From NCBI RefSeq assembly GCF_019097595.1, contig NC_080731.1, forward strand, positions 13,626,071 to 13,690,070: 64,000 bases of DNA, given 5' to 3'. The number at the start of each line of letters is the position of its first letter. Position 1 is the stretch's first letter. A program made the translations under genes and the position numbers. This document shows positions 1 to 64,000 of this stretch, in pieces. The stretch is from Hemibagrus wyckioides (lineage: Eukaryota > Chordata > Actinopteri > Siluriformes > Bagridae). The notes beneath the pieces were generated by a model. The model did no database searches. It was not told the DNA's origin and saw only the letters and a program-made list of their open reading frames with translations.

Positions 1-368
1 TTTCATATATACATATAGGACCTCATCTATAATGGTATACATATAGGGGCCTTTGGTGACAGAAATGTTAAGAACAACCATTACATGTGTGCTTGAAAGT
101 TCAAAGTTTCAAAGTTTTAATAGAGTCTGTCTTACAGTTGATGAATCACCTACACTAACTCATGCATTAACTCGAGCTCCTGTGAGTGGACAATACAAAT
201 GATATTACCAAACTGTTACGATGTTAAAGCAAGAAACTAAATCATGCCCGAAAAAGGTTACAAACTGTACAAAACCATCTAGCAAGCAAAAGCTGAAATC
301 GGCTCTGAAAATTTAATGAACATTCTTTCCTTTCATATTCAAAGACTGATGCTTCTGACAGCGTGTCA

Positions 369-451
369 CTGTGTGTGTGTGTCTGTGTGTGTGTGTGTGT
401 GTCTGTGTGTGTGTATGTGTGTGTGTGTGTCTGTGTGTGTGTGTATGTGTG
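369..451. repeat. GT microsatellite
   Basis: Interrupted (GT)n tract with CTGT and ATGT interruptions. It is an ordinary simple repeat. Confidence 0.9.
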
Positions 452-581
452 CCCTGGGGAGCTGATTAGCTCCCACCATCTTAGACAGCATTAAACCAGC
501 TGCCTCGCAGTGTGTCTCCATCATCTTTGTGTTAGAGTGAAAGGAACAGTCTCACCTCAGTATGTTGGAGTGAACCATTTG

Positions 582-585
<4 letters not shown>

Positions 586-613
<28 letters not shown>
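586..613. repeat. CA microsatellite
   Basis: Perfect (CA)n run of about 14 units. Confidence 0.9.
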
Positions 614-615
<2 letters not shown>

Positions 616-3001
616 TGTGCATGCACCTGAACACAATTCCTACTTCTATAAGCATTTGCTTTAATGTAGGTCTGCTAGAAATGTGCAGGGATCCATCTTC
701 ATATTTACAGTTATTTATCAAAGAATTGAAGTTGTGTCCTAGTATACTGTGTGTTTTCTAAATAATCTTTGTCTTTGGCTAATCTTAACACATATCACTA
801 GACTAGAAAGTGGAAATGGAAAGGGACAATTTCACTAGAGTGGAATGAGCACCAGTCAGTAAATGAATGAAATATTAAAAATATAATTTCTGTTCAATCC
901 TCTGCATTTGCATACAAGTGTAGCGGCATGTTTTTCACTATATTTTACAAGTGTAGAGGCATATTTGACTTTTTTTAGAAACAGTTGCTGGACTACTACT
1001 GCAGTAACTAATTTCTCCACAATAACTATTTTTACAGAAAATAAGTCTACTTTTTAAATACATTTTTTAGTTGCATGAACCAAGACTCAGAATTGACTTG
1101 AGACCAGAAATGTCAGTATCATAGGGTCCAGTAAATGTAAAAGTAAAAGAAAAAGTAAAAGTACACTAACATTTGAAAGTAAAAGTAAGTTTAGGCAATG
1201 GTGACATTAAAAAGGTTAGTTCAAACTTGTGTAACTTTATGGCATTTCAAAAGCAAAAGCAGTCTACCAGATTTCCTGTATCTGCATTGTCTTTGCATTT
1301 ATCAAAATTTCCCCCACTATGAAATCCTTCATGAATTATTTCTCTTTATTTTAATTCTATTATGGGGTTCTTTTGTTTCTTTTAATAAAAAAAATGTAGT
1401 CCTACATAATTAATGAATGATCCTGCTGAAGGCTCCTGCTCCATAAAACTCAAATCCACATAAGCAGTACCATGTGCATGTGCTTTGAAGGTTTGCCAAA
1501 AAAGTATGTTTCCCTTCTTATTTCGTATGCCTTCTCGCAACCTTGTCAAAGTGCTCTCTCAGCACATTTTTCTCACCTCATTTCTGTGTGAATCATGAGG
1601 AGAAATCAAAAGATAAAACAAGCAACCTGTCATAAAAAGGATGAGGGATGGATTTAGAGGGGCCTCTCCATGTCGCCAGTTCTCTATGAAAGAAAAGTCT
1701 CTCTCCATCTCCCCTTTCCTCATGGACTGGCCTAAACAAATCAAAACAAAGCAATGCCTTTCTCTTAAGAACTCTCTATTTCTTTCAAAATATTTGTTAA
1801 TCCTTGGCTTGTGATTTAAAGGAATGCCAGGGTACACGTGTAAATAAACATAGATTTGAATGATTGCTAGTTAAATAGTTAGGATGATCAAGGACAAATT
1901 GGTTAAAGCAGTCAGACACAGTGAAATAATTATAGGACCATCTTGGCTGGTATCTGGAAGTCAGCAAGGAATACTGACATCTTCTGGCTACTTCGTTTAG
2001 AGCAGGCTCCGGTCCTTTAGGGCCAAAACACTCTTCTGGGTCATTACTTCAAAATCCAGAAAGTACAAAAGGTACTTTTTGTACCTTTTGTAAATTTGTA
2101 AATTTGTAAATCTTTTGTAAATTTGTAGATTTGTAAATCCCAATCAGCTTTAAGTATGTCACACTGTTCACAATTTTACATATATAGTCAGGTGGCATTA
2201 AACTGGAGTAGATGCAATGCTGAATACAGGTATTACACCAAGTTAACACTTTCCAATAAGTGCAGGTTACATGAACTGACAGGAATTAAAATAAGCACTC
2301 ATTAGAATGTAATGACTTGATACAAACAATATTCTAGCTATAAACATAAATAGGCCACATATTATTCAGTAATAAACAGGTTCATGTGGCAATGGTATGA
2401 AAACAAGATGGCATTTTTAATGCAGCCCATAATTCATAATTAGCTGAAAATAATGGTAATCACGGCAGCCTGGCCTCTTAAACGGCTTTTTTGGTCATTA
2501 AAGTGGAAATAAATTCAGTTTCTCAGATTTAAATTTTTACTGTCTGTGTACTTTCAGCAGTTTTAGTGATTTGTTTCGATTTGTTTTGTTCAAGATGACA
2601 TTGTGTTGTACATGTCTATAACACTGTAATCTGATGGTGATTGGACAGTCAGAATAAGCCCACATATGACCACATCCATATTGGGTATAAAGCACTTTAC
2701 TAAAATAAACATCAGAATGCATGCACGGGAATATGAGGGCATCATTATTTACATCCAAATGAATTTGCCTTCAAAGATCAAATCAAAAGAAACAAAAAGA
2801 AATGCAAAGCATTTCTTGAAAGGAGATCTATAGATATTCTGTAGGCCTTCCACAGTGTCTATATTCAGAGAGTCTGGTCCATTTACCAGGCACAACAGTA
2901 GTAGTTTTGTAACCTACCATGCTGTTAAAATCCATCTGAAATCTTAGCACAGGTTTCATTCTTCATTCTTCGTGCTCCCACATTTCTTTTTTTCTTGCTT
3001 T

Positions 3002-3198
3002 TCAAAGCTGGAGCCACACTGTGGCAAAGGAAGCCATTATTAAGTAAAGTGTGTGCGATGATAACAACAATTTGTGATGGCGGGGAGCACAGTTACACAG
3101 ATCTGAGTCACAGCAGTGTATTTTCACTCCTGGAAGTTCCTCTGTGTGGCAGTGACGGGATGTAGCACATCCGCTGGTGAGCACCATTCCTAAAGCAA
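3002..3198 (-). CDS. Ly6-type gene exon 3 (second half of LU domain, GPI tail)
   Basis: 197 nt including the stop. It encodes [11 protein letters not shown], the CCDSDLCN motif and a C-terminal hydrophobic segment. The exon starts at the acceptor after TTTGTCCACAG. The open frame extends upstream of it, but that part is intron. Confidence 0.85.
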
Positions 3199-6100
3199 CT
3201 GTGGACAAACAGGCACAGGGAACCAGGAATCTCATGCAATGGCTTTGTTTTGCTTTATAGTAATGATAGTAAAAGACTTTTTCAGTCATTCACGTTACAA
3301 TTCTTGAAACATTTTTAATAACATAAAACATACTGGTTTATAGAGCTGAAATATACAAATATTCAAATGCATGTACAATATGTTTCACGGAATGTCTAAA
3401 ACTGGTGTTCATCATGCAGGCTTTGTGTCTGCTGAGGACTGCAGCCGCTGAACTGGCTGAAGCAGTGACGCTGAGGCATCAGAGAAAAGTGGATAAGACA
3501 TGCCAAGTGTAGGATTAGTGCTCACTGTTGATCCAGAGAGAGCTACAGAGCAATTAGGATACTAGACACTGCATAGTGGTCCAGTCCTCTGAATACAGAA
3601 CGTATACTGTTTGCTCAGATGCTTTATAGATAGAATAGCAAATTAACAGCTTAGTGTTAGGTTACTCAGAAGTGAGCGTCTATAGTTGATGATACACGAA
3701 AGGCAACCCAAGAGATTTTCTATTAATGAACTTATTAATGAATGTTCCCCTACTTTTTAACTATTTATAGTTACATTGTAGAGTGTCCACTAGAAAAGTT
3801 AAACTTACAAGCATCTGGGAAAGAGCGATAAAAAACAATAACATATTAGAAATATTAGAAATAATAACATTAAATAAAATAATCCTATGATTTGATTACA
3901 GTTGTCAGAGCTGCTGTTACAGGAAATTAATCAACACCTTTGGACCAAAAGTTCTTGATCAAAATCAAGAACTCAACAGCACTATGGTAAAAAATAATGT
4001 TAATTGAGCTTTGGCAAGTAACCCTGATGTCTAAATTATTGTGTGGTCTAGGTGTTGCTATTCACAGGGCACAAGTGGTTTAGAGCGTGGATATTGAGGT
4101 TAATGCAGGTTAATTAGTGTGAAGAGGAACTTGGTGATCAGCACAGCGCAGTCAGAGGAGTGATTATCCTTCTGTAAAGCTTCTTACTCTGCCACTTACA
4201 CATAGGCAGCATTGGACTAAGAATCGAGGAGTCAGGATTTTGTGCTCTGTGGACTGGAATTGATCCAAGGCAAAAAATCATCTTAACTTTTGCATTTCAT
4301 CCAGGAGGTTTATGCATTTCACTAGTCTGTGCTACTGTTAATATTAACTCCTTAAAATCCCTCAGCTTATTATTCAGTTATTCATCATAAGGCACATTAT
4401 TTAATAAGTATTAATCAGCAACTACAGAGAAACTAATAGAAAAGATGTGTGGCGATGAGAGTAAAAAAAGTAAATGAGCACGTACCTATGGTTTCTCAGA
4501 GACTGGGAGATTATGAGATTAGAATTAACTCTTACAATACAAAAAATGGCTGCTGTTTGTGGATAAACCTTAAAGTCACCTGTAATATATTTTGAGATCT
4601 ATAGATACACCAATCAGGCATAACATTATGACCACCTGCCTAATATTGTGTTGGTCCTCCTGTTGCTGCCAAAACAGCGCTGACTTGTCGAGGCATGGAC
4701 TCCACTAGATCCCTGAAGGGTTGCTGTGGTATCTGGCACCAAGATGTTAGCAGCAGATCCTTTAATTCCTGCAAGTTGTGAGGTGGGGCCTCCATGGATC
4801 GGACTTGTTTGTCCAGCACATCCCACAGATTCTCGATGAGACTGAGATCTGGGGAATTTGGAGGCCAGGTCAACACCTCAAACTGGTTGTTGTGCTCATC
4901 AAACCATTCCTGAACCATTTTTGCTTTGTGGCACGGTGCATTATCTTGCTGAAAGAGGCCACAGCCATCAGGAAATACCGTTTCAATGAAAGCGTGTACA
5001 TGGTCTGCAACAATGCTTAGGTAGGTGATACACGTCAAAGTAACATCCACATGGAGGGCAGGACCCAAGGTTTCCCAGCAGAACATTGCCCAAAGCGTTA
5101 CACTGCCTTCACCAGCTTGCCTTCTTCCCATAGTGCATCCTGGTGCCATGTGTTCCCCAGGTAAGTGATGCACATGCACACCGCCATCCACATGATGTAA
5201 AAGAAAATGTAATTTATCAGACCAGGCCACCTTCTTCCATTGCTCTGTGGTCCAGTTCTGATGCTCACATTTCCATTGTTGTTGCTTTCGGCAGTGCACA
5301 GGGGTGAGCGTGGTCACCCTGACTGATCTGTGGCTATGCAGCCCCATACACAACAAACTGTGATGCGCTGTGTATTCTGACACCTTTCTATCAGAACCAG
5401 CATTAACTTCTTCAGCAACAGTAACTCGTCTGTTGGATCAGATCACACGGTCCAGCCTTCAGTCCCCGCGTGCATCAGTGAGCCTTGGCCACCCATGACC
5501 CTGTCACCGGTACACCACTGTTCCTTCCTTGGACCACTTTTGATAGATACTGACCACTGCAGACCAGGAACACCCTAGAAGAGCTGCAGTTTTGGAGATG
5601 CTCTGATCCAGTCGTCTAGCCATCACAAATTGGCCCTTGTCAAACTCACTCAAATCCTTACGCTTGCCCATTTTTCCTGCTTCTAACACATCAACTTTGA
5701 GGAAAAAACGTTCACTTTTTTCCATAATATATCCCACCCACTAACAGATGCTATGATGAGGAGATAATCAGTGTTATTCACTTCACCTCTCAGTGGTCAT
5801 AATGTTATGGCTGATTTTAGATAGATGTGTATTGCAGATATTGAATTTTAATATGGATCTACAAAACAACTATAACTTTAATATACTTCATATACTCTAC
5901 TGTAATGTACAAACCCTTTATATGGAACACAATTGGCTGATATCTGAAAATGAAGTAAGACTTACATGTTTTCTGTTTATTGTTAAATCTATGAGGTTTA
6001 CAACTAGCTTCTTTCTTAAATAAATAACATTGCCAATTTTACTATAGCGATTTTAATAATCAGTAAAATAAGTAAATCATTTTTATTAGCTATTAGTCCA

Positions 6101-7669
6101 TCTTTATCATTCATAAAATGAAGCCCTGTGACATGTAAAAGCTGTGAGAACTTACCGCTTTCTGTTCTGATGCAGAAACGCTGCTTAAAGCCTCTGTGGA
6201 AATGGGAGCAGGTGATGACTTCAGGACTGGAACACCCTACATCCACATATCTCTGGCCCTGGATGTTACAGGCATAACACTGCAGCGCATCAGCTACAAA
6301 ACACACAAAATATGCAGTTGTTTTTTGTTTATTTTATTTGCCTAGAAAACCTAATTTGAGTCCAGGTCGTAATCATTTCATATGTTAGGCAATTACAGAA
6401 CATCATCTGGAAGCAGGATGATTAAACTGAATGGGGAAATGTTTTTAATAGATAATAATGCATGTACTGAATTCAGTCCTTGTTCTTATAACACACATTT
6501 CCATGCTCATGCCACAGTTGTTGATAGATCTGCACTATGCACAGTGCAAAAACAAATCCTAACCTGGGGCTGTTTAGCTAATGTTTTAGTGTTTGTGTGT
6601 AATGTAGTGTGGAATGAGAATAGCATAAAACATTACATGTAGGAAAACTTAATATCGTAACCAAAATATATTTGTTGTTATAGAAATGCATTTATTGAAC
6701 TGAACTTAAGGCACAAACCCTATGAATGATCTCATGTAATATTTATTTAACCATGGAGGCACTGCAGTCTAGAGGGTTCTGTTTCTGCTGCACAGGTCCA
6801 AGGTCCTTGGTTCCAATTCAGATTACTGTCAGTGTTTTTCATCTTCTCTTTGGGCATCCCTCAGGTTTTACAGCTTCTTCCCACCTCCCAAAAATGCTGG
6901 TAGGACTGGATGCTCTAAAATTGTCCCTGGTTGTCGGTAAGAAATGTGTGAATGTATGTGTGTATGATGCTCTGTGAGTGACTGCCATCCAGGATTATTC
7001 CCAGTATTCTTAGGATAAACTCCAGGATAAAGCAGATCCTATAGATAAATGAATGGATGAATATAATTCAAACATCCATTTTAAAGAGAGCGCAGCAGAA
7101 ATGTGAACCAATGGGCATTCAACAGTTCCTGTGTTGGTATTGTATAAACATTAACACAATTTGTATAAACATTAACATCTCCATGTGAATGTTGTGGCAA
7201 TGCAACACTTTTCACAAAAAAATATGGCTGTTCAAGGGGTTTTTCTTTCCCTTTCTTTCTGTCTATCTTGTTTTTGCATATATAGACAAGAATAATTCCA
7301 AAACAACAGAGAGCATGCAATTTCTTTTAAATATGTCTGATTTATAATTTACCCACATGTATTGTAAATACAGCAGTAGTCATGATTTGAAAACTATTGT
7401 GCTTTGCATAAACTGTAATTAATGAACACTTCACATAAATAGAAAGAATCGAGTTTAACCCAGTGGAAAAACACACGCACACCTCTCACAAACACTTCAC
7501 GTCTTCTAAATGTTACTCATGTCTCATCAGTGGTCCTGTCTGGAAGAGTCAAGCAAGAGACATACAAACACACCCACGTATAAAACTCACCTCGTGTTAT
7601 AAAAAGTGGCAGCAGTGCCCAGCAGCAGTAGAGTGTGAGTCCATGCAGCAGAGGTGAACAGGGAGACAT
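3002..7669 (-). CDS. Ly6/uPAR-family (LU domain) GPI-anchored surface protein, three exons
   Basis: The spliced reading is exon 1 7591-7669, exon 2 6156-6293 and exon 3 3002-3198, with both introns in phase 1. It gives a 137-residue protein. Exon 1 starts [10 protein letters not shown] and supplies a hydrophobic signal peptide, ending at a good GTGAGT donor. Exon 2 (acceptor TTTTGTAG, donor GTAAG) opens the LU domain with LQCYAC and carries further cysteines ([13 protein letters not shown]). Exon 3 follows a strong polypyrimidine acceptor and ends the domain with the family signature CCDSDLCN. A hydrophobic tail ([15 protein letters not shown]) then suggests a GPI-attachment signal. Cysteine order, length and phase-1 introns all fit single-domain Ly6 proteins, which sit on the outer plasma membrane and bind receptors or proteases. 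I cannot assign an ortholog. The second intron holds a broken Tc1-like transposon in the same orientation. The exon joins are my prediction. Confidence 0.85.
4607..5822 (-). mobile_element. Tc1/mariner-type DNA transposon (degenerate, DD36E spacing)
   Basis: Terminal inverted repeats share the core ATAACATTATGACCAC (left about 4619-4635, right about 5793-5809). The outermost bases and the TA target duplication are not resolved, so the ends are approximate. The minus strand encodes a broken transposase, described separately. The element lies in the intron between exons 2 and 3 of the Ly6-type gene. Confidence 0.85.
4640..5737 (-). pseudogene. Tc1-like transposase, frameshifted
   Basis: Two open stretches on the minus strand carry the two halves. 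5504-5737 holds the N-terminal helix-turn-helix region ([20 protein letters not shown], then a KTAALLGCS recognition helix). 4640-5383 holds the catalytic domain: first Asp in VAWSDKLHF, second in FQQDNAPCH, and Glu in LIENLW. By my count 36 residues separate the second Asp from the Glu, unlike the 34 of classical Tc1, which resembles the DD36E branch of the superfamily. The halves are not in one frame and the linking region is damaged, so no full enzyme can be made. Confidence 0.85.
6156..6293 (-). CDS. Ly6-type gene exon 2 (first half of LU domain)
   Basis: 138 nt, phase 1 to phase 1. It encodes [20 protein letters not shown] and continues through SSPEVITC to CIRTES. The LxCYxC opening of the three-finger fold and the next cysteines are visible. 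The acceptor is preceded by a T-rich tract. Confidence 0.85.
6726..7065 (+). repeat. Degenerate teleost retroposon 3' tail
   Basis: The order of words (a 'gagggttc ... ggttcaattcagat' block, then CACCTCCCAAAAATGCTGGTAGGACTGGAT, a GTGTGTGAATG block, and a final ATGAATGGATGAAT tail) matches a worn copy of a very abundant fish LINE 3' tail. The tail comprises a 'header and exact-date' block, a 'gattggc ... aaattgtcc' block and an ATGAATGAATG terminus. I recognise this from general knowledge of teleost repeats, not from a database search. It sits in the first intron of the Ly6-type gene. Confidence 0.5.
7591..7669 (-). CDS. Ly6-type gene exon 1 (signal peptide)
   Basis: 79 nt from ATG to donor, 26 codons plus one base. 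The frame reads [20 protein letters not shown], followed by a few hydrophobic residues. The exon is too short to stand out as an open frame. It was identified because its phase and its GAG|GTGAGT donor join exactly to exon 2. Another ATG, 22 bases further into the exon, is in a frame that stops early, which favours the ATG used here. Confidence 0.75.
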
Positions 7670-7771
7670 GTGTGCAGCTAGAGTTCTTCACACAGCACTG
7701 AGCGCTCAAACACTTACACAAGTGAGAATAATCCTTTTGATAGGGGTGCACAGCACCACACTAAACCAGCC

Positions 7772-7793
7772 ATACACACACACACACACACAC
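7772..7793. repeat. CA microsatellite
   Basis: Short perfect (CA)n run just upstream of the Ly6-type gene. Confidence 0.85.
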
Positions 7794-8014
7794 TGTGGAA
7801 CATGCTGCAGAGACTGACTCTGTGAGGCAATTATCACTTTGATCATGTTTATCATTATTAACCATTTTTTCTCACTTTTCTAAAGTCAGTGATAAACGTA
7901 ATGGTAGTGCGGCTCTCTGTAGTGCTTTTAGTTTAGAGTGAGTGCGTCTCAAGATAATCCACACCGTAGGTGCATATCCTGTCTTATGGTCTAACAGCAC
8001 ATGAGGGAGGAAAC

Positions 8015-8039
8015 AGACACACACACACACACACACACA
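8015..8039. repeat. CA microsatellite
   Basis: Perfect (CA)n run. Confidence 0.85.
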
Positions 8040-9160
8040 ATACTCTCATTTTGAAAGCAACAAGATTGGCACACTCAGTCCTACAGTGCAAAAAATGATA
8101 TCAAGTAAAAAGGTTAATGTAAATATTTTTATTTTGAGATAAAATAAAATAACAAAATGCTTAATTTCAAGCTTAAAATGCTCTTGTTCTTTTAGCAAAT
8201 AATCTTAATTGTTTCAAAAATTTCTTCCCAAGAAATAGCAAAATCAATAAACATGACTAGTTTATCATTTAAATCTACAACTTGTTTCCACAACAGTGCT
8301 CCAACATGTTTGTTGAATTGCTAACACTAATCTTTCCATAATATCTAATTAGTAATGTTGTATAAGCAACATTACAATTATGTCCCAAAGCAAAACATAA
8401 TTGTTTTTAGATCATTACAGCCTCACTGTTATAGAAGCTGTTGATTACTTATCAAATGTTCTTATAATTTCTCTGTTAGCTGGAGCTCCTTAGTGAGCTT
8501 GCTCTCCACATGCTCAGCACACCCCATTGCTCCTGTCTCCTTCTGATTTTCTGTTCCTGAGTTTGTTCCTTTCGTCGCTGGTTGTAATGACAGGAGACAA
8601 GTGAGTTTCACAAGGCTGTGATGTGTTGAACTATGTCTAAGGAGGTGTGACAGATCTACTTAACAACTGCAGGGGGCAGATGTTCAGTTAGAATATTTTC
8701 CCCAAGGCTTTTGTAGAGTGTGGATGTTAATTAAGCAAAACACCATCATCTCTATTATTGCAGCAACATATAATTTATAAATCATGAAAACAATACAGAC
8801 AGAATTATATTTTATCAGCCAAGCACAAAGGGTAATGGAACTGTTGAGTTTCATTAAAAATCAAGACTAAGTTTTTAGACTGTGTTTTGTCCAGATATTT
8901 ATTTTCCAACAAATACATATGTAATGATGATGCATTAAATTACTTTAAGCACATTTTACAAGTGTTATTACATGTCAGTGTCATGTGAGTAAACTGAACA
9001 GGTCTTTCTGATATTTTATTGGCATAAATTTGAAATAATGGTGTGGAAAATATGAAGTGGCTGGTGACTAGGAAAAAAATCTTTAACCTCAAACACACCT
9101 CAGACCCCCACTGATCTTTGATGATACAAATTTTATCCTGCACCTATCAGCCAATTAATT

Positions 9161-9162
9161 TA

Positions 9163-9234
<72 letters not shown>

Positions 9235-9235
9235 G
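9161..9235. repeat. TGTC/TATC compound microsatellite
   Basis: Perfect tetranucleotide tract that switches from TGTC units to TATC units half way. Confidence 0.95.
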
Positions 9236-12200
9236 TTGTCAAGTCACATTTGAAATCACACTGGAATGGTCATCAAATTTAAAAATGCACTATAATTGCT
9301 AATAAACTGATAAAACATGCATGATGTAAATTACACAGATGCCACGGACCGGATGAGAATAACATTTGAAGAGTTTAAGCAGCATGTATACAAAGGGAAG
9401 AGAAAACCAAGAAATGAAATGTCAAAGTGGCAGAGAGAAACAAAAGTAATAAAGCAGGTGTTGCATTAGCATATGTTGACTCCATACTTACTGGCACCTC
9501 ACAGGAGAATGGACACATGATTGTATAACATCACACGTACATTTTTTTTTAGTTACCTAACTATTGGAAATCCTTCAGCAAAAGTGAATCTCATAAGATC
9601 ATAAGATACAGAAGGGTAGATTAAAGGTAATGTTTATTATACACACTATTTAGACAAGATACTACCTTTTCCTATAATAATAAATTTAGGATTAAATTCA
9701 GATGTAAATAACTGATAGCTATTCTATAAATTGTCTTAGAAAAAAGCAGAATAATTCAGATCTGCCATTTAAATTTCCCAAATGTCCCTATTAAGTTTCA
9801 AAGGAAATTAGCATGGTTTAGGGAATGCTGATCTGCTTCCCTCCATAACCTCCTTCATCTGCTATGCATGCTGCTTCGCAGAGTTCAGTACCACAGTGGC
9901 TTAACCTGATGGGTCACTGTTAAGCTCCAAAGGCTGTAAGAACAGATTTTCAGAGATCACTGTAAGCTGATTCTGATGACACTTCAGTGCAGAGCCTTGA
10001 TAAAGTGTATCATGGAATCAAGAAATGTGTGATGACCTGGAAAATCCCTTCGTATAGGAAATATTTTTACATTTTTGTCATATTGGTGTTTTTTTTTTTA
10101 CTTTCTTGAACTAATATACGATTCTTTATAATAATAATGTATAATAATAATGTCTAATAATGTATATATATACATATATATATATGATATTTTCCACATA
10201 TCTCAAACAGATGTTAGGTCTGCATTTTAAAATAAATTCTTAAATTTCTGTCCGTCTCTATGCGCTGATGTAAACTTGTCTGCTGAACGATGCTTCTCTT
10301 CATCTTCAGCACTACCTGTGCTCTCAGGCAAATGACAGTAATCAAGCTCTGTGTTGCGAGGCAATAGTTGGGTGGTATTTTTAGTAGTTTATCTGATTTA
10401 TTATAACACACACACAATCACATCCACAATCAGCAAGGTTAGAAATGAGAGCATTTCCACTTTTTTTTTCAGTAAACACATACTTCCTTAGAATAAACTA
10501 TGCTTAGAACTATTAAAATCTTCTTAGCAGAAAAACTCACTTTTGTCACACTTTTTGCCTGTTTTCCAGAATTCAAACAAAGCAACTTTCCAAAGCTTTT
10601 TACAGATTGTCACACAGATGTTCTACACTAAAAAAAGATCTGTCAGGCTATGATCTTCCACATGTGAATGTGGCTGTGAACAGGTGCTCCAATCCATCAA
10701 CCCTGGAAGCCTGGTGTAGCTTTAACAATAAACAGCTTTACTCAAAGGAGAGTGTTTTCTATGAATCTTCTCAAATCCTTAATGAGCTTTATTTTTACAT
10801 GGACATGTACAAGCTTCAAGCTGAGCCATGAGCACCTTTGTACCATCATGTTGTCTGGATGGTACAAAGCGGTGTATGCAGCACTGTAGCACTGATTAAA
10901 AGATTTTGCAGGCTAGATAGATCACCATCAGTTTAAACCGGTTGATGTGTTCTTTCTTCACACTGGGGCTCCACATGCCTCCTACACGACTCTGTAATAT
11001 ACTGCACAGCCCCCAGCCAGTGAGGGAGGAATCTGTGATCTCTTTTCAGTGAAAAACCATCCCCAGATAGATCCCTTTGGTGAGAAAAGCCATGCAGCTG
11101 TAAGGAGGTATGGCTTGTGTCACAGACTTCTTATCCTTAATTCCAACAACTGTGTTACTGTGGTTAACAACCCTAGCGACTGCAGCAGGAGTTGCTTGGA
11201 TTCAATTGACTAGACGCTTTTAAATCAACTCTGCCAAACCTTCACTATATGTCAGGGTCACTCCTTGGTATTTCTAGAATGGGATAGAAACCTATCTGTC
11301 TTCCAAAATCGGATGTGAAATAAGTAGATTGACTGAATCATCCAATTGAGGCCCTAAGCCCTGATAATGCTGGTCTCAGGTGGTATCCTTATGACAAATA
11401 GTAACTTAATTTTAAATGATGAATAGTAAATGATAAGTTTTATAATAAATAGTAACTAAATTCAAAATTTTATCATTTTTATTCCATGTTTCTATACTTA
11501 TATAAAGCTTTGTTGAGTCCACTGTTAAAAGCACAATACAAATAAAATGAATTGAATTGAAATTGTTTTTGGTTTTAAAGTGTCCTGCCAACACAGGACT
11601 CTTCAGTGGTGTGGACCAAACCAACGGATAAGTAGACGTTGCACGGAAGCTGGCCAGGGCCATCTGTGACTGCCGGTTTAAGGCCTGCACAAGGCCAGTT
11701 TGGGTGTCTAGCCAAAGACCATTACACGTTTTTTTTGAGGGTGCCACTTTGCCACTCTAGTTAGCTGTGTTAATTTCTAATATCTGAAACCTGTTCTGTT
11801 TTCTCTAGGTATTTTTTTGGCCACAGTCACTGCTGCATGATTGATTTAGACATGTCTGGCAATATGGATTGTGTCCACTATGCTGTCCATAAACCAGACA
11901 GAGAGACTTCCTGGTTCAGGTGTCCAACTTTAAGGGGCAAGGTTCTAATCAGCTCCATCACAGAGGAGTTGATTGCTGGAGATTGAAATTATTGTTCTAA
12001 TACAAGCTGCAAGTGGCTAATATATGTCAAGCAATGCCAAAAAAAACCTCACCAGTATGTCATTAATATAAAAACCTTCTTTAATACTGGCACAGAGAAA
12101 TATGTCATGACCTGTGCTGTGTATAACAGCACACATTCTGTACTATGGGTTGCATGTTAACATCCAGTCCAATTCTGTCCACTGCTATTATGAGAGCCCA

Positions 12201-12407
12201 TTTGGAGACAACCAGCTGTGCATGTGAAAGAGACTAACTCAGATTCATTTCTGGAAGCTTCTAAAACCCGAACATTACGACCCAACTGTTAGCTTACAGT
12301 GGACTGGAAACAGCGCTTGACATTTAAAGTTTAAAATAATGAAACAAAAATTATGTTAGTTTGAAAGATATTTATGTATATTGTCCTGGAAATTGGGGCA
12401 AATCTTT

Positions 12408-12408
<1 letters not shown>

Positions 12409-12463
<55 letters not shown>

Positions 12464-12466
12464 ATA
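12409..12466. repeat. TAAA microsatellite
   Basis: Perfect (TAAA)n tract of about 14 units. Confidence 0.95.
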
Positions 12467-13959
12467 GCGCTGTTTAACAGTAGATCCCCTAGATGTCGCT
12501 CTACTGTACAGATAGAGAAGTACCAGTTCTGGAAGAATCTTTGTGCACTATTCCCTGATTCTCTGTCCATATCTGCAGGTATGTACATGTGTATAACACA
12601 CAGAATATACATTACACACTTGTATACAACACTCAGTAAAGTATAATAGCATTATAAGAAATTGCTGGTTAAGCAGCTGAGAGAAAGCATGGATGTTTGC
12701 TTGAATTGTTAGTGCATTTGGGGACGCTGCAGTGATTGTGAGCTCTAATGGTTGCCATTGTTTACTAGGAGATCCAAATGCTACTATTTAGACTTCCACA
12801 TCTGAAACAAGGACATGTGAAAAAGATGTAAAAATGCAGAAGGTGCATGAAGACTGAAAATAGTATGTAAAATAGCCACTGGGAGTATATACACCTTCTC
12901 TGGCAGCAATATTAGCAGCCAAGCAGAGAATTACAATTTACACTGACTTTATGAGTGTATAAAATTGTATACTGCATATCTTACTATGTTCACAAATTAA
13001 ATGTAAAGAAAAACATTTTGGCTGATTTATCTCGATCATTCATTTACTTGTTTTTGAAGTATTTATTTTGCTTTTGTAATTTTTAATTTTGAAAGATTGA
13101 TTAAAAAACCTGTGAAAAGGCTATGAGGTTAGAACCTGACAATCTGATACCTAAAGGCAAACTTACTGAAACCAAAAACAAAATGATTATGTACACAATC
13201 TTACACTGTCATTGTTGGAGACTTTTCCTTTCGACAGATAATACCAGCAGACAATCTTTTACTCTAGATCAAAAGAAGAGAGGTTTATTCTTCCTCTGCT
13301 GAGGGAGCACACTTCAGCAATACAGCAGCAGTGACGTATAAATTCATCTACACTGCAGAAGTGAGCTGCCGATCAGAGGACACAGCTCTTTTATAGTGAG
13401 CTATAAACAAGTTCTCATAGGTTACAAAATAATGAATATTCTTACTTCACCAGAAAGCATGAATACACATTTCTTCATCTCCTTAGTAGTTAATAAATGC
13501 TTCAGATCTGTATATCTTTAAGTATCTAATCTGCACAGGGACACTCACTGATAGACTCATTATATAAAACAGTGAATGAAGAGAAAACATAGAGAAGTAA
13601 AATTTCTTCCCACTACTCTGGCAGGTCAATCAGAATAAAAAGCAGTCCACTGCCATAAATTGCACCCACTCTTAATTTTGGCTAGGTTGTTTGTACATCC
13701 ATAAAAACTTGCATGGCTTGTTTTAGGTCCAGTTGAAAGCTATGTGCATTTCATTGTTAGGAAAGCAATAAAAAGGGGGATGCATTTTAGGGCAGGCTAC
13801 ATGCTTACCATATTTCCAACTCCATAATATTAGTCAACAGTGATCTTAAAGATATTTGCCCCTTATTTATTTACTCTATTTTTGCATATTTATAACACTC
13901 AATTGTTATGGATCATCAAGGCAAGGGGACCATAAAGACACAGCTTCCTACAATAAGAA

Positions 13960-14185
13960 CATCATAGCACAGTTAAACATGGTGCTGGTAGTGTGATCAA
14001 TGATAGAACCATGAATTCTGAAGCAAAAAGCAAAGGAAACAAAATCTTAATTTAGGATTAAGTCATACAAGTTGCCTGGTTAAAGTCCAGACCTAAACCC
14101 TACTGAGATGTGTGTGGCAGAACCTTAAACATCTAGTTCATGCTTGAAAGATGGTGGAAAGGCTAGTCTCAAATGTGTAAAAAAA
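13960..14185 (+). mobile_element. Relic Tc1-like transposon fragment
   Basis: Words such as AAACATGGTGCTGGTAGTGTGAT and AAAGTCCAGACCTAAACCCTACTGAGATG correspond to the conserved 'KHGGGSVMVW' and 'SPDLNPIEM' regions of Tc1-family transposases on the plus strand. The catalytic core between them is deleted, and stops interrupt every frame. It is a dead internally deleted copy. Confidence 0.65.
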
Positions 14186-14422
14186 TAGATTCAATTAAAA
14201 AAAACGTACAGCAATTAATCAATCATTAATGTACAATCAATAATCAATCATGAATTACTCAGTATTATATTTATACAGTTAAGACAATCTGTATTTGTCA
14301 TTTTAAATCAATTTCAATTGATCAGAATCAGTGTTAGCTAGGTGTTTTGGGGTCCAGACCACAACCATCACTGACATATAAAAGCTCCAGCAACACAGCA
14401 GAAAAATCATCTCATTCAAATA

Positions 14423-14515
14423 CACTCACTGTCCACTTTAACAGTTTCTGAAAAACTCAAACCAATCCTAATGGCAAAAACAGCCATGCTACACCATATA
14501 GAGATCAGATGATTA
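14423..14515 (+). repeat. Fragment of a teleost 'CACTCACTGGCCACTTTA' DNA repeat
   Basis: The segment opens TACACTCACTGTCCACTTTAAC and continues with CTGAAAAACTCAAACCAATC and GCCATGCTACACCATATAGAGATCA. These blocks also occur, longer and clearer, in the copy near 40590-41185. It is a short worn fragment. Confidence 0.45.
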
Positions 14516-14699
14516 GCATGTGTAAAGGTGTCCCTACTAACACACCACTGATATATTGGCAGGTCTTTGTTAAGTAAAAAATAAAAACAATAAATCATGT
14601 AAGAACTTTTCCCACTCTGTGAAATTACATTGTGTAAATTAAAATGAAATGCATTGAGACATTTTAGGAAAATTAGTAAAATAATGACTGCATAACCTG

Positions 14700-15420
14700 A
14701 CTGCATAAGTGTGCACACCCTTTTATAATGGGGAAGTGTTCAGAATGAACCGATCACATTCAATCTCCTGTTCAAAAGTAATTAACACACAGCTGTCATC
14801 AGTGCAATTATATTGACTAACTCCCAAAATAATCAGTCAATTCTGTAGGATTTTCTTTACATGTTCTTGGTTTCAACCAAGTGCAGAAGCCATGGTCCAC
14901 AAAAAGGTTATAAAAGCATGCACATGTTGAAAGGTAACAATCAGTAGAGGGGTATATAAAAGAATTTCAGTAAAACTTCAGATGTTCCACGGAACACCGT
15001 AAAGGCCATCATCAACAAATACAGAAATGGAGCACCAAGAACAAGATGTCCTGCCAAAATGTATGAAAAGACAAACATTTACCAGGAAGGCTGCCAAGAG
15101 AGCTACGACAACAGTAAAGGAGATGCAGGAATATCTGACAAGTACTGATTACTCTCTGCATGTGCCAACAATCTCTCATATTCTTCACATGCCTGGGCTG
15201 TGGGTTAGAGAGTCTAGACAAAAGCCCTTTCTCACAAAATTCTATCCAAACTAACTCATCCAACTAAATCAGACCCTGTGGCAAAATATGTTATGGTAAT
15301 TCCAAAAGGAATAATAATTCCTTCATTCCTAAAGGTTTGTTTAGGAAACACCATACCCAAGATGCAGCATGGTAGTGGCAGCATCATGCACTGGGGCTGC
15401 TTTTCTAATGACATGATTCA
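14700..15420 (+). mobile_element. Relic Tc1-like transposon
   Basis: The left part carries the end-like motif GTGTGCACACCCTTTTATAA. Inside are blocks resembling Tc1 transposase DNA: CATCATCAACAAATACAGAAATGG near 15008, and AACACCATACCCAAGATGCAGCATGGTAGTGGCAGCATCATGCA near 15348 (the 'KHGGGSIM' region). No long frame remains. The right terminus is not resolved. Confidence 0.6.
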
Positions 15421-15690
15421 TCTTTTGGTCTAATTGTTTCTGTGCCAATATTTACTTATATTGTATTACATACAGTTGCAAGGACATCAATCAAAACGAT
15501 CAGCAAATAAGAAATAAATGACTCCAATGAAGAGTGTCCGTTGATGAAGCTGTGTCTCTCATGAGAAACAGGTAACTTCACTAATGGTTCATTACAATGG
15601 CAGGCAGTCAATCTGAACAGATTTCTGGAAAAATAAGTAAACCAATGAAAATTCTTTTTCAGTGTTGCTGGGGACATCAGTGTATGTGCC

Positions 15691-15713
15691 GGGGGGTGGG
15701 GGGAGGGGGGTGG
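15691..15713 (+). other. G-quadruplex-prone G tract
   Basis: Three runs of six G separated by single bases, followed by GG. This is a dense G-run pattern on the plus strand in otherwise AT-rich sequence. Confidence 0.7.
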
Positions 15714-15765
15714 TACAAAATGGGGGAAAATGTTTATGACTTGAATCCCATTTCCTGCATTTACA

Positions 15766-16680
15766 CACATTTATGGCCTTTGCTGATACAAAATCCAGGA
15801 AATACTAAAGTTGATTATAACGATAAATTCTTCCAAAAAGAATAGTAGGCTACTAAACTATGTATATAAAAAAGGTATCTTACTTTCTTTAATGTTTAAT
15901 AGGGGCCAATCGCCAAGGCTTGAGAGAATCATGTTCACCATTAATGATTTGTCTGTGAATAAAATTTAAATAATGTGAGACACAATTTCCTGTGTTAAAC
16001 AAACTTTTATTTCAAACTAACCGCTGTACCTGAAAATGTAATATAAATCACTTGTTGTACAGGATGTCTGTCAGAGACACATCCACCAAACCGCAGGGGT
16101 TTGGAAAAAAGCTTTTATGACTTGTGTGTGTTATATCACTATTGTGTAATATCAGGTGCAGACAGACAGCAGTAACATTAATATGTAATTATATGAAAAT
16201 GTTGATCATTATTTTAATAAATTGTCCTTCATGCATAAACCACTACCCTTAGTTAATGAACAAATTAAAATATTTACATTCCTGGTGCTAATTTTCTGTA
16301 CAGCACAAATATCTAAAGTAGATCATTTTTATGCCTCCAACACTATTATAGCAGGGTAGGAAGTAAGATCTTCACTTCTGTAATCCAAAAATATGGGGAA
16401 ATTGATAACACCATAAATGCACTACTTATTTGGTACACAGGATGCAAGATTCTCACACAATCTCACAAACATAAAAAAATTAACTTTAATATTAAGAACA
16501 TTTTTCATTGTCCTCCATCTGTCCATTCAATCCCATCCCTCCATGTATCCTAACTGTCCACCTCATCTGTCCTCTGATATGAAAACCACTGAGTTATGAT
16601 CATACTGAGTCTAACATTAATATGGCATGGGGATATGGCATGTTCCCCCAGTCCCCAGTGGAAATTACGCCGCTGTGTGA
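15766..16680. repeat. Unidentified dispersed repeat, copy A
   Basis: This block matches 33761-35100 over most of its length. Shared landmarks are GTAGGCTACTAAACTAT, the CCGCTGTACCTGAAAATGTAA block, CACATCCACCAAACCGCAGG, and a terminal TCCCCAGTGGAAATTACGCC. Copy B carries about 400 bp more near its end, so copy A is internally deleted there. No transposase or reverse transcriptase frame is visible in either copy, so the class is unknown. Confidence 0.8.
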
Positions 16681-17400
16681 TTGAATGAAATCTGACAATT
16701 ATAACAGATTTTTTTTAAAAGACAATTTTATTTTTAAAACACGAAAAATAGCTTATTCAGCTGGTTTAATTGATAAAAAAATAAGCTATGTAAATAAATG
16801 TTACAAATAATATAACATGAGTAGCTCTTGGCCAGGGCCGTCCCCACCATTGAGGTTCCCTTGGTATTTTTCCAATAACAAAAGTTGTAAAATAATTCCC
16901 TTATATTAATTCTGCTTTTGTGCTGCAAAGATAAAGAAGCCCAGATCTTCTCATCTGACATATCTCACGGTCTACAGCGCTCATCAGTGTCACAGTGTTT
17001 GTGGTGATGGCCAATCAAATCAAAGTAGGCGGGGTTTATGTTCACAGGCGCTGAGTGTAAACATTCCAGCTCCACGCCTCAGACACAGTTATGAAGCGCG
17101 AGACGTAAGCGGCTGTAAACGAAATATCTCATATTTCACCGCTGTTTTACGATAGAAATGTTAAACGACCGACAGTAAATATGCAGGAATGTAAAACCAA
17201 TAAACCTTTGTCTAATTATGTACGTGATTCGGCTTGTTTGGGATATGTTATTGTGTACTGTCAAAAATAAACACTCCATATTTACTCCATTTTCCGGTTT
17301 GTAGCGTGGATCTGTCTAATTTATGATTTAATGCACACATGCAGGAAAACTCAGGGGGCCATGCCTCCGAACCACCTACCAATCTCTATTTTGGGACCTC
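16680..17400. other. Gene-free stretch upstream of the coiled-coil gene
   Basis: No exon seen. From about 16990 the sequence becomes richer in CG and GC, with CCAATCAAATC and GGCGGGG words, which may mark the start of a promoter region. Confidence 0.4.
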
Positions 17401-18005
17401 GGTATTTATAATAACCCGCTCTTAGCCACCTTAATTTTGCCATAGTAGCTCTCAGACGAAAAAAAAAGGTTGGAGACACCTAATGAGTTTGGTTTATTAC
17501 TGTGCTTTTGTATATACAGATGTTTTGAAAACGAGCTGTTTCCCCGTTAACTTGCATCTATTTCCTCTCAAGGTTTTAATTTGCAGCGCGCGCGAGCTGC
17601 ACACGAAAGCTAACATTAGCGCTAACGCTAGCCGCAAGTGCTTGAAGCATTATAAGCTACCCGAGAATCGCCCTCTAAACTGGATATCTTCTCGGTGGAA
17701 AATATCGGTATGCCAAGATGAAGTTGGATCGTAGAGATAATATCTAGAACAGTTTTGTTGTTGTCCTTTTTAAGCAAATTAATTTATCGCAATTAGCTTA
17801 GCTAGACAACTGCGCTACCTCAGGCGTCACGTGACGTGTCGTCACACTCGGTTGCGTCATAAAGGATTTGATCGGGACGCTCTGTTTCTAAAAAAAAAAA
17901 AAAGCTATCGCGTTTTTCCACATATTTACAACCAGAAAGGCACCCGAAAGATAACATTTATTCCGTTTCTTTTCTTTTTTTTTTTGTGCTACACAAACAA
18001 ACAGG
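17400..18005 (+). promoter_or_regulatory. Probable promoter and 5' UTR of the coiled-coil gene
   Basis: CG content rises (GCAGCGCGCGCGAGCTGC near 17583). A composite of E-box CACGTG and CRE-like TGACGTG/CGTCAC lies near 17825-17845. A possible 5' UTR exon ends at a donor-like TCG|GTATGC (17707/17708). A long pyrimidine tract then leads to ACAAACAAACAG at 18004, two bases before the ATG. So the first coding exon may be preceded by a short intron. Transcription start is unknown. Confidence 0.45.
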
Positions 18006-18401
18006 ATGGTACGACTTTCTTTAGGGTGCTTTGGGATTTTTAATCTCTTTAATAAAAGGCGTAGGCAAGCCCATTTGAGAGATATGGCAAACCTGGAAGC
18101 TTTGCGCAGAGAGAGATATGAGATAGAGAGAAATCTTGAGCTGATGAATTTGGAGCTTGAGAAAAAGAAAAAGGAGAAGAGGAAGCTTGCTAAGCAGATA
18201 AAGTTACAGAAGGAAGAGAAAAATAGTACACTGTATTGGATCAAAACTAAATGCCTGATAAAAAGAAGAGAAGAAAGGCAGGAGCTTGAAATGCTCAGAG
18301 ACCTGGATTTCCAGCTGAAGCTGGAGGACTTGGAGAGGGCAAGAAAGGAACAGAAAAGGAGAGAGAAAATGGAGAGGAAACATCAGAAAGTACCCAGGAA
18401 G
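18006..18401 (+). CDS. Coiled-coil gene, exon 1
   Basis: 132 codons ending HQKVPRK with a GTAAGA donor at 18402. Codons after residue 20 are dominated by Arg, Glu, Lys and Leu. The last 45 residues are homologous to the whole of exon 2, so exon 2 looks like a partial copy of this exon. A CT-rich tract begins four bases after the donor. Confidence 0.75.
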
Positions 18402-18404
18402 GTA

Positions 18405-18464
<60 letters not shown>

Positions 18465-21400
18465 CTGTCTGTCTCTGTCTGTCTGTTTGTCTGTCTCTCT
18501 CTCTCTCTCTGTGTCTGTCTGTCTGTCTCTCTCTCTCTCCTCAACTGTAATGGAAAAAATTATGGTGAGGATTAAGGCTGCAGTTAATGATTATTTTGAT
18601 AATTGTTTAGACTATTGATTAATTTTAACAGTTACCAAAATAAATAAATTAAAAAAGGATTTCTTTCTAATCATCTAGTATTAATACAGCTACTTCATAT
18701 AGGCTTAATCAAATAACAGATCACTAACATACATTAACATCAGAGGTGGACAAAGTACACAACTTCCTTACTTGAGTGAAAGTACAGATACTACTGGTCA
18801 AACATTACTCCATTACAAGTAAAAGTTGTAAAGACAGATTTTTACTTAAGTAACAGCACAGAAGTACTTGATTTTAAAAGTACTTAAGTATCAAAAGTAA
18901 AAAGTAAATGTCAACGCATTGTTTTATTATATATATATAATAACACAATGTGTTGACATTTACTTTTTGTTAAACAGTGTTTTTATATATACATGGTACT
19001 GTGCAAAAGGCTTAGTTTTAATGACCATCCATACTATTTTCACTCTCTTTACTAATATCCAAGGCCTTCCAGTCCATGCAGTGCAGAGTCAGACACGGTA
19101 TACTGTAGACTACTGCTGCGTAATTCGCCTACTTTTACCACGTACTAAAAGTATGTACTTTTTTGTTTTGGAAAAGTACATACCTTTGAGTGTGTAGCAA
19201 AAGAGTATGCACGTTTTGGGACATACTACGAGGATGTCATATAATGGAAACGAATGTTGTTGCCTAGCTACACACACTCATCATAAACAAAGCATTTCAC
19301 ATTTTATTCATTTTTATTTATCCAATATAATTTACTATTCGCATTTTATGTCAGTTATATATATTTCCACATTTCATTTATACCGTTTTAATATGCATTT
19401 ACACCGTTCTCAAGGCTCCTCCCTCCAGTGTGCAATGCGTTGTGGGCAATATTGCCTATTAGAGTGTGGATCGTTCTGCACTTTGAATTTCTACCGGAAG
19501 TAGTAGCCCATCCGGGAATTTTTGGAATACTCTATTCAGCATACTACGATTTGGGGCATACTAATTCTATTTTCGAATACTATTTAGGACAGATAGTATG
19601 AGAATTTGGACGCAGCTGTAACGATGCTTGCAGAACCAGAGCGCCAGAGGGAGCCATCACCCGAATATTGACATTTGCGAACTCACTTCCTGTCTTACTC
19701 GGGTATTTAAGCAGCACGCTGCCTATTGTTCACTGCGAAGTATTGTTCTCTAAAGTGGATTACGTACCAAGCCTTGTTTATTGTTCCTGATTGCCTGCTA
19801 CGTGTATGATCTTTGCCTGTTACTGTTTTCTACGAGTCTCGGTTTTGCGGTTTTGGTTTCTGTTCGCTAGTTCTTGATTTTCCGGTTTTTGACCCTTTCG
19901 CTTAGCCATATCGATTCCGATTCTTGCCTGCTGTTTTGTGAATAAAGATCTGCATATGGATTCTACTACACCTGCCTCGAGTGCGTCCTTACAGAATACT
20001 TTGCCTTCAGAGAATCCAGCGGATCCTCGTGCAACCTTAGTTCGCCAAGGACATATGATCCGGTTCTACCAGGACCAGGTGGAGGCGTTAAAAGCCACCA
20101 AGGACAACGACAATCTCCCGCCGCAGCTCCAGTTCCGCCTCTGCGCAGTGAATTTCCACACTTCGTACTGCCAGAAAAGTTTGATGGTGCCGCGGATCGA
20201 TGCCGGGGTTTCCTGCGGCAGTGTGACAACTTTTTCACTCAACAGCCGGAGGTATACTGCAGCGATAGCGTCAGATGCGCATTCCTTTTATCTCTGCTGA
20301 CAGGCAAAGCGCTGGATTGGGCTTCGGCTGTGTGGGATTCGGATCCTCAGCTGATTACTTCGCGAAACTGATCAGGGAAGTGTTTGAGTATCCGGCAGGA
20401 GGTAAAGACATTTCTGTCCTATTACTGGAATTACGCCAAGGAACTGATACAGCTGCTGATTTTGAAGTTCCGCACGCTCGCTGCTCAGTCAGGCTGGAAT
20501 GAGGCGGCATTAATAGCGGTGTTTCGGGAAGGACTTACTAGAGAGCTGAAGGCGGAAATGGCGTGCAGAGACACTGATGTTACACTCTCCCAGTACATAT
20601 CCACTGCTATTCGCCTTGACAACCTGCGGCGCCAGCATCGTACTCGCACCCCCACACCTCGTTCCTCAACACGTGGCACTATGGAATACCACAGCCAGAA
20701 GGAGGAAGTCACCGAGCCTATGCAACTGGGGAGGTCACGTGTTTCTGAGGTTGAGCGCGAACGCCGTGTGCAGATGCAGCTGTGCTTCTACTGTGGACAA
20801 CCAGGTCACAGAGTCTTCCAATGCCCAGAGAAGCCTGCCACGTCCCAGAGAGAAGTCATGAAGCTGGTTTCTAAGATTTCGCTTCCTGCCTACGTCCTTC
20901 ACAATGACTCTCGTTTTTTCGTCACAGCGCTGGTTGACTCCGGATCAGCAGTGAACCTGATAGACAGCAACCTGGTCCGTGAGCTCGGCCTATCTACTAT
21001 CCCATGCACTCCGCCGTTAAAAGTCACTGCCATAAATGATCAGCCCATTGGGGAGGGCCTTCTTACTCACCACACACCTCTCATGGAGGTTCAGATTGGA
21101 TTATTTCACAGAGAAAGACTGAGATTTTTCGTTATTTCCTCACCATCAAACCCTGTCGTCCTAGGCCTTCCCTGGCTTCAACTTCATGACCCGGACATTT
21201 CATGGAAGGAGGGGGAATTAAAAAAGTGGTCTACCTTTTGCCTAGAGAACTGTTTTTGCAACCCGATAACCTGTCCATGCCTTTCCACGTCTATCGAAAG
21301 CCCCGAATCATCGCCCCAAGTCACACGCCCTAAAGAATACCAAGATTTCCAAGAGGTCTTCAGTAAAGAAAAGGCCGCCAGATTACCCACACATCAACCC

Positions 21401-24400
21401 TGGGACTGTGCCATTGACCTTCTTCCGAACACCATGCCACCTAAGAATCGTATTTACCCCCTGTCACTTCCTGAAAAGCTTGCTATGGAGGAATATATTG
21501 AAGAAGCCCTTGCAGCTGGATACATCCGCCCGTCTACCTCACCAGCGGCGGCAGGATTCTTCTTCGTAGAAAAGAAGGACGGCGGCCTTCGACCCTGCAT
21601 TGACTTGAAATTGAACGAGCTCAATCGACAGAGGCTCCTCCCCCAACATGTCCACCGACCAAAGTTTATGTACCCACAGGTTTCCAACAAGTGTTACGAT
21701 GGACCCATGAGAGCCTGAGTTCAGGACACCCCGGCACCCGTAGAACCATTCAGCTGGTACGACAAAGATTCTGGTGGCCATCGCTCAACCACGATGTCGA
21801 GGAGTTTATCCGTTCCTGCTCGGTCTGCGCACAGTCCCGAACGAGCCGTCAGCTACCAGAAGGTCTACTTCAACCACTGCCAGTTCCACGCCGACCCTGG
21901 TCTCACATCTCAGTAGACTTTCTCATAGACCTCCCTGTCTCTCAAGGTTTCACCACAGTCATGGTTGTAATCGACTGCTTTTCCAAGTCCTGCAAGTTAA
22001 TCCCCATGAAAGGTCTACCTACTGCCATGGAAACAGCCACAACCATTTTCCAAAACATCTTCCGTCACTATGGTTTACCCGAGGACATTGTTTCTGATCG
22101 CGGCCCACAGTTCACATCTCGTGTGTGGTCGGAGTTTTGCAAACAACTCGGGATCAATGTCAGCCTCAGCTCTGGGTATCACCCCCAGTCCAATGGCCAA
22201 GCGGAGCGGCTTAATGAAGAAATTGGGAGGTTCCTAAGAACATACTGCAGCCGTGAGCAACACCGTTGGAGTGAGTTTCTCCCCTGGGCTGAGTATGCCC
22301 AAAACTCGTTGCACCACTCCTCGACCGGCTTAACTCCCTTCCAATGTGTATTGGGCTATCAACCTCCGCTCTTTCCTTGATCCAGGGAACCCTCGGCTGT
22401 GCCTACAGTTGAAGACTGGTCAAGACGTAGTCAGGAGGTCTGGGAAAGAGCCCATGTTCGTCTCCAGAGAGCGATCCGATGACAAGAGCTCCAAGCTAAC
22501 CGGCGTCGGCGTCCCCACCCAGCTTACCAAGTGGGTCAGAAGGTGTGGCTTTCTACTAGGAATATAAAACTAAAACTTCCTTGTCATAAGTTAAGCCCCA
22601 AGTTTGTTGGCCCATTTAAAATTCTACGCCAAGTTAATCCAGTTTCTTTCCGCCTTGAGCTTCCAGCATCGTATCGTATCTCGCCTACCTTCCATGTGTC
22701 TTTACTCAAGCCCTTCCACGAGCCTCAAACCACCGGCCCCGCTATCACTGAACCTCCCCCATCACTGGACATTGATGGCTCCCTTGCCTACCAGGTGCGC
22801 ACCATCCTGAATTCCCGTCGTCGAGGTGGCCGCCTTCAGTATCTGGTGGATTGGGAGGGTTACGGCCCAGAGGAGCGTTGTTGGGTTAATGCACAGGACA
22901 TTCTCGACCCCTCGCTCACTGAGGAATTCCATCTGAGCTTCCCGAATTGACCTGCTCCTCGTCCACGGGGGCGCCCGCGTCGACAAACACCTGGAGGTGT
23001 TCCTAGAGGGGGGGGTTCTGTAACGATGCTTGCAGAACCAGAGTGCCAGAGGGAGCCATCACCCGAATATTGACATTTGCGAACTCACTTCCTGTCTTAC
23101 TCGGGTATTTTAGCAGCACGCTGCCTATTGTTCACTGCGAAGTATTGTTCTCTCCAGTGGATTACATACCAAACCTTGTTTATTGTTCCTGATTGCCTGC
23201 TATGTGTATGATCTTTGCCTGTTACTGTTTTCTACGAGTCTCGGTTTTGCGGTTTTGGTTTCTGTTCGCTAGTTCTTGATTTTTCCGGTTTTTGACCCTT
23301 TCGCTTAGCCATATCGATTCCGATTCTTGCCTGCCGTTTTGTGAATAAAGATCTGCATATGGATTCTACTACGCCTGCCTCGAGTGCGTCCTTACAGCAG
23401 CAAATGTTTTTGCATGTTAACTAACATCATTACCAAAGCGTTGGTGGTGTATATGCAAAGCTATGACAACTAGGCAAACAAATATGTAAAAAAGAACATT
23501 TGCCTTACCATACATACTTCATGGCACAGGCAATATCAATTTGAAGCTTTTACCAGAAATTAAAAGTATACAAACCTCAATATGCTTCCGCAGGTTGGAT
23601 GGAGAGTTTTTATAGGCTGCAATGTGGTTTGTTTTCGGTAAACAAAGCAAACATTTAAAATGAAAAGGATCTTTACTCTTTGCTAAAAATTGGAACATAA
23701 TGTCTAAGTATGGCCATGGATACGCCGATGATCTGTCTTCATCCATTTTGCCATCAATGGATCAGAGTTCAACAAATGCCGGAAAAACCACTGAACTTCA
23801 CGACACGTGACGCTACAAGAGTGAAAAAAAAAATCATCCTCTGATTAACGTAACTACGTTCTAATCAATGACCTTGCCAGAAATGTAGTGGAGTAAAAAG
23901 TACAATGTTTACCTTTCAAATGTAGTGAAGTTAAAGTAACATGTTTCCAGAAAAAAATAATACTCAAGTAAAGTACAGGTACTCAAAAAGTGTTCTTAAG
24001 TACAGTACTCAAGTAAATGTACTTTTGTTACTGTCCACCTCTGACATTAACATTACTGATATTTACACAATAACAATATTATTATGTATGTAACCAACAT
24101 GAGACATTAAGACAAATGTAAGGTGACAGTACTTTTTTTTTTACTGGTTCTGCCAAGTGCCTTTTTAAACTCTGATTAATTCCATCCACTAAAAATAAAG
24201 GCAAAATAAATATTTACTAGCTGTCTCTCAAACTTGAAATTTAGATAAAGTGTTTGTTTTGCTTGTAGTGTTTGCCTGAGGCCAGTAATTTTGGGTGTGT
24301 GTACTTGACTCAAAATTTTTTGCATTGACTTAAATTTCATTGCTTGGAGTCAGCGAATCGAACATTTTGGGATCGACATTGATATGAACTGAAAGCAGGA

Positions 24401-26996
24401 TGACAACTTTACGCAACACACTATGCATTGTAACCATGTGTTTATTTATACTACTAGGTTGAAGGATAATGCACAGTCAGCATGTAAAAGAAGCCTTTAT
24501 ATAAAGTGTATATAGGATCAGTCTACTGGTTTAAAGCAGGACTGCAGGATTTGTATTTAGAGATATAAATGACTGATATATATGATTCTCTCTATCTTTT
24601 TCAAATTGACATACTAACAAACCAGTGAATATTTTGCATCTTTCATATCTTTTTTCCTTTATTTATTTATTTTTACCTGTGGATATCATAGTCTCGGCAG
24701 GAAAGGCAGCAGCTTGAAAGGCTCAGAGAACTGGATTTTCAGCTGCAGCTGAAAGACCTGGAACTGAAGAGACTAAGGCAGGAACAAAAAAGGCAAGCGA
24801 AAATGCAGAAGAAACACCAGAAGTCATCCAGGAAGGTAAGATATGTAATTATTAACTTATGTAACTATAACGGTAAAATTATGGTGAGCATTAGGGCTGT
24901 CTAACAGAGGTCTGCAGGTTTTGTATTTAGAAATGCTTGGTGCCACCATACTACATCATGGGTATGGTGATCCTAGGGTGATAAACCGTTGTTTAAGAAC
25001 AGTGTTCTTTTTGTGCCTAACATTTTTTGGAATTATGCCACAAAAGTTCTACCTTGGTATCATAAGCCCTTAACACATTTGCCACCAGACAGTTTGATCT
25101 GCCACCTGGGGCAAGGCCATTGATGACAAGGTGTATAAATAGGTCATAATTTTTTGTTTGCTTTTCATTTGTTTTGTTGGTTGCTATATCGTTTTTCAAA
25201 AACCCTGTAATTTTAATTGAGGCTTTTTAATATCCACTATACATTTACACTAGAGGGGAAATTAGCTTTTTCTGCTATCCCATATTTTTACGGAGTCTCA
25301 GGTGGATTGAAATCCTGACCATTTAGTGAAGCTCACCTATTGAGCCAGCACTACCAATAGCATCATTAATAGAAAGGGTCAGGATGGCGGACTGAACAGA
25401 GTGGCATTGAGGCTCTTTCACAGGAGAATTTGCCACTTGTAGAAGACTGTTGCACCGTCCTGTTTATTGCTTGCATTTAATCACATAAAAATATACACTA
25501 TATTGCCAAAAGTATTCGCTCACCCATCCAAATAATCAGAATCAGGTGTTCCAATCACTTCCATGGCCACAGGTGTATAAAATCAAGCACCTAGGCATGC
25601 AGACTGTTTTACAAACATTTGTGAAAGAATGGGTCGCTCTCAGGAGCTCAGTGAATTCCAGCGTGGAACTGTGATAGGATGCCACCTGTGCAACAAATCC
25701 AGTCGTGAAATTTCCTCGCTCCTAAATATTCCACAGTCAACTGTCAGCTGTATTATAAGAACGTGGAAGTGTTTGGGAACGACAGCAACTCAGCCACGAA
25801 GTGGTAGGCCACGTAAACTGACGGAGCGGGGTCAGCGGATGCTGAGGCGCATAGTGCGAAGAGGTCGCCAACTTTCTGCAGAGTCAATCGCTACAGACCT
25901 CCAAACTTCATGTGGCCTTCAGATTAGCTCAAGAACAGTGCGCAGAGAGCTTCATGGAATGGGTTTCCATGGCCGAGCAGCTGCATCCAAGCCATACATC
26001 ACCAAGTGCAATGCAAAGCGTCGGATGCAGTGGTGTAAAGCACGCCGCCACTGGACTCTAGAGCAGTGGAGACGCGTTCTCTGGAGTGACGAATCGCGCT
26101 TCTCCATCTGGCAATCTGATGGACGAGTCTGGGTTTGGCGGTTGCCAGGAGAACGGTACTTGTCTGACTGCATTGTGCCAAGTGTAAAGTTTGGTGGAGG
26201 GGGGATTATGGTGTGGGGTTGTTTTTCAGGAGCTGGGCTTGGCCCCTTAGTTTCAGTGAAAGGAACTCTGAATGCTTCAGCATACCAAGACATTTTGGAC
26301 AATTCCATGCTCCCAACTTTGTGGGAACAGTTTGGAGCTGGCCCCTTCCTCTTCCAACATGACTGTGCACCAGTGCACAAAGCAAGGTCCATAAAGACAT
26401 GGATGACAGAGTCTGGTGTGGATGAACTTGACTGGCCTGCACAGAGTCCTGACCTCAACCCGATAGAACACCTTTGGGATGAATTAGAACGGAGACTGAG
26501 AGCCAGGCCTTCTCGTCCAACATCAGTGTGTGACCTCACAAATGCACTTCTGGAAGAATGGTCAAAAATTCCCATAAACACACTCCTAAACCTTGTGGAC
26601 AGCCTTCCCAGAAGAGTTGAAGCTGTTATAGCTGCAAAGGGTGGACCGACGTCATATTGAACCCTATGGATTAGGAATGGGATGTCACTTAAGTTTATAT
26701 GCGAGTCAAGGCAGGTGAGCGAATACTTTTGGAAATGTAGTGTATCTCTTTTATATTTTAAGCATCACAATGACATTGATAAACAAATGGGGAGTGGTGG
26801 AGGACACAAACAGAGGTTTTAAGCCAGAAGAGTGTGTGTATTTGTGTGTGCAACTGCCGTTAAGCTGAATGGGGATTTCACTTTATACATAGCCACACAT
26901 AACCACAGTATCCTAGTGAGGACTTTTACATGGCATCACTGAATGATACCTAGCAAGCTCTCTCAGATTAGATTCATTCAGATACATTATTCACCC

Positions 26997-27036
<40 letters not shown>

Positions 27037-30000
27037 ACTCTTAGAATAATGTGTTCTCTGTAATATGCACCAGCATTTTAAGTACATGTTTAATCTAAAT
27101 AAAGTTTTGTAGTGCTTGTCATGGTGTGCTTCATAACACAGTTCAACTAATAGCTATTTAACTTCGTAGCCATCTATCACATTTTATACATTTTGTCTAT
27201 TAGTTATAGTCAAAGCTGTTTTATTTGGAGATAAATGTATTTCAAAGATTTATGCATATTTTGTACTAATACATGTACAAATTGAGAAAGTCTTTTTTTT
27301 TAAATACAGGGACTGAGAGAGAGTTATAATAAGTACAGAGTGGAAGACAGCCTGGAAGATATGGAAGAGAAGAGATATACAGAAGATTTTGGAGACAGCC
27401 TGACAGATGAATTGACCTCATCAGAGGAGAGTTTTGCACAGCAACATCAAGAGAAAAGGAAATGTGATGAATACAAGAAAATGGCCATGCTGCAGAACAA
27501 TAGCAATAAGCAGCAAAATGTGACACAGATAGAAATAAAAGAAAAGAATCAGAGGAGGGAGAAGGAACAAAAAAGGCAAGAGATAATGGAGAGGAAACAT
27601 CAGAAAGCATCGAGGGAGGTAAGATATGTGATTATTAACTTATGTAACTATAGTAATAAAATTATGTCGAGCATAAGGGCTGCAGCTAATGATTATTTTG
27701 ATAATTGGTTAATCTATTGAGATTTATTTTGGATTAATCAAAGTCATTAATTAATCAGGTTATTTTTAACAGACACCAAAACGTTTTTAAAAAAGAATTT
27801 CTTTGCAGCATTTCAGTCAACTAGTACTACTACAAGAAGAATTAACTAGGATTAATTGAATCACATATCGCCAGTGTAACATTACGGATATTTATCAGAT
27901 AATCTGTCGGCGCACAGCACAAGTCAGGAGTGTTTATATCAAACCAAAATGACACGTTTTCTGAAAACAATAATAAAGGCAAAATAAATGCTGTATTTGC
28001 TAGATTTCTTGCTAGCTGAAACTCTTAGATGCAGTGTTTATTTTGCTTGTAGTGTTTGCCTGAGCTGAATAATTTTGGCTGTTTTGGAAATACAAAATAA
28101 GTATATGTATACAAAATTTCTAATATAAGCGCATATTTTGTACTAATGTACTAATTGAGAGAGTCTTTTTTTTTAAATACAGGGACTGAGAGAGAGTTAT
28201 AATAAGTACAGAGTGGCCAGCCTGGAAGATATGGAGAAGAAGAAATATATTGAAGATTTTGAAGACAGTCTGACAGATGAGGATCTAGAATGGGAATTGA
28301 CCTCATCAGAGGAGAGTTTTGCACAGCAACATCAAGAGAGGAGTAAACGTGAATACAGGACAGAGATAAAGGAGGGATTAAGAAAGGAGAAAATTCTGCA
28401 GGTAAAGCCAAGGAATAGCGAACTTGCTGCTGAAAAAGAGATGGCAGACGTGAAAAAAATGGCCATGCTGGAGAACAATAGCAATAAGCAGAGAAATGTG
28501 ACACGGATAGAAATAAAAGAAAAGAATCGGAGAACTGAAGAATCACTTCAAGACATCAAGGAACATAAAGAACCTAAACAGGTTTTAGAAACAGATGAGG
28601 GACAGCTTGTGATCCATAAAATGCAGAAGCCAGGGCAGAAACTTGTGGAGAAAAGTAGGGAAATTATGCCAGAGGTGGGGATAACCAAAGAGACAGAAAG
28701 GCACATCTCTGAAGTAAGAGAGAAGGCAAAAGCAGAGACTGAAATTCTGACAGAGAAACGAACAGAGATTAAGACTGAGCAGGAGAAAAGACAGTGGAAG
28801 CTGCTCCAAGAACCGCTCTCAACAATGGAAAAGGAGAAAAATGCAAAAAAGCAGAAATGCAAGTGGATAGAGGTGCAGTCTGGTAAGGAAACACAAGTAA
28901 TGGAAGAAGGAGATATGGCCCTGCTAGAGAAAATGGAGAGAGCAGCAGAGAGCGATAGACAGGACATGGACTGTCAGCTAATGAAAGAGAGACAAATAGA
29001 AGGAGAGTTGCAAATGAACAAGACAGAGATAGAGAGAGAGGAACAGCAAGTAGTAGTGACAGAAGAAGAGGATGATGAATTCTGGGATACAGCAGCCCTG
29101 CCAAAGTCACAGAAGGTTTCACCCAAAAATGAAGAAAGATCTGAAAGAGATGTAGAACTGCAAAGCAGCCAGCTGATAAAAGTAAAGACCTGTGAGAGCC
29201 AGGACATGGAGAGACAGCTGTTGGAAAAAGAAAGACAAGTATCAAAGGAGTCACACTTTCACCAGACTGAGATAGGGAAAGAGAAACAAGAATTGGTCCT
29301 GATGGAGGTAGAGGACGAGGACTTCTGGGATACAGCAGAGCTGCCAAAGTCAGAGAAGGCTTCACCCCAAAATGAAGAAAGATCTGAAAGAGGTGTAGAA
29401 CTGCAAAGCAACCTGGATAAAAAGGTGCAGAGAAAAGAAGAGGTGGTCCTGGAAACTGAGAAGCAAAGACGTGAGGAACAAATAAAAGAAAGACAAGAAA
29501 GACCGTTGACGATTCAAGACATGCAGGATGCAAGACAGAAACATGCAGAAATGGAAAAAAAATGCAAGAAAGAGCTGACGGAAAAGATGCTCTTTCAGAC
29601 AGAGAGCCCAGCATTGCAGAAAAATGTGATATGGGGCAGGAGGAGTGGAAACAGTCACTCAATCCCAGTAAATACGGAACACCATCAGGAAAGCTCTGAA
29701 CAGGGGAAAGAACATCAGAAGCATGTGGGAAGAAACCGTCATCTGAACACAATGAAGGAGGGAATAAAGTCTGTGCTACAGGAGTTGGACTGCCCGAAAG
29801 TGATGGATGGACTCCAATTAAAAGGAACAGAAGAGGTAATTAACAAACAGCTGATAAAAGTAAATACCTTTGAGAGACTGGACGTGGAGAGACAGCTGTT
29901 GGAAAAAGAAAGACAAGTAACAAAGGAGTCAAAATTTCACCAGACAGAGATAGGGAAAGAGAAACAAGAATTGGTCCTGATGGAGGTAGAGGACGAGGAC

Positions 30001-31632
30001 TTCTGGGATACAGCAGAGCTGCCAAAGTCAGAGAAGGCTTCACCCCAAAATGAAGAAAGATCTGAAAGAGGTGTAGAACTGCAAAGCAACCTGGATAAAA
30101 AGGTGCAGAGAAAAGAAGAGGTGGTCCTGGAAACTGAGAAGCAAAGACGTGAGGAACAAATAAAAGAAAGACAAGAAAGACCGTTGACGATTCAAGACAT
30201 GCAGGATGCAAGACAGAAACATGCAGAAATGGAAAAAAAATGCAAGAAAGAGCTGACGGAAAAGATGCTCTTTCAGACAGAGAGCCCAGCATTGCAGAAA
30301 AATGTGATATGGGGCAGGAGGAGTGGAAACAGTCACTCAATCCCAGTAAATACGGAACACCATCAGGAAAGCTCTGAACAGGGGAAAGAACATCAGAAGC
30401 ATGTGGGAAGAAACCGTCATCTGAACACAATGAAGGAGGGAATAAAGTCTGTGCTACAGGAGTTGGACTGCCCGAAAGTGATGGATGGACTCCAATTAAA
30501 AGGAACAGAAGAGGTAATTAACAAACAGCTGATAAAAGTAAATACCTTTGAGAGACTGGACGTGGAGAGACAGCTGTTGGAAAAAGAAAGACAAGTAACA
30601 AAGGAGTCAAAATTTCACCAGACAGAGATAGGGAAAGAGAAACAAGAATTGGTCCTGATGGAGGTAGAGGACGAGGACTTCTGGGATACAGCAGAGCTGC
30701 CAAAGTCAGAGAAGGCTTCACCCCAAAATGAAGAAAGATCTGAAAGAGGTGTAGAACTGAAACATGCAGAAATGGAAAAAAAATGCAAGAAAGAGCTGAC
30801 GGAAAAGATGCTCTTTCAGACAGAGAGCCCAGCATTGCAGAAAAATGTGATATGGGGCAGGAGGAGTGGAAACAGTCCCTTAATCCCAGTAAATACGGAA
30901 CACCATCAGGAAAGCTCTGAACAGGGGAAAGAACATCAGAAGCATGTGGGAAGAAACCGTCATCTGGACACAATGAAGGAGGGAATAAAGTCTGTGCTAC
31001 AGGAGTTGGACTGCCCGAAAGTGATGGATGGACTCCAATTAAAAGGAACAGAAGAGGTAATTAACAAACAGCTGATAAAAGTAAATACCTTTGAGAGACT
31101 GGACGTGGAGAGACAGCTGTTGGAAAAAGAAAGACAAGTAACAAAGGACTCAAAATTTCACCAGACTGAGAAGGGGAAAGAGAAACAAGAATTGGTCCTG
31201 ATGGAGGTAGAGGACGAGGACTTCTGGGATACAGCAGAGCTGCCAAAGTCAGAGAAGGCTTCACCCCAAAATGGGAGAAGATCTGAAAGAGGTGTAGAAC
31301 TGAAACATGCAGAAATGGAAAGAAACTGCAAGAAAGAGCTGACGGAAAAGATGCTCTTTCAGACAGAGAGCCCAGCATTGCAGAAAAATGTGATATGGGG
31401 CAGGAGGAGTGGAAACAGTCCCTTAATCCCAGTAAATACGGAACACCATCAGGAAAGCTCTGAACAGGGGAAAGAACATCAGAAGCATGTGGGAAGAAAC
31501 CGTCATCTGGACACAATGAAGGAGGGAATAAAGTCTGTGCTGCAGGACACAAGACAGAAAAATTCAGAAATGCAAAACAAACAGGAGCTGTGGCAGAAGC
31601 TGTTCTCTCAGTCAGTGAGCACATCATTGTGA
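18006..31632 (+). CDS. Unnamed long charged coiled-coil protein with internal 226-residue repeats
   Basis: Predicted coding exons are 18006-18401, 24692-24835, 27310-27618 and 28183-31632, all joined in phase 0. This gives about 1432 residues. The ATG has a good context (A at -3, G at +4). After a short hydrophobic opening ([15 protein letters not shown]) and an NKRRRQ basic patch, the protein is almost all Glu, Lys, Arg and Gln heptad-like sequence, predicting long coiled coils or single alpha-helices. It has no enzyme domain and I recognise no family member. Exons 1 and 2 end in homologous stretches ([18 protein letters not shown] versus [18 protein letters not shown]), and exons 3 and 4 both begin [11 protein letters not shown]. 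The last exon holds tandem repeats, each with an [16 protein letters not shown] motif. Its function is unknown; a cytoskeletal or scaffold role is only a guess. Near-identity of the repeats with an open frame suggests the frame is maintained. Confidence 0.7.
18406..18540 (+). repeat. CT / CTGT microsatellite next to a splice donor
   Basis: Long (CT)n with interspersed TGTC blocks, starting only four bases after the exon 1 donor. Any read-through translation of it is an artefact of the intron. Confidence 0.95.
18899..18968. repeat. Near-perfect 35-bp inverted repeat (hairpin)
   Basis: Arms 18899-18933 and 18934-18968 are reverse complements with two mismatches and no loop spacer. The centre is ATATATAT. 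It lies in the left part of the hAT element. Confidence 0.9.
19115..19616. mobile_element. MITE-like repeat with GCTGCG ends inside the hAT element
   Basis: The block opens GCTGCGTAATTCGCC and ends with the inverted GGACGCAGC. Internal words (TATGTACTTTTTTG, GGGACATACTACGAGG, GGGCATACTAATTC) are typical of a high-copy teleost DNA repeat that I recognise but cannot name. Its last five bases became the target duplication of the LTR element. Its own target duplication is not resolved. Confidence 0.5.
19617..19993 (+). repeat. 5' LTR of the chromovirus
   Basis: 377 bp. It contains a TATA-like GTATTTAAG near 19703 and an AATAAA signal near 19941. By eye it differs from the 3' LTR at about nine positions plus one single-base indel. 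Confidence 0.9.
19938..22950 (+). pseudogene. Chromovirus gag-pol remnant
   Basis: The gag start is in a frame that shifts near 20110 and again near 20384. From 20384 to 21718 one frame carries late gag, the zinc knuckle [14 protein letters not shown], the protease motif [13 protein letters not shown] and the opening of reverse transcriptase ([18 protein letters not shown]). At about 21630 it runs into unrelated joining sequence where the catalytic core is deleted. The integrase follows in another frame (21691-22380): a zinc-binding HHCC region, then a D-D-E core with SDRGPQFTS and NGQAERLNE. After two stops the C-terminal part (22531-22950) ends in a chromodomain ([18 protein letters not shown]). 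Nonfunctional as it stands. Confidence 0.85.
23019..23396 (+). repeat. 3' LTR of the chromovirus
   Basis: 378 bp, nearly identical to the 5' LTR. The TATA-like word is altered (TATTTTAG). It is preceded by the polypurine run GAGGGGGGGG near 23007-23015. Confidence 0.9.
23519..23746 (-). pseudogene. hAT transposase fragment with BED zinc finger
   Basis: A 75-residue frame carries [18 protein letters not shown] and SNLRKHIE. This is the Cys-x2-Cys ... His-x-x-x-His spacing of the BED finger that opens hAT transposases. The rest of the enzyme, including the catalytic and dimerisation regions, is absent from the element. The fragment alone could at most bind DNA. Confidence 0.7.
24692..24835 (+). 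CDS. Coiled-coil gene, exon 2 (duplicated cassette)
   Basis: 48 codons, phase 0 at both ends, from [11 protein letters not shown] to KKHQKSSRK. It is too short to appear as a long frame. It was found by similarity to the end of exon 1, by a TTTTTACCTG...CATAG acceptor and by a donor followed by the same intron sequence (GTAAGATATGTAATTATTAAC) as follows exon 3. It could be skipped without changing frame. Confidence 0.75.
25496..26742 (+). mobile_element. Tc1/mariner transposon, complete
   Basis: The element starts CACTATATTGCCAAAAGTATTCGCTCACC and ends with the inverted GGTGAGCGAATACTTTTGGAAATGTAGTG. It is flanked on both sides by TA. At 1247 bp, with one uninterrupted transposase gene, it has the size and layout of an intact Tc1-family element. 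It lies in the intron between exons 2 and 3 of the coiled-coil gene, in the same orientation. Confidence 0.92.
25629..26660 (+). CDS. Tc1-family transposase, full length (343 residues)
   Basis: It cuts and pastes the surrounding transposon into TA sites in the nucleus. The N-terminus has paired helix-turn-helix motifs ([18 protein letters not shown], then [19 protein letters not shown]). The [10 protein letters not shown] hook lies between the two DNA-binding domains at about residue 60, and a second HTH ([20 protein letters not shown]) follows. The catalytic DDE residues are visible: Asp in VLWSDESRF, Asp in [11 protein letters not shown], and Glu in [10 protein letters not shown], with 34 residues between the last two. 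The [12 protein letters not shown] glycine box is present. The length is typical of Tc1 enzymes. No stop or frameshift is present, which is uncommon among fish Tc1 copies. Activity is not shown by sequence alone. Confidence 0.93.
26997..27035. repeat. ATT microsatellite
   Basis: Perfect (ATT)n tract in the intron before exon 3 of the coiled-coil gene. Confidence 0.95.
27310..27618 (+). CDS. Coiled-coil gene, exon 3 (duplicated cassette)
   Basis: 103 codons, phase 0 at both ends, opening [20 protein letters not shown] and ending [13 protein letters not shown]. Its first half matches the start of exon 4. Its tail ([19 protein letters not shown]) matches the tails of exons 1 and 2. It therefore looks like a compact version of exon 4's start fused to the end of exons 1 and 2. 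The flanking introns are also duplicated. Confidence 0.8.
28183..31632 (+). CDS. Coiled-coil gene, exon 4 with the internal repeat array
   Basis: 1149 codons, open throughout. It opens [20 protein letters not shown], then runs through unique charged sequence to about 29169. Repeat copies start at 29170, 29848, 30526 and 31069, with an older divergent half-unit before them. The frame ends TSL-stop at 31630-31632. Sequence after the stop is a decayed further repeat unit. The open minus-strand frames across the array are mirror artefacts of the repeat. Confidence 0.8.
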   Translation, partial: GLRESYNKYRVASLEDMEKKKYIEDFEDSLTDEDLEWELTSSEESFAQQHQERSKREYRTEIKEGLRKEKILQVKPRNSELAAEKEMADVKKMAMLENNSNKQRNVTRIEIKEKNRRTEESLQDIKEHKEPKQVLETDEGQLVIHKMQKPGQKLVEKSREIMPEVGITKETERHISEVREKAKAETEILTEKRTEIKTEQEKRQWKLLQEPLSTMEKEKNAKKQKCKWIEVQSGKETQVMEEGDMALLEKMERAAESDRQDMDCQLMKERQIEGELQMNKTEIEREEQQVVVTEEEDDEFWDTAALPKSQKVSPKNEERSERDVELQSSQLIKVKTCESQDMERQLLEKERQVSKESHFHQTEIGKEKQELVLMEVEDEDFWDTAELPKSEKASPQNEERSERGVELQSNLDKKVQRKEEVVLETEKQRREEQIKERQERPLTIQDMQDARQKHAEMEKKCKKELTEKMLFQTESPALQKNVIWGRRSGNSHSIPVNTEHHQESSEQGKEHQKHVGRNRHLNTMKEGIKSVLQELDCPKVMDGLQLKGTEEVINKQLIKVNTFERLDVERQLLEKERQVTKESKFHQTEIGKEKQELVLMEVEDEDFWDTAELPKSEKASPQNEERSERGVELQSNLDKKVQRKEEVVLETEKQRREEQIKERQERPLTIQDMQDARQKHAEMEKKCKKELTEKMLFQTESPALQKNVIWGRRSGNSHSIPVNTEHHQESSEQGKEHQKHVGRNRHLNTMKEGIKSVLQELDCPKVMDGLQLKGTEEVINKQLIKVNTFERLDVERQLLEKERQVTKESKFHQTEIGKEKQELVLMEVEDEDFWDTAELPKSEKASPQNEERSERGVELKHAEMEKKCKKELTEKMLFQTESPALQKNVIWGRRSGNSPLIPVNTEHHQESSEQGKEHQKHVGRNRHLDTMKEGIKSVLQELDCPKVMDGLQLKGTEEVINKQLIKVNTFERLDVERQLLEKERQVTKDSKFHQTEKGKEKQELVLMEVEDEDFWDTAELPKSEKASPQNGRRSERGVELKHAEMERNCKKELTEKMLFQTESPALQKNVIWGRRSGNSPLIPVNTEHHQESSEQGKEHQKHVGRNRHLDTMKEGIKSVLQDTRQKNSEMQNKQELWQKLFSQSVSTSL
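29170..31545 (+). repeat. Intra-exonic tandem repeat, 678/678/543 bp units
   Basis: Four copies begin at the codons QLIKV at 29170, 29848, 30526 and 31069. The first two periods are 678 bp (226 codons). The third copy is 543 bp, having lost exactly 135 bp (45 codons, QSNLDKK to QDARQ). The fourth has the same loss and breaks off near 31545. Copies 1 and 2 differ only in about the first 110 bases. Copies 2 and 3 look identical by eye outside the deletion and a few substitutions near its end. All length changes are multiples of three. Confidence 0.9.
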
Positions 31633-32200
31633 GAAGAGAAACAGAAAGGGCTAGTGACAGGAGGAAATATCGTGGACAATGCTAGAGCATCTCTGAGACG
31701 CTAAAAGCCTACCAAAGCCTGGGGATATTCAGAAAAGTTTACCCAGACATGAAGAAAAATCTGAAATAAATAAAGAACAACAAATTAATCTGAATGAAAT
31801 GATCCTGAGAAAAGAAGGATACACAAGACAGAAACATGCAGAAATGCAAAAAAACAAAAAACAAACCATGATGCAGAAGCTCTTCCCTCAGTCAGTGAGC
31901 CCATCATTGTGAGAAGAGAAACAGAAAGGGCTACTGACAGAACAACTCGATGGAGATAGCTGTGACCTTATGAGTAAGTTTTTGTCCACTTTTCACTGTA
32001 ATATCAAATATTTTTCAAAAGAAATACATTCTTACCGTACCAACATACCTGATTCTCAACTCATCCTTTACCTAAACAGGAACTACTCGTCAATGTGTAA
32101 CTGAGGCAGCAATTCACGAGCAAAAAAGAGAGGAACTGTATGAGAAAGAGAAAAAAAGGAGCTTATGTCCTGCTGGAGAACTTGGGAAAACAACTTGAAA
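31633..32200 (+). other. 3' end of the coiled-coil gene: decayed repeat unit and possible last exon
   Basis: After the stop, the sequence GAGAAGAGAAACAGAAAGGGCTA occurs twice (31633 and 31911). Each copy is preceded by the same TCATTGTGA. Between them is a worn, frame-broken copy of the repeat unit. A donor-like CTTATGA|GTAAGT (31975/31976) and an acceptor TACCTAAACAG at 32080 join in a consistent phase. They lead to an open stretch TRQCVTEAAIHEQKREELYE ending GELGKTT-stop at about 32200. This may be a true last exon in another isoform, or an ancestral one now lying in the 3' UTR. Confidence 0.4.
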
Positions 32201-32722
32201 AAGTGCATATTATTACATTCGCTAAGAGAAAAATGTTTTTTTCATTGAATGTGTTCTTGCACCACAGTGCATGTCATATTTACTAAAATGTTACTTTCCA
32301 TCTGGTTTAGAATGCCTGCAGGAGAGAGCGACATTCGTTGGAATACTTTTGGGAGCCGTCATAAGGCAGCATTATTATAAGTCCCACATGGGGGTAAGTG
32401 AGATATTATCATTGACAATTCCAGATACAGTTGTGGTCAAAATAATAGCAGACCAACATCACTAACCAGATCAATCACTGTTTTTAGTAGAAATGATATT
32501 TCTACATAGCAAATATTTTACTAGTAGGTGTAGTAGAGAAATAGAAAACCAACAGACCCAACAATAATGACATGCATGTTGCTGATTCTGTGTAATTGAA
32601 ATACTAATTGAAAAGGGTGTGTTTAAAGTAATAGCAGTGAGGAGTTCAATTAGAGAGGTAAATTATTCTGTGAAAAAACTGGTGTCAAACAAGTGTCCCT
32701 TATTTAAGGACGAAGGCAGCAA

Positions 32723-33664
32723 ATGTTGAACTGTGCATTTCTCTCTGAAAGAGGACAGCGTACTTTGATTGAACAGTTGACTAGAGAGGGGAAAACATAT
32801 AAAGAAGTGCAGAAAATGATAGACTGCTTAGCTAAAATGATATCAAATGCTTTAAAATGGCAAATAAATCCAGAAAGTCGTGGAAGGGAACGGAAAACTA
32901 CCATTCGAATGGATCGAAGAATAGATAAAATGGCAAAAACTCAGCCAATGGTCATCTCCAGGGTGATCAAAGAAAGTCTATGTGAAGCCAAGCTATCGGC
33001 AAGAAGCCCCTGCAAAGTCCCACTGTTAAAAAAATGAAACATGCTGAAGAGGTTACAATTTGCCAAAGAACACATTGACTGGTGCAATATTTTGTGGACT
33101 GATGAAAGCAAGGTTCTTTTTGGGTCTAGGGGCCACAGACAGTTTGTCAGACGACCACCAAACACTGAATTCAAGCCACAGTACACTGTGAAGACAGTGA
33201 AGCATGGTGGCGCAAGCATCACGATATGGGCATATTTCTCATACTATGGTGTTGGGCCTATTTATCTCATTCCAGAGATCATGGATCAGTTTGAGTACAT
33301 TAAAATACTTAAAGAGGTCATGTTGCATTATGCCGAAGAGGAAATGCCCTTGAAATGGGTGTTTCAACAAGACAATGACCCCAAACACACCAGTAAACAA
33401 GCAGCATCTTGGTTCCAGACCAACAAGATTAACGGTATGGAGTGGCCAGCCCAATCCCCGGACCTTAATCCAATAGAAAACTTGTGGGGTGACATCAAAA
33501 ATGCTGTTTCTGAGGCAAAAACCAGAACTGCAGAGGAACTGTGGTGTGTAGTGCAGTCATCCTGGGCTGGAATACCTGTTCACGGGTGCCAGAAGTTGGT
33601 GGACTGCATGCAACACAGATGTGAAGCAGTTCTCAGAAATCATGGCTGTACAACTAAATATTAG
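32723..33664 (+). pseudogene. Tc1-like transposase with one in-frame stop and small deletions
   Basis: One frame runs across the region, interrupted by a single TGA at 33035-33037. The N-terminal half has a helix-turn-helix-like region, then RIDKMAKTQPMVISRVIKES. The C-terminal half has the catalytic Asp in NILWTDESKV, Asp in FQQDNDPKHT and Glu in PDLNPIENLW, with 34 residues between the last two. Short in-frame losses relative to the family are likely near residues 85-90 and before the first catalytic Asp. The copy is inactive. Confidence 0.85.
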
Positions 33665-33760
33665 TTCAGTAATTCCCAAGAAAGCTAAATCTTGAAGCAT
33701 TTTTCAGTTTATACAGTAAATATTTGACTTTGTAAAGAAACATGCAGACACTTGGTCCAC

Positions 33761-35100
33761 ATACATTTAGGGACTATGGAGATACAAAAACCAGGAAATA
33801 ATTAAGTTGTTTCTAATGATAAATTCTGTCAAAATTAATCGTAGGCTACTAAACTATCTATATAAAAAAGATGACTTTATTCTTTAATCGGTGCCAATCG
33901 CCAAGACTTGAGAGAATCATTTTATAATGTCAATATAAATGTTCACCATTAATGTTTGGTGTGTGAATACAATATAAATAATGTGGGACTCAATTTCCTC
34001 TGTTAAAGAAACTTTTATTTCAAACTAACCGCTGTACCTGAAAATGTAAAATAAATCACTTGTTGTACAGGACGCTTGTCAGAGACACATCCACCAAACC
34101 GCAGGGGTTTAGAATAGAAAAAGCAAAAAGCTTTTATGACTTGTGTGTTTTGAATCACTACTTTCGCAAAATTAATATGTAATATAATTTCATATTTTTA
34201 TAACAATTATATGAAAATGTTAATCATGTAAACAACCACTCTTAGTTAATGAACAAATTAAAATATTTACATTCCTGGTGCTAATTTTTTGTGCAGCACA
34301 AATATCTAAAATAGATCATTTTTATGCCTCCAACACTATTATAGCAGTAATGATCTGTAATCTTCACTTCTGTAATCCAAAAGAATGGGAAAATTGATAA
34401 CACAATAGATACACTACTTATTTGGTACACAGGATGCAAGATTGGCACACAATCTCACAAACATAAAAATAATGTAAAGAACATTGTCCTCCATCTATCC
34501 ATTCAATCACATCTATCCATTCATGGATACATTCCATGTATCCTAACTCTCCGCCTCATCTGTCCTCTGATATGTAAACGACTGAGTTATGATCATATTG
34601 AGTCTAACATTAAACTAGCATCCAGAGTCTGCTGCTCATACATTGCTGACAGAAAATGCACGGTTTAAAGTCAACTCGGTTTCATGGTACACAGAATGTT
34701 CATGAAAATATGATTATCCTGGCCTGAGCTAATTTACTGAATCAACCAGCTCACATCTCCATTCTTTCTTTTCATTCATGATGGCATTAAAGTCTTCTGG
34801 TGCTGCTTCTAGCGTTTCATCGCTGACTGCCGCAACCGCGACACCTGTTCATTACACCTTTCAGTGAGATAGTTTTAGCGAATGTGCACGCGGCGTTCTT
34901 AGACATGGACGCGCGCATAGACACAGGCAGACTCTCTGTGTCCTGCTTGGTCCTGCTCGTCCACGGTGATGACGGCGTGCGGTTAAAAAATCATAACAAA
35001 CAAATTTAAAAAGTGCGGGGGACACAAACGGGATTTTGAAAAATGGGGGTGGGAGGGTGGTATGTCCCCCCTGTCCCCAGTGGAAATTACGCCCCGGGAT
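33761..35100. repeat. Unidentified dispersed repeat, copy B
   Basis: The longer of two copies (see 15766-16680). It ends in a G-run pattern near 35045-35059, followed by TATGTCCCCCCTGTCCCCAGTGGAAATTACGCC. No protein domain is recognisable in any frame. It is inserted within the third Tc1-type element, so it is younger than that element. Confidence 0.8.
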
Positions 35101-35363
35101 ATAAGATTGAAAATAATGTGAAGTTGGATGATCTGTTCCACACACCCAAAAGTATTTACATAAAAATCATTTTTAATGGTGTTTTATATACAAATTATTG
35201 TCCCTAATATCTGAAACAAATAACAATGATTAATATACTTCTAGCGTAATCATCTCCTTCATCTTCTTACCACCTTCCTTTTCCAGATTTTTCTTCATTG
35301 GGGCCAGTGTTGCAGTACTAAAGAATAGTCACTACATTTGGACACAAAATATGAAAAAAGTTT

Positions 35364-35390
35364 TACACACACACACACACACACACACAC
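35364..35390. repeat. CA microsatellite
   Basis: Perfect (CA)n run between the dispersed repeat and the minisatellite. Confidence 0.9.
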
Positions 35391-35563
35391 GTAGTTACAA
35401 TGCTATAGTAATCAGTACGCTCGCACGGATGTTGCCTGTATGATTCATGCAGACTGAGGACGAGTACACGGGAAGCTTACCCGAGCTCCCATTGTTTTAT
35501 GCAGCGAGAGAGAACAACCATCGGCTCAGTTGTGAGATTTCCCGTGTGAGCTCACTGCATGAT

Positions 35564-36277
35564 GCTCATGGCGTGGTGCTCATGGTGTGATGCTCATGGC
35601 GGGGTGCTCATGGCGGGGTGCTCATGGCGTGGTGCTCATGGCGTGGTGCTCATGGCGTGGTGCTCATGGCGGGGTGCTCATGGCGTGGTGCTCATGGCGG
35701 GGTGCTCATGGCGGGGTGCTCATGGCGGGGTGCTCATGGCGGGGTGCTCATGGAGGGGTGCTCATGGCGTGGTGCTCATGGCGTGGTGCTCATGGCGGGG
35801 TGCTCATGGCGTGGTGCTCATGGCGTGGTGCTCATGGCGGGGTGCTCATGGCGTGGTGCTCATGGCGTGGTGCTCATGGCGTGGTGCTCATGGCGTGGTG
35901 CTCATGGCGGGGTGCTCATGGCGTGGTGCTCATGGCGTGGTGCTCATGGCGTGGTGCTCATGGCGTGGTGCTCATGGCGGGGTGCTCATGGCGGGGTGCT
36001 CATGGCGGGGTGCTCATGGCGTGGTGCTCATGGCGTGGTGCTCATGGCGTGGTGCTCATGGCGTGGTGCTCATGGCGGGGTGCTCATGGCGTGGTGCTCA
36101 TGGCGTGGTGCTCATGGCGGGGTGCTCATGGCGTGGTGCTCATGGCGTGGTGCTCATGGCGGGGTGCTCATGGCGTGGTGCTCATGGCGGGGTGCTCATG
36201 GCGGGGTGCTCATGGCGTGGTGCTCATGGCGGGGTGCTCATGGTGGGGTGCTCATGGTGTGGTGCTCATGGTGTGGT
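35564..36277 (+). repeat. 14-bp minisatellite, 51 units
   Basis: The unit is GCTCATGGCGTGGT, and 714 bp contain exactly 51 units with no length change. By my count 27 units have T at position 11, 19 have G, and five have other changes (35578, 35746 and the last three). Since 14 is not a multiple of three, all three plus-strand frames stay open and give MAWCSWRGAHG-type sequences. These are not proteins. Confidence 0.97.
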
Positions 36278-36897
36278 GCTCGTCTTGCAAGTTATCACTT
36301 GTTAACCAAGTTAAATTTTATTACAATTTTTTGCTCGTCTTGCAAAGCACGTTACTTGCAATCCAGGGTTCCACTTTATTCTTTTTTCTTCACTTTCTCT
36401 AAAGTAATAACAAATTTGATACATTTTTCTTCATGTTTTCATTTAGAGTTGAATGCGCAGTGTTCCCAGTGCATTTGCATGTATTGAAATAAAAGTTATA
36501 AGGATTTTGAGATTTACTCACTTTAACACACTGCTATTATTTTGAACACAACTGTAGGTAGTTTTTAACATCAGTAGAATCATTGAAAAAGAGAGTGAGA
36601 TGCAGTGTAACAGTAATTCAGTACATTACATTAAAGTAGTAAAGCATTAAGTGAAGCACAAAAACCCTTGTAAACTGCACACAGACTTTACATGTTTTCC
36701 CACTTTGTCTGAATACTCAAGTCCAGGTTTGTCTTGACTTTCAAGAATTCCTTCCAAATTTAGCAAACAATTCCAAACTTTTGAGCAGTTTTTATTATAT
36801 TCCTGTGGTACTAATATGCAAGAGGGGGAAACTGTAAACTGTTACTGCTTCTATGATTTTATTTTTGGTGTTTACCTACTTTTTTTTTATCTTATAA

Positions 36898-36900
<3 letters not shown>

Positions 36901-36968
<68 letters not shown>
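36901..36968. repeat. AT microsatellite
   Basis: Perfect (AT)n run of about 34 units. Confidence 0.97.
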
Positions 36969-36972
<4 letters not shown>

Positions 36973-37698
36973 TATTTTTTTTAATATATTTTTTAGTTGA
37001 CTCAACTCCTTGCCAGCTAAAGACTGAGTCTGGTGCAACGCCTTGACCCAATCACCAACATCACTCTCGGCGCCTTCCTGCGCTGCTCAGGACATCGCTC
37101 TGCTTCCTTGGCTCCGTGGAGGACAGCACTCTGCTCCCCTGCCCTGCGTACATTGGCCGTGGAATTTTCAACACATTGACAAAATATGAATTGACAATAA
37201 ATGCCATTTGATTTACTTGTCATTTACTTCAAGCCTCCTTAGAATAGCTACCTGTTCTTATATACACACTGATATAAAAACAGCAGGTGCAGCAGCATCA
37301 TGTACAGTTATAACAAGACCCTGAAGATCTCAGTGAACTGTCAATATCATAATGTGTGCACGTTAATAGCTTCCCAAGCTGGTATTTAGAGGATCTTAGA
37401 TCAAATCTGTGTCAAGTAGTCAGTTTGGTTCACTAATAATGTATGTGTAGAGGGGTAAGAGAACATCAAGTTGACCAATAGTGAAAAACAAATAATTCAC
37501 ATTCACTGGTATATAAAACATATCTGCACCACAACTTTATAGCTATAGGTAATAGTCTGCCTTACCTTTGATAGTTTTACAAGCAATAGTTTATCCAGTT
37601 GGAAAGGTATTGTGGTGGATTTAAACAAATTAGTGAATGTTTATTTAGTACTAGTTTGCCAATAATTGCAAGGTCTTGTACTATTCCTGCTGTGGTGT

Positions 37699-37733
<35 letters not shown>

Positions 37734-38700
37734 GTGATTGCTCTTAGGGCTATAACGAAGGTAAGAACAGGAATTTTCTCGTACATTACTTCTAACTACT
37801 AAGACTTAAAGTACTCAGTGTTGTTCATTATTACATTAATATTGTATTTGTTGACAAATCGTTGTGGTATAAGTGGAATACCACACACCAGAGCGTGATG
37901 TTAGATAAAACTAATACAACATATAGAAAATACTACATTACCCACGACTCCTTAATTTATTGGGACATCATGATTTCCTACCTTTTTGCTCTTCCTCTCT
38001 GTGCCTGGTTGTCTGGAGATCAGAAATGAAGGGGAAGACTCAAGAAACACCCTGCTATCAGAAATCAGGACTGAACTAACAGTAGCAATGAGCTTTAACG
38101 CTGAAGAAACACAGTGCCATCTTGTGTAATAAGCTGATGGAGCTAGAGCATTCATGTTCACGGCGAAATTACCCCAAAACAAACAAAAGGAAGTTTGAAC
38201 TAGTGATAACAAACCAACAAAAGCCAGCAAACCGTCAAAATAAATTAATAATCACTTTTAAGCTTCTGTTTGCTGAAAATTGGACTAAATTTAACTAAAC
38301 TGTTTTGTAGATTCTAAAATAAAAATCATTAAAATTAAAATTGTACTGTAAATAAATATATTATTATTGATTTATTCATTTGAAATCTTATGACACTCAA
38401 TTCTAACAAAATATATAAATGAACAAAAGTAATATTAGTCTATTAGCCCCTGCAATGCTGCATAGAGTATGTTTGACTGTACCAATATGTTCTAAAAGAA
38501 CATAGAGGCCAGAGATGACCCGGATTCTTCCAGTGTATACAGACGATAGAGGAAAAGAGGACAGTGTGGAAGATCCACAGTAAGCTTAACACAGTCATGC
38601 AGATTGCATCTAAATTACTGACACAAACCTCTGGCAGGGTCAAAAATATCCATACGTCTGGACAGGTACTTTCTTGTTGTGATTGATGATTTTGCACAAT
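36969..38700. other. Gene-free stretch
   Basis: No exon recognised. 37010-37215 is a GC-richer block that ends GACAATAAATGCCATTTGATTT. It resembles the 3' end of a retroposed transcript or LINE tail, but I cannot identify it. A GA microsatellite lies at 37698-37730. Confidence 0.45.
37698..37730. repeat. GA microsatellite
   Basis: Perfect (GA)n run. Confidence 0.9.
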
Positions 38701-38727
38701 CATCATCAATTCTATGGTGAAGCAACA

Positions 38728-39062
38728 TCCATCCATCCATCCATGCATTGTCTATACCTACTTTATTCCTAATTATCCCAGCATACATTGGGTGAAAGGC
38801 AGGGGTACACCCTGGACAGGTCACCAGTCCATCACAGGGCCACATATAGACAGACAACCACTCACACTCTCTCCTATGGGCAATTTAGATTTACAAGTCA
38901 ACTTAATGTACATGTTTTTGGGCTGTGGGAGGAAACCGGAGTACCCGGAGAAACCCACACAAGCACGGGGAGAACATGCAGACTCCACACAGAAAGGATT
39001 TGCACCCAGGACCTTCTTACTGTGAGGCAACAGTGCTAACAACTAAGCCACCATGCTGCCCT
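38728..39062 (-). repeat. Teleost LINE-type 3' tail
   Basis: The block begins with ATCCATCCATCCATCC. It runs through GGGTACACCCTGGACAGGTCACCAGTCCATCACAGG and ATGTTTTTGGGCTGTGGGAGGAAACCGGAGTACC to GCTAACAACTAAGCCACCATGCTGCC. This is one of the commonest fish repeats, read here from its 3' end, so the element runs on the minus strand. Named by recognition, not by search. Confidence 0.8.
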
Positions 39063-40590
39063 GAAGCAACATTAGATTAGAAATTAGAAATGTCTTATGG
39101 TACTTATGGATCTGTTGCATCTCCATACCGAATTCCATGGAGAGATATGGAGAGATCCAACTTTAATAAATATTTGCATTCACCATGTAGCTGTGTAAGA
39201 GACTACAATAATTGCTGCAGAAAACATCTTTATACTTTGAACGTCTGGGTTCAGTCTTTCCCCTGTTTGACAGCAACACATAATAAAATTGCTCTCATCA
39301 CTAAAAGTGAACTTTGGGCCAATTCTTTTTTCTTTCCACACAACACGCTGAAAGTGTCATGGTTTGTGGGATGCCTTCTGCAGCAAAAGTTGGGCCTCTT
39401 ATACAGCTACATGGCAGGGCGAAATGTTTTTTTAGAACCTCCTTCGGCAACATGTGCTTCCTTCCCTGCGAACATCTCCTAATCAGCCTATAATTTTCAT
39501 GCAAGACAATGCCCCTATCACACTGCAAAACGGGTAAAGCAGTTCCTGGACACCCATTATCCAGTCCTGGACACCCATTATCCTTCACAACGTCAAATTG
39601 TTTTTCCAGGACACGCCTAATCCAGTTTACAGAAGATGGATACTTAGCTACTGTGCTGAATCAGGTGTGTTTGGAACAAAGAAAACTGGTAAGCAGACTA
39701 GGCAGTGGGTCCCAAGGATTGGAGTTCAGAAGCAGTGCTCTATGATACCCGAGGCTTGTGATCTTCGATGAATAAAACATAAGTGACAGGAGGTTTCTTA
39801 TGGGCCTCTGATCTCTGATCTCAGTGTGAAGAGCTTTGGCTTTAAGCAGAGGCAGCCTGAGGGCAGACAATCTGGGGCTGTACTCTGGTGAGTCAGCCCA
39901 CAGAAGGAGCATGCATGCTCACCAGCACCTACATCAACAAAACTAAAGAACAAAGGAGTACAACTCTATTGTTATGACACAAAAGGGGCAACTTGTCTGT
40001 ATGCCTTTTCCTTAAACAGCCTACAATATTCATCTCATTCATTCGAACCACTACAGGTTCTATTTGTTACATTTGAAACTAACCAAAGTAATTAATAGAA
40101 TATTTTGATTGTTCATTTTCTCCCGGTTAATTAATTCATTAATTAACATGTGACGCAGAGCAGAATCTCTCAAATGGACGAGATGTCACCAGTGTCACAA
40201 GCGTGTGTCCTCTGTCATGCTTTACTAAGCTTTGAGGAAGAATGTCCGAAGTCGCACATGGGACTGCATTCCATCTGTCCACATATGACATGAGGAAAAA
40301 ATGGGTTTCTCATTGATATTCTCAAAGGTATGCAGAGCATGTGGCTGACTTTTAAGCTCTGCCAAACTCCTAAAAAAGAGCATCAGTAGGCATACACAAG
40401 ACAGCATTATTCTAAAGCTTCGCATAACAGGATTTATCTACAGTGATTTTACTCAACCAGATCAGTGAACTTCTGGAATATTGTGAATGAGTAAAAAAAA
40501 AAAAGGAAAAATATAGATTTGCTCATTTATGCAGTGATCTCTCTGACTTTACTGGATATTAAACTGGAAAAAGACCAGGTGATTTTTTTT
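39063..40590. other. Gene-free stretch
   Basis: No gene recognised. Around 39335-39590 there are blocks (CTTTCCACACAACACGCTGAAAGTGTCATGG, CATGCAAGACAATGCCCC) that resemble a very worn DNA-transposon transposase region, but no frame survives. Confidence 0.4.
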
Positions 40591-41185
40591 CCTAACCTTC
40601 AACTGTCTAGTTTGGGTGAGTGTGTACCCATGCTAGTCACAACCTTTCTGTTCTTGGCTGAAAGGGGTGGAACCCAATGTGGTCTTTTACTGTTGTAGCC
40701 CATTCACCTCAATGTTTGATGTATTGTGCATGCTGAGATGCTTTTCTGCTCCCTGTGGCTGTAAAGAGCGATTATAAGTTACTGTATCCTTCCTAACATC
40801 TCAAAACAATCTGCCATTTTTCTCTGACCTCTCTGATCAACAAGGCATTTCCACCCACAGAGTTGTCACTCACTAAATGTTTTTTTTTTTTTGTGTGTGT
40901 GTGTGTGCGTGTGTTTCGCACCATTCTGTGTAAACTCAAAAGACTGTTGTGTGAAATTTCCTGGAAACTGGCAGTTTCTTAGATACTAAAGTCAGCCCAT
41001 CTGGTACCAACAACCATGCCATGGTTAAAGTCACAGAGATCACACTTTTTCCCCATTCTGAAGTTAACTGAACTAAAAACCTGTATCTGAAACATTTTAT
41101 GCATCGTGCTGCTGCCACGTGATTGACTTTTTGGATAGCTACATAAATAAGCAGGTGTAGTGGTCTTCCTAATAGAGTGAATGAT
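40590..41185. repeat. Teleost dispersed DNA repeat (CACTCACTGGCCACTTTA family)
   Basis: Recognisable blocks are GGGGTGGAACCCAATGTGGTCTTTTACTGTTGTAGCCCA, TCTGACCTCTCTGATCAACAAGGCATTTCC, TTTCGCACCATTCTGTGTAAACTC and CAACCATGCCATGGTTAAAGTCACAGAGATCAC. It ends near CAGGTGTAGTGGTCTTCCTAATAGAGTG. This order matches an abundant fish repeat about 0.6 kb long. A short fragment of the same family lies at 14423-14515. Confidence 0.7.
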
Positions 41186-43636
41186 GATCAGTTTTGGTAA
41201 CAAGGATCAGCTCTGCAAATGCACTACCACCATATTTCCATCAGGGGGCACATTGTCTATACCAAAATCTTTGTGTTTTACAGGGTCTCAGAGCTGACTC
41301 CACCAACAACATTATCACATCAATAAAAATGCATGCATAAATGTACACTAATCAGTGCAGGCTGAAGAAAAGCAACGATATATAATGGCTGAAAGGACAA
41401 AATGTTGTACAATGTGTAATCACATTCACAAGAGTAATCACTCTTGACCTTGAAAATGTTGTTGTGCTGTTTTAGTTTGCTATTTAGTGTCTTGAATAAT
41501 TTAATCACTTACCTCAATTAAAGAAGTCAGATGATTTTCCAAGGCAACGCTATCTCAATATAGCCTTCAGCTTACTGGCTTAATAGAGCATATATTTAAT
41601 CTAAAGTGTCAATCAATATGCTCCTGCAGAGACGACATTGTATAATAGCATAGCATTTTCCCTTAATATACCTTTTTATACACCATACATACACTGTATA
41701 TGCTTCATACCAGTTCTTTTCCCTTTTTTTATCGATTTCTTTATTTCCATTCCATTTCCTAGTTCTCACAGCTTTCTGGAATGAAGGCATGGCATAGATT
41801 TCACCTGATGCTTGTATAAGGCATGCCAGTCCAGGTCACTTGTTTTTTTAACAGGCATACCAAACACTTTTTTAAAAAAATATATAATTTCACTATGTGC
41901 CACCTTTGTTGTTTTGTATTGACTGGAAGAAATCAATAGAGGCACCCAGCCTAGAATACACAACTGCAGCTGCTCAGTGCCCTCATCATTGTATAAAAAT
42001 CCCTGTGATACATGCATTGGAGGTTGTTCTAAAATTTATATGGGTCATTACACCTCTGAAACAATCTGAGTTGAAATCTCCACATGGTTTCTGTATATAT
42101 CGATACATTATTAATATTATTTTTATAACATAGTTCTGCAGGTTCAGGTGAAGTAGTTGTAAATTTTAATTATTATCCAGAAAACAAAATGGCTTCATTC
42201 TCTTTGGATACATGTTTTAAAGAAGTTTTATTATCTCTAGTTTATAAATCCACCCAGCAGCCCTGTTGCTGAGTAATTTGTAGGTAAGATGAATTGGCTG
42301 GACAGTTGAAAGATGTTTCTCCTGGTGGCACTTTGCAAAACAATTATCCCCTCAGATATACTAATTGCTGTTGTAACCTTTTTGTAGCAGCACAGTAAAT
42401 TATTAAGCAACTATCAGACAGAAAAAGATCCATCTAGGACCTTACAATAAAACCTAATGTACCATGACACCATTTCCAGATGAAATTAGAACAGCATACC
42501 TCTGTGCTAAAAAGGCAGAGTAGTAAAAAGACTTGAAAACGAAATGGCCTTTTTTGGCAAGCCACTCATTCGCGCGTGCAGAGGTCGTGTCAGACTACTC
42601 ATGATTTCAAATACCTCTTCTGTAATCTCCATTTAGGAAATTGCTGTGAGTAGCCATGAAAGAAAAGAGGGAATCAATATGCCTTTCAGTCTATCTCACC
42701 GACAACTTCTGAAGAGCGGCTTTGAGGATTAGACAGCTTCAGAGAGATATTTGAAAGAGAGCATTTGATCTTAGACAAAAAGGTTTAACACTGCTGAATT
42801 ATCGCTAAAATGCGAAGATTGATATATAGTGCAAAATGTTCTCTAATGGCAATTTCCAATTTCATTCACAGATCATACATGATTAAAAAAATCCTACATA
42901 ATTCATGTTGAATTGACAATATTGATTGGACTTTCATTACAGCAGCAGAAATATATAGAAACTATTATTTTAACTAAGATTAAATCTTCCCTGTCCTTGA
43001 TGTCAGTTCCAGAGAATTGCTTTATGTTGTCTATGATGTTGTAATGAAACTATAAATTTGCAACAATGAGAGCTTTGCAGCACAGCTGTAACACCAAAAC
43101 CACAATATATCAGTTCATTTTCACATGAACTATACATCTATGGCCCTGGGGTAGCAGAGCTGTCAAGTGAATTGTTATTCTTGCCTCTCTCTGTGTCTGT
43201 TGGTTAAGCTAAATCTCACACTGTGTGTGTGTGTGTGTCTGTGTGTGTGTGTGTTATCAGCCAGAGGTGCCAGGGTCATCTTGTTTGTACTCTCGGATAT
43301 CTTTCCGCTTCAAATATCATTCATTATGCATGCTCAGACAACAGCAGCCATTGCCATATAGCATTTGCAAATGCTAATTGTTACTGAAAGTCACAATGTG
43401 TGATAATCTTCTGCAGCACTGAGACAGAAGGAGGGAGCTTTGTATTCTTTAGTTGATTTGTAATGATCAGCCCAGGTTTGGGCTGTAATTAAAATATGGC
43501 ACTTCACTGTATGATTCTTAGTAATCAGCTATTGGCACATGTAAAATATGTAAAACAGAATATAAAATACAAAATGACATTTCAGTTTGGTTTGCAAAAT
43601 GTGAATACATTCTCATGAGACAGAGAGATAGAAGAT

Positions 43637-43637
<1 letters not shown>

Positions 43638-43681
<44 letters not shown>
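43638..43681. repeat. GA microsatellite
   Basis: (GA)n run with one AAAG interruption. Confidence 0.9.
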
Positions 43682-43682
<1 letters not shown>

Positions 43683-46126
43683 ACCTGATGCAGGTTCCTA
43701 CTTGATCATAGCTGATATATACAATTCCATACTTGTGTACACATTTTATCATTAGCATTACTGATAACTAAAACATATAATGTGACTGTAAACTTTATTA
43801 AAAAAAAACAAAAAAAACCCCAACACAAAACACACAATAAATCAAAACCCAAAACACAGTAAACACTGAGCAGTACTAGTCAGAATAGAATATTGTTCAT
43901 TCTAACCATAGAATTATTTCTTTTTTTAATGCACTCACTGGATAAATATTTAAAGAAAATATTTACACAGCTTCACCCGTGAAGGTGAAAAACAATTGTT
44001 CACATGAATATTGTCGTGTTCATCTTACATTGACTTAGGAAAACAAGACCATTGCTCAAGAGAATGCTGAAAGATCTCTTGGATCATGTTGCTATGACAA
44101 CAAGGGAGAGTGTAGGGTGTGAAAGTGATTTCAGCAATGTGTAGGACCACGTTTAGAGCTACTGAATCTACAAGGTGAGAGAAACGGAACCAATGATTTC
44201 GTTATTTGCACAGCAAACTGAGCCGGGCTGGTCTGTAAACGAGCCTTTCAGCCGATACTGATTAATCTAATCTCATATTTGTACATTTTTTTGCATTTTT
44301 TGTGCATTTGTAAATTCAATTTGTCCTATTTTATTACATTAAATAAAAAAAAAAAAGAATTGATAATAAAGAGGAAGTCTGAGTGTAGTATTATTATTCA
44401 TAGCTTAATGTATAGGTGACAAAGAACAAACGCCCTAATCAGCGAGTAAAGAAATCAACATATTGGTTCACAATGGACTCACTAATGCCTGGGACCTGAG
44501 AGCTGTGAAGCCGACCAAAACATACACCCACACTATAGACTCCCAGACTGAAACCATCTGTTAACATGGATAGGGTTTGAGGCAGAAGAGAGAAGAGAGA
44601 ATAACACCCTCATTGTTGGAAGGAAGTATTCATATTGGTCAGGGATCCATGTCTCTAGAGCAATTCTAGTGTTACATATTGTAAAAGACATGGAAAAACT
44701 GGTTTCAGATGAGACAAGAATGACAGATTTTATACCCATGGGAATGTTCTGCTCTTTGGTAAAATCGCTCTTCAACTCATAAGGTCTTTTAGACGTGCAA
44801 TCGTTGTGGCCTAGAACTTTGATGGTGTTCATATTTTATTCAACTCTAGAGCTAAGACTCTGCTGCGGTACAGAGTGAGATATAGAGGAAAAGGCAATTA
44901 CTGTTCTTTGAAATATCACATGTGCGTGTCTCAGCTTTCTTTACTGCGGTTCTATTGATGAACTTCTTTGGTACTGTCTGTGTTGCCTTCTCTTTCACAT
45001 TTCCTTGCACTGGTTGCCAATGAAATCTATACCTTATCCAGTTTTCCCAGGCAAAAAGACTGCAAGATTTTCCAAACGCATTTGTACTGATTTTTATATT
45101 TCCAGCTACTGCTGCATAATTATTTTAATTGCCTTAGACTCAGTTCGCTCTTTCTCCAAACATGTTGTCTTTTAGATAAAGCATGATCCAATACAATGAA
45201 TGGGTCAGGTTTTTAAAGGATATGCCTACTAAGATCAAAAATGTAATCACTGATGTGAATCTGCCTACTTGTTAAATATAGAGACGGAGCAGCAGGCGGT
45301 GTAGCCAGATTTCACACTTTAGATTCTTGGGAAACCACCTCTAAATTACATACATTAGAGATGCACACAAAATTTGAAAGGTTAAAATATGTTTGTGATG
45401 GATTTTCTGGTGAGAAAGGACATGGGGAGAATGGGTGGTGGCACTAGATAATGGTATGTTCAAGGAAGTGAGATAACTAGCTGACTATTGCTAATGAGCT
45501 TGACTTGTCTTTGTTAGTGAATTATTTTGATCAGCTGGATTACTCAACTGACAGAAACAAGTTGACTATTGAGGATTTTTTTGAGTTACTGCTGCACAGT
45601 GTCACCAATCATCCAGGTTTGAGCCAGAATTTACAGAAGAACTGCACCTGTGAGAAAAGCAACAGGAAACAAGCACAAATCAACTGTCACTCAGCCAAAT
45701 AACAGAAGTTAGCAACACAGTCACTACCATGAGATTAGCTAAAAATGGTTCATGATTATTTAGCTTTAATACCTTATTACCCACCTTATTAGTAGTTACA
45801 TGGTATCCAACAGCTATCATTATAATTTTTTTACTCTATTTATTCTTATGGATTTAGCATTTGTAAACAAAAAAGAGGAGTCTGTGCAGCCTGGTTAAAA
45901 AGAAACATAATTAGCCTAGCTGTTTGGTTACAAGATGTCAGTCAAGTATCTGTCAAGAATTTATTTAGGAATCAGAATGACAAAAAATGTTATCTATGTG
46001 CTTTAATGCAATACCAGGAAAAGACATGGGGTGCTATTTAGTTAAAGTAAGAATATTTTTATGACTGGTGTCCTGTCAGAGGCTAAATGTTGTGGTCTAG
46101 CTGTAATGATTGAACATACATACATT

Positions 46127-46130
<4 letters not shown>

Positions 46131-46190
<60 letters not shown>
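46131..46190. repeat. AT microsatellite
   Basis: Perfect (AT)n run of about 30 units. Confidence 0.95.
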
Positions 46191-46195
<5 letters not shown>

Positions 46196-46639
46196 CCATG
46201 CATTAATTTTAGAGAGGAATGAAAGTAGGCATAAGCTTCAGCTTTGTTGTTTTTGGGGATATCTTTTTTGTTTCACAATTACATCAGGGACATTGCTACA
46301 CTTCAAGTCGACAGGCTGCCCAGCTAGATGATATAAATTCTTTTAAAATCTAGATATAGAGATAGCTATACATCTCTATTATAGGCAACTTCTCAATAAA
46401 TAAGGATGTGATGGATGTTGAGCATGTGTGACAAGGACCAGAGACCAAATCTAGCCTACAGACTTATCAAATTGTCCCATGTGAGCTTGGAAAAAATAAT
46501 ACTAAAACAGCCTGTAGTACACTATTACTCAACATTTTCACTCTGCCCAGAGTTCACAGCAGATCTGTAGCCTAGCCATTCAAAGGTTAGCTTAAACTCT
46601 AATACCATACCATTTTATCAGTTAACAAAATGGAAAGTT

Positions 46640-47835
46640 ATTAAACAGTAGAGAAATCCAAATCAAATCAATATTTGGTGTGATCACACTTTGCCTGCAA
46701 AACAGCATCAATACTTCTAAGCTAAGTTTTTGTTAAGTCCTTAATTTTTTACTTATAGATTACTGCACAGTGAAATTCTTTCTTTGCATATCCCATTCTT
46801 GGAGGGTTGTGGTCAGACCACAGGGTCAGCCATAATGCAGCACCCCTAGAGAGAGAGAGGGGGGTTAAGGGCCTTGCTCAAGGGCCCAACAGTGGCAGCT
46901 TGGCAGGGCGGGGCTTGAACCCTGATCTTCTAATCAATAACCCAAAGCCTTTGCATCCAGGACTCCTTTTTCTTCTCTATGCTGAAGATAGTTCTTAATG
47001 ATATTGGCTGTATATTTGGGCTTTTTTTCCTGCTGCAGAACAAATCTGTGGCCAATCAGATGCCTTTTGCATGATGGATAAGTATCTGCCTGTATTTCTC
47101 AGTATTGAGGATGACATCATTAATCATGAACAAATATCCAACTCCATTTACAGGAATGCAGCCCCAGACTTGCAAGGAACCTCCACCATGGCTCACTGCT
47201 GCCTGCAGACATTCATTATTGTACTGCTCTCCAGCCTCCTGCTACAGCCAAATATCAGTCCAGAGCACCTGCTGCCATTTTTCATCTCCATGTCAGTTCC
47301 TATATTTTCGTTCATAGTTGAGTTGCTTTGCCTTGTTTCCATGTCAGAGGTATGCATTTTTGGCTGCAGTTCCTCCATGAACACCACTTCTGGCTGGACT
47401 TCTTCAGACAGTAGACGGATGTACCGAGGTCCCACTGGGCTCTACCAGTTTTTTGCTGATGGAACTATTGGACACTATTTTTTCGATGTTGGAGGGAAGT
47501 AAGCATGATGTGTCTTTCATCTGCTGCAAGTTTCCTTGGTTGACCACTGCGTCGACGGTCCTCGACATTGCCTGTTTTTTGTGCTTCTTCAAAATAGCTT
47601 GAACAGCACATCCTGAAACCCCAGTCTGCTTTGAATTCTTTGCTTGGGAGAGACCTTGCTGATGCAGTATAACTACCTTGTGTCATGTTGCTGTGCTCAG
47701 TCTTGCTATGATGATCATTAGCACCTGCTTGGTATAACTGGTTAATCATACACCTAACTGTGGTCCTAGTGCAGTGTGCAAGAAACCACAGAAAGTCACA
47801 CCTGCCTAAAACTTTTGCACAGTACTGTAAATAAA
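46640..47835 (-). mobile_element. Relic Tc1-like transposon with a nested dispersed repeat
   Basis: The right end carries the terminal word CTAAAACTTTTGCACAGTACTG, also seen inverted at 53397. Inside, read on the minus strand, are GNVEDRRRSGQPRKLAADERHIMLTSL (the HTH-linker of a Tc1-type transposase) and further worn catalytic-region blocks. The frame is broken repeatedly, and the left terminus is not found. An unrelated repeat interrupts it at about 46755-46960. Confidence 0.7.
46755..46960. repeat. Teleost dispersed repeat with GGGTTAAGGGCCTTGCTCAAGGGCCC core
   Basis: The block GGGTTAAGGGCCTTGCTCAAGGGCCCAACAGTGGCAGC...GGGCTTGAACCCTGATCTTCT is a well-known fish repeat core, inserted into the Tc1 relic. 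It has a tRNA B-box-like GGCTTGAACCC, but no full tRNA fold is evident, so I do not call a tRNA. Confidence 0.65.
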
Positions 47836-48739
47836 TAAATAAATTAAATTTTGACTTTTCAGGGTCTCACAAAAATGATGTGGCTTGAGTTGAATTTGAC
47901 AGCCCTGATGCAGAGCTACACAGGTTTGTTAAAGCAATATAAATTAAGCATGTTTGTCAACTAGCAATCTACGTATGTTAATTTTTTTAGCAGAGGAATT
48001 TTCCCTGTGATACCACTGATACCTAAGCTCTGCTGAGACAGAGCAGAATTATCTCTGCAAATTGCTGTAAAAACAACCATCTTCTGTTGGCTTGGAAATG
48101 GGTCCAGATTAATAGCACGCATAATGCAGCATTTAAAAAAAACACATATTTGTCTCGCATTTAAAAATCACTGGAGTCCCACTATGTTTTTTTTTTTTCT
48201 TGGCATATCTTCAGGATTTTATTCCAAGCCTTTGAAATAAAAAAACACAAGTATACGTTTAAGAAAACAATTTAGCAGACAACATACTAAATGTGGAACA
48301 AATTATAGAGGCCAAAAGTTCCCATACACCCAGTCTAAACATATTCAATCTCAGGTTATCATACATTTCTTTTTGCAAGTCAATTATGGCATCTTCTTTG
48401 TGAGACTGATTTACACCTGTGGCTGTATTTAAAGCCCAACCTTCCAAAACAGTGCTTTTTAGCCTTTTATAATATGCGAAAATTCAAGCAACACAGCCAA
48501 GAAAATAAATGTAGATTTCCAGTCTTCCAGCATAGTTCCTGTGTAGCAGCAAGTTCTGTATAATCAATTGTATGCAAATATTTATATAAAAATCTTGGGA
48601 CCACATGGATGCTGCATTCAACCATTCAAGACAGGGGAATGGGGTAAATGAACACTGGGTTGAAAGTTTCAACTTTTTAAACCAACTTCTGAAAGTTTCA
48701 GCTTTCAAGCCAAGACAACAGCTGCTAGAGTTTGAAGCA

Positions 48740-49040
48740 TCAGGATTAAAAGAGTACTACACTGCCATGGGCTGAAAGGCTGTCTCACAAAATAAAAAGC
48801 ACCTACGCCAAGGCTGGCCTAAAAAAAGCTATTTATTTGAAAAGGGACTGGTACACTTCAGAAAATAGATGGCATCATGAGGAAAGAAGGATTATCTAGA
48901 AATACTGGAGCCACACCTCAAGACATCACGACATTGGTTGTAAGTGGGTCTTTAAGCAGGACAGTTGTCCTTGATATAACTCCAAAGTTGTAACAGAATG
49001 GCTTAAAAATCTGGAAAAGTATTGTGAAAAACTAATATCT
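48740..49040 (+). mobile_element. Relic Tc1-like transposon fragment
   Basis: Worn DNA of a Tc1-type transposase on the plus strand: AAGGCTGGCCTAAAAAAAGC, ATGGCATCATGAGGAAAGAAGG, and AAGTGGGTCTTTAAGCAGGACAGTTGTCC (the 'KWVFQQDN' region), ending soon after ACAGAATGGCTTAAAAA. No open frame and no termini. Confidence 0.65.
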
Positions 49041-49184
49041 TTTAGCTATCATTTCGAAATGATCTCACATGGAAATAAGGGAGACATTTGGTAACATGAA
49101 ATGTATAGAGTTTGAGTGTCTTTAGCCTAGGTGTTTGTAAACTTCAGGCAATAACAGTGAAAGCCACATTTGTTGTTGTTGATC

Positions 49185-49395
49185 TTTCAGCTGCTCCCTA
49201 CGTGTGTGATGGGTCACCAAAGCAGACCAACTGGTCCACAAAACAACTTGGCACAGGTTTTACGCCGGATGCCCTTCCTGACGCAACCCTCCCATTTTTA
49301 TCCGGGCTTGGGACCAGCACTGCATCCAGTGGGTGGGAACCAAACCCAGGCATGGTAGGCGAGACACCTACCACTGAGCCACCAGCGCCTAGAGA
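49185..49395. repeat. Teleost dispersed repeat (TTTTACGCCGGATGCCCTTCCTGACGC)
   Basis: Contains the highly characteristic block CAGGTTTTACGCCGGATGCCCTTCCTGACGCAACCC, followed by GGGCTTGGGACCAGCACTGC and ACCACTGAGCCACCAGCGC. This is a common fish retroposon tail. The open frames across it are by-products. Confidence 0.75.
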
Positions 49396-49399
49396 AAGC

Positions 49400-52300
49400 T
49401 GCACTGACAAGTCAAAAAACTACTTAGGGGTACAGAAAGACAATGATAATGGGAGGGATGATAATGGTTAAGGTTCTTTAATGGTTAAGTTGTCATGAAG
49501 AAACTTTTTTTTCCCTATTTGATTACTCTCTAAACATGGAACAAGGTCATTCTCATTTCTAAACATGCTTATATAAAAATATAAAAGATCATTCAGTGTA
49601 GTAAAACAGAATGCACCAGAAACAGGATAAATGCTGTTCCTCGAAAGGAGCAGTACCACTAGAGTTCTTCCAATTATCTCTAAAGCTCTAACTATTTTAT
49701 GCAGAGTTCTCAGAACTTCAAAGAGACATCCCTCTTCACATTACATAAATCCTTCCCTGAAACAAGTAGAATATTGAATAAAAAAGCTCAAGGTTTACAT
49801 TTATGAGACTTATGAGGCACAAACTCTCCTATTCCTTAATCCTTAATCAGTTTGCTGAACAGTTCCTGTAGTATCGCATGGAACCGTCTTATTTCCATTT
49901 CTGCAAGTGCAGAGACTATTCTCCGGATTTTCCTCTCTGCAATATTAGCTCTCTGCTATCTGTTTTTCTATAAGATATTGTGCAATGTGGGTCTAAGGTT
50001 TGTTAGCATCATAAAAATAACTTGGCACACATCTTCATTTTCCAAGGTTATTTTGCTTTCTTTCTTTTAGGGTGCAGCAAAGTGTAGGTGTGGTGTCATA
50101 AATATTTTAAGCACTTGTTTGTGGGCTTTGCTGTTTTATATGATGCTTATTCTCAATCCTCTGCCTTCACTGTCCAATACTAAGCCTAATGTTTAATGTT
50201 GAAGGTCAGTTGCTTTATAAACTTGGTTAGGATGCTGTAATTTTCTCTCATCCTCACACTGATAATGTGCACTGTGTTGGTCTTATGGTCAATTTCTTTT
50301 GACATTCCCTTCACTTTCTTTTTGTCAGCCGTATTCATTATATCTTGTGAACTAATAGGTTTGGTATTCCAGACTGCTGGGTTTAGCTTGTGTAACAGCT
50401 TCAAGGCTTACAGCATTCACTTGGCTGTCACAAGGATGACAGATGGGGAGGCTTGCTCATGCCATCCATTATTATCAGCTCAGAGAAGAGAAGAGTGAAA
50501 GCCTTAGCTCAAACACTACCTGTGACACATACCTGATCTACCATCTTCCCCACCTCTCACATGGAAACTAAAGCTGTTACATAGCCTGTTTAACTGTTAG
50601 CACTATGGTATAGCTCAGGCTTTACATCGAACTGATTTGTTTATGAATAATCAGAGTTATAAATTCAGAGCTTATTGAAATTACTAACATGGATTGTTGC
50701 AATTTATTTCTAAAAAGTTCATTTTAGAAGTCCTAGTTGTTGAAGAAAAAGTAAAGCGAGATGTCCTGGTGATATAGGTGAGACAGCTCAAATGCAAAGA
50801 TGTGCCAGATTAGTAATAGATGAATTCCTGGTAGATAAATGGCTGAGAGCCTTGAGACTATTCTGAGCAAAAAGCACAACTGACAACTGACCAGATGGAT
50901 AAATTAATCAAACCTTGTTGACATCCTTAATCAAACATTTACGCAAAATGTTCAGAGCAGCTTGCATTGTGTGTGAATGATGCTTGCAATGTGGATCCCT
51001 GAGAATAAAGCATGCGACCTTGGATTTGAGTCTGCATTCATTAGCCTGAATTTCTGATTGCCCACTGCTAATGAAGATGCTCTCTGAAGGCATAACCAAA
51101 GCTTTTCTCTATCCTCAACACAAACAATACTTTATCCATTGGGAAAGGTTTCAATAAGCTGCTCTTTAGCTTGGTGCCAGCACCACCTTCTCCTCCTCAG
51201 CAGTGCACTGTGGGTATGAAGAGACACAAGGGAGAGGAGCTTGTTTCATCCACAGACCGTCGAGGGAGACAGATGGTCTCACAGCCAGAGCTGCATCTCC
51301 ATTCTCTTCATCTTGGCAGATAGACATGACAGTCTATGACTCAAGTCACGCCGCTTCCTGGAACCACATACATGCACTCCACACATTTTGTTAAAGAAGT
51401 ATGACTAATTAAGATTTGAATCAAAAATCTGATGGACTGTATATGAGCAGTTTTCAAGCCATAAGCACTAATCATTCGAGTTAAAGAACAACTTGTCTAC
51501 TTTAACAGCGTGAAATCAAGTGCATCTTTTTTTCTTGTACTCCCCCTGCACACCCTTCAACTAAAACATAACAGCTGCCTTAGGTCTAACAGCTTTCTAA
51601 ATCTTGTTATGAAACCTCTTTTCTACTGAGAGCAGAAGGGAAAATGTGATGAGAGGAGATCTGAGGAGAGAAGTCTGTCTTTGATCACAGGCAGACTTAC
51701 ACACGTTGTTATTATTCTGATTGGTATTTCATTTCAAATTCTATCATGAATCGTCAAAAACCGTTTAAAAAAATGACCCCATAGTGCCATGGCACTTTAC
51801 CTGTATACTTTTGTATGAAATTAGTCATCACGCTGCCTTGAATACACCTAGGTATACATATAATTTGTCTTTTTATTCATATGATAGAAAAAAGAAAGAA
51901 AGGGATGAACAGTCACCCTGATCTACTATATGTTGCAAGAAACGTGATATTGTTCCAATATTCTCTCCATCGCCATTTCAGTGCAGCTGAAATGGCTCAC
52001 AGCAAACCACCACTCATTATACAGTGCTATTGCTGGCTCCATGATTAATGTGCAGTCTCTCATAGCCCATGGCATATTAACGGAGAGAACATATAATGTC
52101 TTTTGGGGTTTGTAAAAGCATTATTATGATCAATCAATGGCTGTGAAGCTGCCTCTCTTATTACTAATGCTCAAAGAATGACTTTGTTGTGGCTAGTTTC
52201 CACTGGTTGAAATACTAGGAGGTACTGGATGGGATGAGCGCTGTGATCATTCATGCTAGAATTTTCACCCCAGCCTGAGTGATGTGACTGGAAGAAGACC

Positions 52301-53390
52301 TTAAGTCAGCAATGCTCTGATCAGTGACCTGTGCAGTTTTATGATCTATTTAACATGACAATCAAAACTGTGTCAGACAGTAAAACTACCAAAAAAAATT
52401 GTTTTTAAATGATACTGTGAACCAAGAATGCCAGTCTGTCTTCATGTATCATGTAATTAGAGGGGAAGCATAGGTCATTTTATAATCACTCATTTATGCC
52501 TTTAATTACATTTCAGTGAGGAAGAAAAACATTCGACAGGGATGTCTGCTAAAAGCTTTGAAAGAAATATGACCACAGTGGTAACTTCACAGTTGGACTC
52601 AAATTGCTTAACCACATGATTGCAAACTCAAAACTGTTTTGTGTAGAGAAATAAGAATAAATCTGAGAATACCACATGTTCTAGCTTTCCTATTCTTTAT
52701 GGAAATTCTGCTATTGACATCTGTCATCGCTCATCTCTGTTATTGATTGAATACTGCTTGTCAAATGATGAAACTGGAAAAATGTTTTCGGTCAAGGATT
52801 TTGGTAAATCTTTGGGAACAGGTGTAATCTTTCTTAATGGTGCTCTACAGACTCATGGTCAAAAGTTTCCTCTTGACATGAAGACTCTATACACTCTATA
52901 CACTTGCTCAGTTATAAAGGGACAGCCACAGAATGGGAGTTATTTAACTATATAGCACTGGGGATTTTTAAAAATATATATTATAGCTTTAACATTGTTA
53001 ATTATTCACAGCTTTGTCGCCTCATAATGAGATGGTATATGCCTGAAAGCTGCAATGTTTAGCCATTTCTCTTTCCCTGAGAGTGTCTCAGGAACTTCCT
53101 ATAAACAGCGTGTGAGGGTGAGATCGTGTTGAGTTTGTGAATAATGTGTTGAAAAATTGAAGGTGTCGATGGCATTTACCTGTTATTTAGTGATGAGATT
53201 TCGCAACTTCATAGCTTGAGAGAATCTAATTATTCATTGCCTATTTTGACTGCTTTCTGACTGACGTCAACACATCAACATGTTTCTCCAGCTCTACCTA
53301 GATTCTATTTCTAGTTCTTTCACATTTGCAACACTTACAAACATTTGTGTCATATATCATTACTTGGTCTGGGTTGACTGCAGAGTATAG
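49400..53390. other. Gene-free stretch
   Basis: No gene, RNA or transposon core recognised. Longest open frames lack domains, splice context or unusual codon bias. Confidence 0.5.
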
Positions 53391-53396
53391 TGAAAC

Positions 53397-53957
53397 ACAG
53401 TACTGTGTAAAAGTCTTAAGCACAGGCAGCGTTGCTGTGATGATGTGATGCAAACATGCCTTCAAAAGTAATGGCATTGAATGTTTTTTCTTTTTTCTTT
53501 TTTTTTTTTTTACATAAAAATACTGTAAAGAGCAGCAAATAGAAATAAACTACACAAAGTCAATATTTAGTGTGTTATCCATTTACATTAAAAATACATC
53601 AGTACTCAGGTACACTTGGGGAAGTTTTAAAAAGAAATCAGCTGATAAATTTGAACTGGAAATATGTGGAATATATGGAGTTTCTTGAGACTTTGTCTGT
53701 CATGTTTGCTTCTGTAACTTTTTGTAGAATAAAACCTACAGCTTCAACGAGTTTTTCGTCTGAAAAGGGGTGTATTATGTAATATTCTTCTTTGTGTACT
53801 GACACAAACATTTTAATAAAAAAAAAAAAATGCTGTAATGTTTGGAAAAAAAATGTTTTTGGTACTGACTGAATACTTCAGAAGTCATAAGATAAACATC
53901 TATATAAAAAAAATAATAATAAAATTTTAGGGTGCCTAAGATTTTGCACAGCACTGC
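53397..53957. mobile_element. MITE with inverted ends TACTGTGxAAAAGTCTTA
   Basis: The left end is CAGTACTGTGTAAAAGTCTTAAGCACA. The right end, inverted, is GGGTGCCTAAGATTTTGCACAGCACTG. The element is about 560 bp with no transposase frame. The shared terminal word links it to the Tc1-type relic at 46640-47835, from which it may be derived. Confidence 0.7.
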
Positions 53958-53959
53958 AT

Positions 53960-56107
53960 GTACTCTCTTTGTATGAATTCCAGGTGAAGTTGGAAACACA
54001 CAGTGAAGATTATATAAAATATTCTGGCAGAATATAGCTCATGCAGTGAACTAGATAAAAGAAAACATACTCTAACTAAGTGTCAGTGCTTTAGATTTGT
54101 GCACTTTATTAATAAAAATCCCACAGAGATATGTCCAGAGCTTCATACTGGCAATGTTCTGCAGTGCTGTTCTCTTAATGAAGCTATAAAACTGCTGCTG
54201 CTGCTGCTGCTGGATGCTGGTGGTGCTGACCGTTGAATGTTGTTGATTAGTATAATTGAGATAATAATCTGGCTTTTCCATTCATATCGCAGCACGCTTC
54301 AGCCTTGCTTCAATTTGTAGTAATCCCTTGGGGCTATCAAGTGGCTATTGTCAATGTGTCACTGCTGAATTATTTGATATGCTTTTGTGCTCATTTCATT
54401 ACAAGTAATATCACCTCATGATTTCAGTCATAAAATATTAATGAAAAGGGGGAAGAATCTAATCCTGGGACTTGGACTCTCTGACACGCACGTACATGAA
54501 GCAAGGAAGTAGATGTGTTGCCTTCATGTTGAAAATGCTCTTTAATAAACTATATATACATATATCTATATATCTATATATTTATATATACAGTAATGTT
54601 GTGAATTTGTAAAAAGAAATCCTTATAATTTGGTAGCTCAGAGTGTCTCAGTGCTGGAAATGGTTAAACGGTGTACAGACCCAACATTGTTTTCTTCCAC
54701 TGATCTCAGGATCAAAAAGCAGGCGAGAGGAAGAGAGAGAAAGTGGGGCATGCTTGTCTTGTATTCCTCAAGGGCTTCTTTCTGGTACAGCACTGCTTAT
54801 GTATTCATTAGAAAACCATAAAAAAATATGCAATTTCGTGACAATCCCTGTTCTGGCGTAACTGTTTTACTTGCTCCCAAAAATAGCTAGATCAAACACT
54901 AGTTGGGGTAATACTGATGACCATAAAATCTTCAGAGAGACACTGTGATGTGTGATTTAGTGTCTTGTACCTAAATATAAGTTGAAGAAAAAAAAAATTC
55001 TCAATGATTATTTGAATATTTAATGTCTCTAGCTTTCTAATGAGATTGTACACAAATCCTTTTAAAACAAAACCTTGTAATATGCTACATAGAACCTTTA
55101 AGCGTCCTTGCAGAGGGATCAAACCAAACAACTTGTTTGTTTACTAGATTTAAACATTTTTGGAGTTCTTAGTGTAAGTGATCTTTTAGATACTATACCC
55201 TGTGCTATTTAATAAAGTCCATGTTGTTGATTGTTTGTAATATCTAAGCATAAATACATAAAGTGCATGAAGCCTACTGGAGGTGTTACAGATATTACTT
55301 AAAAATACGATGGAAGAATTACAGTCAATTAAATTTGTATTCTATGAAATGTCATGCAGAACCAGTAATGGTAACTGCTAATAACAGCATGTAAATACTG
55401 GTTGTCCTTTGATGTGCTTAAATAGATAGAAAAAAGATTAATTTGACCTTTATAGCCATGGTCCACACTATGAGCAGGAGCTGGCACTTCATTTCTATAA
55501 CATGACTTGGCTCTTTCTAAAGCTACCATGGTGATGGCATTTAGTGCCCTAATAGAACAGCAAGTTACTGTTGGTGAATGAAGGCTATTCAGCTCTAATG
55601 ATGGTAAGGGGACTATTATGGTGAAAAGTTGACATAAACACATTTTCTCCATTAGTGCTTGGACGCATATGCACATACATATGATTGAACAAAAATAACA
55701 ACTGTATATGCAGTTAGAATAATTACACTATTAGACTAATTACAGGCTAAACTGTAGGCTGCCCTCAAACCATCATCAACACCCCCATCTCTCTCTCGCT
55801 CTCTCTCTCTATCTTTCTCTCTCTTTGGCTGTCTCTCCGCTTGTCAAATCTGAAGTGTGCTACTTGAGTCCAAGTTCACTCTGAACTCTAGGACTGTTCA
55901 ATCCTAAATGAGGGTCAAGATTCATGTATTGCAGTATGCTGTAGGGTATTTCCAGGCTAATGCTGAACAAATAATTGTTTATATAGCCAATTTACAATGC
56001 ATACGACATTTAGAAAAGTCTTGTTAGCTCAGCACAACGTTGAATCTTAGGTCATCGATAAACAAGTCCAAATGAGTTGAAAGTCGGACATAAATTCAAG
56101 TGTAGGG

Positions 56108-56144
<37 letters not shown>

Positions 56145-56600
56145 ACACACACACACACACACATACAATAGTCCCAGTATTGATCACTTCGGAAAAAAAG
56201 CGCTTAATAACGTAACCGCTTTTAAGACTAGGATGCAATCGAGGAGCAATGACGCAGTCGCCATAGCAACCTACTTCGTCGCGCATTTGCACAATAAGCG
56301 CTAATAAAAAAAACAGTGTTTAAATTGTCAGCATGATCATGCGCCATTACTTTACTCAGTATTAGCCTTAATCAGGGAGATACTAATTATATATATATAG
56401 CCGTCCAAAACCGCACACCGCCTTAGGCCGTACCGCATCGTGTTTAGTGGTTTAGTATGCGGTTTGGACAAAGCCCCTCGCGCCCCGCCGCTCTTGACTC
56501 TCCCACGCCTTCTCGTGTCACTTCCGGTTCAGCAACACAGCTAGCTCCTCGCTTCTCAAATTCGCCTCCCACACCTGCCCTTCTCGCATTAGGAAGCCAA
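53960..56600. other. Gene-free stretch upstream of olfm1
   Basis: No coding exon seen. It contains a short CTG run at 54193-54213, a CT-rich tract at 55786-55830 and a CT/CA compound microsatellite at 56111-56162. Regulatory elements for olfm1 may lie here but cannot be recognised from one sequence. Confidence 0.5.
56111..56162. repeat. CT / CA compound microsatellite
   Basis: (CT)n followed directly by (CA)n. Confidence 0.95.
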
Positions 56601-56905
56601 CTTTTGCTAGCGATGAAGTAAATACATATATACACATTGCCTCCTGTTTGCGCTTTCCTTTTCTTTTCTTTTTGCCGTCTTCAGAAGCAGCCAAAGGGAC
56701 AGGTCGAGGACGCGTCGGCAAACCGAGACGCGATAAATATGCTAAAAGACAGCTCCGCTACCCTGATTTCATCCCTTTCCTTATTTTGACACCGAATCCT
56801 TAAAGAAAATATTGAAGACGGGCGTGTAAAAACAGAGCTGGACGATTGTGCTAAAGTAGATCTGCATGCGATAGCTTTGGACCAGGTGCCACCGGCGACA
56901 AGAAG
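56600..56905 (+). promoter_or_regulatory. olfm1: Candidate promoter and 5' UTR of the olfm1 B-type exon
   Basis: CG-rich compared with its surroundings (GGTCGAGGACGCGTCGGCAAACCGAGACGCG near 56700) and immediately upstream of the B-type ATG. The transcription start is not determinable by eye. Confidence 0.4.

Positions 56906-64000
<7,095 letters not shown>

What the first reader, a model, noticed from the sequence alone, without database searches (positions are those of the whole stretch)
18006..31632. An unnamed gene built by duplication at three scales
Exon 2 repeats the end of exon 1. Exon 4 begins as a copy of exon 3, including flanking intron bases (GCATATTTTGTACTAATG...TTTAAATACAG before both). 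Exon 4 then contains its own tandem repeats. All coding exons are phase 0, so every duplication keeps the frame. I recognise no homolog. This may be a fast-evolving lineage-specific gene, or a family known only as 'uncharacterized' or 'trichohyalin-like' in fish annotations.
Basis: partly seen in the sequence, partly recalled or inferred. Interest (0 to 1): 0.75.

Follow-up and report, generated by a model that had tools for sequence, protein, structure and literature searches.

The report
Catfish gene grown by internal duplication
This looks like a real but uncharacterised catfish gene for a long, highly charged protein that grew by copying its own pieces at least three times, and its relatives in other catfish seem to have copied different pieces of the same region.

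Summary
The four-exon model at 18006-31632 gives an uninterrupted 1,432-residue protein with GT-AG, phase-0 junctions, and all three layers of duplication are far beyond chance. The window lies on a contig of the same length as the one holding Hemibagrus wyckioides protein KOW79_018224, which matches this gene at 100% but starts inside exon 3. Exons 1-2 are supported by two Tachysurus proteins named "golgin subfamily A member 6-like protein 22". One reading is probably reversed: exon 3 looks like the copy. It is a chimera of exon 4 head and exon 1/2 tail, and both Tachysurus models hold the head only once. The Clarias model also holds the exon 1 tail only once, suggesting stepwise growth. C-terminal arrays differ by genus (offsets 226/181, 65 and 63 residues). 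One locus was found in the genome. No Pfam domain was found, so golgin or trichohyalin membership is unsupported. Cellular function is unknown; a charged rod or linker is my best guess. It is a new, informative member of a known kind: fast-evolving, internally repeated, apparently lineage-restricted genes.

The parts
18006..18401 (+). Exon 1, coding (132 codons): conserved N-terminus (LGCFG motif) and charged tail
   Evidence: Open frame and splice donor; T. ichikawai P0002 residues 1-132 align at 71% identity
18271..18401 (+). Exon 1 tail, source or sister copy of exon 2
   Evidence: 81% of 131 aligned bases to 24699-24835, one 6-nt gap; dS 0.79, dN 0.19 over 46 codons
18408..18539 (+). TC-rich microsatellite just inside the intron 1 donor
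19616..23397 (+). LTR retroelement in intron 1 (flanking repeats 19616-19994 and 23018-23397, 97.4% alike); not part of the gene
   Evidence: rve, Integrase_H2C2, zf-CCHC, protease matches in two separate open pieces
24692..24835 (+). Exon 2, coding (48 codons), duplicate of the exon 1 tail
   Evidence: P0002 residues 134-181 align at 60%
24836..24899 (+). Start of intron 2, shared with start of intron 3
   Evidence: 87.5% over 64 nt to 27619-27682
25485..26754 (+). Tc1-like transposon in intron 2 (open piece 25581-26660); not part of the gene
   Evidence: inverted ends 25485-25524/26714-26754; HTH_Tnp_Tc3_2 and DDE_3
27310..27618 (+). Exon 3, coding (103 codons), chimeric copy
   Evidence: 27310-27554 matches the exon 4 head (91.7% of 242 aligned bases); 27563-27618 matches exon 1 tail (85.7%) and exon 2 tail (83.9%); Tachysurus and Clarias models hold the head once
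28183..31632 (+). Exon 4, coding (1,149 codons plus stop)
   Evidence: contained in deposited protein P0001
28954..29169 (+). Array unit 0 (old, diverged copy)
   Evidence: 79% of 216 aligned bases to unit 1; dS 0.34
29170..29847 (+). Array unit 1 (678 nt)
   Evidence: 98.7% to unit 2
29848..30525 (+). Array unit 2 (678 nt)
   Evidence: 99.4% of 543 aligned bases to unit 3
30526..31068 (+). Array unit 3 (543 nt, lacks 135 nt = 45 codons)
31069..31547 (+). Array unit 4, followed by the terminal segment and TGA stop at 31630-31632
   Evidence: 97.7% of 479 bases to unit 3
31633..31945 (+). Decayed former C-terminal coding sequence past the stop
   Evidence: tblastn matches to T. ichikawai residues 589-654 and 654-765 in another frame, with stops

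Best explanation
It is a functional protein-coding gene, found so far only in catfish, whose product is a long E/K/Q/R/L-rich and probably mostly helical rod or linker protein. It has a short conserved hydrophobic, cysteine-bearing N-terminus and a C-terminal array that carries a repeated aromatic-acidic segment (FWD...LPKSE). The gene grew by successive tandem duplications whose ends fell inside exons, all keeping the frame. First, the exon 1 tail plus intron was copied, giving exon 2, before Hemibagrus and Tachysurus separated. Second, in the Hemibagrus line, a block from within the exon 2 (or exon 1) tail through the intron into exon 4 was copied, which fused exon 4 head to that tail and made exon 3. 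Third, and most recently, 226- and 181-residue units inside exon 4 were multiplied, while the older C-terminus fell behind a stop and decayed. Shown: the duplications, their frame, their rough relative ages, and which of the deposited protein models of related catfish carry them. Inferred: the order of events, one event rather than two for exon 3, function under selection, and the rod or multivalent-linker role (weakly supported).
For: Open 1,432-codon frame over four phase-0 exons. The best-linked matches of T. ichikawai P0002 fall on exons 1, 2 and 4 in order (residues 1-132, 134-181, 185-766); P0004 the same; Clarias P0003 on exon 1 tail (25-87) and exon 4 (89-614). Residues 185-298 of P0002 also match exon 3 (37%), as a paralog would, but P0002 has that stretch once. 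Ages fall in steps: dS 0.79 for exon 1 tail/exon 2, 0.16-0.21 for exon 3/4 head, 0-0.04 between units 1-4. All 7 of 7 gaps between exonic copies are multiples of 3 (6 of 6 if two neighbouring gaps are one event), against 3 of 9 between intronic copies. Exon 1 tail/exon 2 differ at 13 of 26.6 synonymous but 19 of 111.4 nonsynonymous sites, Fisher p 0.0016 on rounded counts. Internal control: no stop in 1,432 codons, but 3 stops in a 210-nt match past the stop, which lies in another frame. One locus: 9 of 9 protein matches and 5 of 5 DNA matches lie here.
Against: No transcript data were available. The deposited Hemibagrus model omits exons 1-2. The two halves of exon 3 do not look equally old: head vs exon 4 is 91.7% alike, tail only 83.9% to exon 2 and 85.7% to exon 1 (56 bases), and the tail gives dS 0.39 to exon 2 and 0.82 to exon 1 on 13-14 synonymous sites; so the tail's source is ambiguous and a single event is not proven. 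Outside its two ends intron 2 gave no match to intron 3. Exon 3/4 head (Fisher p 0.15) and the recent units (8 nonsynonymous to 1 synonymous, 3 to 0, 7.5 to 3.5) show no clear purifying selection. The amphipathic periodicity test was negative in 6 of 6 segments (88 to 281 of 300 shuffles reached the observed value), so a regular coiled coil is not supported. No structure prediction was obtained. Single copies in Tachysurus and Clarias rest on three predicted proteins, not on their DNA.
Confidence: 0.7

Rival explanations
1. A gene on its way out in Hemibagrus: the frame is still open, but constraint is gone, and the C-terminus has already been lost.
For: Stop at 31630 followed by a decayed coding relic; recent units show no deficit of nonsynonymous change; two mobile elements and a microsatellite sit in its introns; deposited model lacks exons 1-2.
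Against: No stop in 1,432 codons while a 210-nt match past the stop has three; splice sites intact; N-terminal 132 residues 71% identical to T. ichikawai.
Confidence: 0.15
2. A member of the golgin A6 family, as the Tachysurus annotation says, acting at the Golgi.
For: The name given to P0002 and P0004.
Against: No Pfam family at E 0.01 in P0002, P0004 or P0003 and none above its curated cut-off in pieces of the Hemibagrus product; no other golgin among the listed hits of three protein searches. The name probably reflects shared charged composition (inference).
Confidence: 0.03
3. A trichohyalin-like (S100 fused-type) epithelial structural protein.
Against: No S100/EF-hand domain by Pfam in exon 1 or in the exon 1-3 product; gene architecture differs (recalled).
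Confidence: 0.04
4. The high-identity units in exon 4 are partly an assembly artefact, so the true copy number differs.
For: Neighbouring units 1-2 and 2-3 are 98.7% and 99.4% alike.
Against: The published assembly of this species was made from PacBio HiFi reads (passages of PMC8546334), which should span a 2.5 kb array; units 3 and 4 share a 135-nt deletion that units 1 and 2 lack.
Confidence: 0.08

Closest known systems
Tachysurus 'golgin subfamily A member 6-like protein 22' (P0002 T. ichikawai, P0004 T. fulvidraco)
   Same: Same N-terminus, exon 1 tail and exon 2 stretches, exon 4 head and core; 71% (P0002) and 63% (P0004) identity over exon 1
   Different: The exon 3/4 head is present once; array of a different 65-residue slice; 814 and 732 residues instead of 1,432
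Clarias gariepinus uncharacterized protein (P0003, Hap1MRO34_023325)
   Same: Exon 1 tail joined to exon 4-like head and core; shares the module around IQQMQEP
   Different: Exon 1 tail and exon 4 head present once each; its own 63-residue array; model starts downstream of the conserved N-terminus
Internally repeated fast-evolving structural genes such as involucrin, filaggrin, trichohyalin (all recalled)
   Same: Large last exon with in-frame tandem units that differ between lineages
   Different: No S100/EF-hand match; otherwise not compared here
Intragenic duplication, e.g. the sole dmrt1 case (PMC7605655), and sub-exonic repeat variation as in MUC7 (PMC4997351)
   Same: Same general mutational classes, judged from titles and abstract starts in search listings only
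   Different: Here three layers of different age in one gene, with a chimeric exon that preserves a breakpoint

Membership tests
Orthologous group of the catfish gene (P0001, P0002, P0003, P0004) | Colinear similarity along the protein | tested here: met
   P0001 100% over 86% of the product; P0002 and P0004 colinear over exons 1, 2, 4; P0003 over exon 1 tail and exon 4
Orthologous group of the catfish gene (P0001, P0002, P0003, P0004) | Same chromosomal position in each species | not testable with these tools
   No DNA of Tachysurus or Clarias available
Golgin A6 family | Match to a golgin A profile domain | tested here: not met
   Pfam: none at E 0.01 in P0002, P0004, P0003; none above cut-off in pieces of the Hemibagrus product or in P0001
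Golgin A6 family | Golgi localisation | not testable with these tools
   Needs an experiment
Trichohyalin / S100 fused-type proteins | N-terminal S100 EF-hand domain | tested here: not met
   No Pfam match in exon 1 at E 1 or in the exon 1-3 product at E 10, within HMMER's filters
Regular coiled-coil rod proteins | Heptad-like hydrophobic periodicity | tested here: inconclusive
   Amphipathic power at 3.5-3.6 residues no better than shuffles in 6 of 6 segments; a crude home-made test, no dedicated predictor and no structure model
Lineage-restricted, internally repeated coding genes (a class, not a family) | In-frame recent tandem units | tested here: met
   Neighbouring young units 97.7-99.4% alike, in frame
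Lineage-restricted, internally repeated coding genes (a class, not a family) | No homolog outside a clade | tested here: inconclusive
   Catfish only in three searches, each capped at about 8,000 scored candidates

The most novel reading that the evidence does not exclude
An orphan catfish gene in which a fixed, conserved N-terminal anchor carries a C-terminal region that each genus rebuilds independently by amplifying a different slice of the same ancestral sequence, while the exon count also grows stepwise (two, three, four coding exons in the Clarias, Tachysurus and Hemibagrus states as inferred from protein models) by duplications that fuse neighbouring exons. It would be a compact natural series for watching exons be born, and repeat length may be the selected trait.
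Probability: 0.3. Interest if true: 0.5.

Novelty: new member of a known kind. Interest (0 to 1): 0.36.

Why it matters
The gene preserves duplications of clearly different age in one frame, including a chimeric exon whose junction can be placed to within about 10 bases and a decayed former C-terminus that serves as a built-in control. Its catfish relatives appear to hold earlier stages of the same series. It also shows that the deposited Hemibagrus gene model lacks two coding exons and that the 'golgin' name in Tachysurus is not supported by domain searches.

Tried and rejected
Golgin A6 and trichohyalin membership: no supporting domain (NCBIfam, a bacterial and archaeal library, also empty). 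Sub-threshold Pfam matches in exon 4 (DUF6590 E 0.089, WHD_ROQ1 E 0.11) were set aside as below their cut-offs. Solved-structure searches gave nothing significant (best E 0.27; best E 0.79). A regular coiled coil: my periodicity test was negative. A paralog cluster: no tblastn match to P0002, P0003 or the product in 190 kb of flanks, and the two genome searches listed only this locus (both score only the best candidates). A known RNA family in the region: no Rfam match at gathering score in 10000-40000. My first script used an exon 1 start one base off; corrected. A self-BLASTP for repeats printed no rows and was replaced by a windowed comparison. The long output of the intron comparison was cut, so one of its seven pairs (intron 1 left vs intron 2 left) was seen only in part; intron 1 right vs either side of intron 2 scored below shuffles there. 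Papers: no paper of the library held both 'golgin subfamily a member' and 'tachysurus' or 'golgin' and 'fulvidraco'; the other searches showed nothing on this gene in their listings. The channel catfish paper found by 'golgin subfamily' speaks of golgin B1 (two passages).

Full report
Identity of the source. A DNA search placed the window at G000:C22:13626071-13690070 in an assembly of 789,723,933 bases; contig C22 is 23,013,735 bases long. The best protein hit, KOW79_018224 of Hemibagrus wyckioides (P0001, 1,235 residues), sits on a contig of exactly that length and matches the product at 100% over 86% of it. The genome paper of this red-tail catfish reports a 789.8 Mb assembly from PacBio HiFi reads (passages of PMC8546334). 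The deposited protein begins at residue 198 of the four-exon product, inside exon 3, so it lacks exons 1 and 2.

The gene model. ATG at 18006, exons 18006-18401, 24692-24835, 27310-27618 and 28183-31632, all introns GT-AG, all exon lengths multiples of three, giving 1,432 residues without a stop. The product is 17% E, 13% K, 9% L, 9% Q and 8% R. Exons 1 and 2 are supported by T. ichikawai P0002: residues 1-132 align to 18006-18404 at 71% and 134-181 to exon 2 at 60%; T. fulvidraco P0004 does the same at 63% and 58%.

The duplications. (a) Exon 2 and the exon 1 tail: 81% of 131 aligned bases, one 6-nt gap, dS 0.79, dN 0.19. (b) Exon 3 is a chimera. Its first 245 bases match the exon 4 head (91.7% of 242 aligned bases, with gaps of 3, 15, 78 and 15; the last two flank a short match and may be one event), and its last 56 bases match the tails of exon 1 (85.7%) and exon 2 (83.9%); the following 64 intron bases match the start of intron 2 (87.5%). 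The fusion lies within about 27555-27562. One tandem duplication running from inside the exon 2 tail, through intron 2, into exon 4 would produce this arrangement and would explain why introns 2 and 3 share both their starts and their ends (last 52 aligned bases 96%). Two facts sit badly with that simple account. The tail half of exon 3 is less similar to its possible sources than the head half is to exon 4, and its exonic part is slightly closer to exon 1 than to exon 2; with 56 bases this may be noise, or there were two events. And outside its ends intron 2 gave no match to intron 3, whereas introns 1 and 3 match inside (82% of 143 and of 108 aligned bases); I infer that intron 2 lost or replaced its interior later, and a Tc1-like element now sits there. 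(c) Exon 4 holds an old diverged unit (28954-29169) and four young ones (starting 29170, 29848, 30526, 31069), two of 678 nt and two lacking 135 nt; neighbouring young units are 97.7-99.4% alike. Ages by dS: 0.79, then 0.16-0.21, then 0-0.04, with 0.34 for the old unit; the small number of sites makes each value rough.

Evidence that it is coding and constrained. Gaps between exonic copies: 7 of 7 multiples of three; between intronic copies: 3 of 9. Exon 1 tail/exon 2: synonymous change exceeds nonsynonymous, Fisher p 0.0016; exon 3/4: p 0.15, not significant. Young units: 8 nonsynonymous to 1 synonymous, 3 to 0, and 7.5 to 3.5, so no constraint is visible there. A built-in control is the stretch past the TGA at 31630: it aligns to T. 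ichikawai residues 589-654 and 654-765 in another frame, and the genome search counts 2 TGA and 1 TAG within its 210-nt match, while the 1,432-codon frame has none. Hemibagrus has therefore lost C-terminal sequence that Tachysurus keeps.

Comparison with relatives. The best-linked matches of the two Tachysurus models (2 of 2) run exon 1, exon 2, exon 4. Both also match exon 3 more weakly, as expected of a paralog, but hold that stretch only once. The Clarias model (1 of 1) runs exon 1 tail directly into exon 4, with weaker alternative matches to exons 2 and 3, and a windowed self-comparison finds no N-terminal repeat in it; the exon 1 tail/exon 2 repeat is above threshold in Hemibagrus and T. 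ichikawai but not in T. fulvidraco. The simplest order is two coding exons, then three, then four, but only predicted proteins were available. The same self-comparison shows C-terminal arrays in all four proteins compared, with different offsets: 226 and 181 in Hemibagrus, 65 in both Tachysurus, 63 in Clarias. The Clarias array multiplies a module that Hemibagrus has in its two longer units and T. ichikawai has once. The 4 Clarias copies found by pattern are 47-65% alike among themselves and 24-38% alike to the bagrid copies, while Hemibagrus and T. ichikawai are 68% alike; T. fulvidraco had no copy matching my pattern and is not in that count. Tachysurus instead multiplies a stretch around LPKSEDIQN. 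So each genus amplified a different slice.

Copy number and surroundings. All 9 listed matches of P0002 and all 5 of exon 3 DNA in the own genome lie at this locus; 190 kb of flanks hold none. Downstream the window has exons of a noelin gene (Pfam Noelin-1, E 1e-15), which I take for olfm1; upstream flank ORFs look like rxra and brd3, downstream ones like lrrc8a and ptgs1 (recognised by eye, not searched).

Function. Pfam gives no domain above cut-off in the four deposited proteins or in pieces of the product. The N-terminus (LGCFG.FN.F.K.RRQ..LRDM..LE.LRRER) is conserved between Hemibagrus and Tachysurus; the Clarias model starts further in. In the six segments tested P+G is 0-2% within residues 20-345 and 4-7% later, and 39-56% of residues are charged, but hydrophobic periodicity is not above shuffles in any. 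I favour a charged helical rod or linker with an N-terminal anchor and a C-terminal array of short binding segments; this is inference, perhaps 30% likely in detail.

Limits. Three protein searches were available, each scoring only about 8,000 candidates among many low-complexity word matches, so relatives outside catfish may have been missed. In search 2 even P0003, a member of the query alignment, was not listed. Transcripts and other fish genomes were out of reach, and no structure could be predicted.

Noticed in passing
window 19616-23397: LTR retroelement with rve/Integrase_H2C2/zf-CCHC matches inside intron 1, flanking repeats 97.4% alike
   Followed up: partly
window 25485-26754: Tc1-like transposon with a 359-codon stop-to-stop open piece inside intron 2; very similar pieces recur in the right flank
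   Followed up: partly
window 35563-36281: Tandem array of a 14-bp unit, 51 copies, 95% matches, open in all three forward frames over nearly its whole length
   Followed up: no
window 31974 and 32079: A donor-like GTAAGT at 31974 and an acceptor-like CAG ending at 32079 lie past the stop; if still used, the stop codon would precede a junction, which could expose the transcript to nonsense-mediated decay (seen by eye)
   Followed up: no
window 6150-6290, minus strand: Possible Ly6-type exon (LQCYAC...), no Pfam match at E 0.01
   Followed up: partly
window 61250-63308: Exons of an olfactomedin/noelin gene, probably olfm1 (one open piece has a Noelin-1 match; the rest by eye)
   Followed up: partly
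P0004 C-terminus: T. fulvidraco model diverges abruptly from T. ichikawai after ...NEEQIKER, as if frameshifted or differently spliced
   Followed up: no
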